64,000 bases of DNA, from NCBI GenBank assembly GCA_963855995.1, contig OY979716.1, forward strand, positions 19,649,040 to 19,713,039, given 5' to 3'. A program made the translations under genes and the position numbers. Numbering within the stretch: position 1 is the first letter of the stretch; each line of letters opens with the position of its first letter. This DNA is from Muricea muricata. Lineage: Eukaryota > Cnidaria > Anthozoa > Malacalcyonacea > Plexauridae. Positions 1-64,000 of the stretch are shown in pieces. The notes beneath the pieces were generated by a model. The model was not told the DNA's origin. It ran no database searches and worked only from the letters and a program-made list of their open reading frames with translations.

Positions 1-3000
1 CACGCAACTCAGATGGCAGCATGGCAAAAAAGTCAAGCACCAGATAAATCCTTTAAAAATCTCCAACCATCAGTGAAACGTACATTAAGCGTGCCAAGTG
101 CCCTGGAGGAGCTACACCCCGCAAGAATAACTCCTGGAATTTGCACACCTGTATTTACAGCACCTGTCCATAAGACGTCCGTGGTCAATCCTGAAGAAAA
201 CAACGAGAATGCTCTACAAGCAGAAGCTACAGACCTTGCTTTCTATTTACATCGTCAAGACAAGGAGTTAAAACCTTCGTGGACAATTTTCAACCAGTTT
301 TTGTCATCGGATGAATCAGAGCAGACAGCAGTTGGTTGTTTGCCAATAATTCTCGCCCCTGCTCACGATTTCGACACTTTAAATACAGCCGTGAAGAGGT
401 GCATGGCAATATCTTCCCATTTTGGTCAAGAGTATACGGTGCTAACCAGGGCCGAAACTAAAGCGTTAATTGGGGGGGGGGGGGGGTGCATATTCATATA
501 TTCGCGTTCTGCCCGACGAATTTCTTTTGAAATCAACGGTAATGACACCTGATTTCAAAAAAAATTCGTCGGGCAGAACGTGAATATATGAATATACACC
601 CCCCCAATTAACGCTTTAGTTTCGGCCCTGGTGCTAACAGTGGACCAAGCTCTGTATTGCAGGCTTATGGAACTGAAGTGGTCTGTTCCAGAGTACCAGA
701 ATAAGTTGATACCTCGTCTTGGTGGTCTTCATGTATCAATAAACTTCCTCAAGGCCATAGGAAGTCATATGGATAGTTGTGGACTAGCTGAAGCATGGGT
801 TGAGATCGGGTTGCTAGGAGAAAGAACTGTACAACTTGCTTTAGCTGGAAAAGCATACAATAAAGCTATGAGAGCACACAAACTGACTTTGCAAGCATTG
901 TGGCGGCTCCTAATGCCAAGTTTTTATCCTTTCTAGAAGACACCGATGAGGAATGCAACAATTTCATTAATCCAAGAACAGCTGCTGACGATGACCCTCA
1001 AATGATCGCAGCACTGATAACTTATCTGGATCAGGAAAAGTTCAGGAACAACTTGGAAAAATTTGTCCAGTGCAAGTCAGATAACGTCAACTTTCGTTTC
1101 TGGTGGCAGTAAATGGAAATGGTGTCGGTATTGTTGCAATGCACTCGCGCTCAGCGTGAGGGCATCTGGGATCTCCATCTTTACTCTTTCAAAAAAATGC
1201 TGCCCTATTTCAAGAGGTATGACCATCTGAATTATGCACGATGGGGTCCAGTTTATCTAGTGGAGATGAGCCAACTTCCTGAAGCTGTCTCAAAAGAGTT
1301 CCAAAAGGGTAACTTTGTTGTCAAGAGATCACCTAAAAGCTTTAGTCAAGTAGACCCGGATTAAGCCATGGAGTGGGTAAATAGTGCAGGCAAAAGAGGG
1401 GGTGGTATCGTTGGTATCACGAAAACAGCGTCAGCTTTATCCAGGTGGACGCTTTCATTCAACCTGAGATCTCACATCGCAGAAAGAACGCATCAACTGT
1501 ATAGGCGACCCCATGGAAGTACAGATCATCACAATGAAGTGACTAAGTCACGGCAAACGAGAGATAATGACGACGAAAATTCATTATTAACCACGCTACG
1601 TGGTACAATGTCTTCTCATCTGCATCAAATCCAGACAGGTTGCAAAACATTGCCACAAAAGACCTCGCGACAGAGCTGATTCAAGACTCATTGTTACACG
1701 CCAAGGAATTTGGACTGAAAGAAGTCGAAAAATTTGCTCAGGACCGCTTGGTAACTTTAGAAGGTTACGAGAAGCCAGCTGTTTCAATCCATGACACTAT
1801 GTGAAGAATTAATGCCCCAACATTTGCCACTTTATATGAGGTACCGGAACAGACCAAGGAGAAAGACAAAAAAGAGGTCCTGAAAGCTGATAGGAATGTC
1901 CTCCGGCGTCTAATAACTGCCTATGAGGTGAATCGACCAGTCGACCTGCCGTATGTACTCAAACACGAGCTCCTACCAGTCCCAGTATCCCTTGCTGAAA
2001 TGAATGGTAACTTACGAAGTGGAAACAAGGCAATACTTGCTGATGTGATAACTGAAGACATAGAGTGTCCCGAAAAAATTCAGCTCCATAAAACATCCTC
2101 CTGCCTTATCATTGATGGCCAAGCATTGGTAGTGGCTCTCGGAAAACCTGATGGTGCTGTGATGTTTGGAGATCTCGCTGATACTTATGTGAAAACGGTG
2201 CTAAAAACAGGTGAAAGATATCAGAGTATCTACATTGTTTTCGACAGATACAGAAAAGAAACAATCAAGGGCTCCACCAGGACAAGGCGAAGTAAAAGCA
2301 CACGACCCATCAGAAGAGTTGTTGAAAGTCGTAATGTACCCCTTCCAAAGAACTGGCCAAATTTTCTCTCTCTCGCAGATAATAAAGCAGATCTAGCTGA
2401 TTTCCTGTCGGAGCAACTTTACTTGCAGGCTCCTACGGATAAAGAAATTTTAGTTGCTGGAGGTTTTAGAGATGAACTGATGGTCAAATCAACGCAAGAT
2501 ATAACTGATGTCACACCTTTCAAATCCACACATGAAGAAGCAGACACACGATTGGTGCTTCATGCCATCCATTGCCAGTTCAACACAGTTGTTGTGGCTT
2601 CCAGGGACACTGACGTTCTGTTGCTTCTGGTGTACCACTTTCAGAGAATGAGTTGTGAGCATCTTTGGATGATGTGTGGCACCTCAAAGAAACGACGATA
2701 CATACCCATTGAACATGTTTTCAACAACCAACCTACTGGGTCTGTATCTACGTTGCTTGCGTTTCACGCACTGACTGGGTGTGACACCACGTCATATATT
2801 GCTAATCACTCAAAGCGAACCTCATGGAGGGTATTCAAAGAACATCGTGAATTACTGAATGGATTAGGTATCGGTGAACTAACAGGGCAAAAGATCAAGT
2901 CCTCAGAAGCGTTTTTGTGCAGATTGTACAACGTAGAGAGCTGATTCTGTTGACACAGCTCGATATTTGTTGTTCCCAAAGACGGCAAAACCAGAAGCCA

Positions 3001-3317
3001 TGCCTCCAACAAGTGATGCTTTTCGTTTTCATCTCTTGAGGGTGCACTATCAGACGATGGTGTGGATGAATTCTTTCTGCCCACGACCAGTGCTGCCTGC
3101 TCCTACTGAAATGGGATGGAGAAATGGTGAAGCGGGTTTAGAACCAATCTTGATGTCATTGTGTGCTATTCCAGTTAGCTGCTTAGAAATGGTATCCTGT
3201 GATTGTCGAAAGCAATGCCAAACTCGACGATGCAAGTGTAGAAAATCAGGATTAGTATGTACATCAGTTTGTAATTGTCAACAAAACGCTGACGATCCGT
3301 GTATAAACACAATGTGA
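1..3317 (+). pseudogene. Decayed Academ-type transposase with FEN-like nuclease and CXC tail
   Basis: This is the C-terminal two thirds of a protein related to the intact ORF at 30496-35061, cut off by the window start. Collinear blocks include TVDQALYC and GGLHVSI (from 639), the WGPVYLVEM block (~1250), AMEWVN followed by GGIVGIT (~1370), a nuclease-like domain (2090-2880) with IIDG, VFDRY, EEADTR, DTDVLLLL and TGCDTT, and a final Cys-rich CXC region (~3190-3300). Breaks seen: a MITE at 447-630, a frameshift near 900, stops at 1110 and 1362, a frame change near 1640, a TGA near 1799, and a frameshift at 2942. It diverges strongly from the 30-kb copy, so it is a different subfamily. It is certainly non-functional as it stands. 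The superfamily name is inference. The shared block order with the intact ORF is seen directly. Confidence 0.85.
447..630. mobile_element. hAT-like MITE, family 1
   Basis: A 184-bp foldback with ends CAGGGCCGAAAC and GTTTCGGCCCTG and a run of G/C just inside each end. It is flanked by a perfect 8-bp duplication GTGCTAAC (439-446 and 631-638). Removing the element and one repeat restores the reading frame of the surrounding pseudogene (YTVLT joins VDQALYC). CAGGG ends with 8-bp duplications are typical of hAT elements. No coding capacity. Confidence 0.93.
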
Positions 3318-4029
3318 TTTATTAAAATGCTACTGACAATTCCCGAAAATTTATAGCCACAATATTTGGTCTAAGTTGGTTTATTGTGAGAGCAACAAGA
3401 GTAGTAACACAACTTTTATATTTTCTGCGACTAAAATTTCACAGATATTTGGGCAAGGCGAAGACAGAAAAGATGTTCCTAATGTTTGGTTTTGTTCTGT
3501 TAAAGTCAGTTACACGATCACAGTAAAGCAGTGCGTGTGGCAAGAAAAATGAATGATAACAGTGACGCTATACTTTGTGTTGCCATTGGCAAAGACCAAT
3601 AAATTAACAAATTAATGACACAATTGCAGCAAATTTTGAGCAAGAATGAGTATAGCTTTAAATCAAATGTGGCAAAAGGCAATTATAGTAAGTACACCGA
3701 GCGTTTCTGTTCTTCTGGAGTCAGTTGTAAGAAAGGCGTGAATAGTGGTTTCCACCAGATGGTGATGGTAAAACCCAATATTAAAGTTCAGCATTCTCGA
3801 GTTAAAGTCACTTTCTATCTTATAAATAACTACCTGGTTGATAGCGGTATCCAACTTTCGGACAACCGTGCCTGATGGATATGAAGCAGTGAGCCAGTTA
3901 GAAATGTTCACGCAAGAAATCATAAACTCAGAACATTCCTCATATTCCACTCATTTACATCTAACAGAAGGAGAAAATCGCGATAGAAATGGTTGAAATT
4001 TTTTTTTAAAAAAGCCAGATCTTGAGAGT
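3318..4029. other. Non-coding stretch
   Basis: AT-rich sequence downstream of the pseudogene. Short ORFs at 3615-3875 (+) and 3663-3950 (-) overlap on opposite strands and show no recognisable motif. I see no gene here. Confidence 0.6.
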
Positions 4030-4037
4030 ATCACTGC

Positions 4038-4201
4038 CAGTGGCGAAGCCAGCCCGATTTTTTACTCCTGCTATGTAAATTTCAATTGTTAGCGATAATT
4101 ATATCATAATTCATTTCTTTAGAAATTGATTGTTTTTACAGACCATTAACTCTAAAAAATTAACATAGCAGGAGTAAATAGTCGGGCTGGCTTCGCCACT
4201 G
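4038..4201. mobile_element. hAT-like MITE, family 2
   Basis: A 164-bp foldback with ends CAGTGGCGAAGCCAGCCCGA and its near-perfect inverse. A perfect 8-bp duplication ATCACTGC lies at 4030-4037 and 4202-4209. A second copy of the family is at 19717-19867. Non-autonomous. Confidence 0.93.
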
Positions 4202-4870
4202 ATCACTGCGCATCTTACTTGAATAAAATTGTTTTGCCTGCACATATTAGAGTCTGTATATCTGCATACCCTTGTATATACTTGTGAATTCATTCAGTCG
4301 TGTATAAGCCACCATGTGGTAGGTCTAATTCAGTGCTTTAGGTTACTGGCGGTTATACGTTGCCTCAATTAGCGTGCGTAAAATGCGAATTTAGCCAGGC
4401 GCTTTTCTTGTTGTTGGCTTCCAATTTTGGATCTAGTGCGAACATTCTAAGTTCATGCAAATTATTGCAGTCTAACATCTTTTGCAACATAATTCTGAAG
4501 TCAAGCTTCCTCATGTTGCGAGATAACTTGCAGTGCGTAACAGTGCTGTTAATCAAATAGTTCAGTAAAATTTTGTATATAAACAACAAAAATAGATGAA
4601 AAGTAATAATTACAGTATCTAAAGCTTTATCCTTGATTGAGCACCTCGACCATGTGAAGAAATTGCTGTTATTCAAATGTTACATTTATGCCAATTAATC
4701 AAATATATGCAAGAATCGATAATTTGGCAGCCATTTTGTTAATGCTAGTAAGATTGTAAAAACACAAAATATAGCCTGGGAACAGGGCTAGCTAATTTCA
4801 GCATACTCTAATTATCTTAAAAAGGGAGGTTCCCAACTTTTACTAAAAGATGCTTCTAGCATGCACATTT
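4202..4870. other. Non-coding stretch
   Basis: AT-rich, with small ORFs of no recognisable family at 4360-4676 on both strands. I see no repeat structure or gene. Confidence 0.55.
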
Positions 4871-4888
4871 CGCGGAAACCCGTCTTGT

Positions 4889-5449
4889 CTATTTCACTTC
4901 TTCGATAAATCCTCTTATTTTTAAGCTGATTTTCTCTCTCAGAATCAGTCTCAACTGATCGCTTCCTTTTTGGTACATTTTTGCACCATCAATTCTAGTT
5001 TGCCTAGCCAACTCAGATTCCTCACGCCTTTTTTTGTTCATATACTCCCTCTTTTGCAGGAGTCTATTTTGCCTGTCACAGTCACTTTCCTTTGACTGTT
5101 TTGCTTTCTGAAATTCTCTATTTTTTAAGAGTCTCGCACTCTGAGCATTTTTAGTTGAACTCTTGTTTAAAAATTCTGTAAATTGAACAGGCACAATCTC
5201 AAACGAATTGGAATGCAATGCATCAGAAAGAGCACACAAGTATTTCTCTACATCTAACATATTGGCAAACTGCATAACAACTGCAGTCCCATAATTAGGA
5301 TCTGGCATTCCCACAACATTACGTCCATGACTATCAATAAGATAGAAACAGTCAATGTGCTTTATCAAGGCCATCATATAGCTTTCCAATATCATAAAAG
5401 CATATTCATATTTAACTAGAAATACATGCATGCAGCAACCCCTCGCCAT
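4889..5449 (-). pseudogene. C-terminal piece of a Helitron-type cysteine-protease domain protein
   Basis: A 186-residue reading frame. Residues ~33-95 (FYLIDSHGRNVVGMPD, then a GTAVV block and FEIVPVQF) resemble the second half of the OTU/herpes-tegument-like cysteine protease found at the front of many animal Helitron proteins. The His of DSHGRN would be the catalytic His. The part holding the catalytic Cys is missing, and a TAG lies in frame just upstream of the first Met. The C-terminal half is highly charged with repeated KRR/R-x-x-R patterns and predicted coiled coil, as in the linker before the Helitron helicase-like domain. No helicase or Rep motifs follow. I call it a truncated transposon fragment. 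The Helitron origin is inference; an unrelated transposon with the same protease domain is possible. Confidence 0.5.
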
Positions 5450-5459
5450 TAACTAAGAG

Positions 5460-6200
5460 CATGCAACTATATTTTCGGAATTACATGAAGTACTCGCATA
5501 GGTTGTTGTCATAGCAACACGGCAATTGTTATTCTTGCTGTATATTTTTTCAAAATGATAACATATTGAGTTTTTAATCCTTATTATATTGACAATTTTT
5601 TAAAATGGCACAACATTTGTCATCGGTATGTTATTACGCCCAATGTAAGCTTAAATTTGATGTAAAATACGACCTATTAATTACATATATTAGACGTTTT
5701 GAAATATTAATGAAACTAAATTTTTATCTACATAAACTTTGAGTTTGAAATGAAACCGTTTCAAGCCAATTTTGTATCTTCGCTCATATTCTTTTACATG
5801 TAAAGTCCGTCAATATTTTGAAATTTACTCTGGAATTTCAACAGTGAATAGACTGGAGGAGTACAGCTACGCCGGCCTTTATAAAGCATTAAAACACAAG
5901 TATAAATACGCATTATCAACAAACTTGCCTTGAGTTTCACGCCGTAGTCAATTCTTGGCGCTTCTCTGTATTTTCCCAGAATTAATCTCTCTTCAAGAGT
6001 CTTGTCGCATTCGTTTTCGTCTCAGTTCTTGCCTTTTTGGATGCCTTAAGTGTTTGCTACTCCTGATAGTCCGCCATATTTTTGAGATCAGTGATGACCA
6101 TCCACTCACCGCCACCCTTGAGCCATGCGCCCGCGATATTTGATGAACTTCAGACTTCGCTATGCTTTCCTTTTCCCAGGTGTAAATAGCCGTGCGGAAT
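5460..6200. other. Non-coding stretch
   Basis: No credible coding region. ORFs at 5955-6143 and 6125-6334 lack any motif. Confidence 0.55.
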
Positions 6201-6206
6201 TAGTAC

Positions 6207-6259
6207 CCTCGCCCCGGGCTAACGCCCGGAACGGCGCTTCGCGCCGTTGGCTCGGGGAC
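6207..6259. repeat. GC-rich double hairpin
   Basis: A GC-rich island in AT-rich DNA. CCCCGGGC pairs with inverted CCCGG, followed by the perfect hairpin AACGGCGC-TTCG-CGCCGTT with an outer GCCCCGG/CTCGGGG pairing. It does not fit a tRNA cloverleaf. Function unknown. Confidence 0.6.
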
Positions 6260-6339
6260 AAAGGTATTTGCAATTGCTATGTGCATTTTATGATAGTGAG
6301 AGGGAATTTCCTCATTAATGATAACAAGACCTAGTAGTT

Positions 6340-6478
6340 GTTGTTTGTAATCAATCACACAAATTACCTCCTCATTATTTGTAGCAATACCTGATGGTTT
6401 ATTTACCACAGTTAGTGGTTCAGTATCACTCACCACAATGGGTGGTTTAGTATTACTAACCACAATGGGCGGTTCAGT
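6340..6478 (-). pseudogene. Displaced end of the 9-residue repeat tail (integrase gene)
   Basis: Read on the minus strand this continues the 27-bp, 9-residue repeat seen at 7905-8200 (PPIVVSNTK, PPIVVSDTE) and then leaves it for unique sequence (KPSGIATNNEE onward, open to about 6200). The foldback element at 6479-7899 separates the two parts, so this is probably the original C-terminus of the minus-strand integrase gene at 8572-9952. The repeat is open in more than one frame, so the translated frame is not proved. Confidence 0.5.
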
Positions 6479-6539
6479 ATGGGTCGGGATAAAATGCTGA
6501 AACTGAATGGCGGAAACGGAAACTGAAAACGGAAACTGA

Positions 6540-6645
6540 AAGAGGGATAAAACGCTGAAATGGGGATAAAACGCTGAAATGGGGATAAAACGCTGAAATG
6601 GGGATAAAACGCTGAAAAGGGGATAAAACGCTGAAATGGGAATAA
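6540..6645. repeat. 20-bp tandem array in left arm
   Basis: Unit GGGGATAAAACGCTGAAAT with small variations, about five copies. ORFs across it (HFSVLSPFQRFIPI-like) are an artefact of the period. Confidence 0.85.
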
Positions 6646-7644
6646 AAATGGCAAGAACGAAAGAGTTTTGCGCTGTTTAAAAAACGAGTTTGTTGTTCGA
6701 TCCAGATCAAGCAAAATTAAATTCAACTTCATGCAATATTGTCCAAGCCAAAAATATTTGTAAAATTTACACTTTACTTTTTATCCATTAAATAACTAGT
6801 TTTGCGGTTTTGATGATTTTGTCTTGCATAGCATGCTGTAAAATGTTTGTTGACCCTGTATCGGATAAAAGCAAATGTGGAAAACGGATATAAAAGCACA
6901 CGCGTTGACAGCGTTATTGCTAAAACTTTCTTAGTTTCTTTGTATTAAACCGGAATTCCACCAGCAAAATCTTTGTGAAGGCGTTCAAGTGCTGTGTTCT
7001 GACTTACGGATAAAGGACATGGCTTTAATTTTTTTTGCTCGAGCGACATCTTATAAAAGAAACTCTTGACGGTCTTTTTCCTTTTACGTGATATCTCCAG
7101 ACTCCATGTCAACGGAAACAATAAGACATGCGTAAAAACTTAACCTTAAAAGGTACACGCACAAAACACGTGTAATGATTTTCGACCTGCGGAATTTCCC
7201 CGTAGTTTTACTTAGAAAGTATCAAAGTTGAATAATATTCCAAACTGTAACTTTGTTACTTTTTGGAACGAAATTGCCGTATGGATATTGTTAAATTATT
7301 CCACATGTGGTTCTTTATGCATATTTATTGTTTTCACATTTATTTGAATTCTATTGTAACGGTAGTTATGATGCTTTGTTTTCGTCAATATAACGTGATG
7401 CCACGCTCACAATGTTGTAAAGTTTTTAATGGATAAAAATGTAGGGTGTAAATTTTACAAATATTTTTGGCTTGAACAATATTGCATGTAGTCGAATTTA
7501 ATTACTCCGCCTGCCGCAGGCGAGGCGGAGTTTTAAATTCGCCCTATTTTTGTTTTTTTCTTATTATTTTTATTCTGCTTAATTTGGAGCGAACAACAAA
7601 TTCGTTTTTTAAACAGCACAAAACTCTTTCGAACTTGCCATTTC

Positions 7645-7830
7645 AGTGTTTTATCCCCATTTCAGCGTTTTATTCTCATTTCAGCGTTTTATCCCCATTT
7701 CAGCGTTTTATCCCCATTTCAGCGTTTTATCCCCATTTCAGCGTTTTATCCCCATTTCAGCGTTTTATCCCCATTTCAGCGTTTTATCCCCCTTTCAGCG
7801 TTTTATCCCCATTTCAGCGTTTTATCCCCC
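7645..7830. repeat. 20-bp tandem array in right arm (inverse)
   Basis: Inverse of the left-arm unit, about nine copies. It is longer than the left array, so the two arms have changed copy number independently. Confidence 0.88.
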
Positions 7831-7899
7831 TTTCAGTTTCCGTTTTCAGTTTCCGTTTCCGCCATTCAGTTTCAGCGTTTTATCCCGACCCGGTTCAAT

Positions 7900-8200
7900 A
7901 TTACCCACCACAATGGGTGGTTCAGTATTACCCAAAATGGGCGGTTCAGTATTACCCACCACAACAGGTGGTTCAGTATCACTCAAACAATGGGCGATTC
8001 AGTATTACCCACTACAATAGGTGGTTCAGTATCACTCACCACAACGGGCAGTTCAGTATTATCCACCATAATAGGTGGTTCAGCATGACTCACCACAATG
8101 GACAGTTTAGTAGTACTTGTCACAATTGACTGTTCAGGATTACTGGCCACAACTGGATGTTCAATGCTGTCTACCCCAATAGGCAAATCAATATTTTGCT
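7900..8200 (-). repeat. 27-bp minisatellite encoding 9-residue repeats
   Basis: About ten units of a 27-bp repeat (GGTTCAGTATTACCCACCAC followed by AATGGGY). On the minus strand it reads as PPIVVGNTE-like units, downstream of the integrase exons. Variation between units keeps the length at 27 bp, so the frame is preserved. This suggests the tract was coding. Splicing to the 8572 exon end is not resolved. Confidence 0.75.
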
Positions 8201-8571
8201 CAGTTTGACAAAAAATATCGGGAAATATCGAGAAAAATATAAGAAATTTACTTGTGTTGTGAATGGGGAAGCTCTGCACTTCATGAGTGGATTAAACCAT
8301 ATTTTTTGGTAAATTGTCCATTCACACAGGTATTGAAATTCACTAAGCATATCACACATGATCGATTAAGTGTTAAGGTTGCATGAAATATGTTCCCCAC
8401 ATTGTTTAAATATTTAAGCATCTTTGTGGGAAAAAATGTAACAAACAAGAATAAGTTTTTGAAAATTTGTGTCCATTTTAAATATTTTTGGCACCTCCCC
8501 CTCTCTCATAATATTATTCCTAGTATTATTTCTGGTGCATGTTGACACAAAACAACTTGACATTTATATAC

Positions 8572-9952
8572 CTGCTGCAAAATTAAAGAGAGTTTGAAAA
8601 AGGTGAAAACCTTCTTCAAAATTTGTGGGCAAAAACAACCTTTCATTTTCCAAGACATAAATGAAGTATTCTTCATATTCATTAATATCAGGTGGAGGTA
8701 AATTCCTATTTTGAGAGTGGGTGTCCACTTCAGCAATCTTCTCATCTGTCACTTCGACTTTGCAGTCGCTTCTTCCAGAGGTTTCGGGTAAAAAGTATAG
8801 AACATCAGGTACACCAGGAACAGTTCCATGTCTTGAACGACGGATTCGATGTGTATTCCAGTGTTCTATAACACCATCTAAATCCTTTTGGAGGGTAGAG
8901 GAAAAGCAAAATCATAGACACTCCATATGAAGCTGATTCCCAGGATTTAGCATGGCTGATTCACTCATGTCCTTAAAAAAATTGATCCACCATTCAGTTT
9001 GTCCTCTTCGAAAGAATAACCACCATCCCTCAATTCTTTGATTAGATGGTGAACTTCGATACTTGTGTGCATCAATACCAGCAAATAGATCATCTCCATC
9101 CTGCCTCAGAAAACATTGGACAGCAGCCAATATGCTATTTTCAGTACCACAATCAGCTCGCACAACAACTGGGCAGCCTCCAATTTCCTTTACACAATCA
9201 TAATAAAAGTTTGCCACAATACCTGGATTATTTTTAGATCTGGTAACTTTTAACCAGATTATCTTACGACTAAATCCAGCTATATCACCGTGGATTGGAA
9301 ATCCAAAAGGCTTCAGCTTGTCGTATCCTGAATATTAAAAAGGCATTTCATTACTCGGAGGAAAGTAAGAAGATAAAAGAGACGCAAATTCAATAAGTAT
9401 TTGCCTCGCATACAGGGTAGTGAATAGACAAAATATTTCTTTCAGGGCAGTGAACCTTAACTACACCCTACGGCCAATAGAAAAACACGGCAACAACACA
9501 AGAAATAAGATACAGGTTTTATAACATTTTATTAACATGCTCACCATCCACGTGCCAACAAAAATTTGGAACAAAGTTAAAGTACATTCTGCGTCTAAGT
9601 CTTCTCTCACGTCTTTGCATTGCAGCATCTGGATTAACTGCACGCATAATACGCTCTACCTCTCGTCTTGAGACATGAATATGATGCTTGATACGCAGAG
9701 CGTGCCATATCGCCCTGTAACCACGTAGTTCTCCAAGTCCGTTGGTTTCAATTACAATCAGGTTCCTAATCATTTGCTCATCTATCTCCAAGTTGCGTCG
9801 TCTAAGACCATATTCTCGCGATCTTCGCTTAAGAGTACTTAAACTCATATTTATTCCGTGGTGAATGGCCAAGAACTCTAAATAATTTTATTTTCAAATC
9901 CGCAATGAAAGTAATATTCGATTATTTCCTTTATATCAAGTGGATCGGCCAT
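8572..9952 (-). pseudogene. DDE integrase (rva_4-type core), two exons
   Basis: Likely start ATG 9952-9950. Exon 1 (9952-9545) has an N-terminal helical region, the GYRAIWHALR block and FCWHVDG, where the donor GTGAGC interrupts. Exon 2 (9327-8572) restores G at the junction and reads YDKLKPFGFPIHG, GFSRKIIWLK, VVVRADCGTEN, RIEGWW. The likely catalytic triad is Asp of WHVDG, Asp of RADCGTEN and Glu of RIEGWW, with 40 residues between the last two. This arrangement is that of the integrase-core family common in animals and fungi. Defects: a one-base frameshift near 9885 and a TGA at 8912-8914 in place of an expected Trp codon. Exon 2 ends at a plausible donor (GCAG before GTATAT). The repeat array at 10030-10345 lies just upstream. 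Confidence 0.85.
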
Positions 9953-10029
9953 CTTGACAAATGAAATTCACAAAATTAATATTCGTCCACTGAACTATAT
10001 AATTATTATTATAACTGAACTATATATAT

Positions 10030-10345
10030 AACCATATATTTGCAGCCACGTATTTTAATTTGCAGCCACGTATTTTAATTTGCAGCAACTTATCTTTATT
10101 TGCAGCAACTTATCTTTATTTGCAGCAACTTATCTTTATTTGCAGCAACTTTTCTTTATTTGCAGCAACTTATCTTTATTTGCAGCAACTTATCTTTATT
10201 TGCAGCAACTTATCTTTATTTGCAGCAACTTATCTTTATTTGCACCAAATTATTTTTATTTGCAGCAACTTATCTTTATTTGCAGCAACTTATCTTTATT
10301 TGCAGCAACTTATTTTTATTTGCAGAAAATTTATACTATATTTTG
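10030..10345. repeat. 20-bp tandem array upstream of the integrase gene
   Basis: About 15 units of 20 bp, TTATTTGCAGCAACTTATCT with few changes, ending at 10345. In the orientation of the gene the unit reads TGCAAATAAAGATAAGTTGC. It starts about 80 bp upstream of the integrase ATG. The same position relative to the gene holds in both palindrome arms near 20 and 23 kb. Confidence 0.92.
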
Positions 10346-10800
10346 AAGTGACCCTTCTGGGCCACCGTACCATATCGGGGGAGTGAATATTTTCACGAAT
10401 GCGTTTGCTTGTTTTTACAGCAAGCCAAGTAAAAGTTTCTTATCATTATATTTTCATGTACATTTGCGTATTGTTTTGTTTTTTAAGCTTTAACTACAAG
10501 AAAATCTGACAGACTTATGCAATTCCCCATTTTTATTTAAATTAAAGGGCCGTTTTTTATTATGCAAAAGTATAAAATAACTATGCGTCTAAGCCACTAT
10601 TAGTCCACTAAGGTTTTAAAATTGAAAAGCACGTATCTGCAGTGACATAGCCATCAAAATAAAAATGGGGGAAATGCGTAACTGTCAGCTTTTCTTGTAG
10701 TTAAAGCTTTTAAAAAACAAAACAATGCGCAAATACAAACAAGCAAACGCATTCGGGAAAATATTCATTCCCCCCGGTATGGTCACCCACGACGAATTTT
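10346..10800. mobile_element. Foldback MITE
   Basis: Inverted arms: the left arm runs from about 10352 (GTACCATATCGGGGG, then GAATGCGTTTGCTTG) to ~10550. The right arm runs from ~10650 to 10795 (CAAGCAAACGCATTC, then CCCCCCGGTATGGT). Arms share the TTTAACTACAAGAAAA segment. No clear target duplication; no coding potential. Confidence 0.75.
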
Positions 10801-11633
10801 CGTGACGATTGCGGGTGACTTTACTCGATTTTATGTGGGTGGATTTGTATGTTGAAATTTGATAGAAGTTAGTACAAAATCACCTTTAGAAATTTAATAG
10901 CATAAAGTATTGTTGGATTATATAATATAAATACACATGAAGACGAAGTCGCATTTATCGGACACAAAAGCGGTAAGAACTCGTAATGGCGGCAATTTTG
11001 GCGAGAATACAAAATCGAAGATAAAGTAGACGGGACAGTCTCAGTACAAGTGAAAAACGGGCTGAGTTGTTGCTTAGTCATCTGTGAATATGGAAAAGTA
11101 CAAGAATTGTATGAAGCGTCAGGCACTCGGCGATAAAAAAAGCAAACAAGACGAAAAATATGGCTGAAATCGTGTTTTGGCGGGGGGTAAGTAAAATACA
11201 ATGCCTTATATATCACCAAAATAATGTCAATCCTTTTAAAATCTGCAAGAATTGGATCATTGAACATGGTTTTTCATGTTATAACAAGACACCTGCTGAG
11301 GCGTTCACTCCGCCTGCGGGGAAGAAAATAGGTACAGCTTTAGGTGTACTTTCGTAAATAGAGTAAATAAGTCGCTGACTTAAACTGTACAACAGGATTG
11401 TTCAACGGTCCTTTAAGGGCCATGCAATTAAGGGCTATGCTAAAATAAATTGCTTCCACGCTATGATTCTGATTTGCTGCGTATCTAAATTGTAATTTAC
11501 GAATGGGCAATGTGTTAAAATTTTCGTAGTAGGCCCTCCTAAAGTCATGTGGAAAATGTCCTTGCCTGTTGCTGGAAATTGCAAAAAGATCAATAGTTTA
11601 AAAAACACTCGGTACTTGTAATTTCTGTAAACA
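10801..11633. other. Non-coding stretch
   Basis: No supported gene. A short dispersed motif GGCGTTCACTCCGCCTGC lies at 11300-11318 and recurs at 23681. A 132-residue minus ORF at 10869-11267 has no recognisable features. Confidence 0.5.
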
Positions 11634-11653
11634 ATATATATATACATATATAT

Positions 11654-11741
<88 letters not shown>
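11634..11741. repeat. (TA)n microsatellite
   Basis: About 105 bp of near-pure AT dinucleotide. Minus-strand ORFs with YIYIYI runs are artefacts. Confidence 0.98.
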
Positions 11742-11744
<3 letters not shown>

Positions 11745-12595
11745 TACACAATGCCTCCAGATTAAATTTAAAAAAGAATGGCAAAGTATAGACAACTATT
11801 TACAAAAATATATTACAGCGCTACATTACACAGCAAAATGAATGTACATAGAGCCAGAGGCCTGCGACAGTTAAGTTCATATCATATGGGACTGAAACAA
11901 TGCTATTGTGTTTGAAAAATGTTATTCCAAGTTACTGTTCGCTTGCATTTTCTATAAAATACTAGTGATTAGATGAAGTTTACCATGTTTTAGACATATT
12001 TTTTGTGTACTGAAGTAACTGGACACATCAAATTCCATACATGCATGTTTTTGCTGCATTTTTGGCATGTGAGAAGTGAAACATTTAAATTAGTTTGCTT
12101 TAATCACGGTATTAGGTTAATGTGACACAGAGCTCTCTGTAACACTGGATACTCATACATTACAATGAAAAATATCACTTGAGATGATCCTTTTCTAGTA
12201 ACCATGAGTTGTCAAGCAGAGCAAAATCAAATCTTTTAAGTTTCTTCTTTACATACTATATTCAGGAGCAGCACCTTCTTTTGAATGGGTCCTGAACCCT
12301 AACAGCAAATCATTGAATTATTTACACGTGAAATATCAGCATCTCCGTGTAGGTAGAAACTACAATAAAAACATTGAGAAATGTTATTATAAAAAACTAA
12401 AACAACTAATAGGTAAATTTGTTTTCCTAATTAATCTTATCATTCTCCAAACCTCCCCCCCCCCCCAGGACATTTGGAAGCCTTTTTCGTGCAGGAGCCA
12501 GACATTTGTACTTGACAAGTTTCTCCCACAGGCCAGGTATTGTGTTCCCTCTTAGCATTTGTGTTGCCTTCTGCTGTGAACACATGCCATAAATA
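11742..12595. other. Non-coding stretch
   Basis: AT-rich sequence with a C run near 12456. Nothing recognisable. Confidence 0.5.
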
Positions 12596-12597
12596 GA

Positions 12598-12716
12598 CCT
12601 CCTCAGCTTGCATTAAATTAACTCATTTCAGATCACATGATTGTTGAATGGCCAATAAGCCATTTCATGATCATGTGATCTAAGATGGGTTAATTTACAT
12701 CTGAGCTGAGCAGATC
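12598..12716. repeat. Short foldback
   Basis: About 118 bp. CTCAGCTTGCATTAAATTAA pairs with the inverse TTAATTTACATCTGAGCTGAG, and inner ATCACATGAT pairs with ATCATGTGAT. Possibly a small MITE; no target duplication assigned. Confidence 0.65.
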
Positions 12717-14090
12717 TATATGCAGTCTAATATTCATGAAATATATGGTTCAATTTGTGGATCAAAATGTGAATCTGGTTTCGATTGGTCAACATTCGTA
12801 CTAACTGTAGTTATCTTTGACTGGCATTGTCAATGTCACACTTTCCTTGCCAATCACAGAGCAGTTGTACTCTTGAAGAAAAATAACTTGCAAGGGTGTG
12901 CCAGAGAGGGGCTAGGTAATGATATTTTGGCTCTTCACTCTTGCAATACGTCTATGACATGTGCATTAGAGATACACAGTGAAAGTTTCTACCTGTTTAA
13001 CAAAATTTCTATAATTTTGCTTTTCACTACTAGTAATGATTCAGAAAAATCGAAATGTTTAACTCTCCTCTAGACACAATATAAAGTTCATGGGTAGGAG
13101 CTTCTTCTGTTGAACTGTCTCGAGTCTGGGTCTCGAACCACACAACTCAAGCTATTGAATATTTGTGGTATGAACACGCAATTTTACACGAAATATCAAC
13201 GTACCCTTACTTTCCAGCAAATGCCGTCCCATTCCCCGTCTTTCGATGAACATTCTTCTTTTCTGTCGAAACATTACAATTTATAAAAACCGAGTATTCT
13301 CACATATTTGATTTAAAGTTCGCCGAGTGAAGTTCGCCATAAGTAAAACATTGTCTAATGCTTAAAATTCAGAATTTGGCAGGAAATTTGGAACACATTT
13401 CGAAGACTCAATGATCCTCACTCCTTAACGGAATCCATCAAACGTTGTCGTTTTAAAACATTTCGGGTGAAATGTTTTGCATAAAGAATATACTACTCCC
13501 TTTCTGTTTACTATCTTCTTGTTAAGAAGTGTGTTTTGTGTAGAATATGAGTTTGATCGATGTGTAGAAATTTAAGTGGAAACACAGCTGAAAATGACGG
13601 AAACACGCTCTGAAAACTTCACCGCGATTCACCGCGTCTGGCGAAAGTCTCGCGATGGAATTTGTCGTTATAAAACACTTTGGATGAGAATTTTTGAACG
13701 TACAACCTTCTTGCTGCTTAGATGTTGTAGTATCCATGTTAAATTATGTGTTTTGGAGACATTTTCTACTAGAAATTGAGTTTAAAATTCGTGGTGACAT
13801 GGGCTCAGACGGCATTGCACAGCGGTATCAAAAAAAAAAGAAAACAGGAAAATTGAGCAAGGTGAATTTATAACTCCGCCACGCCTACGGCAGGCGGAGT
13901 AGTAATTTTTTTTGGAAATATGAAAATTTAATTTCTGCCAGCGATTTTTGTCATTTTATGCATAATTAGCTGCTGACCTGGCATGTTGAGTGATGATTTT
14001 CTTGGAATATATTATAATCAGGCAATTTTTAGCTTCTTATAACCACCCCTATAAACAACCGTTCTAAGCACTATAAGCACTTCAGAAAGG
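12717..14090. other. Non-coding stretch
   Basis: ORFs at 12720-13073 and 13522-13779 show no family features. A hairpin with ACTCCGCC/GGCGGAGT arms is at 13871-13902, similar to the one at 7502. Confidence 0.5.
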
Positions 14091-14184
14091 CTGTTGCTTG
14101 CATTGGTCTAAAGTTAGAGCTATGTCGACTCTGCCGTTTCAAGGCGGGGTCATTTTGAGGACTTTCGTCCCGGTGACACGGTCT

Positions 14185-15000
14185 CAACGTTCTCCCAGTC
14201 TGAGAATTCCCCCTGAATCAACTGCGCATGCGCGTAAATGGCGGAACGCTGAGCACGTGGCTTGGCGGACTGAAAGTTCCCCCCAGTCTGAGTTTTCCCC
14301 TAGGATACTTTACTAATACAAAGTGACTTGAGTGTTGTATCGAGTGACGAGAGTTGTATGCTGTCTTATACTGTCTTGAAACAGCCATATCAGTATAGAT
14401 TTAAACAGCATGGTAAGATTTTTATTGTATAATAATTTGATTAAAGTATAATTTATCAGCACTGATGAAGATCCGAGCTTACGGATCAAAAGCTTTGTGA
14501 TGTAAATAAATTTGCGTAGTGTTTCCCTAAAATTGTACTTTGATAGTCATCATGCAAAGATACAAGGAACTTATTACTTTGATTAATATAAATGCTAATT
14601 CTAACAAAATTAATTCACTCATTCTAACAAAGATATAAAATACCAATGTTCTGTTATATTTCTATAAAGAGATGACTCAGACTGGGCAGTATCGAGACTG
14701 GTCTGAACACTCCCCAGTCTGGGTATCTCCTGTTATATTTCTATAAAGAGATTACTCAGACTGGGAGTATCGAGACTAGTCTGAACACTCCCAGTCTGGG
14801 TATCTCCTGTTGTATTTCTATGTAGAGATGACTCAGACTGGGGAGTATCGAGACTGGTCTGAATTCTCCCCAGTCTGCGGTATCTCCTGTTATATTTCTA
14901 TAAAGAGATGACTCAAACTGGGGAGTATCGAGACTAGTCTGAATATTACCCAGTCTGTGGTATCTCCTGTTATATTTCTATAAAGGGATTACCACTGAGC
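14185..15000. repeat. Tandem ~79-bp repeat with internal inverted CCCAGTCT motifs
   Basis: Four full units start near 14651, 14730, 14807 and 14887, with a partial unit from 14967 (spacing 77-80 bp). Each unit has TGTTATATTTCTATAAAGAG followed by ACTCAGACTGGGGAG and its inverse CTCCCCAGTCT. Related CCCAGTCTGAG motifs already occur at 14194 and 14284. Probably a foldback-derived tandem array. Confidence 0.85.
14462..14493 (+). ncRNA. Hammerhead-like ribozyme core (Penelope-type 3' tail)
   Basis: CTGATGA, one A, then a perfect 6-bp stem GATCCG/CGGATC with loop AGCTTA, then AAAAGC. A hammerhead core needs GAAA after the stem; here the G is A, so this copy is probably inactive. The related copy at 48952-48985 keeps GAAAGC. 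The downstream ~60 bp are shared between the two copies. Confidence 0.45.
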
Positions 15001-15075
15001 TCTGTTAAAATATCTGGAGATCGTGCTCTCGACCTCACAGTGTCCGCAAAAACATGGCTGATTTGATGTCATTTT
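14994..15075 (+). repeat. Arm of repeat family R
   Basis: ACCACTGAGCTCTGTTAAAA, ATCTGGAGAT and AAAAACATGGCTGATTT match the arms at 57003 and 59580-59690. A single solo copy here. Confidence 0.6.
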
Positions 15076-16139
15076 GATGTCACAATATTCCTATTTTTAT
15101 GGTATCTTAAAATAGATATCTTAAAATATCTGTTAATTAAGTAACTTACATCAATTTTACCAAGCAAATTTGAAGAACTTTAAAATGCATTACTAGTTAT
15201 AATAATCTCTATTTACAATTTTTGCAGTGAAACAATGTTTCACGGGTAACAGTTCTTGGTATGCGATCACAAGATCGATGAAAACATCCTTGACATCTTG
15301 CGCATTCAATAATGAACTGACCCTTCCTATATGGCATTCTGCAATGACAGAATAATTCCTCAGTCACTTCTACTTTTTCTGTTACATTACTGCTTAACTT
15401 CTAAACAGGAAAGGCAGCCAACTCTCCACACTCGAAGCAAAGGGCCAAGTGTGCTGTCATAACTCTTTGATCATATGCCTGTGTGGTAGGATCATCACAA
15501 TTACACAGTGAAATTGCAACAGCTAGAGCATACATACCACAATCTGCTGTACCACTTTGTTGTACCATGGAAGGCCATTCAATTATCACGTTTCTTTCAC
15601 TAGTTTGAAGCATTGCTGCCAAAGAGGTGTAAAGATGTTCTTTGTGTTCATTGGAGAGTTCTCTGTAAAGCGAGTCATACACTTTAAATTTGTTACTCTC
15701 GTATCCAATATTTGTGGCTGCAACCCAGTGATTTCCACTGAGATGTAGGACTTGTACGAAGTCCTGAAGTCCAATGTCTACTTTGGGCTGTTTGCTTTGA
15801 AAGGCCAGCACGGAATGTAAACCTTTGGCTTGGGGATATTTTTGTGATACCAGCCATTGACCATCGTCCATGTGTTTATCAGTAAGCCACTTGTCAGCTC
15901 GCAAGATTCTGGACACCAACTTATAGGATTTGGATCGGCATGTGAATGGAAAATAACTTTTTTGCTGATTGCCTTGTTCTTTCTTTTCTTCAATGGTTGT
16001 ATTAAGTTGGCATCCAGTGGTGGTTGTTTTTTGGTGTCTAAAGATGACGCTTGGTGGCCATAAGATGGTGCTGCTAGGCATGCTTCAAATGGTGGTTCTG
16101 GGTTTATGTATGACAGTAGCGATTGGCTGGCATCACATC

Positions 16140-16545
16140 GTAGTGCTGGGTCAGTATCACTGTCACCTGGTGGTACTGAGTTGGTGTCACCTGGAGGTGC
16201 TGGGTTGCTATCACATTGTGGTGCTGGGTTAGTGTCACCTGGTGGTACTGAGTTGGTGTCACATGGTGGTGCTGGGTTGGTGTCACCTGGTGGTACTGAG
16301 TTGGTGTTACATGGTGCTGCTGGGTTGGTGTCACCTGGTGGTACTGAGTTGGTGTTACCTGGTGGTACTGAGTTAGTGTCACATGGTGGTGCTGGGTTGG
16401 TGTCACCTGGTGGTACTGAGTTGGTGTTACATGGTGCTGCTGGGTTGGTGTCACCTGGTGATACTGAGTTGGTGTCACCTGGTGGTGCTGACTTGGTGTC
16501 GCATGGTGATACTGGGTTGGTTTCCAATGTAAATAGTGGATTAAC
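16140..16545 (-). repeat. 27-bp coding minisatellite inside the Ginger-like gene
   Basis: About 15 units of 27 bp (GGTGTCACCTGGTGGTACTG and variants). They encode PPGDTNSV, PAPPCDTN and similar units on the minus strand, in frame with the upstream GPY/F-like module. Both strands are open because of the period; only the minus-strand frame connects to conserved domains. Confidence 0.9.
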
Positions 16546-18212
16546 ATTCAATGGTTCTGTGGTTCGGTCATGGAGATCACTGACTGTATATGGCAACAGC
16601 TGATCATAAGGTACTTTAGTTTTCAAAGGTAAAGCACCCTCCTTCACTGGAATTAGGGTTACTCTTTGTGCTTTGTTAATTTGCATCACCCTAAAACATG
16701 AAAACGTTTCTTTAACTTAGCCACGCGGTCCATACAATATTATAGTATACAACACTTGTTTATGTTTTGTGGCTAATACCACACGAATTTAGTTGCTAAT
16801 GGGAGTGCTGTAACAAATACAGTGACATATTTATTTCAATTTACCTGTATGGCCCCTGCCAAATGGGCTCCATTTTCCCACCCTTTCTTGATAATTGTTT
16901 CATTTGTTTTTTGTAGACAACATTTCCAACTTTTATGTCAAAGGTCTTCACACCTTTTGCCTTCCGTTTTGTGTACTGTCTTTTTTGTTTTTCCTGGGCA
17001 GTTTCCACATTCTTAAGAACCTAAAAAATAATTCATAACATTATAGGGATTAATGATGGCAAATCTAGGTCATAGGAAAAGTTGTAACTAAGTTTTACAT
17101 ACTTGCTAGCATGTTTCATTAGATAATATAACCCTTTCCTCAACTTTCTTATCAAGAATCTCATCAGTTAAATCAGGGGAAGATGAACTGTCCTCAACAA
17201 CAGTAATCTGCAAGAATTTAATTACAACTGACTGATTAAATACATGTCAACAGGTGAAAAGGTCAGAAAATTTTCAGAAAACATTTATATTACGTGCTCG
17301 GGTGAATTTGGATTTCGACCAAACATTAAGCAGAATGGTGTGTACTTTGTTGATGATTGTTTTTGTGTTCTAATTGAATATGCCACTTTTTCCAAATGGT
17401 CATTCCAATTATTTTGATGTTCATTAACCAGCTTCGCTAACCGTTGCTTCAAGGTTTGATTCATCTTAAGTTTTCATCTAAGCCATTGGTCTGTGGATGA
17501 TTAACACTAGTAACTGACCTTTTAATCCCAAATTCTCGACCAACTTTATCGTTTACTTTTGCCACAAACTCTCTACCCTGGTCCGAAAGCAACCTCAAAG
17601 GTGCACCCCACCTAAGAAAAAAAGACATACAAATTAGTTCTGCATACATAAAGGCCATAAGTCGTTAGCAGTATTTGAATATATACCAAATCGTTTTATC
17701 CTTTGTAAGTAATGTTTAACCATACCACAACCAGGTTGCATATCAAACTTAATTTATACAAAACTAAATATACCTGCATGTGAATTTTCTGATGCATTTT
17801 GACACACCAACTGCACTTTTATCCTTTAGTGGATAAAAATCAACAAACTTGGTAAAGTAGTCGGTGAATGCGCACACATGTTTGTGACCATCCTTGGTTG
17901 TTGGCAGTGGACCTGTGAATGGAAAATATGCTATAATTATAATAGTAATAGAAAGCATGCATGTGTGTAAATTCTAGAGCAACAGGAGAGTGGTGGTACA
18001 TGTGTGGTGGTGCAGGTCATTTTTACTTCACTAGCTAGCATTCTGAACACCCATCTTATTAAACCACATATGACTGTACATACCAATTAAGTCTATTCCA
18101 ACCAAATCTAGAGCATTGCCTACTTTTATAGGAATCAGTTCTGGAGCTTGAGTTTTGATTTTGTTGAATAGCTGGCATCGAGGACAGGACTTGTTCTAAA
18201 AAATTTTAAAAT

Positions 18213-18490
18213 CAGTGGCGTTGCTAGATGTGGGGCAAGGAAGCAATTGCCCCCCCCCCTCCCTACAAATTTGTGTCCTGCCCCCCCCCCCTTCCCCCCC
18301 CCCCCAGGTACCCCCCCCCATCCATCAGTATTGTTACAATGTTTTGGATTTTTTTCTGAGTTTCATTCACATTATAGTCTATCTATTGACTATCATTAGT
18401 ATCTAACACAATCTTGCCTCCCCCCCCCAAAAAAACATTCCTTTGCCCTCACATTGCCCCCTTCTTCAGTTTAGCCTGGCACCACCGCTG
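18213..18490. mobile_element. hAT-like MITE in an intron, C-run rich
   Basis: Ends CAGTGGCGTTGCTAG and GGCACCACCGCTG with an interior of C runs. It lies in an intron of the Ginger-like gene. No convincing 8-bp duplication (TTTAAAAT versus GAACAGAG), so the assignment rests on ends only. Confidence 0.5.
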
Positions 18491-18839
18491 GAACAGAGAG
18501 TAGTTATAGTATATAACCCTAACATATAAACTCTGATGCAAACCTTATGTGGCCAGGTATTCTAGTATTAACTTTAAAAAACACTTAAGCAATTCTAACT
18601 TAGAAACTTGCATATTCTTGAATGTCTTCCTTCATACCATTCCAGTGATAGTGACTGGAAATTTTAAAAAGTGTTGACTTTACACCACTATGCCCTCCCA
18701 TAGCATCGCTATGATAATGGTGCAAGACATCTTTAATTTCTTCTACGGTGAGAATAACCTTTTTTGTATTTGTTTCCTTTCCAGCAGTATAGAACGACTC
18801 ATTATCTAAAAGAAAAATAAGATTATTACGGTGCATCAT

Positions 18840-19490
18840 TTAAAAGGCTCAAAACAACCAATTTAGTAGGAAATATATAATACAGTCTAGTATTGTCTAA
18901 AAATGTTTATCATTCAACCAGTCTCAACAGGTTAACTAGAGATGTCAGATTTCATTGTTGGCCCACTAAGCTGCCCAAATCATCTGGCATGAGGCATGTA
19001 TAAAATACTGTAGGAGACACTGCGTGCACTGCAGCTCAATGTAAACTTGAGGTCCTAGGCTAAATGTATGACTCGCAGTCATACCTTGCAACAAAGTCAG
19101 ACATCCAAAGCCACAAAGTCAGACATCCAAAGCTTGATGGCGATATAAACGTTAGCCATACACATTACCACACATGAGCATACCAGTATATTAAAGGCTC
19201 ATACAATGTACTTTGTCACCAAAGTGGCACGACCATCATGGGTGGCAAAGTAATTTATTAAACCAATATCTACATGGATAAGGGAAAGAGCAAAGCAGCA
19301 AAACACCTAACACTTTGTGCATATACCTACTGTAATACAAGAAGATTCTCTCATGTTATATATATATATATAATAGTGCTATGATGATGATCTGACTCAG
19401 TATCACTGATGTAGTTGTGTCACTGCAGTGTGTGTTCAGTGTTCGAGAGCGTTCTGTAGCCATGTAATAAAGGTCTACTATCAGATCAGT
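18840..19490. other. First intron of the Ginger-like gene
   Basis: The stretch between the first exon (ending 19514) and the second (starting 18805) holds no other coding signal. A short TA run lies at 19361-19372. Confidence 0.5.
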
Positions 19491-19716
19491 GGTCTACATA
19501 GATATAGACTTACTTGTTTCATCAAAAACGTAGTTTTTTGCTTGGCTACGAACAGTACGTAGCTCATTTTTCGTCAATCCATTTTCGTGTTTACCATACC
19601 GGAGATACTGCATAATCCGCTCACATTTTTTCTTGTGTTGTTCCATGCCTTCACTTCTCGTATTTACACGTTCTGTACTACGGTGGCACACAAGTGCCAA
19701 AGTAAATAATTATTAT

Positions 19717-19867
19717 CAGTGGTGTTGCCAGCCCGACACTTTAGTCCCGCCATGCAAATTTCAAACATTATAATTATTCGTTTCTTTAGAAATTGATGTT
19801 TTCACAGTCAATGAACAGGAAAATATTAGCATAGCGGGACTGAATCGTCGGGCTGGCTACGCTACTG
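19717..19867. mobile_element. hAT-like MITE, family 2, second copy
   Basis: Ends CAGTGGTGTTGCCAGCCCGA and GTCGGGCTGGCTACGCTACTG-type inverse; flanks ATTATTAT and ATTGTTGT (imperfect 8-bp duplication). The right palindrome arm has the empty site near 23185-23195. Confidence 0.88.
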
Positions 19868-19929
19868 ATTGTTGTACGAGTGAAAATTTTATTAAACTGG
19901 CAGCAATTCACTGAGAGTTATAATTAGAC

Positions 19930-20150
19930 CATACAGATGCAAGTAAGAACCACACAGATGCAAGTAAGGACCACGCAGATGCAAGTAAGAACAATACAGA
20001 AGCAAGTAAGAACAATACAGATGCAAGTAAGAACAATACAGACGCAAGTAAGAACAATACAGATGCAAGTAAGAACAATACAGATGCAAGTAAGAACAAC
20101 ACAGATGCAAGTAAGAACAATACAGATGCAAGTAAAAACAACCAAGCAGG
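19930..20150 (+). repeat. ~21-bp tandem array, left arm
   Basis: About ten units starting TGCAAGTAAGAACAATACAG plus one base. It ends about 40 bp before the integrase ATG. Units begin TGCAAGTAA, like TGCAAATAA in the 10-kb array. Confidence 0.93.
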
Positions 20151-20198
20151 ATAATTAAATCGTGGAATGAGCCCGAGTATGAAAACTAAGATGGCGTC

Positions 20199-20378
20199 CA
20201 GGGCCGAAACTAAAGCGTTAATTGGGGGGGGTGTATATTCATATATTCACGTTCTGCCAGACGAATTTCTTTTGAAATCAGTTGTCATTACCGTTGATTT
20301 CAAAAGAAATTCGTCGGGCAGAACGCGAATATATGAATATGCACCCCCCCTCCAATTAACGCTTTAGTTTCGGCCCTG
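20199..20378. mobile_element. hAT-like MITE, family 1, second copy
   Basis: A 180-bp foldback with ends CAGGGCCGAAAC/GTTTCGGCCCTG; perfect 8-bp duplication ATGGCGTC (20191-20198, 20379-20386). The duplicated bases include the integrase start codon. Empty site in the right arm at 22803-22810. Confidence 0.95.
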
Positions 20379-20399
20379 ATGGCGTCCAGCGAAGACGAA

Positions 20400-20602
20400 C
20401 AGTGGCGGATCTAGCGTAAGTTATAATAAATTACCACAGCTCATTCTAGGATATATTTACATTTTAAAATACCTTCAAAGCAACTTCATTGGTTAGATTT
20501 TATTCTTTTGAAATTCATAACCTATGACATTGTTATAAAGTTATTTTGAGTTTAAAATTGAGCTGCTATAATTTAGTTTGAATTGCCCTGGATCCGCCAC
20601 TG
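20400..20602. mobile_element. hAT-like MITE, family 3
   Basis: 203 bp with ends CAGTGGCGGATCTAG and CTGGATCCGCCACTG. Flanks AAGACGAA and AAGACAAC are compatible with an 8-bp duplication that has lost one base. The uninterrupted sequence is present in the right arm near 22790. Confidence 0.88.
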
Positions 20603-21570
20603 AAGACAACAAGCCGAACGTACTTTTCGAGAGAAACATAATAAAACATTACTTTGATTTAGGATATAAATATATAACAATACTTAGTCAGTTGGAATGG
20701 CATCACAATATCCACATTTCCATGAGGACTTTGAAAAAGAGACTTAACGATCATGGATTAAAGAGAAAGAAAAATGAGGTTGATGTCGAACAGATTCGCA
20801 TATTTATACAAGAAATTATAGCTGGTCCTGGTTCGATGTGGGGTTACCGTAGCGTATGGCATGCACTAAGAATAAAATACAAGGTTCACGTTCCTTGCAA
20901 ATTAGTAGCTACCCTTTTAAGAGAGTTAGATCCTGAAGGTGTGAATCTGCAAAGACAACATAAATTTTTTCGACAGCGATTCGCATCGCATGGTCCAAAC
21001 TGTTGTTGGCATATAGATGGTAAGTTGACTCCCTCCACTCACTGTTTCTCGTGGACAAAAACGATATGGGAGGCTTCCCCAAAAAGCACCAGACATGTAA
21101 TTTTTTTTAAAAAAGCCGGTCACATCCGACCAGACCAATGCAAATGAACATAACAGAGCATGCGCCGGCCATGGGCTGACTATATGACTAGACATGCCCT
21201 ACATGCTAACATGCTGTAGCCTATATGCAGACCTAAATCGGAACATGCTGCAAATAACTACATTAATTTTGCAACATGAGAAGGCAGTCTGACCAGATCT
21301 AGTACAAATTTCGGAATAAAAGTTTGCCATCGCATTCGCAAAACAGGCCGGCGCACCCTAGAGCTATCTGCTTCGCCAATTGGCACGCGTGCCCAAGGGC
21401 GTAAGCAGATAGCTATCGTGTGCGGGCGATTTACAAACGACTTTGGTCATTCGTTCCACGTACGCCAAATATTTAACATGTTTAAAAATTTCTGCCTCGC
21501 GTGCCAAAATCTTTCCGTGAGCGGCGAACGAAAGCTATCTGCTTGCGGATTTGTCTGAACAGCGCATGCG

Positions 21571-21829
21571 TATTATTCGCCGCCGTCGACGCTTACGAGC
21601 ATTGAATCGTCAGACATGGACAAAGCGATGGCTTATGAGACAACAGGGTCAAGCTTGTGGCTATTTCCGTAAAGGCGCATTCCCTTTTCTCTCTGTTTCT
21701 GAATTCGGTCGAACTGACATCATATAGACATCTATACTCAAGCCAAAGGTCGACAAGTTTGTCTTCCAACATTGCCTCAGCCAGCAATTCATTTTGCGCC
21801 GCCATCTTGGATGTTTACTTCTACTATCA
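21571..21829 (-). pseudogene. MADF-domain first exon in the palindrome spacer
   Basis: Minus-strand ORF 21805-21593. The first ~50 residues (KLVDLWLEYRCLYD, then FRNREKRECAFTEIATSL) match the first half of a MADF (Myb/SANT-like) DNA-binding domain. The sequence around the ATG (CAAGATGGCGGC) looks like an invertebrate promoter/start region. The rest of the domain is missing. MADF proteins are frequent partners of PIF/Harbinger transposases, so this may be a captured Harbinger ORF2 piece; that is inference. Confidence 0.6.
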
Positions 21830-22380
21830 CGCATGCGCTGTTCAGACAAATCCGCAAGCAGATAGCTTTCGTTCGCCGCTCACGGGAAGATTTTGGCACG
21901 CGAGGCAGAAATTATTAAACATGTTAAATATTTGGCGTACGTGGAACGAATGACCAAAGTCGTTTGTAAATCGCCCGCACACGATAGCTATCTGCTTACG
22001 CCGTTGGGCACGCGTGCCAATTGGCGAAGCAGATAGCTCTAGTGTGCGCCGGCCTGTTTTGCGAATGCGATGGCAAACTTTTATTCCGAAATTTGTACTA
22101 GATCTGGTCAGACTGCCTTCTCATGTTGCAAAATTAATGTAGTTATTTGCAGCATGTTCCGATTTAGGTCTGCATATAGGCTACAGCATGTTAGCATGTA
22201 GGACATGTCTAGTCATATAGTCAGCCCCTGGCCGGCGCATGCTCTGTTATGTTCATTTGCATTGGACTGGTCGGATGTGACCGGCTTTTTTAAAAAAAAT
22301 TACATGTCTGGTGCTTTTTGGGGAAGCCTCCCATATCGTTTTTGTCCACGAGAAACAGTGAGTGGAGGGAGGCCACTTAC

Positions 22381-22810
22381 CATCTATATGCCAACAATAG
22401 TTTGGACCATGCGATACGTATCGCCGTCGAGAAAATTTATGTTGTCTTCGCAGATTCACGCCTTCAGGATCTAACTCTCTTAAAAGGGTAGCTACTAGTT
22501 TGCAAGGAACGTGAACCTTGTATTTTATTCTTAGTGCATGCCATACGCTACGGTAACCCACATCGAACCAGGACCAGCTATAATTTCTTTCATAAATATG
22601 CGAATCTGCTCGACATCAACCTCATTTTTCTTTCTCTTTAATCCATAATCGTTAAGTCTCCTTTTCAAAGTCCTCATGGACATGTGGATATTGTGATGCC
22701 GTTCCAACTGACTAAGTATTGTTATATATTTATATCCTAAATCAAAGTAATGTTTTATTATGTTTCTCTCGGAAAGTACGTTCAGCTTGTTCGTCTTCGC
22801 TGGACGCCAT
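22381..22810 (-). pseudogene. Integrase 5' exon, palindrome right arm
   Basis: Counterpart of the left-arm exon without MITEs. ATG 22810-22808, body with RNIIKHYFDLGYKY, RLNDYGLKRKKNEVDVEQ and NYCWHIDG, donor GTAAGT after 22381. One G is missing in the GATGTGGGGTTAC context (~22562), a frameshift not shared with the left arm. No downstream exon. Confidence 0.85.
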
Positions 22811-22857
22811 CTCAGTTTTCATACTCGGGCTCATTCCACGATTTAACTGTCCTGCTT

Positions 22858-23141
22858 GGTTGTTCTTACTTTCATCTGCATTGTTCTTACTTGCATCTGT
22901 ATTGTTCTTACTTGCATCTGTATTATTCTTACTTACATCTGTATTGCTCTTACTTGCATCTGTGTTTTTCTTACTTGCATCTGTATTGTTCTTACTTGCA
23001 TCTGTATTGTTCTTACTTGCATCTGTATTGTTCTTACTTGCATCTGTATTGTTCTTACTTGCATCTGTATTGTTCTTACTTGCATCTGCGTGATCCTTAC
23101 TTGCATCTGTGTGGTTCTTACTTGCATCTGTATTGTCTAAT
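22858..23141 (-). repeat. ~21-bp tandem array, right arm
   Basis: About 13 units, inverse of the left-arm array, with more units than the left. All six-frame ORFs through it are artefacts. Confidence 0.93.
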
Positions 23142-23222
23142 TATAATTCTCAGTGAATTGCTGCTGGTTTAATAAAATTTTCACTCGTATAATAATTATT
23201 TACGTTGGCACTTGTGTGCCAC

Positions 23223-23720
23223 TGCGCTGTACCGATTACATCAAGAGTTGTTAAGTTTGCCTCTTGCTGAGGCGCCATTCAGATACTTGTTTAAAAATAT
23301 TACGTTAAAATATAGCTTTTTTGCGAAAAAGCTCGGTTTACAACAAGCGACACTGCGACAGGAGAAAGGGGATAACTCAGACCGACAATGTTGCGCAATA
23401 GTTATTCCGGTGACGTGCGCATGCGCATATTATCAGGGGAATGCTCAGACTGCTACACCGGATTCGGGTTTTGGCACATATGCCATGTTGACCGACATAG
23501 TCACTTTACCCCAAAACAATTGAGATTATCTCTGGGAAATGAAACGTATACAAAACCCTATACAGGACCTAGACTATATCTAAGTTTTGCTAGAATTCAT
23601 CGCACATTTGCATTAGTGCCGTCAAAGTTGAATTTTTCGGACGAAATCCAAACTGATGTTTAGACAAGACGCCTGCTAAGGCGTTCACTCCGCCTGCCAA
23701 AACGAAAATGATCACAAGGC
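23223..23720. other. Non-coding stretch between palindrome and gypsy fragment
   Basis: No recognisable gene. Contains the dispersed motif GGCGTTCACTCCGCCTGC at 23681-23698. Confidence 0.5.
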
Positions 23721-23723
23721 CAG

Positions 23724-23817
23724 GCAGGGCTGTAACTAAAGCATTCATCAGGGGTGTGGTATATTCACTTATTTCTCTTCTACCCAATGAATTCCTTTTT
23801 AAATAAGTTATTATTAG
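23724..23817. mobile_element. Half of a diverged family-1 MITE
   Basis: GGGCTGTAACTAAAGCATTC, GGGGTGTGGTATATTCAC and CAATGAATTCCTTTTTAAAT align with the left half of the MITEs at 447 and 20199. The right half is missing. Confidence 0.55.
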
Positions 23818-23839
23818 GGTACCTTCCAAGGCATTTTAA

Positions 23840-24850
23840 GACATTGCTAGCACATGTTATGTAATCACTAAAGTAGAGTGGATATACGATAGGTGCTGAA
23901 GTAAGAGCAGATTTCAGAGTAGAGAAAGCGATATCACTCTCAGAATCCCACGAAAATTGAAAATACTTACAAGTAAGTTTACTAAGTGGCGCAGCCATGG
24001 CTGCAAAGTTCTTGATAAATCGCCGATAGTAATTGGCTAAACCAAGAAAGCTGCGAACGTCCTTAATACATCGTGGAATTGGGAACTCTTCAACTGCCTT
24101 GATCTTACTAGGATCTGGGCGGATACCATCTTGGAAAACTACATGACCTAGATATTCCACTTCGGAGCATGCAAATGAACACTTAGTAGGTTTAAGTCTG
24201 ATATTGGCATTCCTAAGCCTGCTGAAAAGTTGTTTAAATGTTGTAAGTGATCATTAAAGGTTCGCGAAAAAATAATGACATCGTTGAGATGTACAAGGCA
24301 GATATCATACTGGAGACCGCAAAGGACAGCATGCATAAGGCGTTGAAATGTGGAGGGAGCGTTGGCAAGGCCGAAGGGCATCTTGCGCAATTCAAATAGA
24401 CCATTATGGGTGGTAACGGCGGTTTTCGGTTTAGACTCGTCATCAACTTCAACTTGCCAATAGCTCGACCGAAGATCCAAACATGAAAAGTAGGAAATAC
24501 CATGTAGACAATCGAGAGTATCCTGTACGTGAGGAATAGGATGCGAATCTCTTCGGGTGACACTATTTAGTTTGCGGTAACGCAGAATGATTCGGTGCCA
24601 TCTTTCTTTTTAACTAGTACTACTGGTGCCGCCCAGGGGCTTACTGACGGTTGGATTGTGCCTTACTCGAGCATCTTGTCAACATGTTCATTGATGCGAT
24701 TCCGTACTGCAGGTGAGACTCGGTAGGGCTGTTGACGATTTGGCTGAGCTTCTCCAGTATCAATATGATGTTGAACCAATGTGGTGTGACCTAACTCATG
24801 ATCAGTCGTGGCAAACACTTATCCCATATGTGTGATGAAATCGGGCTTCT
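23840..24850 (-). pseudogene. Ty3/gypsy reverse transcriptase fragment
   Basis: Minus strand, in order: PSVSPWAAPVVLVKKKDG (~24650), LRSSYWQVEVDD, FELRKMPFGLANAPSTFQR, a catalytic box altered to HLNDVIIFS, EYLGHVV, and SFLGLANYYRRFIKNF leading into the tether/RNase H region. Frames change near 24480 and 24200, and stops occur. The normal YxDD is lost. No LTRs or integrase attached; the gag side is absent. Confidence 0.9.
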
Positions 24851-25094
24851 GATTGGTTCTCAGCAGGTTAGTTTTTTTCGAACTAACCCTCCTTTTTCCG
24901 AACTTACTTGCTTTTCTCTTTTATCGATAAAACCGGCTTTCTGATTGGTTACAAAAACCCGAAATGACCTGCTTGTTGCTTACGCTGCCGTCCGCCTCTA
25001 ACTGCTCAACAACAATGACGAACAAAATTTAGCTGATTATTAAACCTAGACTTTAAAAAACGTTTTTGGGCAAAAAACATCACAGAAATCAAGC

Positions 25095-25831
25095 AAAAAG
25101 AAACGGAAAATTGTAAACTAAAGACAATAGAACTTTTGCCCAAAGGAAGTGTTAGTAAAGCCCAAAATATAGTGGATCGTGTCATTCAGTGGTCAGACGA
25201 AAATAGAGTTCAATTACATCCTGACAAATGCAAAGAATTGAGAATAACGTTTTCCAAGAACCCGTCTGTCGTAGACCCACTGATTGTTAATGGGAAGGAA
25301 GTCGAAACCGTCGATAATGTGAAACTACTAAGAGTTACAATGAGCAGTGATCTCACATGGAATGCGCATATTGAAGAAGTTATTAAAAAGGCGAACAAGA
25401 GATTAGATTTTCTAGTTCAGTTAAAAAGAGCGAAAGTACCACTTAAGGAACTAGTATTATTTTATACAACATGCGTTCGATCGGTGATAGACTATGCCAT
25501 ACCTGCCTTTTATCATGCTCTTCCAAAGTACCTAAAGAAGGAGCTGGTGCGCTTGGAGAAAAGAGCAATTGCAATTATGAACCCAGGAACTCATTATGAT
25601 GTGGCAAGTAAAGTTTTGAACATACGATTAATTGAGGATCATCATGATCTCCTATGCAGTAGGCTGTTTAACAGTATGATGAGAGACGTTAACCACAAAC
25701 TTGCAGAATTGCTTCCACCGTTGTATTCTTCACATCATGATCTTAGGAATGAACGTAAATTCAATGTCCCTTGTACTTTTACTAACCGGGCTAGAAATTT
25801 ATTCGTATTTGCGATGGCTGCGAAAGTATAA
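25095..25831 (+). pseudogene. LINE reverse transcriptase C-terminal domain, 5'-truncated
   Basis: A 231-residue open frame with the post-thumb region of CR1/L2-like LINE polymerases: VIQWSDENRVQLHPDKCKEL, VKLLRVTMSSDLTWNAHI, RSVIDYAIPAFYHALPKY, RLEKRAIAIMNPG. The palm (YxDD) part is missing, as expected for 5'-truncated insertion. The 3' UTR ends at CTGAATAAAC and runs directly into a (CTAT)n tail. Dead on arrival but uninterrupted over its length, suggesting a fairly young copy. Confidence 0.85.
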
Positions 25832-26068
25832 TCTTAGATTATAAGGTTGCAAGCGTAATTTTAGATTATAAGGTTGTTATATATATCCATTTTTAAATTT
25901 ACATATAGCAGTATAATTATAATATATGCACTTGAAAGAACTTATAAAGATTATACTTTATCGTAGAATTTTAGCATCTTATACTGTGTAAATAATTGTA
26001 GTGTGGTTATAAATTTTTTGTAAAGATTACGTAATTCAGCTTTCGAGCTGCGAAGTAATTCTGAATAA

Positions 26069-27184
<1,116 letters not shown>

Positions 27185-27299
27185 TAGAGACCCTGATAAA
27201 GAAATATTGAGAGACCAATAAGTTTAAGAAGAGAAAATGTTGACAAAATACATTGGTGACATCGGCGACTCAGCGAGTCTCGGAAAACAACACAAGAAG

Positions 27300-27680
27300 A
27301 GAAGTTTAGTATGGGATAAAAACCCAACTTACTTGCAGGCTCGGTTTGTTCGGGATTAACGCACCTCGGGGTCTGACAGCTATCCGTGAATCAACTACCA
27401 AGTCATTTCGTTCACTGAATGATAGCAATTGTTTGAGATACATTATCACACCACCACCATTTCTATTGCGATCATTTCGAATTATATTATATATAGCTAC
27501 TAATATATATTTCATTATCTAAGACCATATCGTCCATTTTAGATTCATTAATGAGTAAGATATCAATAGATTTACTTTCCAATAAAATTCGCATTTCATC
27601 AATATGTTTGATTATGCTGTTCACATTAAGGCTAGCTATTCTCAAACCTTTAATATTATTCAAAAAATTAAGTGGATTGC
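27300..27680 (-). pseudogene. LINE endonuclease (APE-type) fragment
   Basis: Minus strand: SLNVNSIIKHIDEMR, LLINESKMDD (the Glu of the NES motif) and IIRNDRNRNGGGVIMYL, the conserved front half of an APE endonuclease of CR1/L2-type LINEs. One frameshift near 27495. It is followed upstream by ORF1 on the same strand, so this is one LINE copy cut off before the catalytic His and the RT. Confidence 0.8.
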
Positions 27681-27759
27681 CTTGATTACTTAAGTTTTTT
27701 TGCTTAGGGTCACACCTGTTTACACACCTAGATTCTGAGAGGTGTTAGTATTTTGACTA

Positions 27760-28944
27760 TGTTCTCCAGCAGATGCAATTGGTGGGATGGAAAACTAAAA
27801 TCCTTGCTTGTGTGGTGATGATAATTCGATTGAACATCCTTACCTCTTATAAAATTAATATAATTCACGGCTAAGTAGGCAGAACCCTTCGAGTTTAGAT
27901 GCATAGATGTATATATTACTGCCATTTAAGCATGAATTGTCCACATATATTTTGATTATCTATAAATTCAAAGCCCTTTCGTCGCAGAACTCTTCAATTT
28001 TTTTGTTAACATCCATGATTTTTGTACTTAGTTCAATCTCATTTCGATTAGTAATGCTAGACAGTCCAATTTGTGAACTAGGAAATCTTTGTTTAATAAA
28101 ATTTGCCAACTCTTCTAAGTGATTTACAGTTCCGCGCACTGAGTTCGTTGGAAGGTTGTTCGTTTCCGCGTGAATTATGATATGCGACGGAGCAGTTTCA
28201 AGGAAAATGGTGTTAATCTCAGATTTAATCTCTTCTGCCGTCTTTTATAGGGAAAGTACGTTTGATAATTTGCCTCTTTGAAATCTTTCTTGGGATTATG
28301 TATTTTATCATTGAGTCACCAATTAATATAATTGGAGAATCTCTCGTTGTTGTTTTGTTATTATAATTATTTTCTTGCGTAGTTTTTAAAGTTACTCCAT
28401 GATTCTGTCGATTATTGTTAGTATACTGGTGGTTTCTAAGCTGGTCGCATCACTTTTGCTTATACTTTCCTGTTGCTGAGATGTTTTCTTTGTTGATTCA
28501 AATGAGACAACTTTCGTTAGAGATATGTCATCATCGTCCTGTACTAGCCCACAATCTTCGTTCTTGTCTTGCAGTTCTGAGAATGTATTCACTAGATTTA
28601 TGGCATGTGAAGGTAGGATGCTTTCCTTTTTTCCTTCTGAGCTAGTTGCTGCTGCTCGATCTTCATTCATCAGTCTAATTACCGTTAAAAGACTAGCTAT
28701 TTCGTTGTCAGCAATTGACAGCTTTGTGTTCATCTCAGTTATTATTTTCTTGCATTCCAGAAGTTCTACTTTAAGCGATTCGTTCGATTCTTTGAGTGAG
28801 ATATTTTCTTGGGAAATATTTTGTATAGGTATATTTTGACATTCGCACATTTTTAGCAGTTCAGTTATGAATATCGACGTCTTAGTTCGGTGCTTCTCAA
28901 ATTGCTGTGACAGTAAGTCTAATCGCTTTACAACATCCTGAAGC
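27760..28944 (-). pseudogene. LINE ORF1 (coiled coil plus SGNH-esterase-like), interrupted
   Basis: From the 5' side: LLQDVVKRLDLLSQQFEKH, a long coiled coil (28930-28650), an acidic linker, then SPIILIGDSMIKYI with the GDS box (~28330) and an IIIHAETNN block (~28180), as in CR1-like ORF1 esterases. The first ~15 codons lie beyond the inserted transposon at 35515-35471 (Met, then CKKNQLQEDRS). Deleting 28948-35467 plus one AAA joins EDRS to LLQDVV in frame. Frame breaks occur near 28393 and 28240. Confidence 0.8.
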
Positions 28945-28947
28945 AAA

Positions 28948-29234
28948 TAGTGTAGCGGATAAGCTCTCGTATTATAATAATTGTGCGTTTTTTGAGAAAA
29001 GCATGAAATTACTAACATAGTTAGTGCATACCATAAGCTTTATTTTCAGATGTGGAGGGAAGTCAGGTTTGACCTTGGGGACCGTGTAAGGTCAATCCAA
29101 GATGGCCGCCATTTCTCATGACGTAATCACACCAATCACGCTAAAATTTGGAACCAAGCAGTGTAGAAAAACATATTAGGTGTCTTTGTATGATAAAATT
29201 ATGAATACACCTCCAATTGGTGATACGTTTAAGA
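28948..29234 (+). repeat. Left terminal inverted repeat with promoter-like motifs
   Basis: Contains CAAGATGGCGGCCATT (YY1-like) inverted within the TIR and TGACGTAA (CRE/ATF-like) at ~29119. Both are also present in the right TIR. Confidence 0.85.
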
Positions 29235-30495
29235 TCACGATATGTAGTTTATTAAAAATCAAGGTCAAGCTCAAGGTCAAATTGTTCCAAAACAACTGCG
29301 GCACCTAATGGTTGGGATGCCATACTAAAGTTTCCTTATGATGCCCATAAATATGGTCGGTGACTCATATGGATCAACGTTGATGATTCAGTATGGTGTC
29401 CAAAATTCATCTTTGTAGCTACATCGGTTGTATATTAAAATTAGGGTGCTTATATCGCAGTTAGTATATAATACCAGTGAATACTTGTCCTGAAAACAGG
29501 TCCAGTATTTTTATTACAAATTTAAAAAAAAGGTTTTAATAAGTACACAAATATATTATAAGATATAACCATGTATAAATGTTCCATATTAGCGTCTTTG
29601 TAAGCTAAGTTGGCACCAATCAGCGGTCAAGATTGCGGGCTCAGCCTTTTCAACATGGCGACTGAAATTAACATATTTATGAAATCCAGGTGAGTAAAAA
29701 AATAGTAAAAACATGTTTTATATAATGTACATTATGTAAAACATTTTTTTATATTCAAGAAACCAAAGTTTGAGAATTATTCTTAAATAAATCACTTAAA
29801 ACTTTATCTTAGAGCAAGGTCAAGTGCAGAGTTAATCAGTCTGATATAACGCTAACTGCAGCTAAACACGCCATACGTGCCTGAAGCCAAAATGGTTTTT
29901 TAATTTCTGAGTTATGAGCAGAAATACTTAACACTGAATGTTGGGCTATATATTAAACTGAAGCTATAACAAAACGATATTTGGTAAAAGGGAAATATTT
30001 TAAAAATACAAAACTGGCAAATTAATGGCAATTATTGTTATATTTTTTACATATTTCCCTTTTGGCTGAAGGCTTGAAAGTCCCACACCGAATAGCGTTT
30101 TTCAATAGCTTCAGTTTGATACGCAGCCCAACATTCAGTGTTCATTATTTCTGTTCATAACTCAGAAAAAACTAAAATGCAAGTGGCCTCAATTTTGCCC
30201 CTGAGTTAGCGTTCAGTTTAGATTTGCCTATCCGTTTGGTAAAGCGATAGATAATCTTGTAGTTTGGGCCCATGTACTATTATAAAACATCGTGAAAAAA
30301 CATTATAATGATATACAAATTGGTGTAAAAATGCAAAAGAATGAAACAGGAGAATTATGAACCAACTTTAATTTTGAGTATTAATTAATAAACTTCGTGA
30401 TTCCTTTTGTGTAGTAACATCCACAATTGACGATGCTCTTGATGCTATGTTATTATATGATTATTTCAGAATCTATTTTCTTTCTTGTCTCAAAC
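29235..30495. promoter_or_regulatory. 5' region of the transposon gene with internal foldback
   Basis: Non-coding. A ~360-bp foldback spans about 29850-30215: AACGCTAACTGCAG pairs with CTGAGTTAGCGTT, and CACTGAATGTTGGGC pairs with its inverse at ~30131-30145. A GTGAGT donor follows an ATG at 29655 (end 29689), and a good acceptor (TATGATTATTTCAG) ends at 30469, so a leader intron is possible. Joining them reads out of frame with the main ORF. Confidence 0.5.
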
Positions 30496-33400
30496 ATGCC
30501 GAAGCATCATGTATTGATTGATCCTGCCCGATCTATTCCATCCAAACGATCCAAGCCAACACCAAGCATCAACTGGAACATTTGTATCCTCTGTAGAGAA
30601 GTTAAAAATGAATCTTTACAGTGCTCACTTAAATCGACAAAACAGCCTGTTGGTAGTGGCTATACATCATTGGCAGAAGACCTACTCCGATTCCAGACTC
30701 TTCAGCATATGCCAATGGACCTGGACTTGGACCAACTGGATGATGGAAATGGCATAGAAGCCACTTTGCAGGCACACAAGGCGGTGTGGCATAAGAAATG
30801 TCGCTTGAAATTCAATAAAAAGTCGTATGATGAGCAAAGTCGGAGAGAATCTTGTACGGTACAACAGCCAATTACTACCTCTACTCTGCATACACGATCT
30901 GCTCACACTCATCCAATGAACACAGAGCCTACTTGTTTCTTTTGCAACGAGCCGGCTGGTTCTGCAGTGTTACACAATGCATCGACCTACTCAATTGACG
31001 TAAATGTACGTAGGATTGCCCTTGAACTCGAAGACACTGCTTTGCTGGCCAAACTAGCAGCAGGAGACATGATTGCCATTGAAGCCAAATACCATCACGA
31101 CTGTTTGCGTTCACTGTATAACAGAGCCAGGAAGGCCGCACCCAAAGGCAATGATGAAGATGATTCTTGCCTGCATGGCATAGCCTTTTCTGAGTTAGTG
31201 GCATTCCTCGAAGACAACAACAGTGATGAGGACATTGCTCCCGTTTTCAAACTGGTAGACCTAACTGAAATGTACAAGGTGAGATTGGAGCAGCTTGGTG
31301 TAACTGTAGAGAAACGGATTCACGCCACCAGACTGAAAAATAGACTGCTTACCGCGCTTCCTGACCTGAGAGCTTATTCGCAAGGCAGAGACACACTTTT
31401 AAGTTTCGAGAAGAACATTGGACCAGCCCTAATGATGGCCTGTTCTCATGATAGTGATGCCATGCATTTGATGCGAGCAGCAAAAGTAGTGCGCAAAGAA
31501 ATATTCGACTCAGGTTTCGTGTTTGATGGGACGTTCAAGGCAAACTGCCAGGAGGAAGCTGTGCCACCATCCCTTTTGGCTCTGGTCAACATGATACTCG
31601 ATGGGGCAAACATAAAGGATCAGAATCAGCTGGTCCACACGACCACCACAAAACCTGCCTTAACAATCGCCCAATTGATGGTGTTTAACAGCGTGAAGCA
31701 TGCACGGAACGTGAATGCATCAAGCTCAGCACGTCACAGCCGCAGCAGAGAGACTACAATACCACTCTATCTGTCTCTCAAGATCCACGCAGTTACACGC
31801 AGTAGAGGGCTGGTTGACACATTGTTCAATCTGGGGCTGTGTGTCTCCTACGACAGACTGTTACAACTTACATCCGACATTGCCAATGGTGTCTGCCAAC
31901 GCTTTAGGATGGAAGATGTTGTGTGCCCTCCAAAGTTGCGTCAAGGACTGTTTACAACAGGAGCTGTGGACAACATTGACCACAATCCAAGTTCTGCAAC
32001 CGCCAAAGATTCTCTCCATGGTACAGGAATATCGCTTATGCAACATCCGTTACACACAGATGGTGGAACTGATCGTGGTGTACCAGTGATTGGTCCGGGC
32101 ACTTCATCAAAGTCAGTGACACCACTGCCATCAGCCTACACAATTGTCCCGCCAGCTGCCTTCAAGACCAAGGAATTCACCGCTCCAGCTATTCAAGGCC
32201 CAGCGAGACCTTCCAACCTGCCAGCTGTTGCAGCTGCCACAGAAGATGAATATCTATGGCTCAGAAAAGTAAAGACAGCTCTTGAAAAGTCCACTGTTGA
32301 TGGCTGGATATCGTGGTCTGCCTACCATGCTGACATGCACCAAGCTGTCATACCACCTCCAGCAATTAATGCACTATTGCCTTTGTTTCTTGACAATGCG
32401 CACTCAGTAGCAATGATACGGCACTCCATGGACATTGTCAAGGATGCAGTTCAACATTTGAACCCTGGTCAGGTGCCCGTTCTTGCTGCTGACCAACCGC
32501 TATATGCACTTGCCAAGGAAATCCAGTGGACTTGGCCAGTCCTTTACGGAGAGGATCACTTCTTAATCATGTTTGGTGGTCTACATATCGAGATGGCCAT
32601 GCTGAAGTTGCTGGGAGACTGGCTGGAAGATAGTGGCTGGACGAACGCCCTGGTACAGGCTGACATTGCAAGTGCTGGAACAGCAAATTCCTTCATAAAC
32701 GTCAGCCATGTCACAAAGACCCGCCATGCACACCAGGTCACAGCTGCAAGCCTTTATGCACTCATCCAAAAAGCTTACGAGGAAGACAGCACATCCGAAT
32801 ATACTGATGCTATGCAACCAGATACTCCATGTTTCGAGGAGTGGTGCATACAGCGAGCAAATGCTAGTGTTCACTTTGACTACTGGTTTAAGACGTTGTC
32901 ATTGGAGCTTCTCTTGTTGCGGTACATTAAATCACTGCGTGAAGGTAACTTCCAACTGTACATGGACTCCCTGACGCAGATCATGCCTTGGATGTTCGCT
33001 CTAGATCATACACACTACTCGAGATGGCTTTCCGTACACATCCGCGACATGACGACACTTGCTGAAAAACACCCAGATGTTTTCGCTGAATTCAAGTTAG
33101 GAAACTTTGCGGTACACAAAACCAGCAACAAATTCTCTGCCATGGCACTTGATCAGTCTCACGAGCAGAACAATGCAATGGTGAAAGGCTCTGGTGGAGC
33201 TATTGGATTGACCGGCAATCCTGGAGCACTGAGACGTTGGATGGTAGCAGGGCCAGAAATCGCCAGACTTACAACAGAGTTTGAGGAACAGGCCATTAAG
33301 CAACCTCATGACACTAAATGCAGTCATCATGACCAGCAACCTGGGGTGCAAGCAGCATTCTTGAAAGAGGTTAAAGCACTTGTAACAGTGCTGGACGAGA

Positions 33401-35061
33401 TGGGAAATCCGTTCTTAGAACACAGTGAAGACCTACTAGTCATTGATACACGGGACATTGTAGACGCTGAAGTGGCAGAAACTGTGAGAAAGATCGAGAC
33501 CCTGGGTGAAGAGCAATACATCGAGTTTGTCACAGAGAGGCTAGAACAGTGTAAAACACCAATCACGGAAACAATTCTAAAGAACAAGCTGCCATTGTTT
33601 AGTAGGCCGCCTGTCAGAGTTCAATCAAAACAGAAAGCGCAGCTGGCAGCACTGAAGAGTGACTGTGGTCTCTTTTCGAGGTTATACATCTCTTGTCAAA
33701 CTCGTGATGAAGACATCGACACATTCTTTGCCCATGAAAACCAGTCAGCTCCACCATCTCTGTCAATTGCAGGAAAGATGCGGAGTGGTGTTAAAGCAGA
33801 TCTACTTCGCTGTCTGGAAGCAGATTTGCCTGAACAAAATGGCGTGCCAGTGGTTGATGCAGCAATTCTTGATGGTGCAGCTGTGGTCCAAATGCTGAAT
33901 CCTGGAACATCAAAAACTTTTCAAGAATATGGTGAGAGAGTGTTTACACCGTACATCGCTGCCCAATTCCAGAAGAGTCACCGCGTCGACCTTGTCTGGG
34001 ATGTATACCTACCTGCAAGCCTGAAGGCCTCCACCTGGCAGAAGAGGGGGAAAGGAACCAGGAAAAGGGTCGCTGCTTCCACTGCAATGCCTAAGAACTG
34101 GAAGGACTTCCTTCGAGTCGATCAGAACAAGACTGAATTGTTCACTTTCTTGTCACAAAAAGTTGTTAATCTTCCGCTAGCAGATGGCAAGGAACTATAT
34201 GCAAGTGATGGAAGTGGAGTCCTCTGTTCTCCTGCTGAGTCTAACTTAGCCCGCCTGGCCCCGTGTTCGCAAGAGGAAGCCGACACTCGTCTACTTCTGC
34301 ATGCGGCAGATGCTGTGCAAAAGGGGTGTACAAAGATTACTATACGAACCGTTGATACTGATGTCGTGGTACTGGCTGTGGCTTCATTAAGCAAGATTGG
34401 CCCTGATGAGCTATGGATTGCTTTTGGCGCCGGATCAAGTTTTCGGTACATACCTATTCACGAAATAGTTTCCACAATGTCTCCCTCAGAATGTCTCACT
34501 CTTCCAGTCTTTCACGCATATACTGGCTGTGATACTGTATCTACATTCGCTGGCAGAGGAAAGAAGACAGCATGGCAAACATTGAAGTCTTTTCCAGACG
34601 TGATTGGCGCTTTCAGTGAACTCCTATGCATGCCAAATGAGATCAGTGAAAAATCTTTGTTACTGCTAGAGCGATATGTGGTGTTGATGTACGACCGAAC
34701 CAGTGAAAGTACTAACGTCAATGATGCCAGGAAACAGCTCTTCACACAGAAGTCTAGAACTTTAGAAAACATCCCTCCAACACAAGCTGCACTCAAGCAA
34801 CATATCAAGCGGACTCGCTTCCAAGCTCACTGTTGGAACCAGGCATTAGTGAAGGATCCAGAGATGCCAGACCCATCTGACTGGGGATGGACAAGGGACA
34901 CAACTGGGTGGCAGCCTCTTTGGACCACTCTTGCCGAAGCATCGAAATCGTGCCATGAATTGATCCACTGCAGCTGTAAGAAAGGGTGCACTGGACGCTG
35001 CAAATGTGTCAAAGCTGCTCTAAAGTGCACAGCACTGTGTGTCTGCTCTGGAGACTGTTAG
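30496..35061 (+). CDS. Putative transposase with DDE core, FEN/XPG-like nuclease and CXC tail
   Basis: 1521 codons from ATG 30496. The frame is open 69 bp further upstream, but that part looks like intron/acceptor. N-terminal zinc-binding modules: CILC with WHKKC (~30590-30800) and CFFC with YHHDC (~30940-31110). Central candidate catalytic residues: D492/D495 (VDNIDHN), D666 (AADQPLY), E890 (DQSHEQ). The same blocks occur in the decayed relative at 1-3317. Residues ~1120-1380 carry the acidic set of FEN1/XPG nucleases: D1126 (LDG), D1169 (VWDVY), E1260, E1261 and D1263 (EEADTR), D1287 and D1289 (VDTDV), D1346 (TGCDT), then a GRGKKTAW turn like a helix-hairpin-helix. Residues 1492-1521 form a CXC/tesmin-like Cys cluster. 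Sole gene of the TIR-bounded element. The transposase role is inference; the nuclease fold is inferred from motif order and spacing. Confidence 0.9.
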   Translation: MPKHHVLIDPARSIPSKRSKPTPSINWNICILCREVKNESLQCSLKSTKQPVGSGYTSLAEDLLRFQTLQHMPMDLDLDQLDDGNGIEATLQAHKAVWHKKCRLKFNKKSYDEQSRRESCTVQQPITTSTLHTRSAHTHPMNTEPTCFFCNEPAGSAVLHNASTYSIDVNVRRIALELEDTALLAKLAAGDMIAIEAKYHHDCLRSLYNRARKAAPKGNDEDDSCLHGIAFSELVAFLEDNNSDEDIAPVFKLVDLTEMYKVRLEQLGVTVEKRIHATRLKNRLLTALPDLRAYSQGRDTLLSFEKNIGPALMMACSHDSDAMHLMRAAKVVRKEIFDSGFVFDGTFKANCQEEAVPPSLLALVNMILDGANIKDQNQLVHTTTTKPALTIAQLMVFNSVKHARNVNASSSARHSRSRETTIPLYLSLKIHAVTRSRGLVDTLFNLGLCVSYDRLLQLTSDIANGVCQRFRMEDVVCPPKLRQGLFTTGAVDNIDHNPSSATAKDSLHGTGISLMQHPLHTDGGTDRGVPVIGPGTSSKSVTPLPSAYTIVPPAAFKTKEFTAPAIQGPARPSNLPAVAAATEDEYLWLRKVKTALEKSTVDGWISWSAYHADMHQAVIPPPAINALLPLFLDNAHSVAMIRHSMDIVKDAVQHLNPGQVPVLAADQPLYALAKEIQWTWPVLYGEDHFLIMFGGLHIEMAMLKLLGDWLEDSGWTNALVQADIASAGTANSFINVSHVTKTRHAHQVTAASLYALIQKAYEEDSTSEYTDAMQPDTPCFEEWCIQRANASVHFDYWFKTLSLELLLLRYIKSLREGNFQLYMDSLTQIMPWMFALDHTHYSRWLSVHIRDMTTLAEKHPDVFAEFKLGNFAVHKTSNKFSAMALDQSHEQNNAMVKGSGGAIGLTGNPGALRRWMVAGPEIARLTTEFEEQAIKQPHDTKCSHHDQQPGVQAAFLKEVKALVTVLDEMGNPFLEHSEDLLVIDTRDIVDAEVAETVRKIETLGEEQYIEFVTERLEQCKTPITETILKNKLPLFSRPPVRVQSKQKAQLAALKSDCGLFSRLYISCQTRDEDIDTFFAHENQSAPPSLSIAGKMRSGVKADLLRCLEADLPEQNGVPVVDAAILDGAAVVQMLNPGTSKTFQEYGERVFTPYIAAQFQKSHRVDLVWDVYLPASLKASTWQKRGKGTRKRVAASTAMPKNWKDFLRVDQNKTELFTFLSQKVVNLPLADGKELYASDGSGVLCSPAESNLARLAPCSQEEADTRLLLHAADAVQKGCTKITIRTVDTDVVVLAVASLSKIGPDELWIAFGAGSSFRYIPIHEIVSTMSPSECLTLPVFHAYTGCDTVSTFAGRGKKTAWQTLKSFPDVIGAFSELLCMPNEISEKSLLLLERYVVLMYDRTSESTNVNDARKQLFTQKSRTLENIPPTQAALKQHIKRTRFQAHCWNQALVKDPEMPDPSDWGWTRDTTGWQPLWTTLAEASKSCHELIHCSCKKGCTGRCKCVKAALKCTALCVCSGDC

Positions 35062-35189
35062 ATTTCGACAATTGTGATGCATCACTTCTTGTTATGTAAA
35101 TAGTTATTTTAAAGTTAGATGACATTAAATAAATATTTAACATAGATTGATTGACCTTGACATAACTGTGTGTTATTCCGTGCAGACTG

Positions 35190-35467
35190 TCTTAAACGTA
35201 TCACCAATTGGATGTGTATTCATAATTTTATCATACAAAGACACCTAATATGTTTTTCTACACTGCTTGGTTCCAAATTTTAGCGTGATTGGTGTGATTA
35301 CGTCATGAGAAATGGCGGCCATCTTGGATTGACCTTACACGGTCCCCAAGGTCAAACCTGACTTCCCTCCACATCTAAAAATAAAGCTTATGGTATGCAC
35401 TAACTATGTTAGTAATTTCCTTCTTTTCTCAAAAAACGCACAATTATTATAGTTACCCGCTGCACTA
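35190..35467 (-). repeat. Right terminal inverted repeat
   Basis: Inverse of 28948-29234, including TGACGTAA-type and GATGGCGGCC-type motifs. The gene stop is at 35061, and an ATTAAATAAA signal lies at 35125-35135 between stop and TIR. Confidence 0.92.
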
Positions 35468-35515
35468 AAACTTCGATCTTCCTGCAGCTGATTTTTCTTA
35501 CATACATGTAAGGTT

Positions 35516-36900
35516 TCATGCATTCCTGCAAAACAGGTGAAAATTTTGTCTCCGCTGGTCGGTAAATTGCGGTCGGTCGCAAAAAAGTCTTTTAAAAATT
35601 GTCAAAATGAGCAAAAAAACAAGCTTTTGGGCTTCTTTTTCTGGAGAATTTAAAGTCCTTTCTACGAAGGTTATGGGGAAATGGAATGGATAAAAGACTT
35701 CTGAATGAAATCAGGCGTTTCTAAAGTATAAATATCTCTAACGGAGTGTGGACGAAATATAATTTTTTTCGAAGATGCAAGTTTTTTCACCCGATCTGAA
35801 CGTTGTATCCCAATAAAATTATTGTATCCAATAAATTATTGGGATTATCACGGTTAGGGTTAGGGTTAGGGTTGGGGATTGGGTCAGGGTTCATTTTATA
35901 TGCATTAAATGACAATTCCAGTAACTATTGGAATTATGAAACGTTGCAACCAGTAATTGTATTGCAATACAACGTTAGGATCGGTTGGTTTTTTTCATCC
36001 TTTGGACAGACGAAATTAAAAGACTAAACACACGGTGGGTTTCACATTTATGTCTCATGTTTTTTTCTACTCGGAAACACCTTTAGAAAGTTTATATATG
36101 ATTTAAATCTTTGAAAATACCGAGTGCAAAAATCGTGATTTTGCTGAAAATTAGAAAAAGCTAAATATTCAACTCAAGATTGTAAAGAATCTAGTCGAGT
36201 GCCTCAAAACGAAACCACGTCTAAATCAATCTTCAAAGCTTTCTTACTGCACTAATCAAAGTATTTTTGATGTAAATATTCGGGTTGATAACAAAAACGG
36301 CACCACTGTCTGACATAGTCTGTATTAGACCCAATAGGTACTTCTGAATATTCCACTAGAAATGACATGTTTTTGCCAATCCTGTTCGTTAAAGCATATC
36401 AGTTTAGAAATTTATCAGCATATAGTTTTGAAATCATGCAAATATATTTCTCTCTCCCTTCACTTTAATACAGGGTGATATATGGAGGTGAAGATCAACA
36501 CAATAAAATCACAAAAAATAAAATATTTCAAAATCTAGTTGCGTGCCTCAAAACGAAATATGGTTAAAACTGTTGTTTGAAACACATACTTTATTATGGG
36601 AGATAATTCAAACCTCAAAAATTGGGTTAGAAGGAATTATTAGACATTTCCATGGGAATCCGAGGCCGTTCGAATGTATAAGGTTACGCAAAAGTTGCAT
36701 TTTTATCTTTTTAACCTCCGAACGTTCTTATACCTTCTTAACCTTCCCAATAATTCAACAAATTACTAAAAGCTGGGTTGGAAGAAAAAACGAGGTCAAA
36801 AACCCACCAAAAACGCTCAAAAATCAAATTGCCAAATTTACTCGTCCCAAGTCTCTTTTCTGTTAACCGCGCGAATTCTAGCGCATGCTCAAACAAAATT
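35516..36900. other. Non-coding stretch with interstitial telomere-like tract
   Basis: No gene recognised; the 107-residue ORF at 36543 has no features. Contains the TTAGGG tract described separately. Confidence 0.5.
35851..35890 (+). repeat. Interstitial TTAGGG-like repeat
   Basis: Three and a half perfect GGTTAGGG-type units followed by degenerate ones (TTGGGGATTGGGTCAGGG). It is framed by CCCAATAA/TTATTGGG inverted sequences at 35810-35847. Confidence 0.8.
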
Positions 36901-37290
36901 CCCACCTGTTTTCCTGCAGTAGTAGATTAGTTGCTACTCAAGGCACAATTAGTCTCTTCAAGTTCCAAAATATCAACGCCTATTATGTCCTCGTTTTGAG
37001 ATTGTTCTAGGACAACTGCGCATGCTCCAAGTGTAGCCCGCAATCTTAGCACGCGGTACAGCGGTTTGAAATTGTCATCGTGCTGAGACTGTTGTGCTGA
37101 AATTGCCGTGCTGAATTTGTTATGCTGAATCAGGCTAATGTCCTTCCTAAATGAATTGTTGCGCTGAGTCAGCTTACAATTTAGGGGATCTTGCTGAAAA
37201 TATCGCGCTGAGTTTGTTGTGCTGAGTGAATTTGTTGTGTTTTGCTTAAAATGTTTGTCCTTTCGAAATAGTAACATCTTGAACATACGA
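36901..37290. repeat. Irregular GCTGAATTTGTTGTGCTGA-type repeat
   Basis: Between 37078 and 37245 the phrase TTGTTGTGCTGA recurs with variation. The minus ORF 36927-37286 follows this repeat and is not supported as a gene. Confidence 0.5.
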
Positions 37291-37782
37291 GAATTGCTAA
37301 CAGATTATGCCCGCTACAGACAGGTCATAGGTACAGGCATACTTTAAATTACTCAAAACAACAAGTTACAAGGTGAAAAATATAGTCAATATATTCTTTC
37401 AAAGTTGGTATTCTTCTATAACTGGAAATCTTAATATATCTAAACAGCAAATATGTTTACATTTTATACATTTACAATATGCCCAAAAATGAACACGCGT
37501 ATAATCTATAATCTTTATGAGTACTGTATGTCTTCTTTACAGTTTTTACAAAAGAAACATGTGTTCTTTTTAATAACTCTTGGTATTCTCTCACAACCAC
37601 GATGAAACCAGTCCAGGCATTTCTCACATTGAACAATAAAAACTTTCTCACTCTATGGTTGTCTGCAATGCTAATATATTTCTATCTCTTCGCTGTTGTA
37701 GTAAAGCTGGTGTTAAGGATTGTATCAAGCTCTACTAAAATCATTTTCTTAAGAAAATATATATATGTTATTTACCAGATGG

Positions 37783-37868
37783 GAGGTCCGTACTGGAAAA
37801 ATATTTTGTCGAGGTCTCACGTTTTTGAGACGGAGACAAAAGATTTTTTAGTACGGACCGACCTAAAC
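37783..37868. repeat. Short foldback (GGTCCGTACT arms)
   Basis: AGGTCCGTACTGGAAAAATA pairs with the inverse TTTTTTAGTACGGACCGACCT across a GTCTC/GAGAC core. Small MITE-like hairpin. Confidence 0.75.
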
Positions 37869-37869
37869 G

Positions 37870-39585
37870 GTAGATAACGTTTTTATTTTTTTCTGCGTGA
37901 TGCATGATTAAACCCTTACGAAAATCCAGTGTTGCGAACATGCTTTGAGATCAGCTAGCTTGTTACTTTACTTCAATATTTATTCAAGCATGGCTGACAA
38001 ACAGCTAAAACGAAGACTATACTTTCTGTGCTACTGATGTTTTTATACTCAATACGGCAGTGAAAAAGGTGAGTTAATACGATTTTTATTTTATCGTTCG
38101 TTTTACGAAACAAACAGGGTTGAAATATGCGTTTTGACACAGAAAGTTTGATTTTCGATAAGCGAAAATCAGATTTAGTTTTTGACAACATTTAATAATA
38201 AAATTTTAAGTCCAGGAATCAACTTTAAACTGCAGATTAGTTGTCAAAGTGTTACTAAACAGTATTATTTTTGGGTTTTTGTATGTTTCACTGTTTATTT
38301 CAATGTGTGCTTTTTACTTTTGGATGAGCACCGTGTATAATATGTACGCCGGCTTTTACATGTACGGCTTTGCAGCAGCTGGGAAATTTGCCACCGCTGT
38401 GCAAAAATATTGTTGGCGGTTGAACACAAAATGTAATTAGCATATTATTTGCGAAATACAGATTGGTTTCAGAGGTGCTCGGAATTTAGTTTCTTTGACG
38501 AGCCAGTTATAATTTTGTTCACAATTTTTCACTGATTTCAGTAAAGGACTGATATAACTGTCAGTTAATCATATTTTAAAGTGATGACATCGTCTGTTGA
38601 AGCAAATTTCCAAACTTTGACATGTGAGTGGGTTGCCAAGAATTAAGCGCGATGTTGAATTTACGTTTGACTTAATACTGAAAAATTTAGCTTTTGCTCC
38701 AAAAAGATATTTGTTTCCTGTTACTTCCAATATGTTTATGTTCCTTTCGGAATCAATTTTTTTGTTTTATAAATTCCGCTCATGGCCAATAGTTTGTTGT
38801 GAAACTCGCTACCGGAAAAGTACTTTAAATTACGGTTGCTGTTGAAATGGTCGTGAAAGTGATAAAACATCCACAATCACGTGGGCCGTCAGTGCAATGA
38901 TGTCTTTAATACTGTATAAATGTTTTCGTACAAATGGTAAAAATATTTTTCAATTGACTAATGCGTTTGGTCGATCGATTTCAGTGACATATTTGTATTG
39001 TTGTTCGAGTACGAGCGTTGACTAGTTTGAGTCGAATTTTAAAAAATCAGCCTTTTGCTCCAACATGATTTTAGCTGGAACTTGGCCTTCATGTTTATAT
39101 CTACTCACCTGATTTGTTAGCGTGCTCTTAAAAATTACGCTAATAGGTTCTTTAGTCCACTGAAAATGCTTGTGATCCATGTTTGTTATATGATTTTTAA
39201 ATATCACGCGTAAATCACGCAATTTCCACGCGTTCACGCAGGCTTATCTGGCGCATGCTCAGACAAATTTCCCAGCTGCTCGGCTTTGCTCGACTTTGTT
39301 TGTAAAATTTTGTTATAAATTCTACCGTTTTTTTCGTTGTTTCAAGTAAACTTTAATCTTCAAAAGACATCTGCTGAAGTCAGTTCAGTCTATTTCCTAT
39401 CTTTAATTTTGTTAGATTGTTTTTTGGCTTTTAGACACTTTTATTCAAGTTCAACAATCAGCTCCACTCCTTGGTCTGTTTTAAAAAAATAACTCTTTTG
39501 GCCCGCGGGCCAAGACATCGTAAAAAGCCGCCCGCTCGTGCAGCCAATCAAATTGCAGGAAATCACAAGATAACTCTAGTCGTGC
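37870..39585. other. Non-coding stretch
   Basis: No supported coding region. GCAGCTGGGAAATTTG (38377-38392) recurs inverted at 39265-39280, possible ends of a ~0.9-kb non-autonomous element. Small ORFs at 38249 and 38624 have no features beyond hydrophobic runs. Confidence 0.4.
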
Positions 39586-39589
39586 ACAA

Positions 39590-39955
39590 ATAAAAAAATA
39601 AAACTTTCTTATTTTAAGAAATAATTCCTTAAAACAAGAAAAATTTTCTTAAAATGAGTTGATTGTTTCTTAAAATAAGAAATCAAAGAGTTGTAAGAAA
39701 TTTTTTCTTAAATTTTCTTGAAACAAGAAAACTTTAGACATCGCAAATTTTCATAAAAATGTGTTTTAGTGCACTTTTCACTGGTTATGACGTTATGCCA
39801 CTAGAATTCCTTGTAGTCTTACATGGAACATTACGAAATTAATTAAGAAATCAAGAAAATTTTCTTAAAATAAGAATTTTGTCCTCAGTTTTTCTCAAAA
39901 TAAGAAATAATACACCAACCGCAATTCTTAAAATAAGAAAGTTTTCTCAACGAAA
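39590..39955. repeat. Cluster of TTCTTA/TAAGAA palindromes
   Basis: About ten irregularly spaced inverted pairs such as TTTCTTATTTTAAGAAA, with a ~110-bp unique middle (39735-39845). A second cluster is at 48745-49140. Confidence 0.8.
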
Positions 39956-40266
39956 CGCAACACAGTGGCGTAAAGAACTTATCAATTCAAGTACGTATCA
40001 GCTAAATTGCGCTGCGAATCGTCGTCAAAAATAGTTCCGTGTAACACGCTGCTTTAAAGTGCCACTGCAACGGATTTTTCGACCTCTTTTTTATTAGCTT
40101 AGTTAAAAGTACTCGCCTCCCTCATTTTCTGAAAACGGAATTAAATTTGGCCATTTCAAACCAATTCTATAGCCTTCCAAAGTTACCATTTTTGACACTT
40201 CCTGTGCGAACTTTTTGGCCGCCATGTTTTGAGTGCGTGACGTAGAAACGAGTACCGGTGCTCAAC

Positions 40267-43200
40267 ATGGCGTATAGAACTATTAGCGATAAACTACCTC
40301 GTGGAGGAAGACGCTGTGTTGCTGGCGGTCCAAACTTAGTGAGTTGCGCCAATAGTCAACTCACTGAAGGAATATCTATGCATCTCTGTTTCCTAAAGAA
40401 GAAACAGATCCCCAAAGACGAAGGAAGTGGGTAAATTTTGTCCACAAACATAGACCAAGCTTTCAGGCTACCAAAACATATGTACTAACTTATGTTCGGC
40501 CCATTTTGAAGATTCATGTTTTAATATGAATTTTATGTTAGCAAAATCCCTCAACATAAAAAGATTTTTGAAAGACGATGCTGTGCCTACAACTGATGTG
40601 GCAGGAATCGTACCACCGGTTGAGGAACAGTTAACAGATAGAAATCGAAGGAAGGCTAGTATATTCATGCGGCGCAAGCCCCGCGCCCACGCATAGCAAA
40701 GTCAAATTGATTTTGAAAATTATGCGACTGTTTAATTTTATACTGAAACTATTTGCATGTTTCCATTTCAAAGATAATTCGTCGCAGTAAGAGATTATCT
40801 CCTGTAAAGTTGGCCTCATCTCCAGCAAAAGTTGACAAACAGATTCCAACAAGTCAGGCTATTGTTGACGAGGCTGTTGATAGTATACACGATATATCGT
40901 ACGACAGTGACGCTGAGCTCGATCCTACAGCTACTGCTCATCGTACGTGCACGTCGTGTGATCGGTTGAGAAAAAAAACTAAAGCCCTTCAGAAGACATT
41001 AATTAAGCTGGTATAAAAAGACAAAAGCAACCTTCCAGAAGAAACTGCGACAGCTAGAATATCAAACATCAGATTCAGACGCAAGGGCACCATGTGTTAC
41101 AACGGCAGAATTGGAAGAATACAGCGATGACGACAGCTTGGACACAGATTCTGATGGTACAGCTTCAATGGATTATTCTTCTTTCGAAGAATCAAGCCAT
41201 TCAGAAATCGACGAAGATATTACAAGGAACACTGTGAGGTGAGTATGACGCATGTCTATGCATGGCTATTATATCCAACATAGTGCGAAGTCCAAAAATA
41301 TGTTACTGTATACGATGTTGATAATGTTTTAATACACAGCGTTGTATTTTATACATACATATAAATAACTATAAATTAACTATGGTTTGTTTTCACGACT
41401 GATTGTAAGTATATAATTTCCTCTGACAGTGTTGATGAAGGAACCAGCCCTTACAATGAACCAATGTTCATGGTGACTTACAGCCCTTTTATTGAGCTAT
41501 TTGCAAAGTTCTACTTCAACTGTAAGGCTGAAAATCCAAAGGTTCAGGTGAAAAGAATTGGATCTATGGCTACCGTTGCCCAAATGTGTAAAAATTCCTT
41601 ATGGAGGACTTTGTGTGGTAAAGCCAACCTATGGTTATGGGAAGATATCCATCAAGCTTTGACAAGCTTTGGAATATTGATGTCTGGTATCAATATCAGT
41701 CAAGCAATGTTGATGTTTAGGCACATGAACCTTGCCATGATTAGTGTACGGTCTTACCATGGTCATCAAAGTACCTTCTTATTCCCAGCTATCTTGAAAC
41801 ATTGGGAAGTCTACCAGTCTGGTTTAATTGAGGATGTAAAGAAGAGTAACGAAGAATCCCAGACTTGGTCAGGAGATGGGCGCTTTGATTCAATGGGTCA
41901 CAGTGCTAAGTATGGTGTCTATACCATGTGGAGCAATACCACATCAAAGTTGGTTCATTTTGAATTACTTCAGATATACAAAATAGGAAAATACCCTACA
42001 TTCACAATTCTGTTATTATATTGATAACATATAATATGAAATATTTTGTTATCCTTCAGGGAAATGAGGTTGGTAGTAGCAATGCCATGGAACTGGAAGG
42101 TGCAAAAAGATCATTCAATTTCTTGAAGGGATCTGGTCTTAAGATGGACATCTTTATTAGTGACAGACATAAAGAAATTGCAAAGTGGATAAGGACCAAA
42201 CAGAAAGAAACAAAGCACTTCAATGACATTTGGCACGTTATTTAAAGTATTAATAAGCAACTGAGAAAAGTGAGTAAAGAGAAAGGGTGTGAAATTATTA
42301 ATGACTGGCTGAAAAGTGTGCGTAAATATCTGTATTGGAGTGCTCAAACCACTATTCCTGGCTTTGAGGCTCTCATTGTTGCTAAATGGAAGTCAACTGT
42401 TAGACATTTGGCTGGCAAACATGAAGATCACCCAGATCTTTTATTTACATCATGTGCCCATGGTGAGCTGGAAGAAAGGAAATGGATCCCTATAGGTATG
42501 GTTCTTGCAAGTGATATAAAAATTGATAATCAGATATTTTGATTTGAAGGTTTAAACTCCCTGATCACGATTGTTTTAGTTTGACTTCATAAAACTGGCC
42601 CTGGTGAACATAGTGCTCTATTAATTTGTTGCTCGAAAATAAACATACTTCTTGGTGTCATATAGATATCTTAGTTTGATGTTGCCGACAAACCTCATAA
42701 ATATTAAACAATATTTTTCAAGGAACTGTTGCCTATGACAAGATTTTATCCATTTTGTTAAAACCTACCATCTTAAAGGATATTGCCAAGCTATCACCGA
42801 TGCTCAAACCAGTTGTCTAGAGGGATTTCACTTAACCCTCAACCATTGGCACCCAAAAATGACCCATTTCTCTTGGTTGGGAACATTCTGCTGGTGATCA
42901 CTTTGAATTTGTCTTTTGAAAAAAAAATTAGTAGCTCATCAAGGTGTTAAACACCATATATTTATGTTATTTCTTAATCCACTTTTTTCAGACACATTAT
43001 TGCTATACTTCATTTTAATGAAAATGTGTTAATTGTATCACTTGAAACAACAGTATTTTGCTTAAATTGACCAGTTTATCCTGTTTCAAAACTAAATATT
43101 GTTACATGTCTACTTTATGCCTTATAGTAAGTTTCCATTTGTGTATTTTTTAGAGAATATGTCAACGCTGTGAAGAGTGCTTTATTTACAACATCAGAAG

Positions 43201-43608
43201 ACGATCTATCTGACACTGTAAAGAAATACAAAAAGAAAGCACCTGAACCTTTGTGTAAACAGTTCACAGATAGAAGGTCTAAGCAAGACGCTATCAAACG
43301 ACATAAAGAAAGAAAAGCTCTTGACTGTCATGCACTTTTTCCCAGCTGTGAGTACTGTAGATCATTCAAACTGTACAGTACTAAAAATATTCTGAAATAA
43401 TCGATCTGAGCCAGTTTTGTATGTTATACAAATGTTTCATACAATATTTTTTATAGTAGAGGAACAGACACAACAGCAAAATGAGCTGACAGCACAACAA
43501 GAAGTGGATACAACAGCACAACAGACTCAGCCAACACGTAGATGCACTAAATGCAAAGAACCTATGAAAGGACAACCACGTGGTCGATGCCCTGATTCTG
43601 CGTCATGA
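40267..43608 (+). pseudogene. THAP-domain transposase (Kolobok-like), multi-exon, broken
   Basis: ATG 40267 starts a THAP zinc finger: CVAGGPNLVSC, GISMH, RRKWVNFVHKHRP, CSAHFEDSCF, with two frameshifts (~40380 and ~40490). Later exons: ~40776-41239 (donor GTGAGT; one frameshift), 41432-41974 with SGDGRFDSMGHSAKYGVYT, 42059-42497 with NAMELEGAKRSF, DIFISDRHKEI and HFNDIWHV followed by a stop, 42720-43000 with CLEGFHLTLNHWHPK in a shifted frame, 43154-43350, and 43456-43608 ending in a Cys pair module RRCTKCKEPMKG. Candidate catalytic residues are Asp of GDGR, Asp of SDRH and Glu of LEGFH. TTAA precedes AGTGCCACTGCAACGG at 40054, a possible left end. The superfamily name is tentative; the gene is clearly disrupted. 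Confidence 0.75.
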
Positions 43609-44973
43609 GGATGCACGGGTAGTGGTCAGATCCTGCTTAGAGCCGGTCTGAAATGGAGATGTAAGGCACCTCCTTTCCTCCACTAGCCTGGGGGATCACC
43701 TTGGGCAAGTGATAGTACCCTCTAAGCCTCCCTTGCCTGGGTACAGGCTTCCTGGTTGTAGTTGTAGTGGAGATGATTATGATAAGCATGGTGTGTATTG
43801 CTGATCAAAATATAGATTTGATTTATGTATTTAGGTTGTGTTTATGTGCCCAACTGGGCCAGCTGAGCTTCCATTTGAAGCCCCTTATAGTTCTTATTGT
43901 AGTTACTGTAATACTAATAAATACGAGTGATTTGATGGTTTTTAGGCTTCTTGTGGCTGGTTGTATGATCTTTGGTTACGTTCAGTTGCCATGGCAAATC
44001 AAATTCAAGGTGATGTACCTATTTTGATGTTTCCTCTCTTAGCACAGCATGGACAATGTATTTCCCTTGCTTTGATTAACTTTTATATTTTTTTTTCTGA
44101 GGATAAAACTGCTGAAACAATGAAGACAGAAGACACAGAAGATTAAAATATTTAGTTCTAAAAAATTTAATACTGTAATTAATTGTTGTGTTTGTAACTA
44201 AAATTAAATAACTTACTTTACCAATAATTAAAAACATAGAGCAATTAATTATCAATAAAAAATGCAAACCAAAAATAAACAAAAATAATGCAAAGCATCA
44301 ACCATAATAATTATTAACACTATGATATGAACAAGCAATATGTTAATTTCACTAAAATATGTAAATTACACTAAAACAACACCACTAACAGTGTAACTAA
44401 CAATTTTAATGTTTGCAAGAAACATTGTTGGAAACCTCCAATTTCAATGCAGGGTGTGCATAGTTATTGCAAATTAGGTACATGAGTTTAATAATAGAAT
44501 TGCAATAACAATGATAAAAAGTAACATTTGAAATAAGGTAACTATTTTTAATTCTTTTCGACAACTGTGCAATAGTTATAGCATACTGTATTGGTCTACA
44601 TTGGAGGATATACAGAAAATGCACCACATATCAAACCAAAAACTTTGTTACTGTTTATTGGTTTGTATGATAGTGCAACATTTCCCCAAACACATTCATT
44701 TTGACTGTGTGAAAGTAAGCATAGTGTTATAATTATTGAGTGCAGAACAATGAAATAGGATATATAAGTAATATGTCCATCATTTACATGCTGTATCAAC
44801 ACTGCAAATCATGTTTTTGCTTAGTTTTTGAATCACTGGCTAATATTTTGTTCAAGACAGTTATTTTGCTTAAACCATTCACAGGCAAGACACTCTTAGT
44901 TAGGCCCATTGCAGCCTGATTGATTAATTGCTCAATTACAAGTATGTTGCAGTGTAAATAAGCATATCATATT
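43609..44973. other. Non-coding stretch
   Basis: AT-rich. One 25-codon segment near 43845 (CPTGPAELPF with two Cys pairs) could be a further exon remnant of the THAP transposase. Otherwise nothing recognised. Confidence 0.4.
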
Positions 44974-44993
44974 TCAGTTCTTATGAACGTTGT

Positions 44994-45144
44994 TCAGCTG
45001 GGATACAACCCTTTGTGTCACTTTTTGGGTATTTTTTCGGATGAAGTGGTACACACAAGTTGGTAGAGGCCTTGTACTCTCCCATCCTAACAGCCCACAC
45101 ATCCATTTAATGAGCCACCTATAGGCCACAGCTCTCACATATCT
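44994..45144 (-). pseudogene. Exon fragment resembling a P2X7 intracellular-type zinc domain
   Basis: After acceptor TTTTTCCTAG the minus strand reads YVRAVAYRWLIKWMCGLLG, then LPTCVYHFIRK. This resembles the motif AYRxxxxWxxGxLG...LPSCxxxxIR common in cnidarian proteins with the P2X7-like C-terminal domain. Only one exon is seen, and the expected YTGF end is lost after a frame change. Low confidence. Confidence 0.35.
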
Positions 45145-45289
45145 AGGAAAAATACAATGCCAATTACTTTGACTGCCTTGCATGAGACAAATTATTTATA
45201 AGTCGAGAACTTACTTTTTATGAGAGTTGAATACAGGTATTGACGTCCTGTTTGTTTTGTTTGTTCTGTGTTACAATGTGGGTTGATTT

Positions 45290-46116
45290 GATAAAAGAAA
45301 GTTTTGATGCAACTTACTTTGTGTTGGGTTGGGTGGTTGCTTTTAAGGTTCAGTATTTGTTCTGTGTGTGTCTTCTTACGCTCAACTTGTGTGTTTATAT
45401 AGTTCCATCGTCAGTTCTTGTCAAAACACGTCAAAGAAAGCAAGTAGATTGTTTTGTTCTTCTTCTTTTGTGAATATTATATTTTCTGTAGTGTTGTTTA
45501 TAGAATGTAAAATGTCGTCAGTCTTGTTTTTCTTAACTGCAGCAAGGACATCGTCTACGTACATAGCTATCTGTTCCATGTTCTGATATCTTTGTTGTTA
45601 GTAACTGACCTCTTTTCTATATCCTGCATGACTGCATCAGCGAGGAAGCTAGAAAAAGGAGATCCCATGGGTGTACCTGAGATTTATCTGTAGTAAGCGT
45701 TTTAGAAGAAAATTCAGTAGAGAGGCAAAGATTGAGTAGTTCAAGAATGTTGGCTTTATCTACGTTTCTTCTGAATTACCACAAGTTATTGTTAGTAAGT
45801 AGCTCATTATTATGATATGTTTGGCTGTGTCTAGCGGAATGGATGTGAAAAGAGAAACAACGTCAAAGGATATCATGATTTCCTCGGGTTCAAGTTTGAG
45901 ATCTTTAAAATTAGCGACGAACTCATTAGTGTTGTCAATAGTGTCAGGTGATTTTTTAAATAAAAGATAGAGAATCATAGCAAGATATTTGGATAATTCA
46001 TATGTTGGTGATCTTGGTAAGGAGACGATTGGTTTTAGAGGAATATTTTCTTTGTGTGCTTTAGGCAAACCATAAAAATTAGCGGTGGATGCATCATTTG
46101 GTCGGATTCTACGCAC
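45290..46116 (-). pseudogene. Penelope-like element reverse transcriptase
   Basis: Minus strand: ANFYGLPKAHKENIPLKPIV, SPTYELSKYLAMIL and ISFDVVSLFTSIPLD are typical Penelope/Neptune RT motifs. They are followed, after frameshifts, by FLADAVMQDIEKR, the catalytic YVDDVL (~45545) and an FKSNHPTQHK-type C-terminal piece (~45330). The 5' end stops at the junction with the opposite-strand fragment at ~46112. Confidence 0.88.
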
Positions 46117-46505
46117 GGGAATTCAAAGAGGCATGGTACAGTGGTGAGGATAATGCTATCAACCGACATATTGACATTCCTACTATCTACTTGCCACTTA
46201 AGACAATACGTAACATCGCTACTAACAAGGACACTAATGCAAGTAATACTAATGTTGAAAACCTTCCAACATCTGCAACACATCAATCGAGTCATTCCAC
46301 CATCCTTGACAACGAAGAGCACTCATCCATGACAACGCATCTATCAACGACCGTCGACCAATGATACTGTATTAACCTCTAAAAAACCAATCAGATGATC
46401 TCAACGTATACATAGTCTTAGACAACAACGCGAAACTTAAAAACGTAGTGTATATATGTAAATAACCTATGTTCTGAAGAAGGTTCGAAGTGCCGAGTCG
46501 AAAGC
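46112..46505 (+). pseudogene. Penelope-like element C-terminus and 3' tail
   Basis: Reading frame 46089-46364 has REFKEAWYSGEDNAINRHID, the end of the Penelope GIY-YIG region, then a low-complexity tail and stop at 46362. The 3' UTR holds the hammerhead-like motif. It lies head-to-head with the RT fragment, an inverted arrangement known for this class. Confidence 0.75.
46474..46505 (+). ncRNA. Hammerhead-like ribozyme core, interrupted by a MITE
   Basis: CTGAAGA, A, stem GGTTCG/CGAGTC (two wobble pairs) with loop AAGTGC, then GAAAGC. All core bases of a hammerhead (CUGANGA and GAAA) are present. The MITE at 46506 follows directly and has duplicated GTCGAAAGC. Confidence 0.55.
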
Positions 46506-46813
46506 CAACCTTGTACCCAGGCTCTAATCTCTACGCTCTACGCTTGAGGAAGAGACCCTGGTGAATGCTGGTGACGTGGCACACAGATTTCGGGAGCCAT
46601 TCGGATATGCATTACTAGTTAGGGGAGGATTCGTAATTTTTTGGGTAAAAGTAACTCGTGTTACACTTTTCATCAAATGTGAGGCAAAAACTACATACAC
46701 CCACAATCCCTCACAAGCTTGCTCCCAAAATCTGGGTACTACGTGACCAGCATTCACCAGGGTATCTTTCTCAAGCGAAGAGCGTAGAGAAGAGAGCTTG
46801 GGCACGAGGTTGG
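46506..46813. mobile_element. MITE with the ends of the RecQ/DUF6589 element
   Basis: 308 bp. Ends CAACCTTGTACCCAGGCTC and the inverse of CCAACCTCGTGCCCAAGCTC. Flanking direct repeat GTCGAAAGC, 9 bp if the ends are CAACC/GGTTG (left copy 46497-46505, right copy 46813-46821 sharing the boundary G). Subterminal ACCCTGGTGAATGCTGG resembles the inner TIR of the 49.3-kb element, so it is probably a non-autonomous derivative. Confidence 0.85.
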
Positions 46814-46881
46814 TCGAAAGCTCAATAAAAATACTGTATATTTCAATCCAGCGAATTTTCATTCAACTTTAATATGTCTTG

Positions 46882-47022
<141 letters not shown>

Positions 47023-47094
47023 TTATATTTATTGTATGAGTATGGAGATTTACGGGTAGTACTCGGCTGAAATAAAACTCGTATTTCACTGCAT

Positions 47095-47205
47095 ACTATA
47101 TTTTTCACATGTGAAAAAAGTCGTATGAGCGTTTTGATTGGTTGTACGACATTTTTCACATGTGAAAAATGTCGTATGAGCGTTTTGATTGGCTGACATT
47201 TTCTT
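47095..47205 (+). repeat. Duplicated 55-bp unit with CACATGTG palindrome
   Basis: TTTTTCACATGTGAAAAA followed by GTCGTATGAGCGTTTTGATTGG occurs twice in tandem. Confidence 0.8.
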
Positions 47206-47504
47206 ACCCAAAAATTCAACGCCTGTTTGCAGGCTAATGTAAACATGGAGTCCGATTTTGTCAACTTACTGAGGAGAGAGATTTATAATATTTTGTCTGC
47301 AAAAAATCTCGAAAGATCATGAAGAAATACATTTGTGGTTTCATTAACGTGAAATAAACCTCATGGTTGTGTTTTCTGCACGAAAACAAATCGTTAAATG
47401 GCAAGAAATTTTGTTTTTATATTTCGCTTGTATTTTGTTGTCCGTCAGTATATCAAATGTTTGGTATCTGTATACTCATCTTTACACTCTTATAATAAAC
47501 AATT

Positions 47505-47655
47505 TACTTCATGTTTGGTTCGTTTGTACGATTTTTATTATTCACTCGTTGTGAAGGATCGCTAAACTCACTCGTTCGCTGCGCTCACTCGTTCGTTTAA
47601 CGATCTTTTACAACTCGTGAATAAAAATCGTACGCACTCACCAACCATGAAGTAA
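47505..47655. repeat. Foldback, ~60-bp arms
   Basis: CTTCATGTTTGGTTCGTTTG and TACGATTTTTATTATTCAC pair with GTGAATAAAAATCGTA and CCAACCATGAAG. The loop is rich in CACTCGTTCG repeats. Confidence 0.8.
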
Positions 47656-48740
47656 TCTCTCTCTCTGTAGATGAAAAGTACGGTGCTTTTGTAACATTTT
47701 CTATCCATTAGGAGAAATTCTTTGCATTTAAACAAAAGTGTTTATTTTTTTTACGAACTAAAGCATTTTTGTCTTATACTTGATTTCATAAAAAATTGTA
47801 GTGTTTCCTCTAAAGAAAAAGGAGCAGCAACCTTAAACGTGGGATATAGGTTACAAAAGGTCCCTATGCAGTGCTTAGATCTAGATTTTTTAAAAACACC
47901 GATTTTTTAGAGCAAAATTACAAAATATACACATGTTAGGGTGCTCAAGTCAATTATCTTTACAAGCACTGACTCTTACTTATTATCGATCTTTCATCTT
48001 CACAAAATTCTCGAGCGGAAATATTATGAACCTTTCTCAGGCTCATGCCCAATTTTGATGAGAGTAGAAATTATTTATGACAATTCGTTTGCGGCCTTAA
48101 AATTTATCCAAATTCAACCAAATTTGGACGGAACGTAAATGTTGATTGTATGTATCAAGCAGTTTGATTTCGGCCTGATCGGTAAAATTTTTCAGCTATT
48201 TTTTTCACTTTTATTTGGAGACCTCAAGGTTACAAAAGATCCATAATGCTAGAAAATCAAAGTTTTTCAGAATTAAAGTACACACACAAGGTAATGTCCA
48301 AAATATTACATCTGGCGAAGGCCTATGCTCCTGGTGACTGTGAGACAAGTTTTGGTGAAATATCATTACATTTATAATCCTCAAATATGGGTTTTAAAAT
48401 TTCTCTGATCTCAGTTATAAGACTGGACTGTCAAACCTGCCTGAAAGCTAGCCTTTAAAATGTAATCATTTCTGTACGAAAATGCAACTATTTATAAACA
48501 AACTGCTTTAGCTGGTGTAAACACATTTCTTCTATGCTGAGGCAACTTTCCTGCCGACATCGTTTTAAGACATACCGGTTTAGGACACGCCACCTGTTAG
48601 CTTTGCCTTTGCTAATGTTATGAAATAATGCAAAGTTAATTTCGTTCATGTAACTTCTCTCTGGTAAATACCCTATTAATTTATATGTTTTCCCATGTAT
48701 GTGCATGCACTTGTACAATTCGTTTATTTCTTATTCTTTT
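47656..48740. other. Non-coding stretch
   Basis: No supported gene; short ORFs only. Confidence 0.5.
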
Positions 48741-48744
48741 GTTT

Positions 48745-49145
48745 TAAAAAAGCGGTTTCTTATTTTATAAAACCTTATTTTAAGAAAATATTTTCTTGTT
48801 TCAAGAAAATGGTCTCTTAATTTAAGAAACGACTACTTATCTTAAGAAAATGTTTTCTTATTTAAAGAAACAATTACTTATTTCAAGAAAATAGTTTCTT
48901 ATTTAATTAAAGTATAATTTTGTGGAAACGATACGTAGATTTACTATCGCAAAGCTTTCAGTCCATAAGCTCGGATCTTCATGACTGCAAATAAATCATT
49001 TTTTAAGAAAATGGTTTCCTATTTTAGGAAGCCATTACTTATTTTAAGAAAATCTTTTCTTGTTCTAAGAAAAAATAGTTTCTTATTTTAAGAAAATGGT
49101 TTCTTATTTCAAGAAACAATTACTTATTTCAAGAAGACCTTTTTT
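48745..49145. repeat. Second cluster of TTCTTA/TAAGAA palindromes
   Basis: Same irregular inverted motifs as at 39590-39955. The cluster is interrupted at ~48905-49000 by the hammerhead-like tail on the minus strand. Confidence 0.8.
48952..48985 (-). ncRNA. Hammerhead-like motif, third copy
   Basis: Minus strand: CATGA, A, GATCCG, loop AGCTTA, TGGACT, GAAAGC. It keeps GAAA but has a damaged CTGATGA and an imperfect stem. Adjacent sequence matches the copy at 14462. Confidence 0.4.
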
Positions 49146-49639
49146 CGATTCAGAAAAAAGTTCCTTGTTTTAAGAACGTACAACAGATAAAAAGTGACTT
49201 TAACTTGAACATACTGATCAAAATGTGGATTACACAGGGCACTGCACACTCTGGAAAGCATGAAAAATAATAATCTCGTGGCTCGTACTATACCAACCTC
49301 GTACCCAGGGTCTTTCTTTGGGAAAGACCCTGGTATCGGCTGGTCACGTGTCTCCCAGAATCTGGGAGATAACAAAAGAATCAAACTAGGGCAGGGTAGC
49401 TGAGTAGTTGCATTAGTATGCAAGGCTAATGCCTGGCCAGTTTTTACGCTGGGAGTGAAACTTTCTGTTCTGCTAGGGGTAGGAGTGAGAAATACATGCG
49501 ATTTGAGATCAAATATCAAACATGGAAATTTGATACAGGAAAAACTATGAAAGGCCATTGCAAAGCATATCAAAGTACATATCCAGACATGTGCTATTGT
49601 GCTTTGGTCTCAAAGTTCATTTATCCGGATGACTTCCAA

Positions 49640-52600
49640 GGAAACCCCGAAAAAAGTGTATCGATCTCCAAGTTCTTCAATAGATTCGTCTGCTTGCCGA
49701 CTTTGCAGAGCTGTTGGGGACACAAGTCACCGCAAGAATATATTTATTTAAGCCTTCAAATCGAGTTTTACTCAAGACTGCCGAACAAATTTGCGGGCAT
49801 TCTATCGTTTACGAGGCGAATTGGCCCCATCTGATTTGTAGACCATGCGAGCGCAGACTTAATAATACTAGGGATTTTCAAAAGGTAATTTTGGAAACCG
49901 AGCAGTCATTTCATCAAAGTCAGGCCCGGTTCAAGCGCTGTATCGAAGTTTCACCGTCAATTTCCCAGCCGCCAAGATCTCGTCTCTCTACATCTCCATG
50001 CAGCGCGTTCAGCGAGGCGTTTACCAAGAATATCGTTGTCGTTCGATTCTTGTCAAGAACCTAGACAGAATATCGAAGTGAGTGCTGCCTATTTGTCAGT
50101 TTAATATAAAGTAATGTATATTAAATTGTGATTTGATTTGTAAAGCAATATTTACAAGTTTTAATTAAAATGAACTGTTATTTATTGAGATATACGTACG
50201 AGTTCGCGCAAACAATGCTAAGTTGTTCACATATAAATTTGCATGCAAGAATAGGTAAATTTTCTCACAGTCAAAATGTCCACCCTTGTAAACGAAGTGA
50301 AAATGTTATACTTGTCCGCAACAAAGCTAAGCGGCCAAAGCCAGGTGTTCAAGGCCAGGTTAATTGTTATATATAGAAAGCAATCAACAAGAGCTAAATA
50401 ATTTGAGTTTTCAACTTAGGCTTTTTAGCCTTGACCAGGACTCAAGGGCATTTTTAACTCCTTACCAGAAATTAGTAAAATTACCTCATACAAGAACCTA
50501 AAATTAATCAAAAGACCATTGCTTTATATGTTGTCTTTATATCTGCCTTAGAATGTAAATCCTAAGCAAGATGATCAGAGTTCCAAATCACAACTCAGCA
50601 TACTGCTCGAAGAAGCCAACAAAGAGTTGGTGAATGTTTGCAGAAGAGACAACCATCTGTATTAAGAGATAGAACCTGTGGTGGTTTATCCCAGGAGACG
50701 TGGATGATTGAAATTGTAAATGAGCTTTCAACTAAATGCCCCACTGTTTCAAAAATACTTTCAAGTTTGTTCGATTGCTCCATGATAAACCCTGAAAATA
50801 AGCTGCCACCAATTTGCTTGATTTATAGCATAATCATGTTTATGAGATGTCATGAACTGAGCAGGGTACAAAGAATTAATACTGTTCTCTTGACTGAAGG
50901 AAAAGCATCAAGTAATGTAAGTAAAAAATCAATTAGTACAAAAGATTAAAATATTATATCATTGATAAAACTATAAAAGTGATAGAATAATCTGGCAACA
51001 GGTACAGTATCTATTACCAAAAAATTTCACCATGGAAGACCTTTGTAATGAAGATTAGTTTCATGTTATCTGATACCAGATTTCTTCACTTGTTTAAATT
51101 CTCTTGTCACATGGAGCACCAGACCCCTAGAAACTAATTGGTGAAAGGGCACATAGTGATAACAATGTCTTAACATAATGTTGACGTCTATGTTGTAGAG
51201 TAATTTTCCAGTATCTCTTTAATCCTTATTTATCTCATTTAAGTTCTTGTCAATATTAAGCCAAATGAATTAATGTAATTTCAGCTTTTAATCAAACTTT
51301 TAACTGTTAGCTGAACAACTTTCAAATTATATTTCAATTAAATTGATCCTTTGATTAAACACAACTAAATTAAAACATCCTTCCTACCATAATTTTTGCA
51401 CCTCAGCACAGTATAAGGAATAAACAGCAGGACAACTCAGCATTGCGACAAGTCCCCTATTTTTATGCAATTTACTGGCCAGAATAATGGCGGAACAGCC
51501 AGTTCAGCGCTTCATATAAACATGCGTAATGACATGGGCGAGGACACAAAGTTCAAACATTCCATACCCGAGTTACCCTTCTGTTTATTTCTATCCTGTG
51601 CACCTCAGTTTGAAATTCATGTTATAGCTTTGGCTTTTTATTTAAGAGAAGACAACCTATTCAACTCTATAATTGTGCTACCACAAGGTACTGTACGATA
51701 TATTCAAAAAGTGATTAATACTTTCCTTATTTATAGTTGTTTGAGCGACTAAACAAGTATGGGTTCTGTCTGAGCATGTCTAAAAAGTATGTAGTCCTCG
51801 ATGACATTGGCAAACACTTTTTGGATCATGCTGTAGAATTGGCGAAGTCTGGAAGGAAGTTTGTCTTTGTTGTCGACAACATAGATTGGATGGAGAAGGT
51901 GCATGATATGCGAGAAGTTCACCAAAACAAGAGTATGCATGCAGTTGCAACTAGCATGGTGTTCACCAGAGTTTCAAGTGACCATCTACCAGATGATGGC
52001 CCTCAGAAAGATATACGGACTTGTAACTTTCGTGAACTTGTCACCATAAAAGATGAAGAATTGAAAGAGATTCAAAATCGGTACAAGATATTAGTTGCAA
52101 GAATCCTAGTTGAGAAGTTTCCAAAGTTTAAACATCTTAAGACCTATCTATCTAAAGAACTTCCCCTTCCTCATGTCAATTCTGAGACAGCATCTTGTAA
52201 ATCAGAGGTTATCACCATGCCAGTATTGATGAAGGACGAGAAGAAATACAGTGATTGTGTCGATGTGTTAGACCAGTTAGAAGAATGGACTCACCTCATA
52301 TATAAGGCAAGCGGTATGTGCAAAGATCAGCCAGACCAACCCCCTACTTTCCCACCATTGGTAGAAGTTCCAACACAGCCAGATCAACCTAGATCCCATA
52401 TCCCACCTAAAACAGCAAATTTTGATCCACTTCAAGGAGTGAAGATTCCTTGTTTTGGTGATGAATTAACGAGAGTAAGATTTGCTGGTGCACGTGATCT
52501 TCGTTCTGGTTGCCATACAGCAAAGCGGCGTCTTGACCACCTATATCCATATCGTATTGTTGGATGGCATACAAAGAGGAGTTTTCTGAAGGTACATATA

Positions 52601-54117
52601 AGCTTAAAATTTTCATCGGTTAGCATAGCCAGTAGAATCGTGGAAGTGCCAATACAGTAATTGATTTTTTCCTATCTGATTTAGACTGTTTTCTTATGAT
52701 ATACTGTAGTAAGTTGAAAATGTCAGCTAGTTATTTTGGAATACAATTTATGATTGGCCCATTGAGAGGCTATGCACTCAACTTTCTTACTTAATGTTGT
52801 CTAATGCCATGCCACTATCGCTTGTTACTATGGTATTACATTAGCTTGTTACTATGGTATTTCATGTTTTCAAGGGATAGATATTTAAACTACCTTCACA
52901 TTGTTTAGAAGTCTCCAATGGATGAGTTAAAGACAATGTAAAATCTGTAATGTAAACAAATGCTTTGTTTACATTTCAAATTTTGAAAATATACTTAATA
53001 TCTAATACTACTGAGTGCATTATCATGAAGTTAATTAGCAAATTGCAATTTCTTTATTTCTTTATAGTCAGTCTTTAAAAGGCTGTACAAAAATTCTGGA
53101 AGAGAAAATGGTACATTACGATACTTCCGAGAGCTGCTCAACAGAAGAAATGTGACGGTTGATGTCAAGCACTACGAAGACTGCGAGCAGCTCTTCATGA
53201 GTGTTGGTCACTCTTACCTAATTGAAGCTCTGCTTGAGTTTTTTAAGATGGAAGATGTCAGCAAGTCGCCAAAAGAAAATAGTCGTTTTCTTTTCATTGA
53301 TGGAAATGATGAAGAAAAAAAGGCCCAAATACTAGCAGTTTTGGACAAGTTTGTCTCACAATACATCTGTTCTACATCAGAGGGAGACAGCATGGAATCA
53401 TCAGATGATGACACCACAGATGGTGTCTTCAACTATGCCCTGAACCTCCTGAAGTCCTATTTCATCCTTCTGGATTGCAAGGATGCTGTAGCATCTGGAA
53501 ATGGGGAGCATTTAGCACTAATCCAGAAACAGATGTTATTTTACTTCTCATCTGTTTCTGGATTTAATTCGTATGCTATTGAGATGCTTATCTCTATAGT
53601 GCAGAATGAAGTGTTGCTCTCACCCAAGGAAGCACATCAATGCAAGTGGGCAGCATTGGCTAATTGGAGAGGAGGAAAGGACAAAAACATTGAGATTGAC
53701 TTACTCCAAGAAAATCGAAATGCTGATCTCAAAGGACTTATTCGTTTGATGGGTGCCAATAAGACGGGGAAGGCAATTAGAAGAATGAGCAAGGCAGCTG
53801 GTGGTGTTCGTAAGATTGTGGATGTTTTTGAAGAACAAGCAGTAATCAAATCCAAGTCATCAGCTCACTCTCATAGATCTTCTTCTCAAGATGAAAAGAA
53901 AATTTCAAGCGACCTGCACAAGTTGAAGCCCTTCACTCCTGTGATTGGACGATCCCACAATTCATTTGTAGGAATTGCATGTGATCCATTGGAGAATTTA
54001 AATGAGGAATTGTTTTCTGAATGGCTTGAAAGGCATCAAAATAACATTTCTTTGCACTTTCCAACACTTGATGACATGCCTGGAAGTGAACCTGTTGAGG
54101 GTGACAATGTGTTGTGA
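49640..54117 (+). pseudogene. DUF6589-type putative transposase, four exons
   Basis: Exon A (to 50077) has a Cys-pair zinc module (ACRLC, then ICRPCERRL) with frameshifts at ~49710 and ~50025. Exon B 50552-50916 has one frameshift near 50640, then RQPSVLRDRTCGGLSQETW. Exon C 51737-52591 is intact: VFVVDNIDWMEKVHDMRE, KSMHAVATSMVFTRVSS and a Pro-rich linker. Exon D 53068-54117 is intact: YFRELLNRRNVTVDVKHYED, then WANWRGGKDKNIEIDLLQE-like GKDKNIEIDL and LGANKTGKAIRRM-like GANKTGKAIRRM blocks typical of DUF6589. B-C and C-D junctions are clean GT/AG and preserve frame. The Asp in VVDNIDW (codon at 51875) is the candidate first catalytic Asp. About 900 residues if repaired; the C-terminal two exons are unbroken. 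It converges with the helicase gene. Role as transposase is inferred. Confidence 0.78.
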
Positions 54118-55140
54118 CAATATTTTAGCAACTTAATATCTTCATGTTACACATGCAACCTGCAAAACAAATCTACTGCTAAGATATATTTATTAGTAAA
54201 GAATGTTTGATTAGATATGTCCCAAATATAATTACATTGCTAGTTGTAAGAAAAATTGCATTATGTAACATGGTCTGTGGTATTTCATGAGATTTAACTG
54301 ACCACTCAATTGACATTTAAAAGAGCACTAAATTTGCACAATGTACCTACTTGTATATTCATGTCAATCCATGTCGTGGCTGTTTTCTCAATCTTACTAC
54401 TCACCACATAATGTTTATTATATTTTCACCCATGGCTTGTTTCCATGTTTAATAAAGCTTTTGCAGTCTGTCAGGTATGCTATTTGAAAAATACTTTGAA
54501 TATCTTTGCCATTTAAAGCAAAGCCCTTGTTGGAAAGTAAAAACCAGGGCCTTTGCTCAAAACATCAAAGATACTCCGACTTGTATTTTTCAGGTAGAAG
54601 AACACCTAACCACCACAGAAGCTTTAGTACTCTCTACCTACACAGGTACACACAGACCAGGCTTAATACACACTTTATTACTGTTCCCTAGTAGTTACCA
54701 TTTGGCACTGATTAAAGAAATACTATAAATGTATGAATTAGAAATTAATAGCGTAGTACATCTAATTAAATTATAGAAATTATGTTTTGGATAATAATGA
54801 TGATAATGTTTTTGGTACATCAAAATGTTCATGCTAATAAATGTTTGACCACTTTGACATTTTAGAAATGCATGTGAACAAACAGTTTAACATGCAATAT
54901 GTTTATCATCAATGAAGATTTGCTACAAACATGCCATGCCCTGAAACTCTGTTGCTCAAGCTTTAATATCCTAGTTTTATTTCTGAGCATTTAACCTCTT
55001 TAAATGTGTGTAGCATATCTATTATCACTTAATAGACTTGAAAGCAAAGAGTGGCATATTTACACTCTTTACCACCAATACATGACAGCCCAATATAAAG
55101 TTTACATGCAATTATTCTATTTTAAAGTTCTGTTCAAAAG
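54118..55140. other. Intergenic middle of the element
   Basis: Between the two convergent 3' ends. AT-rich, AATAAA at ~54450; no supported gene. Confidence 0.55.
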
Positions 55141-56858
55141 TCATGTTACGTGGTGGGTGCAACTTTGGCAATCACAATTTAACTGTCAAACACCACAGCA
55201 AAGGTGTTTAGGATTAGCTACCTTGATATGCTTTTGGTCAGTATCTAGTGAAGTCAGCAATATACTTCTAAGGCACTCAAACTGGCTTCGACAAAATGTC
55301 CTGACTGCTTCTTGCATACCCATTTTGTTTTTTGCAATGTCACGGTTATTGTAGTGCAACACTGCCGTTGCTGGTTGTCCATCCCTTCCAGCTCTGCCAG
55401 TTTCCTGAAAGTATGCCTGGATGGTATATGGTGGAGTGATATGAACAACACTCCGGATGCCTTTAATATCAACCCCCATTCCCAGGGCTACTGTGGCAAA
55501 TACAACCCTTATAGTACTTTTTGAAGAGCACAGCTGTTTCAGGATTTCATCTTTCATTTCTTGTGTTTGGGGTGAATGGAACTGAGCAAATAGCCTGTTC
55601 TCAGGTGCTGGCATTGATCCTGCTGGGAAGTATTGACTGCTCCCCAAAACTGACTCAAATATCTTGTAAGCAAACCCACACCATTTTAAAGGAATGTAGA
55701 TAATTGTTAATGGATAGTTTGCCTGTTCCTTCAATAAATCTTGAGCAATGGGAGAAAGAATTCTGACAATGGACTCGACATCTGGTTCACCTCGAAAATG
55801 TTTTGTATACATAATATTTGTTCGGTCTGGATTGCCAACAACTTCTGCACATGTCTTTAAACCCAATGACTTTTTTACAGATTCTCTGTCATCTTTACTT
55901 GCTGTGGCAGTAATGGCTACTACTGGAACACTCAAAAATGTTGCACACAAAACTGCCAAGTTGCCATAGTCTACTCTGAACTCTTTTCCCCTGAAATATT
56001 ACAGTAAAATTGACGTATTTTAGTTTTGCACTTTTTAAATACACAAGTAGCACAACACTATTGTTTCTGGATGGTTAGGCACTGAACAAGGTTCCAATAA
56101 AACCAAACAAACCAAAAATACAAATGGCAATAAATTATTGTCTTCTAATAAGATTTTATGGTAAAAATTGATATACTTATATACAAATACGACTATTCAA
56201 AGGTAAGCCAGGGAATTAATCGAATTTTTACTAAATATGGTAATTGTCTGGAAAGTGGAAATATATAGTATCATTAAACTTACCACTCTAAAATACAATG
56301 GGCTTCGTCTACTACAATCGCACAGACGTTCTCCTGGTAAGGTTTACTCTGCATCAGCTTCCTCCCATAAGCACATGACACAAGCGCTTCAGGGTGTGCG
56401 AACACAATGTTATAGTGTCCGATTTCAAGCTTGGCTTTGTCGCTAAGATGAAAGTCACAGACAACAGCTTCTAATTCTGGGTCGTTTTCCTCTTCCTCGA
56501 CTTCTGACGACCTTACGTCGAGAACAGTTGCCCGAATTCCACTTGAATCTAACCGTGAGATCTGGTTTGTCATCAGCGCGTTTAAAGGTGATACAACCAC
56601 GATAATTGATGATATGTTCACCTGTTCTTTCCGTTTCGGAACACCATGCTTCTTCGCATACAACAGGGCAGGAAGCAAGTAAAAAATCAGCGATTTACCG
56701 TATCCAGTAGGTAGGACGACCAGAATATCCAAATTTAGAAAAATCTGTTCTAGACAAATTACCTGCTTAGGCTTTAAAACAACATCACAATACAAGCTAT
56801 TTAATATTGCGAACTCCAAGCACGAAAGGAATTGCCAGCACTTCGAGTTTTTCAACAT
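55141..56858 (-). CDS. RecQ-family DNA helicase (transposon-encoded)
   Basis: Exon 1 56858-56284 (the frame is open from 56897, but MLKNSKC is the likelier start) and exon 2 55990-55186; the splice restores EWGKEFRVDYG. Motifs: Q/0-like KPKQVICLEQIF, Walker A LPTGYGKS, Ia VVVSPLNALM, DEAH box VVDEAHCILEW, III ITATAS, V FATVALGMGVD, VI QETGRAGRDG. About 459 residues to a TGA at 55186-55188. Readthrough gives QLNCDCQSC, so the TGA may have replaced a Cys codon of the RecQ zinc module (HLCCGV before it) and removed its last Cys residues; that extended frame stops at 55141. No RQC winged helix or HRDC domain is visible. Its start sits ~90 bp inside the right TIR, so the TIR probably supplies the promoter. 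Helicase core intact by eye. Confidence 0.88.
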
Positions 56859-57002
56859 TGCGACTGACGGAAAACCTGCGAGCGGGCCGAATGACATAAA
56901 TGTAAATTCCCCCGCCCCCGCACGGGAGAAGAATTTTCATGCTATCACGTGACCAGCCGATACCAGGGTCTTTCCCAAAGAAAGACCCTGGGTACAAGGT
57001 TA

Positions 57003-59684
57003 GTACCACTGAGCTTTATTACATCTGGAGAAAGCATCGCGCCGCCATCTTTGAAGCCATTTTAATGGCGGCAATTTGCAAAATTGGTTCCCGATTGGTT
57101 CCCGGCTACAGGTAGCTACCACTGACCCAAAACGCGATGCTATACGTCCGGCAAAGCTCTTCGCCCCCCTGGTTTTTAACAAAAAATTGTTTACGAGATA
57201 CCGAGAAAAAGGAAATAATCTTAAGATATTTTGATTTCTTTGAATGTATTTTTATACTACATTTGCTTAACGGTGAAAAAAGGTGTTTGCCTTACTTGTC
57301 GGAGCAAGAATCTGCTATAAATGCAGGGGAATTCCTCTTTCAGGTATGTTTCACAACATATACTTTGTATTTTGCGTACGATATTACAGACACGGCAACA
57401 CGCTTCGAGGTTTGTCTTGTTTGATAATAAAGTGTTTTTAGATCACACAAACCGTTAGATCTTATATACAAACGGTTAAAGGTTATTGACATAGTTTTTC
57501 TTCTTCTGAGCATTGTATTTTTATTGCTAGCTTCGTTTTGTTTTGCTGAAGAGTGAAGGCTGTTGCATTACTTGCATATGTTCGCCTAACTTTCCAGGAC
57601 TCAGCAGCATCTTTATGCAACTCTTTTCGGCTGCTTATGTAGAAAGTAGATACTACCAGAATATTTAAACAAAGTACACACTCGCTTTGTTTTAGGTTTG
57701 TACCTGCAAGTATATGTGCAAATCCAATACCTAAGAAAAAAGTCAGCTACAGAGAAGGGAAAATATCCAGGACATGGCATATAAGAGGTTTTGTTTTCCA
57801 AATGCACCAAGGTAACTCACACTTTATATTAACAATCAGAAGAAATTTAGAAGTGACAGGGTCCAGAAAACTGCATGTTTTCATTGTCAAGTTTTGTATT
57901 AGCCATTGATGCCTTTTAAAGATACAATAGTTGATTGCATGTGCACAGAAAATTAGACATTTCAAGACCAAATACAGGGGGCCAGTATTGAATGGGGTCA
58001 CTCTGTAAAAATAAAATTGTGTAATTATAATTGTAAATATCATTGACTTATCAATATTTAAGAGAGTCCTTGATAGTTCCACCCTTATAGAATAAAGGCA
58101 TTTGCTTTTCTTTGTGTATCCTTGTGTTGTAAAGGCAAAAATGTACTACAATATACTAATATACTTGTTAATGTTTTCTTATTTTGTAGGACCTATCTAC
58201 TGTAAGAACCTCACCTCAACATGGCATAAAGCATACATATGTAAATCAACAGAGACAGAAATTTTATCATGTCATATCTATGACATGATGAATGTTTTAA
58301 TAAAATGTCAAATTCTATATTGTACAGTAGTCACTACTATTCTTAAAGTTACATTGTTAATGTTAAGCTAGTAATGATACATGTAAAAAGCCAAATTAAA
58401 GAAGTTCAAAATTAGTCCTGCATTAATGCTGTCTCCAATTTTCTTCATAAATGCTATCTTCAAGACACATTTTGCATGTATTTTTTGCATTCCCCTAGAA
58501 TACAAAAGGTAAGAGTCTGTACAAACCAGGTGTCAAATTTACAGTGTTCACTAGAAACAAAAACATAACATTGACAAGAAAGGATGTGAGATGATACACA
58601 TTGGCATCACCTAGGGGATGGTAGTTGGACATAGGATTCATTGAAATCAGTAGAAAATTGCATTAGGAAAATGATGACTTTGACTCCCCTTCCTTAAAAA
58701 GGCATAGGACCCACAAATCAAGATGAGATGTGTTTTTTTGCAGACATATGTGTCAATTTGTGCCAGAGTAGAAAAGATATGCACTTCTATATCTAAACTT
58801 CTATGTATTTTACTGTCTCATTGCATACAGGGTGGTTAGCTTTACAAACTGTGTGTCAATGTACCTGAATAAAAGAACTAATTTGGCAGAAATATGAGAT
58901 TTTTAGAGGGTCCTGAAAAGGGTAAACTGGGAGCTGGGAATTGCATATATTTTTGATGGGAAAATAAGAGTCCATGCACTGGGACTTCCCATAAACACTG
59001 GACACCGGGATTAGTAGCCCTTCAGGACCCTGTTTTTATTATTCAAAGATATAAAATATACCAAAAGGCAATTTCAACTTTCTACATCCAACTGATCCAA
59101 GTTATACATAACATAAATCTGTACATTCAATGTTAGACTGTAGAGTATATTCAGGCGTCAAGCTTACAAATTTGATATAGAACAACATTGAACATGAAAA
59201 TTGAAAAAATAAACTTGAAAGAAAGAAACTCTAACTTTCAAATACCTGTTATTAAAATACAAAACTTCAAATAGTTCAGGCTGGTGTTCCTCATCAAAAA
59301 TCTTGCAATTGTCGACATTTTCAAGACTTTATTAATTTTCCGTTCCTGTCCAAGGCCAAGTATACGATGAATAACTTGTACATCTTTGAATAAATCGTAA
59401 AAGTCCCAAAAAATTCATCAAAATCACTCTCATTGACAAAAAAACTCACTGCGAAAAAGATCAACATATCATCCAGGGGGGTGTGAAAACAGCCGCGGGC
59501 TCAAAATTGAGCCTGGCTAGCGGTTACTACCTTTAGCCGTTGCCATAGATATGGCGTCAAATGGCGTGAGATGGCGTCAAATGGCGTGATGATTCGTCAG
59601 AAATCGGCCATGTTTTTGGCTTCAACTGTTTGACTGAGCAGAGATTGGCGTGCTATCTCCAGATGTAATAGAACTCAATGGTTG
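57003..59684. mobile_element. Inverted-repeat unit of family R
   Basis: Left arm GTACCACTGAGCTTTATTAC and ATCTGGAGAAAGCA (57003-57040), with weaker matches to ~57120, is inverted at 59580-59684 (ATCTCCAGATGTAATAGAAC, TCAATGGTTG). The interior is mostly non-coding. An open segment 57137-57345 ends at a GTATGT donor and could be a first exon, but I cannot place it. It may be an independent element, or the distal part of the helicase element. Confidence 0.55.
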
Positions 59685-59693
59685 GTACTATAC

Positions 59694-60962
59694 TGGCAGA
59701 TATAGATCAGCCACGTAACAAGCCCGTTTGAAGGTTAAACACCCTGAAATTAGGATCTTTCGCAATCATTGTAAATGAGCCATGAGTGTTGTTGTCTGAA
59801 ACCTCACTAGCGAAGAAATTCCTTAGAAATTTAGCGGCGGTTTTGTTATTTGGCGTTTTTGAAGACGATATACAGAGATAATATTCTCATTTGACAACGA
59901 AATAAGGTAGAGTGATTGTGATTATGTGTTTATAATATATCGTGTCGGGCGTGAAATATTTTGTTCAACACGTGAAATGTGTTGTTTTATATATTCCTAA
60001 AATTTTGTCGTTTGTTATCCAGAGAAAGCGGTCTGACTCAAGGATAGAGGAGAAAGTAAGCTGTAGAGAAGAAAAAGCAACAAGGTATGAAAATATTTCT
60101 TCACGATAGCTTGTATTTAGCAAACTATATACCGTATTTAACATCTTGCCACGTGGGTCGTGTGCACTTTTGTATGCAAATTAGTAAGTTTTAATGCATT
60201 AGAATGTTGATGCTTCAAATAAAATGACTTAGAAGAGATGTGCCAGAGAAATTCTTCCTCTGTGCTTCACTTAATTAAATGTCTCTTTAAAAAATCCTCA
60301 CTACAGAGATACCATGAGTGTGTGTATGTTTAGATGTATCACACTTATATATATCAAATATTAATACATTCTCATGTATTATTTTGCCTCCACCGAACAA
60401 GGGGGAATTTCGTTGTAGACCAATCAGCGCGTTTGTTTACGTTTTGGCTCTAAGCCAATCAAAATGCGTAATTTGCGAAATTTATAAACAAACACATGCA
60501 CTCAAATTCGAGAAAAGCTGCAAGCGAATTTTTATTTTTATTTCTCCAAAGTAAAATATGTTGCTCATGAAGGATTTATCCTGAAATTCCTCGCGGCGAT
60601 TTTTTATTTATGGCGTTGTTCCGGAGATATCGACCTTCAAACTTTGGCATGTGCAAGCCTAAATATAAACTTCGAATTCACAGAAGCACGAACGAAAATA
60701 ATATATAAATTATGTCTTTCACTGTGTGTTTGCTGTTATTACTTTAACTAATAAATATAGAGCCGATCTATGTCAATTTTAACCATGTAGACTCTTAGCG
60801 TTGCTTAATCACACTTAGCCACAGTTTGTACGGAAGCCCGCCAAAGACATGTTCGAACATTTCATTTTTCCCGCCCGAACGAACATTTTTCGTTCGAAAC
60901 ACAAAACATTTTCCAATTTCGTTGCTCTTTCAGACATTAACCGTTTTTGAATTTGCTGTGAA
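59694..60962. promoter_or_regulatory. Upstream region of the 60963 gene, otherwise non-coding
   Basis: No supported ORF. Includes AACGAACATTTTTCGTTCG, a small inverted repeat at ~60878-60897 about 65 bp before the ATG. No TATA box stands out. Confidence 0.4.
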
Positions 60963-63900
60963 ATGCCTAAGTTTTCTAAAAAATGCCAAAATCCTTTTCA
61001 CGATGAGTGGTCAGATGATTCTGAACTCTGTCCGTGTAGGATAATCAATTTGAGAGTGTACGGCTTGGGCGAATTCGCACAGGCGTTTGTCAAGTTTTTA
61101 GTTGATGAAAAAAATGTGACATCGAAAAAAATCAGTAGGATTTGCAAGAATTGTCTTCAGCAGTGCCTCAAAAAGAGGAAGTTTACCAAGCATTTACCAC
61201 AACAACAATCCACTAACGAGATTGAAATGAAGGTAAGCCAGAATTTTGCAGAAATGCATTGAAAAAATACAAAAAACTGAAATGCCCGAAAATTAACAGT
61301 GACTGCACATACTCGTATTTTTCAAATATTGGTATTTGGCAATTCTTCAAATGTCATGGACAATTGACGCATTCACTGGCAGTACTTAGACACTCAATCA
61401 CTGTCACTGTGCAGCAGTAATGTAATTTGAGTGTGATATTGAATGCACCCATGGGTGGATTTTCTGGGGGGGGGGGTTAGGAGGAGGTAAACCCCCAAAT
61501 TTTTCTTAACCCCCTCCAGAAAGTGTTCAAGCCCACAAGAATTTTGCTTCACCCCCCTGGTGAACTTTGGTTTGCCATTTCATGCACCTTCTAAAGCATC
61601 AAGAATGGCATATTACATATTACTTGCACCCCACCTAAAATTTTTCCACCCCTCCTGTTAAAAAAATGAAAATCCACCCTTGAATGCACTAACTTTGCAT
61701 TTCTATTTCAGTTTATACAGGTTTGAACTGTAAACATATCAAAACATAAACAAAAAGTGTACATTTGTGACTCCCATTTAGATTATTTCTTGGGTATCAA
61801 TGTAATGTCAGTGAGTTATGGCTTTAGTCCAAGACCTATTATCATATTTTAGAATAATACCACATTAAGATATACATATTCCAAATATATATTCCAAATG
61901 TAGCTTGAAGGAGTGACTACATATTTGCCAAGTCAACCAGATCAAGGGGAAAGTGATGATCCTGCTTTGGCAAGTCCTTCTACCAGTCAGCCATCCTGTA
62001 GCCAAAGCACTGAATCTACAGTAACATTAAGTTCCCCCAGTCAAGATTCCCTTGCCAATACAGGTTTGACTCCGATGAAGGCAAATGTTAAATGCCAGAC
62101 TAATGAGGTTATTTTCATGTCCAAAGAAGAGCAGGAAGAACTTATCCACAAAGCTGCTGAGAATATCGATATCAAAGGTGATTTGGAAAAATTAAAAAAA
62201 TTCTTCCTCGCTTACGACCCACAACCTGCTGTAATGGATCCAGAACAATTTCAGCATATGTGCACACAGGCTGGAGCTGCAAATCTATTTTCAACCCTGT
62301 ACAATGCTATGAGTTCGTATCGAATGTCAGATGAGCGCCAAAAATTAACAAAGGTTAGAGTCATGGTTGTCATTTATATAATGATCTACTCACAGTCACA
62401 ACGAGGGAATTGGTTCCAAGTGTCCCTTGCCAGAACGCTCCAGCAATTTGGAATAAGCCAGCAAGGTTTGGAATCTCTCCGAAACCTGGGTATTGTAGCA
62501 CATCCTCGTACCATTAAAGCATCCATGCATGTCTCATCTGCATCACATCTCGACAGAGTGAAAGGATTTTTTGAAACTGCAATTGAAAATGAACAATTTG
62601 TTATATTTTGTATTGATGACTATCATAACATACATACTAAGCATCGGCCTGAAACAAAAACCCAAACCCAATCGGTTCACACATCCACCTTACTAGTTAA
62701 AGTTTTCCCAAATATTAAAGCTGTGCTTAGCGATCCACATCAGCCTTTGTTACCTGTTAATCCAGTAGACGAGAAGTTATGCAAGAAATTAATAGATGAA
62801 AACATTGGCAACATTTCCCACACCTATGCTAGCAACATGCCAGATTGGGTGGTAGCAAAATACTTTGACCCCGAAGCAGAAAGACAGCGACTGGCAATTC
62901 ATGATTATCAACAAACTGAAATCAGAGAAATGCGAAACATGGACAATACAAAGCTTGTTGACAGTCTAAATTTACCATTGAAATCCTACAACGATGTACT
63001 CACTGCCTTTAATCACATGTTAGCGAATGGCTTAGAAAATTATCTCAACCATTATGCAGCTCCTTTTCCTGCTGATTGGCCCATGCAATTCTTTATGCGC
63101 CAACTAATATACAACACTAACTTGGTATCTTTACCTGATGTATGCAAGAATGTTGCTCCGCTAATCGGTCCTCTACATATTTCATTAAACTCCAGAGAGT
63201 GTGTGTTGCTGAATTTTCACCAGATTTTTGCAGATCTATATTCCTTCCTGTTTGGGGCAAAGGCAAAATTGGCAAAGAAACCTAAACCATGGCGACTATC
63301 CCTACTCCTAGAAGTAATGTATGGAGGTTGGACACTTGTAAGAGATACAATCATGTCAGTGTTCCTAAATTGCAAGGATATTGAATTTCTAACCCTAATC
63401 AACCTGATTGATAATTATGTTCCACTCGTCCTAAGCATATATTCTGTAGTGCTCAAGTGCAGTGACTATGGTCTTTATTGTAAATCACTCTTTCGCTGCT
63501 GGGTAATGATGATGATATTTCATCGCAGGCATTACAACAAAGCTCTGCTGGTTGCCCTGTCTACCCTAAAGTATTGGCATGAAAACACACATCCAATGCA
63601 CCTGGTCATTCAGCAGTTTTTAGCAGCATTTGATGAGTACCCAGTGGAAAATTTTCACTCAGTGCTTCGAGCAAGAACCAAGGAGACAGACACGGCAGAA
63701 CAGATATGTGAGAAAGCCAAAGAGATCGATGCCTGCAAGAAAGATATGCAAGAATTTCAATTGTCATTTGTCCCCTCCAGGAAGTTCAACTTCAGCAGGA
63801 AGCGCATTGACAGTCTCAAAACAAGGGCTGCAGAATTTCTGGTCAAAAAGTTTGAGGCCATCCACTCCCACCCTGGTATGGCATCCCAACAACCCCGGCA

Positions 63901-64000
63901 GCAAAGACAGCCAAAATATGTCACCAAATGGCATTTACCAAATTTATTTGGAACTCAAGTAGTTACCAACAAAGTCCTCCCACTCGGATTTTCTACTGTG
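60963..64000 (+). CDS. Large transposase-like protein, truncated by window end
   Basis: Exon 1 60963-61232 (90 codons, donor GTAAGC) has three Cys-pair motifs: CQNPFH, CPC and CKNCLQQC, a likely zinc module. Exon 2 starts at 61904 (acceptor CCAAATGTAG, phase 0) and is open for 699 codons to the last base of the window. It has a Ser/Pro-rich linker, a helical region, FVIFCIDDYHNIHTKHRP (D328/D329), the LLVKVFPNIKAV block, ADWPMQFFMRQ, GPLHISLNSRE, and near the end NFHSVLRARTKETD and SRKFNFSRKRIDSL. I know similar proteins as uncharacterised cnidarian families. The F-x-x-x-(V/I)D(N/D) block followed by an SxHxxxT segment parallels the DUF6589 gene at 51875, which suggests a transposon origin. 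No stop or frameshift seen. Element ends not identified. Confidence 0.75.
61450..61682. mobile_element. hAT-like MITE in the intron
   Basis: 233 bp with ends CATGGGTGGATTTTC and GAAAATCCACCCTTG. Flanks AATGCACC and AATGCACT (7 of 8). A long G run lies inside the left end. It sits in the intron of the 60963 gene, on which it should have no coding effect. Confidence 0.82.

Follow-up and report, generated by a model that had tools for sequence, protein, structure and literature searches.

DNA transposons that carry a second gene beside that of the transposase are the closest described systems to the element reported here. The two genes of RAG-like transposons lie between terminal inverted repeats (TIRs). 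AcademH elements reportedly occur in animals and fungi, going by the title of a 2020 article by Kojima (Mob DNA 11:15). PMC10045372 describes AcademH as the helicase-bearing lineage of Academ, with target duplications of 9 or 10 bp, and, according to PMC9587614, a RecQ helicase is encoded by KolobokH and by Kolobok-1_CCri, in the latter on the complementary strand. Here we describe a locus of Muricea muricata, within a stretch of 64,000 nucleotides that we call the window, which is very probably a dead copy of a two-gene transposon working as, and most likely belonging to, AcademH, with a zf-AD and DUF6589 protein as its DDE transposase and a RecQ helicase as its standing second component.

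The element of the window and its siblings

The element (49294..57002, 7709 bp) is bounded by 57-bp TIRs, the left one at 49294..49350 on the plus strand, beginning with CAACCTCGTACCCAGGGTC, and the right one at 56946..57002 on the minus strand. The two are identical at 55 of 57 positions, as the original prediction had stated, and the ends were also recovered as 60-bp arms of 97% identity. A zf-AD and DUF6589 gene on the plus strand and a RecQ gene on the minus strand lie tail to tail between them, and Pfam matches on opposite strands bear out the convergent pair that had been proposed. Each gene had been said to start just inside a TIR, which agrees with the start codons read from the sequence: RecQ begins with an ATG ~50 bp inward of the right TIR, and the presumed transposase with one ~280 bp inward of the left TIR. 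The splicing of both genes is inferred from the DNA and not from transcripts.

The presumed transposase gene comprises exon 1 (49630..50075, plus strand), which codes for the zf-AD zinc finger and contains two 4-bp insertions that break the frame, exon 2 (50563..50916), broken by a 1-bp deletion, and exons 3 (51737..52591) and 4 (53068..54117), which hold the N and C halves of DUF6589. The 3' border of exon 1 is approximate, its splice site having been placed by eye, and the borders of exon 2 are inferred as well. On the minus strand, the helicase gene comprises exon 1 (56285..56897, 3' border approximate), matching Pfam DEAD, and exon 2 (55186..55990), matching Helicase_C; the gene matches TIGR00614 (recQ_fam), with each exon singly falling below the curated cut-off. 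All RecQ motifs had been described as intact, and they are indeed present, but the stop comes 15 residues earlier than in the siblings and the last Cys cluster is lost.

Three siblings, 99.1-99.3% identical to the window copy, carry both genes, and sibling identities of 99.1-99.8% suggest that the family was recently active. Relative to these siblings the window transposase gene has three frame-shifting indels. The flanking 9-mers at the position of the target duplication (49285..49293 and 57003..57011, both given on the plus strand) match at 5/9 positions, for which chance alone gives p about 0.05. The window copy therefore looks dead, given the three indels, the early helicase stop and the poor duplication, the last of which also counts against our main reading.

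The 5/9 match could also be expected if two separate MITE insertions bracketed unrelated host genes, an explanation already raised by the original prediction, and the same ends are indeed found on small elements: a nonautonomous relative of 307 bp (46506..46812), with one mismatch to the terminal motif at each end and a 9/9 duplication, GTCGAAAGC, lies 2.5 kb from the window element. However, both genes are present in the three siblings, two of which (L021 and L022) have both ends complete and 9/9 duplications, the third (L029) having an incomplete right TIR, and across the genome 103 of 159 DUF6589 loci are paired with RecQ. We reject the bracketing explanation, whose probability we consider negligible, because full-length siblings show perfect duplications around the whole unit.

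Pairing of DUF6589 and RecQ across the genome

The terminal 19-mer occurs 674 times in the genome (329+345), while its reversed control gave 0+0. Among 26 end pairs that were not selected by their flanks, 19 have a 9/9 duplication and two a 10/10 duplication; the five imperfect ones match at 9/10 once, 8/9 three times and 7/9 once. TIR length is 57 bp in the window family and 98 bp in L096, and the same ends also bound shorter elements. Two sets of elements were considered and set aside. Some elements looked "giant", their TIRs being separated by 60 and 63 kb and flanked by perfect 9-bp duplications; in the parts that were read, they prove to be AcademH copies into which other sequence has inserted in nested fashion. 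The coral CMITEs, as described in PMC2872659, are piggyBac/TTAA elements and differ from those of the window family.

The duplications have no TTAA specificity and the termini are 5'-CA or 5'-TA. A KolobokH-like element, with a Kolobok transposase and RecQ, would account for the helicase, since KolobokH and Kolobok-1_CCri encode one (PMC9587614), but the 9-10 bp duplications and the termini exclude it, and we give this reading next to no credence.

In the genome of the window, RecQ lies within 5 kb of 103 of 159 DUF6589 loci, where ~0.8 would be expected by chance, and the orientation is tail to tail in 102 of these 103 pairs. The remaining 56 loci, at which RecQ was not found within 5 kb, count against our main reading, although some of them are fragments and the sensitivity of the RecQ search is limited. 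Counted from the helicase side, with the first query pair only, DUF6589 was matched within 5 kb of 75 of the 140 RecQ loci, and the 65 without an exon-4 match at that distance also count against it. Thus DUF6589 and RecQ are not mostly apart in this genome, as had been allowed for; DUF6589 is mostly found with RecQ. Distant DUF6589 genes at first appeared to stand without a helicase, as the RecQ of the window recovered a partner within 6 kb for 4 of 44, but when the query was a RecQ taken from one of these loci, 29 of the 44 had a partner within 5 kb and 15 did not, and L096 has a RecQ that the window query overlooked. This apparent absence is therefore largely a matter of query sensitivity.

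Ten of the 26 end pairs enclose DUF6589, and nine of these also enclose a RecQ match, while the tenth, L025, retains pieces of RecQ. The convergent arrangement persists where transposase identity has fallen as low as 34%, and is also present in a family with unrelated TIR sequence. Identities of transposase and RecQ vary together (Spearman 0.60, n=73; 0.53, n=69, once the window family is removed), a comparison of identities to the pair of the window rather than of trees. Both genes have a low pN, with silent sites saturated, and both are under purifying selection of comparable strength. DUF6589 and RecQ are one mobile unit, inherited as a pair and, where the ends were read, enclosed by matching TIRs and 9- or 10-bp duplications, as the original prediction had proposed.

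The prediction had left open whether the helicase was cargo or a transposition partner. A captured host gene carried passively, with no role in transposition, would fit the 56 DUF6589 loci without RecQ nearby, with the reservations given above on fragments and sensitivity. The nine end pairs that enclose both genes, the persistence of the pair across divergent families and the selection on RecQ argue against such a passenger, which we regard as unlikely. RecQ reads as a standing partner and not as cargo, because the two proteins have diverged in parallel and purifying selection continues to act on each. With ~100 paired loci, some of them very similar, the M. muricata genome is a place to ask why a transposon carries its own RecQ.

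The presumed transposase and the element ends

In Pfam, the 5' exon matches zf-AD (1.4e-7) and the two 3' exons match DUF6589 (2.1e-11 and 1.9e-23). The same scans returned no model of a known transposase, MULE included. An NCBIfam search with the transposase gave no match, the best E in a DUF6589 profile search of PDB was 0.18, which is not significant, Academ proteins or models did not turn up in any of these libraries, and a scan of viral contigs with exon 4 confirmed no relative. In the literature searched, the name DUF6589 was in no paper, and the sole match to PF20231 was an optics paper.

In RNase H-type transposases, one catalytic acidic residue sits on a strand, another just past a strand, and the third on a helix. 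Candidates in DUF6589 are the D of DNxD and the D of GDELT in exon 3 and the E of DLxxExxN in exon 4. In the alignment, the first D is conserved in 6/6 rows, the second in 5/5, and the E in 10 of the 11 rows that cover the C half, with A in L039 and a twelfth letter left out as a misplaced fragment. A structure model of low confidence (mean pLDDT 55.2, pTM 0.47; an earlier, poor model reached pLDDT 43.5) places the first D on a strand, the second right after a strand and the E on a helix; its low confidence, like the PDB result, weighs against the reading. DUF6589 is most likely a DDE transposase, judging from the conservation and spacing of these residues, and a domain of unknown function thereby gains a testable role in helicase-bearing elements.

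Another superfamily whose duplications measure 8-10 bp, such as MuDR, is also a conceivable home for the element, RecQ then being an independent addition. MuDR elements have a MULE-type transposase, likewise make ~9-bp duplications and sometimes have long TIRs, but the exons match DUF6589 and zf-AD and no MULE model, so that we consider this origin very improbable.

In the DDE transposase reading, the zinc finger would bind the element ends, and the D/D/E site would cut and join with a stagger of 9 bp, sometimes 10 bp. RecQ would regularly take part in that reaction as its other component, its simplest role being to unwind the ends or the product of strand transfer. An inverted repeat with 13-bp arms and a 3-nt loop, a predicted hairpin, lies inside the left TIR (49305..49333, plus strand) and again inside the right one (56963..56991, minus strand), and the folding z of the window TIR DNA is -4.2. 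Compared with shuffles, five of eight ends fold at z -1.9 or lower; L064 (z 0.19) has a mismatched stem, and the folded sub-ranges of L049 (z 0.92) and L051 (z -1.67) miss the proper stem and so are no test of it. The arms were compared in 66 of 74 ends, the other eight having been dropped because the CCAGG...CCTGG box was not found in them. This selection makes the five outer pairs constant. The left end of L070/L071, which was used, was paired with an inner CCTGG. As a tentative and rather doubtful proposal, the ends may be functional foldbacks, made of a 10-11 nt tip and an inverted repeat, with arms covarying between families and a loop of 3 to ~50 nt, and RecQ may melt or extrude the hairpins. 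This common architecture suggests a concrete, testable answer to why RecQ is carried. If the proposal is true, a DDE transposon would here recognise its DNA ends in folded form, a property otherwise associated with single-strand transposases of the IS200/IS605 type.

Comparison with known transposons

The window element is apparently of AcademH type, and most likely joins a lineage already described instead of founding one, an assignment that rests on duplication length, TIRs and helicase. It is filed there because 9- or 10-bp duplications are reported for AcademH, and that length (PMC10045372) backs the resemblance to Academ that the original prediction had noted. Like AcademH, it has a helicase gene beside the transposase in a DNA transposon, TIRs, and duplications of 9 or 10 bp, perfect at 21 of 26 end pairs and matching at 5/9 in the window copy. 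AcademX, a sister Academ lineage, also has an accessory enzyme, but a nuclease takes the place of the helicase and the duplications are of 3-4 bp (PMC10045372) instead of 9-10 bp. KolobokH and the red-algal Kolobok-1_CCri join a DDD/E transposase and RecQ in one element, on opposite strands in Kolobok-1_CCri, but differ in their TTAA duplications, 5'-RR termini and transposase of another superfamily (PMC9587614). RAG-like transposons share the two convergent genes, transposase and partner (PMC7204232), but their partner protein is unrelated to RecQ. Compared with these systems, the link to DUF6589, the ends built of a tip and an inverted repeat, and the head-to-head sister architecture are possibly new.

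The element in the window and its condition

The original prediction of a convergent DUF6589 and RecQ gene pair between terminal inverted repeats (TIRs) at window positions 49294-57002 was confirmed: the TIRs are identical at 55 of 57 positions (a separate determination gave 60-bp arms, 97%), and Pfam and NCBIfam place the domains on opposite strands. The + strand carries a zf-AD zinc finger in a 5' exon (1.4e-7) and DUF6589 in two 3' exons (2.1e-11 and 1.9e-23), and the order and frames of these exons suggest a single gene. The - strand codes for DEAD and Helicase_C domains, with the RecQ family as top NCBIfam match, although each exon alone scores under the curated cut-off. The zf-AD domain is known chiefly from arthropod C2H2 proteins; in the window (49630-50061) and at locus L022 (458-1000) it is the N-terminal domain of a cnidarian transposase.

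The window copy is damaged. Compared with three siblings (99.1-99.3% identity), its transposase has gained 4 bp at two places in exon 1 and lost 1 bp in exon 2, and its helicase stops 15 residues short of the siblings' end. The helicase had been described as having all motifs intact, which holds for the helicase motifs, but the early stop removes the last cysteine cluster. The 9-mers flanking the element agree at 5/9 positions (probability 0.05 by chance alone). Since the siblings are 99.5-99.8% identical to one another, the family seems to have moved recently.

Association of DUF6589 and RecQ in the genome

The 453-Mb genome of the window was searched with exon 4 of the transposase (127 matches, merged into 115 loci) and with Pfam (104 matches), which contributed 44 further DUF6589 loci, while two RecQ queries (the best 150 of 151 matches listed, and 91 matches) gave at least 196 merged loci. 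Both sets, at least 159 DUF6589 and at least 196 RecQ loci, are lower bounds because the search scores best candidates only. RecQ was present within 5 kb at 103 of the 159 DUF6589 loci found, against ~0.8 expected by chance, and tail to tail in 102 of them (the other pair, on C45, is head to head), which supports the proposal that the pair is one unit. With a 10-kb limit, 114 of the 159 had a RecQ, 107 of them convergent; 56 had none within 5 kb, both sets being lower bounds. From the RecQ side, among the matches listed for the first query pair only, DUF6589 lay within 5 kb at 75/140 loci, and at 38/49 of the most similar (≥60% identity) versus 1/18 of the least similar.

The two genes are inherited jointly and both are under selection. 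Identities of the DUF6589 and RecQ proteins to the window's pair are correlated (Spearman 0.60, 73 pairs; 0.53 for the 69 pairs left when the window family is removed), a comparison of identities rather than a tree test. From one family to another, replacements are few and silent sites are saturated in both genes (transposase exon 4, window and L025 copies: pS 0.75, pN 0.20; helicase exon 2, window and L024 copies: pS 0.80, pN 0.19).

Twenty-seven high-scoring RecQ matches have open frames of 356-675 aa, and 26 of them are >5 kb from every DUF6589 locus found. Two, C1:28167890 and C1:73295079, have identical scores, as though repeated, and the 27 are possibly borne by other mobile elements.

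Eight loci, with exon-4 matches of 38-42% identity, have their RecQ head to head at a distance of 5-11 kb. One of them, C25:108900-121000 (L042, L053 and L054; seven similar loci besides), combines a RecQ open frame of 587 residues with a divergent zf-AD/DUF6589 gene, whose zf-AD match is under the Pfam cut-off. Its ends show the window family's terminal motif and a 9/9 duplication (single copy read at both ends), and a second copy, on C3, has the same left end. These loci make up a sister lineage of the tail-to-tail elements.

Ends, target duplications and shorter relatives

Exact matches to the terminal 19-mer CAACCTCGTNCCCAGGNTC number 329 + 345 genome-wide, and its reversed control has none in the same genome. 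Among the 100 sites listed first, which all lie on contig C1, adjacent inward-facing ends within 30 kb formed 26 pairs, and the duplications read at all of them were 9/9 in 19, 10/10 in 2, and imperfect in five (9/10, 8/9, 8/9, 8/9 and 7/9). The unit is mobile as a whole, with a 9- or 10-bp stagger. Ten of the 26 pairs enclose DUF6589, nine of these RecQ too, and 16 match neither query. Of further pairs picked by TIR similarity, counting only those with a flank match of at least 5/9, 12/14 have 9/9 duplications; the exceptions are the window copy and C2:60750062, which matches only partially at its left end. Elements on C15, C5 and C25, as well as copies L096 and L097 (by eye), have 9/9 duplications. 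For 30 convergent gene pairs in the listed part of C1, the exact motif lies within 12 kb on both sides in 8 (mean of 0.03 under random placement), on one side in 5 and on neither in 17. The related copies L031/L040 and L036/L038, with ends 63 and 60 kb apart and perfect 9-bp duplications, were opened by nested insertions (inserts read in part).

Shorter elements use the same ends. A 307-bp nonautonomous relative at 46506-46812, 2.5 kb from the element, has the terminal motif and a 9/9 duplication, and elements of 320, 477-496, 659, 933 and ~1950 bp match neither gene query. A ~970-bp inverted repeat with 97% identity at window 20602-22798 is probably another recent element.

Despite the saturated silent sites, none of the four ends of L024 and L025 differs from the window's left TIR in any of the 57 bp, so the TIRs would be either strongly constrained or swapped between families. 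In each end a tip of ~11 nt precedes the inverted repeat CCAGGGTC...GACCCTGG or one of its variants, with the matched arms 3 to ~35 nt apart in ends where the CCAGG...CCTGG box was found. Inner arm positions tend to covary: positions 6-12 of 18 distinct arm pairs gave 97/126 Watson-Crick pairs, whereas 2000 re-pairings averaged 76.5 and never exceeded 91, with position 6 mismatched in 9/18 types. This test used 66/74 ends, the outer five positions are constant through how ends were picked, and related families among the 18 types are not independent. The L096 family has unrelated TIRs and the tip TAGACTTGC, yet its ends follow the same layout, arms of 14 bp around a ~50-nt loop. Single-strand folding relative to shuffles gave z -4.2 for the window TIR and -1.9 to -3.3 for four other ends; the L064 end folds no better than shuffles. 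Arms and folding are compatible with hairpin ends and with paired inverted binding sites alike.

Function and relation to known transposons

DUF6589 is very likely a DDE transposase. Across the rows aligned, the candidate catalytic columns hold D in 6/6, a second D in 5/5 and E in 10/11 (A in L039), in the contexts DNxD, GDxLT (GDYLS in L096) and DLxxExxN. A second, weak AlphaFold2 model (pLDDT 55.2) has the first D on a strand, the second just past a strand and the E on a long helix, and this placing of acidic residues is the DDE arrangement. A PDB profile search with DUF6589 returned nothing significant (best E 0.18), and the names DUF6589 and PF20231 appear in no relevant paper of the literature searched. 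The zf-AD and DUF6589 protein would bind the element ends and carry out DDE cleavage and strand transfer, in a family that has probably been active recently. RecQ may help by unwinding DNA and, more speculatively, could work on folded ends.

By the title of its description, AcademH is a lineage within Academ whose members carry a helicase, from animals and fungi. Target duplications, in the excerpt of PMC10045372, are 9 or 10 bp in AcademH and 3 or 4 in AcademX. KolobokH also carries RecQ, but the corresponding part of PMC9587614 gives it TTAA duplications, unlike the 9 or 10 bp found here. With both a helicase and duplications of AcademH length, the DUF6589/RecQ unit would thus belong with the already described AcademH.
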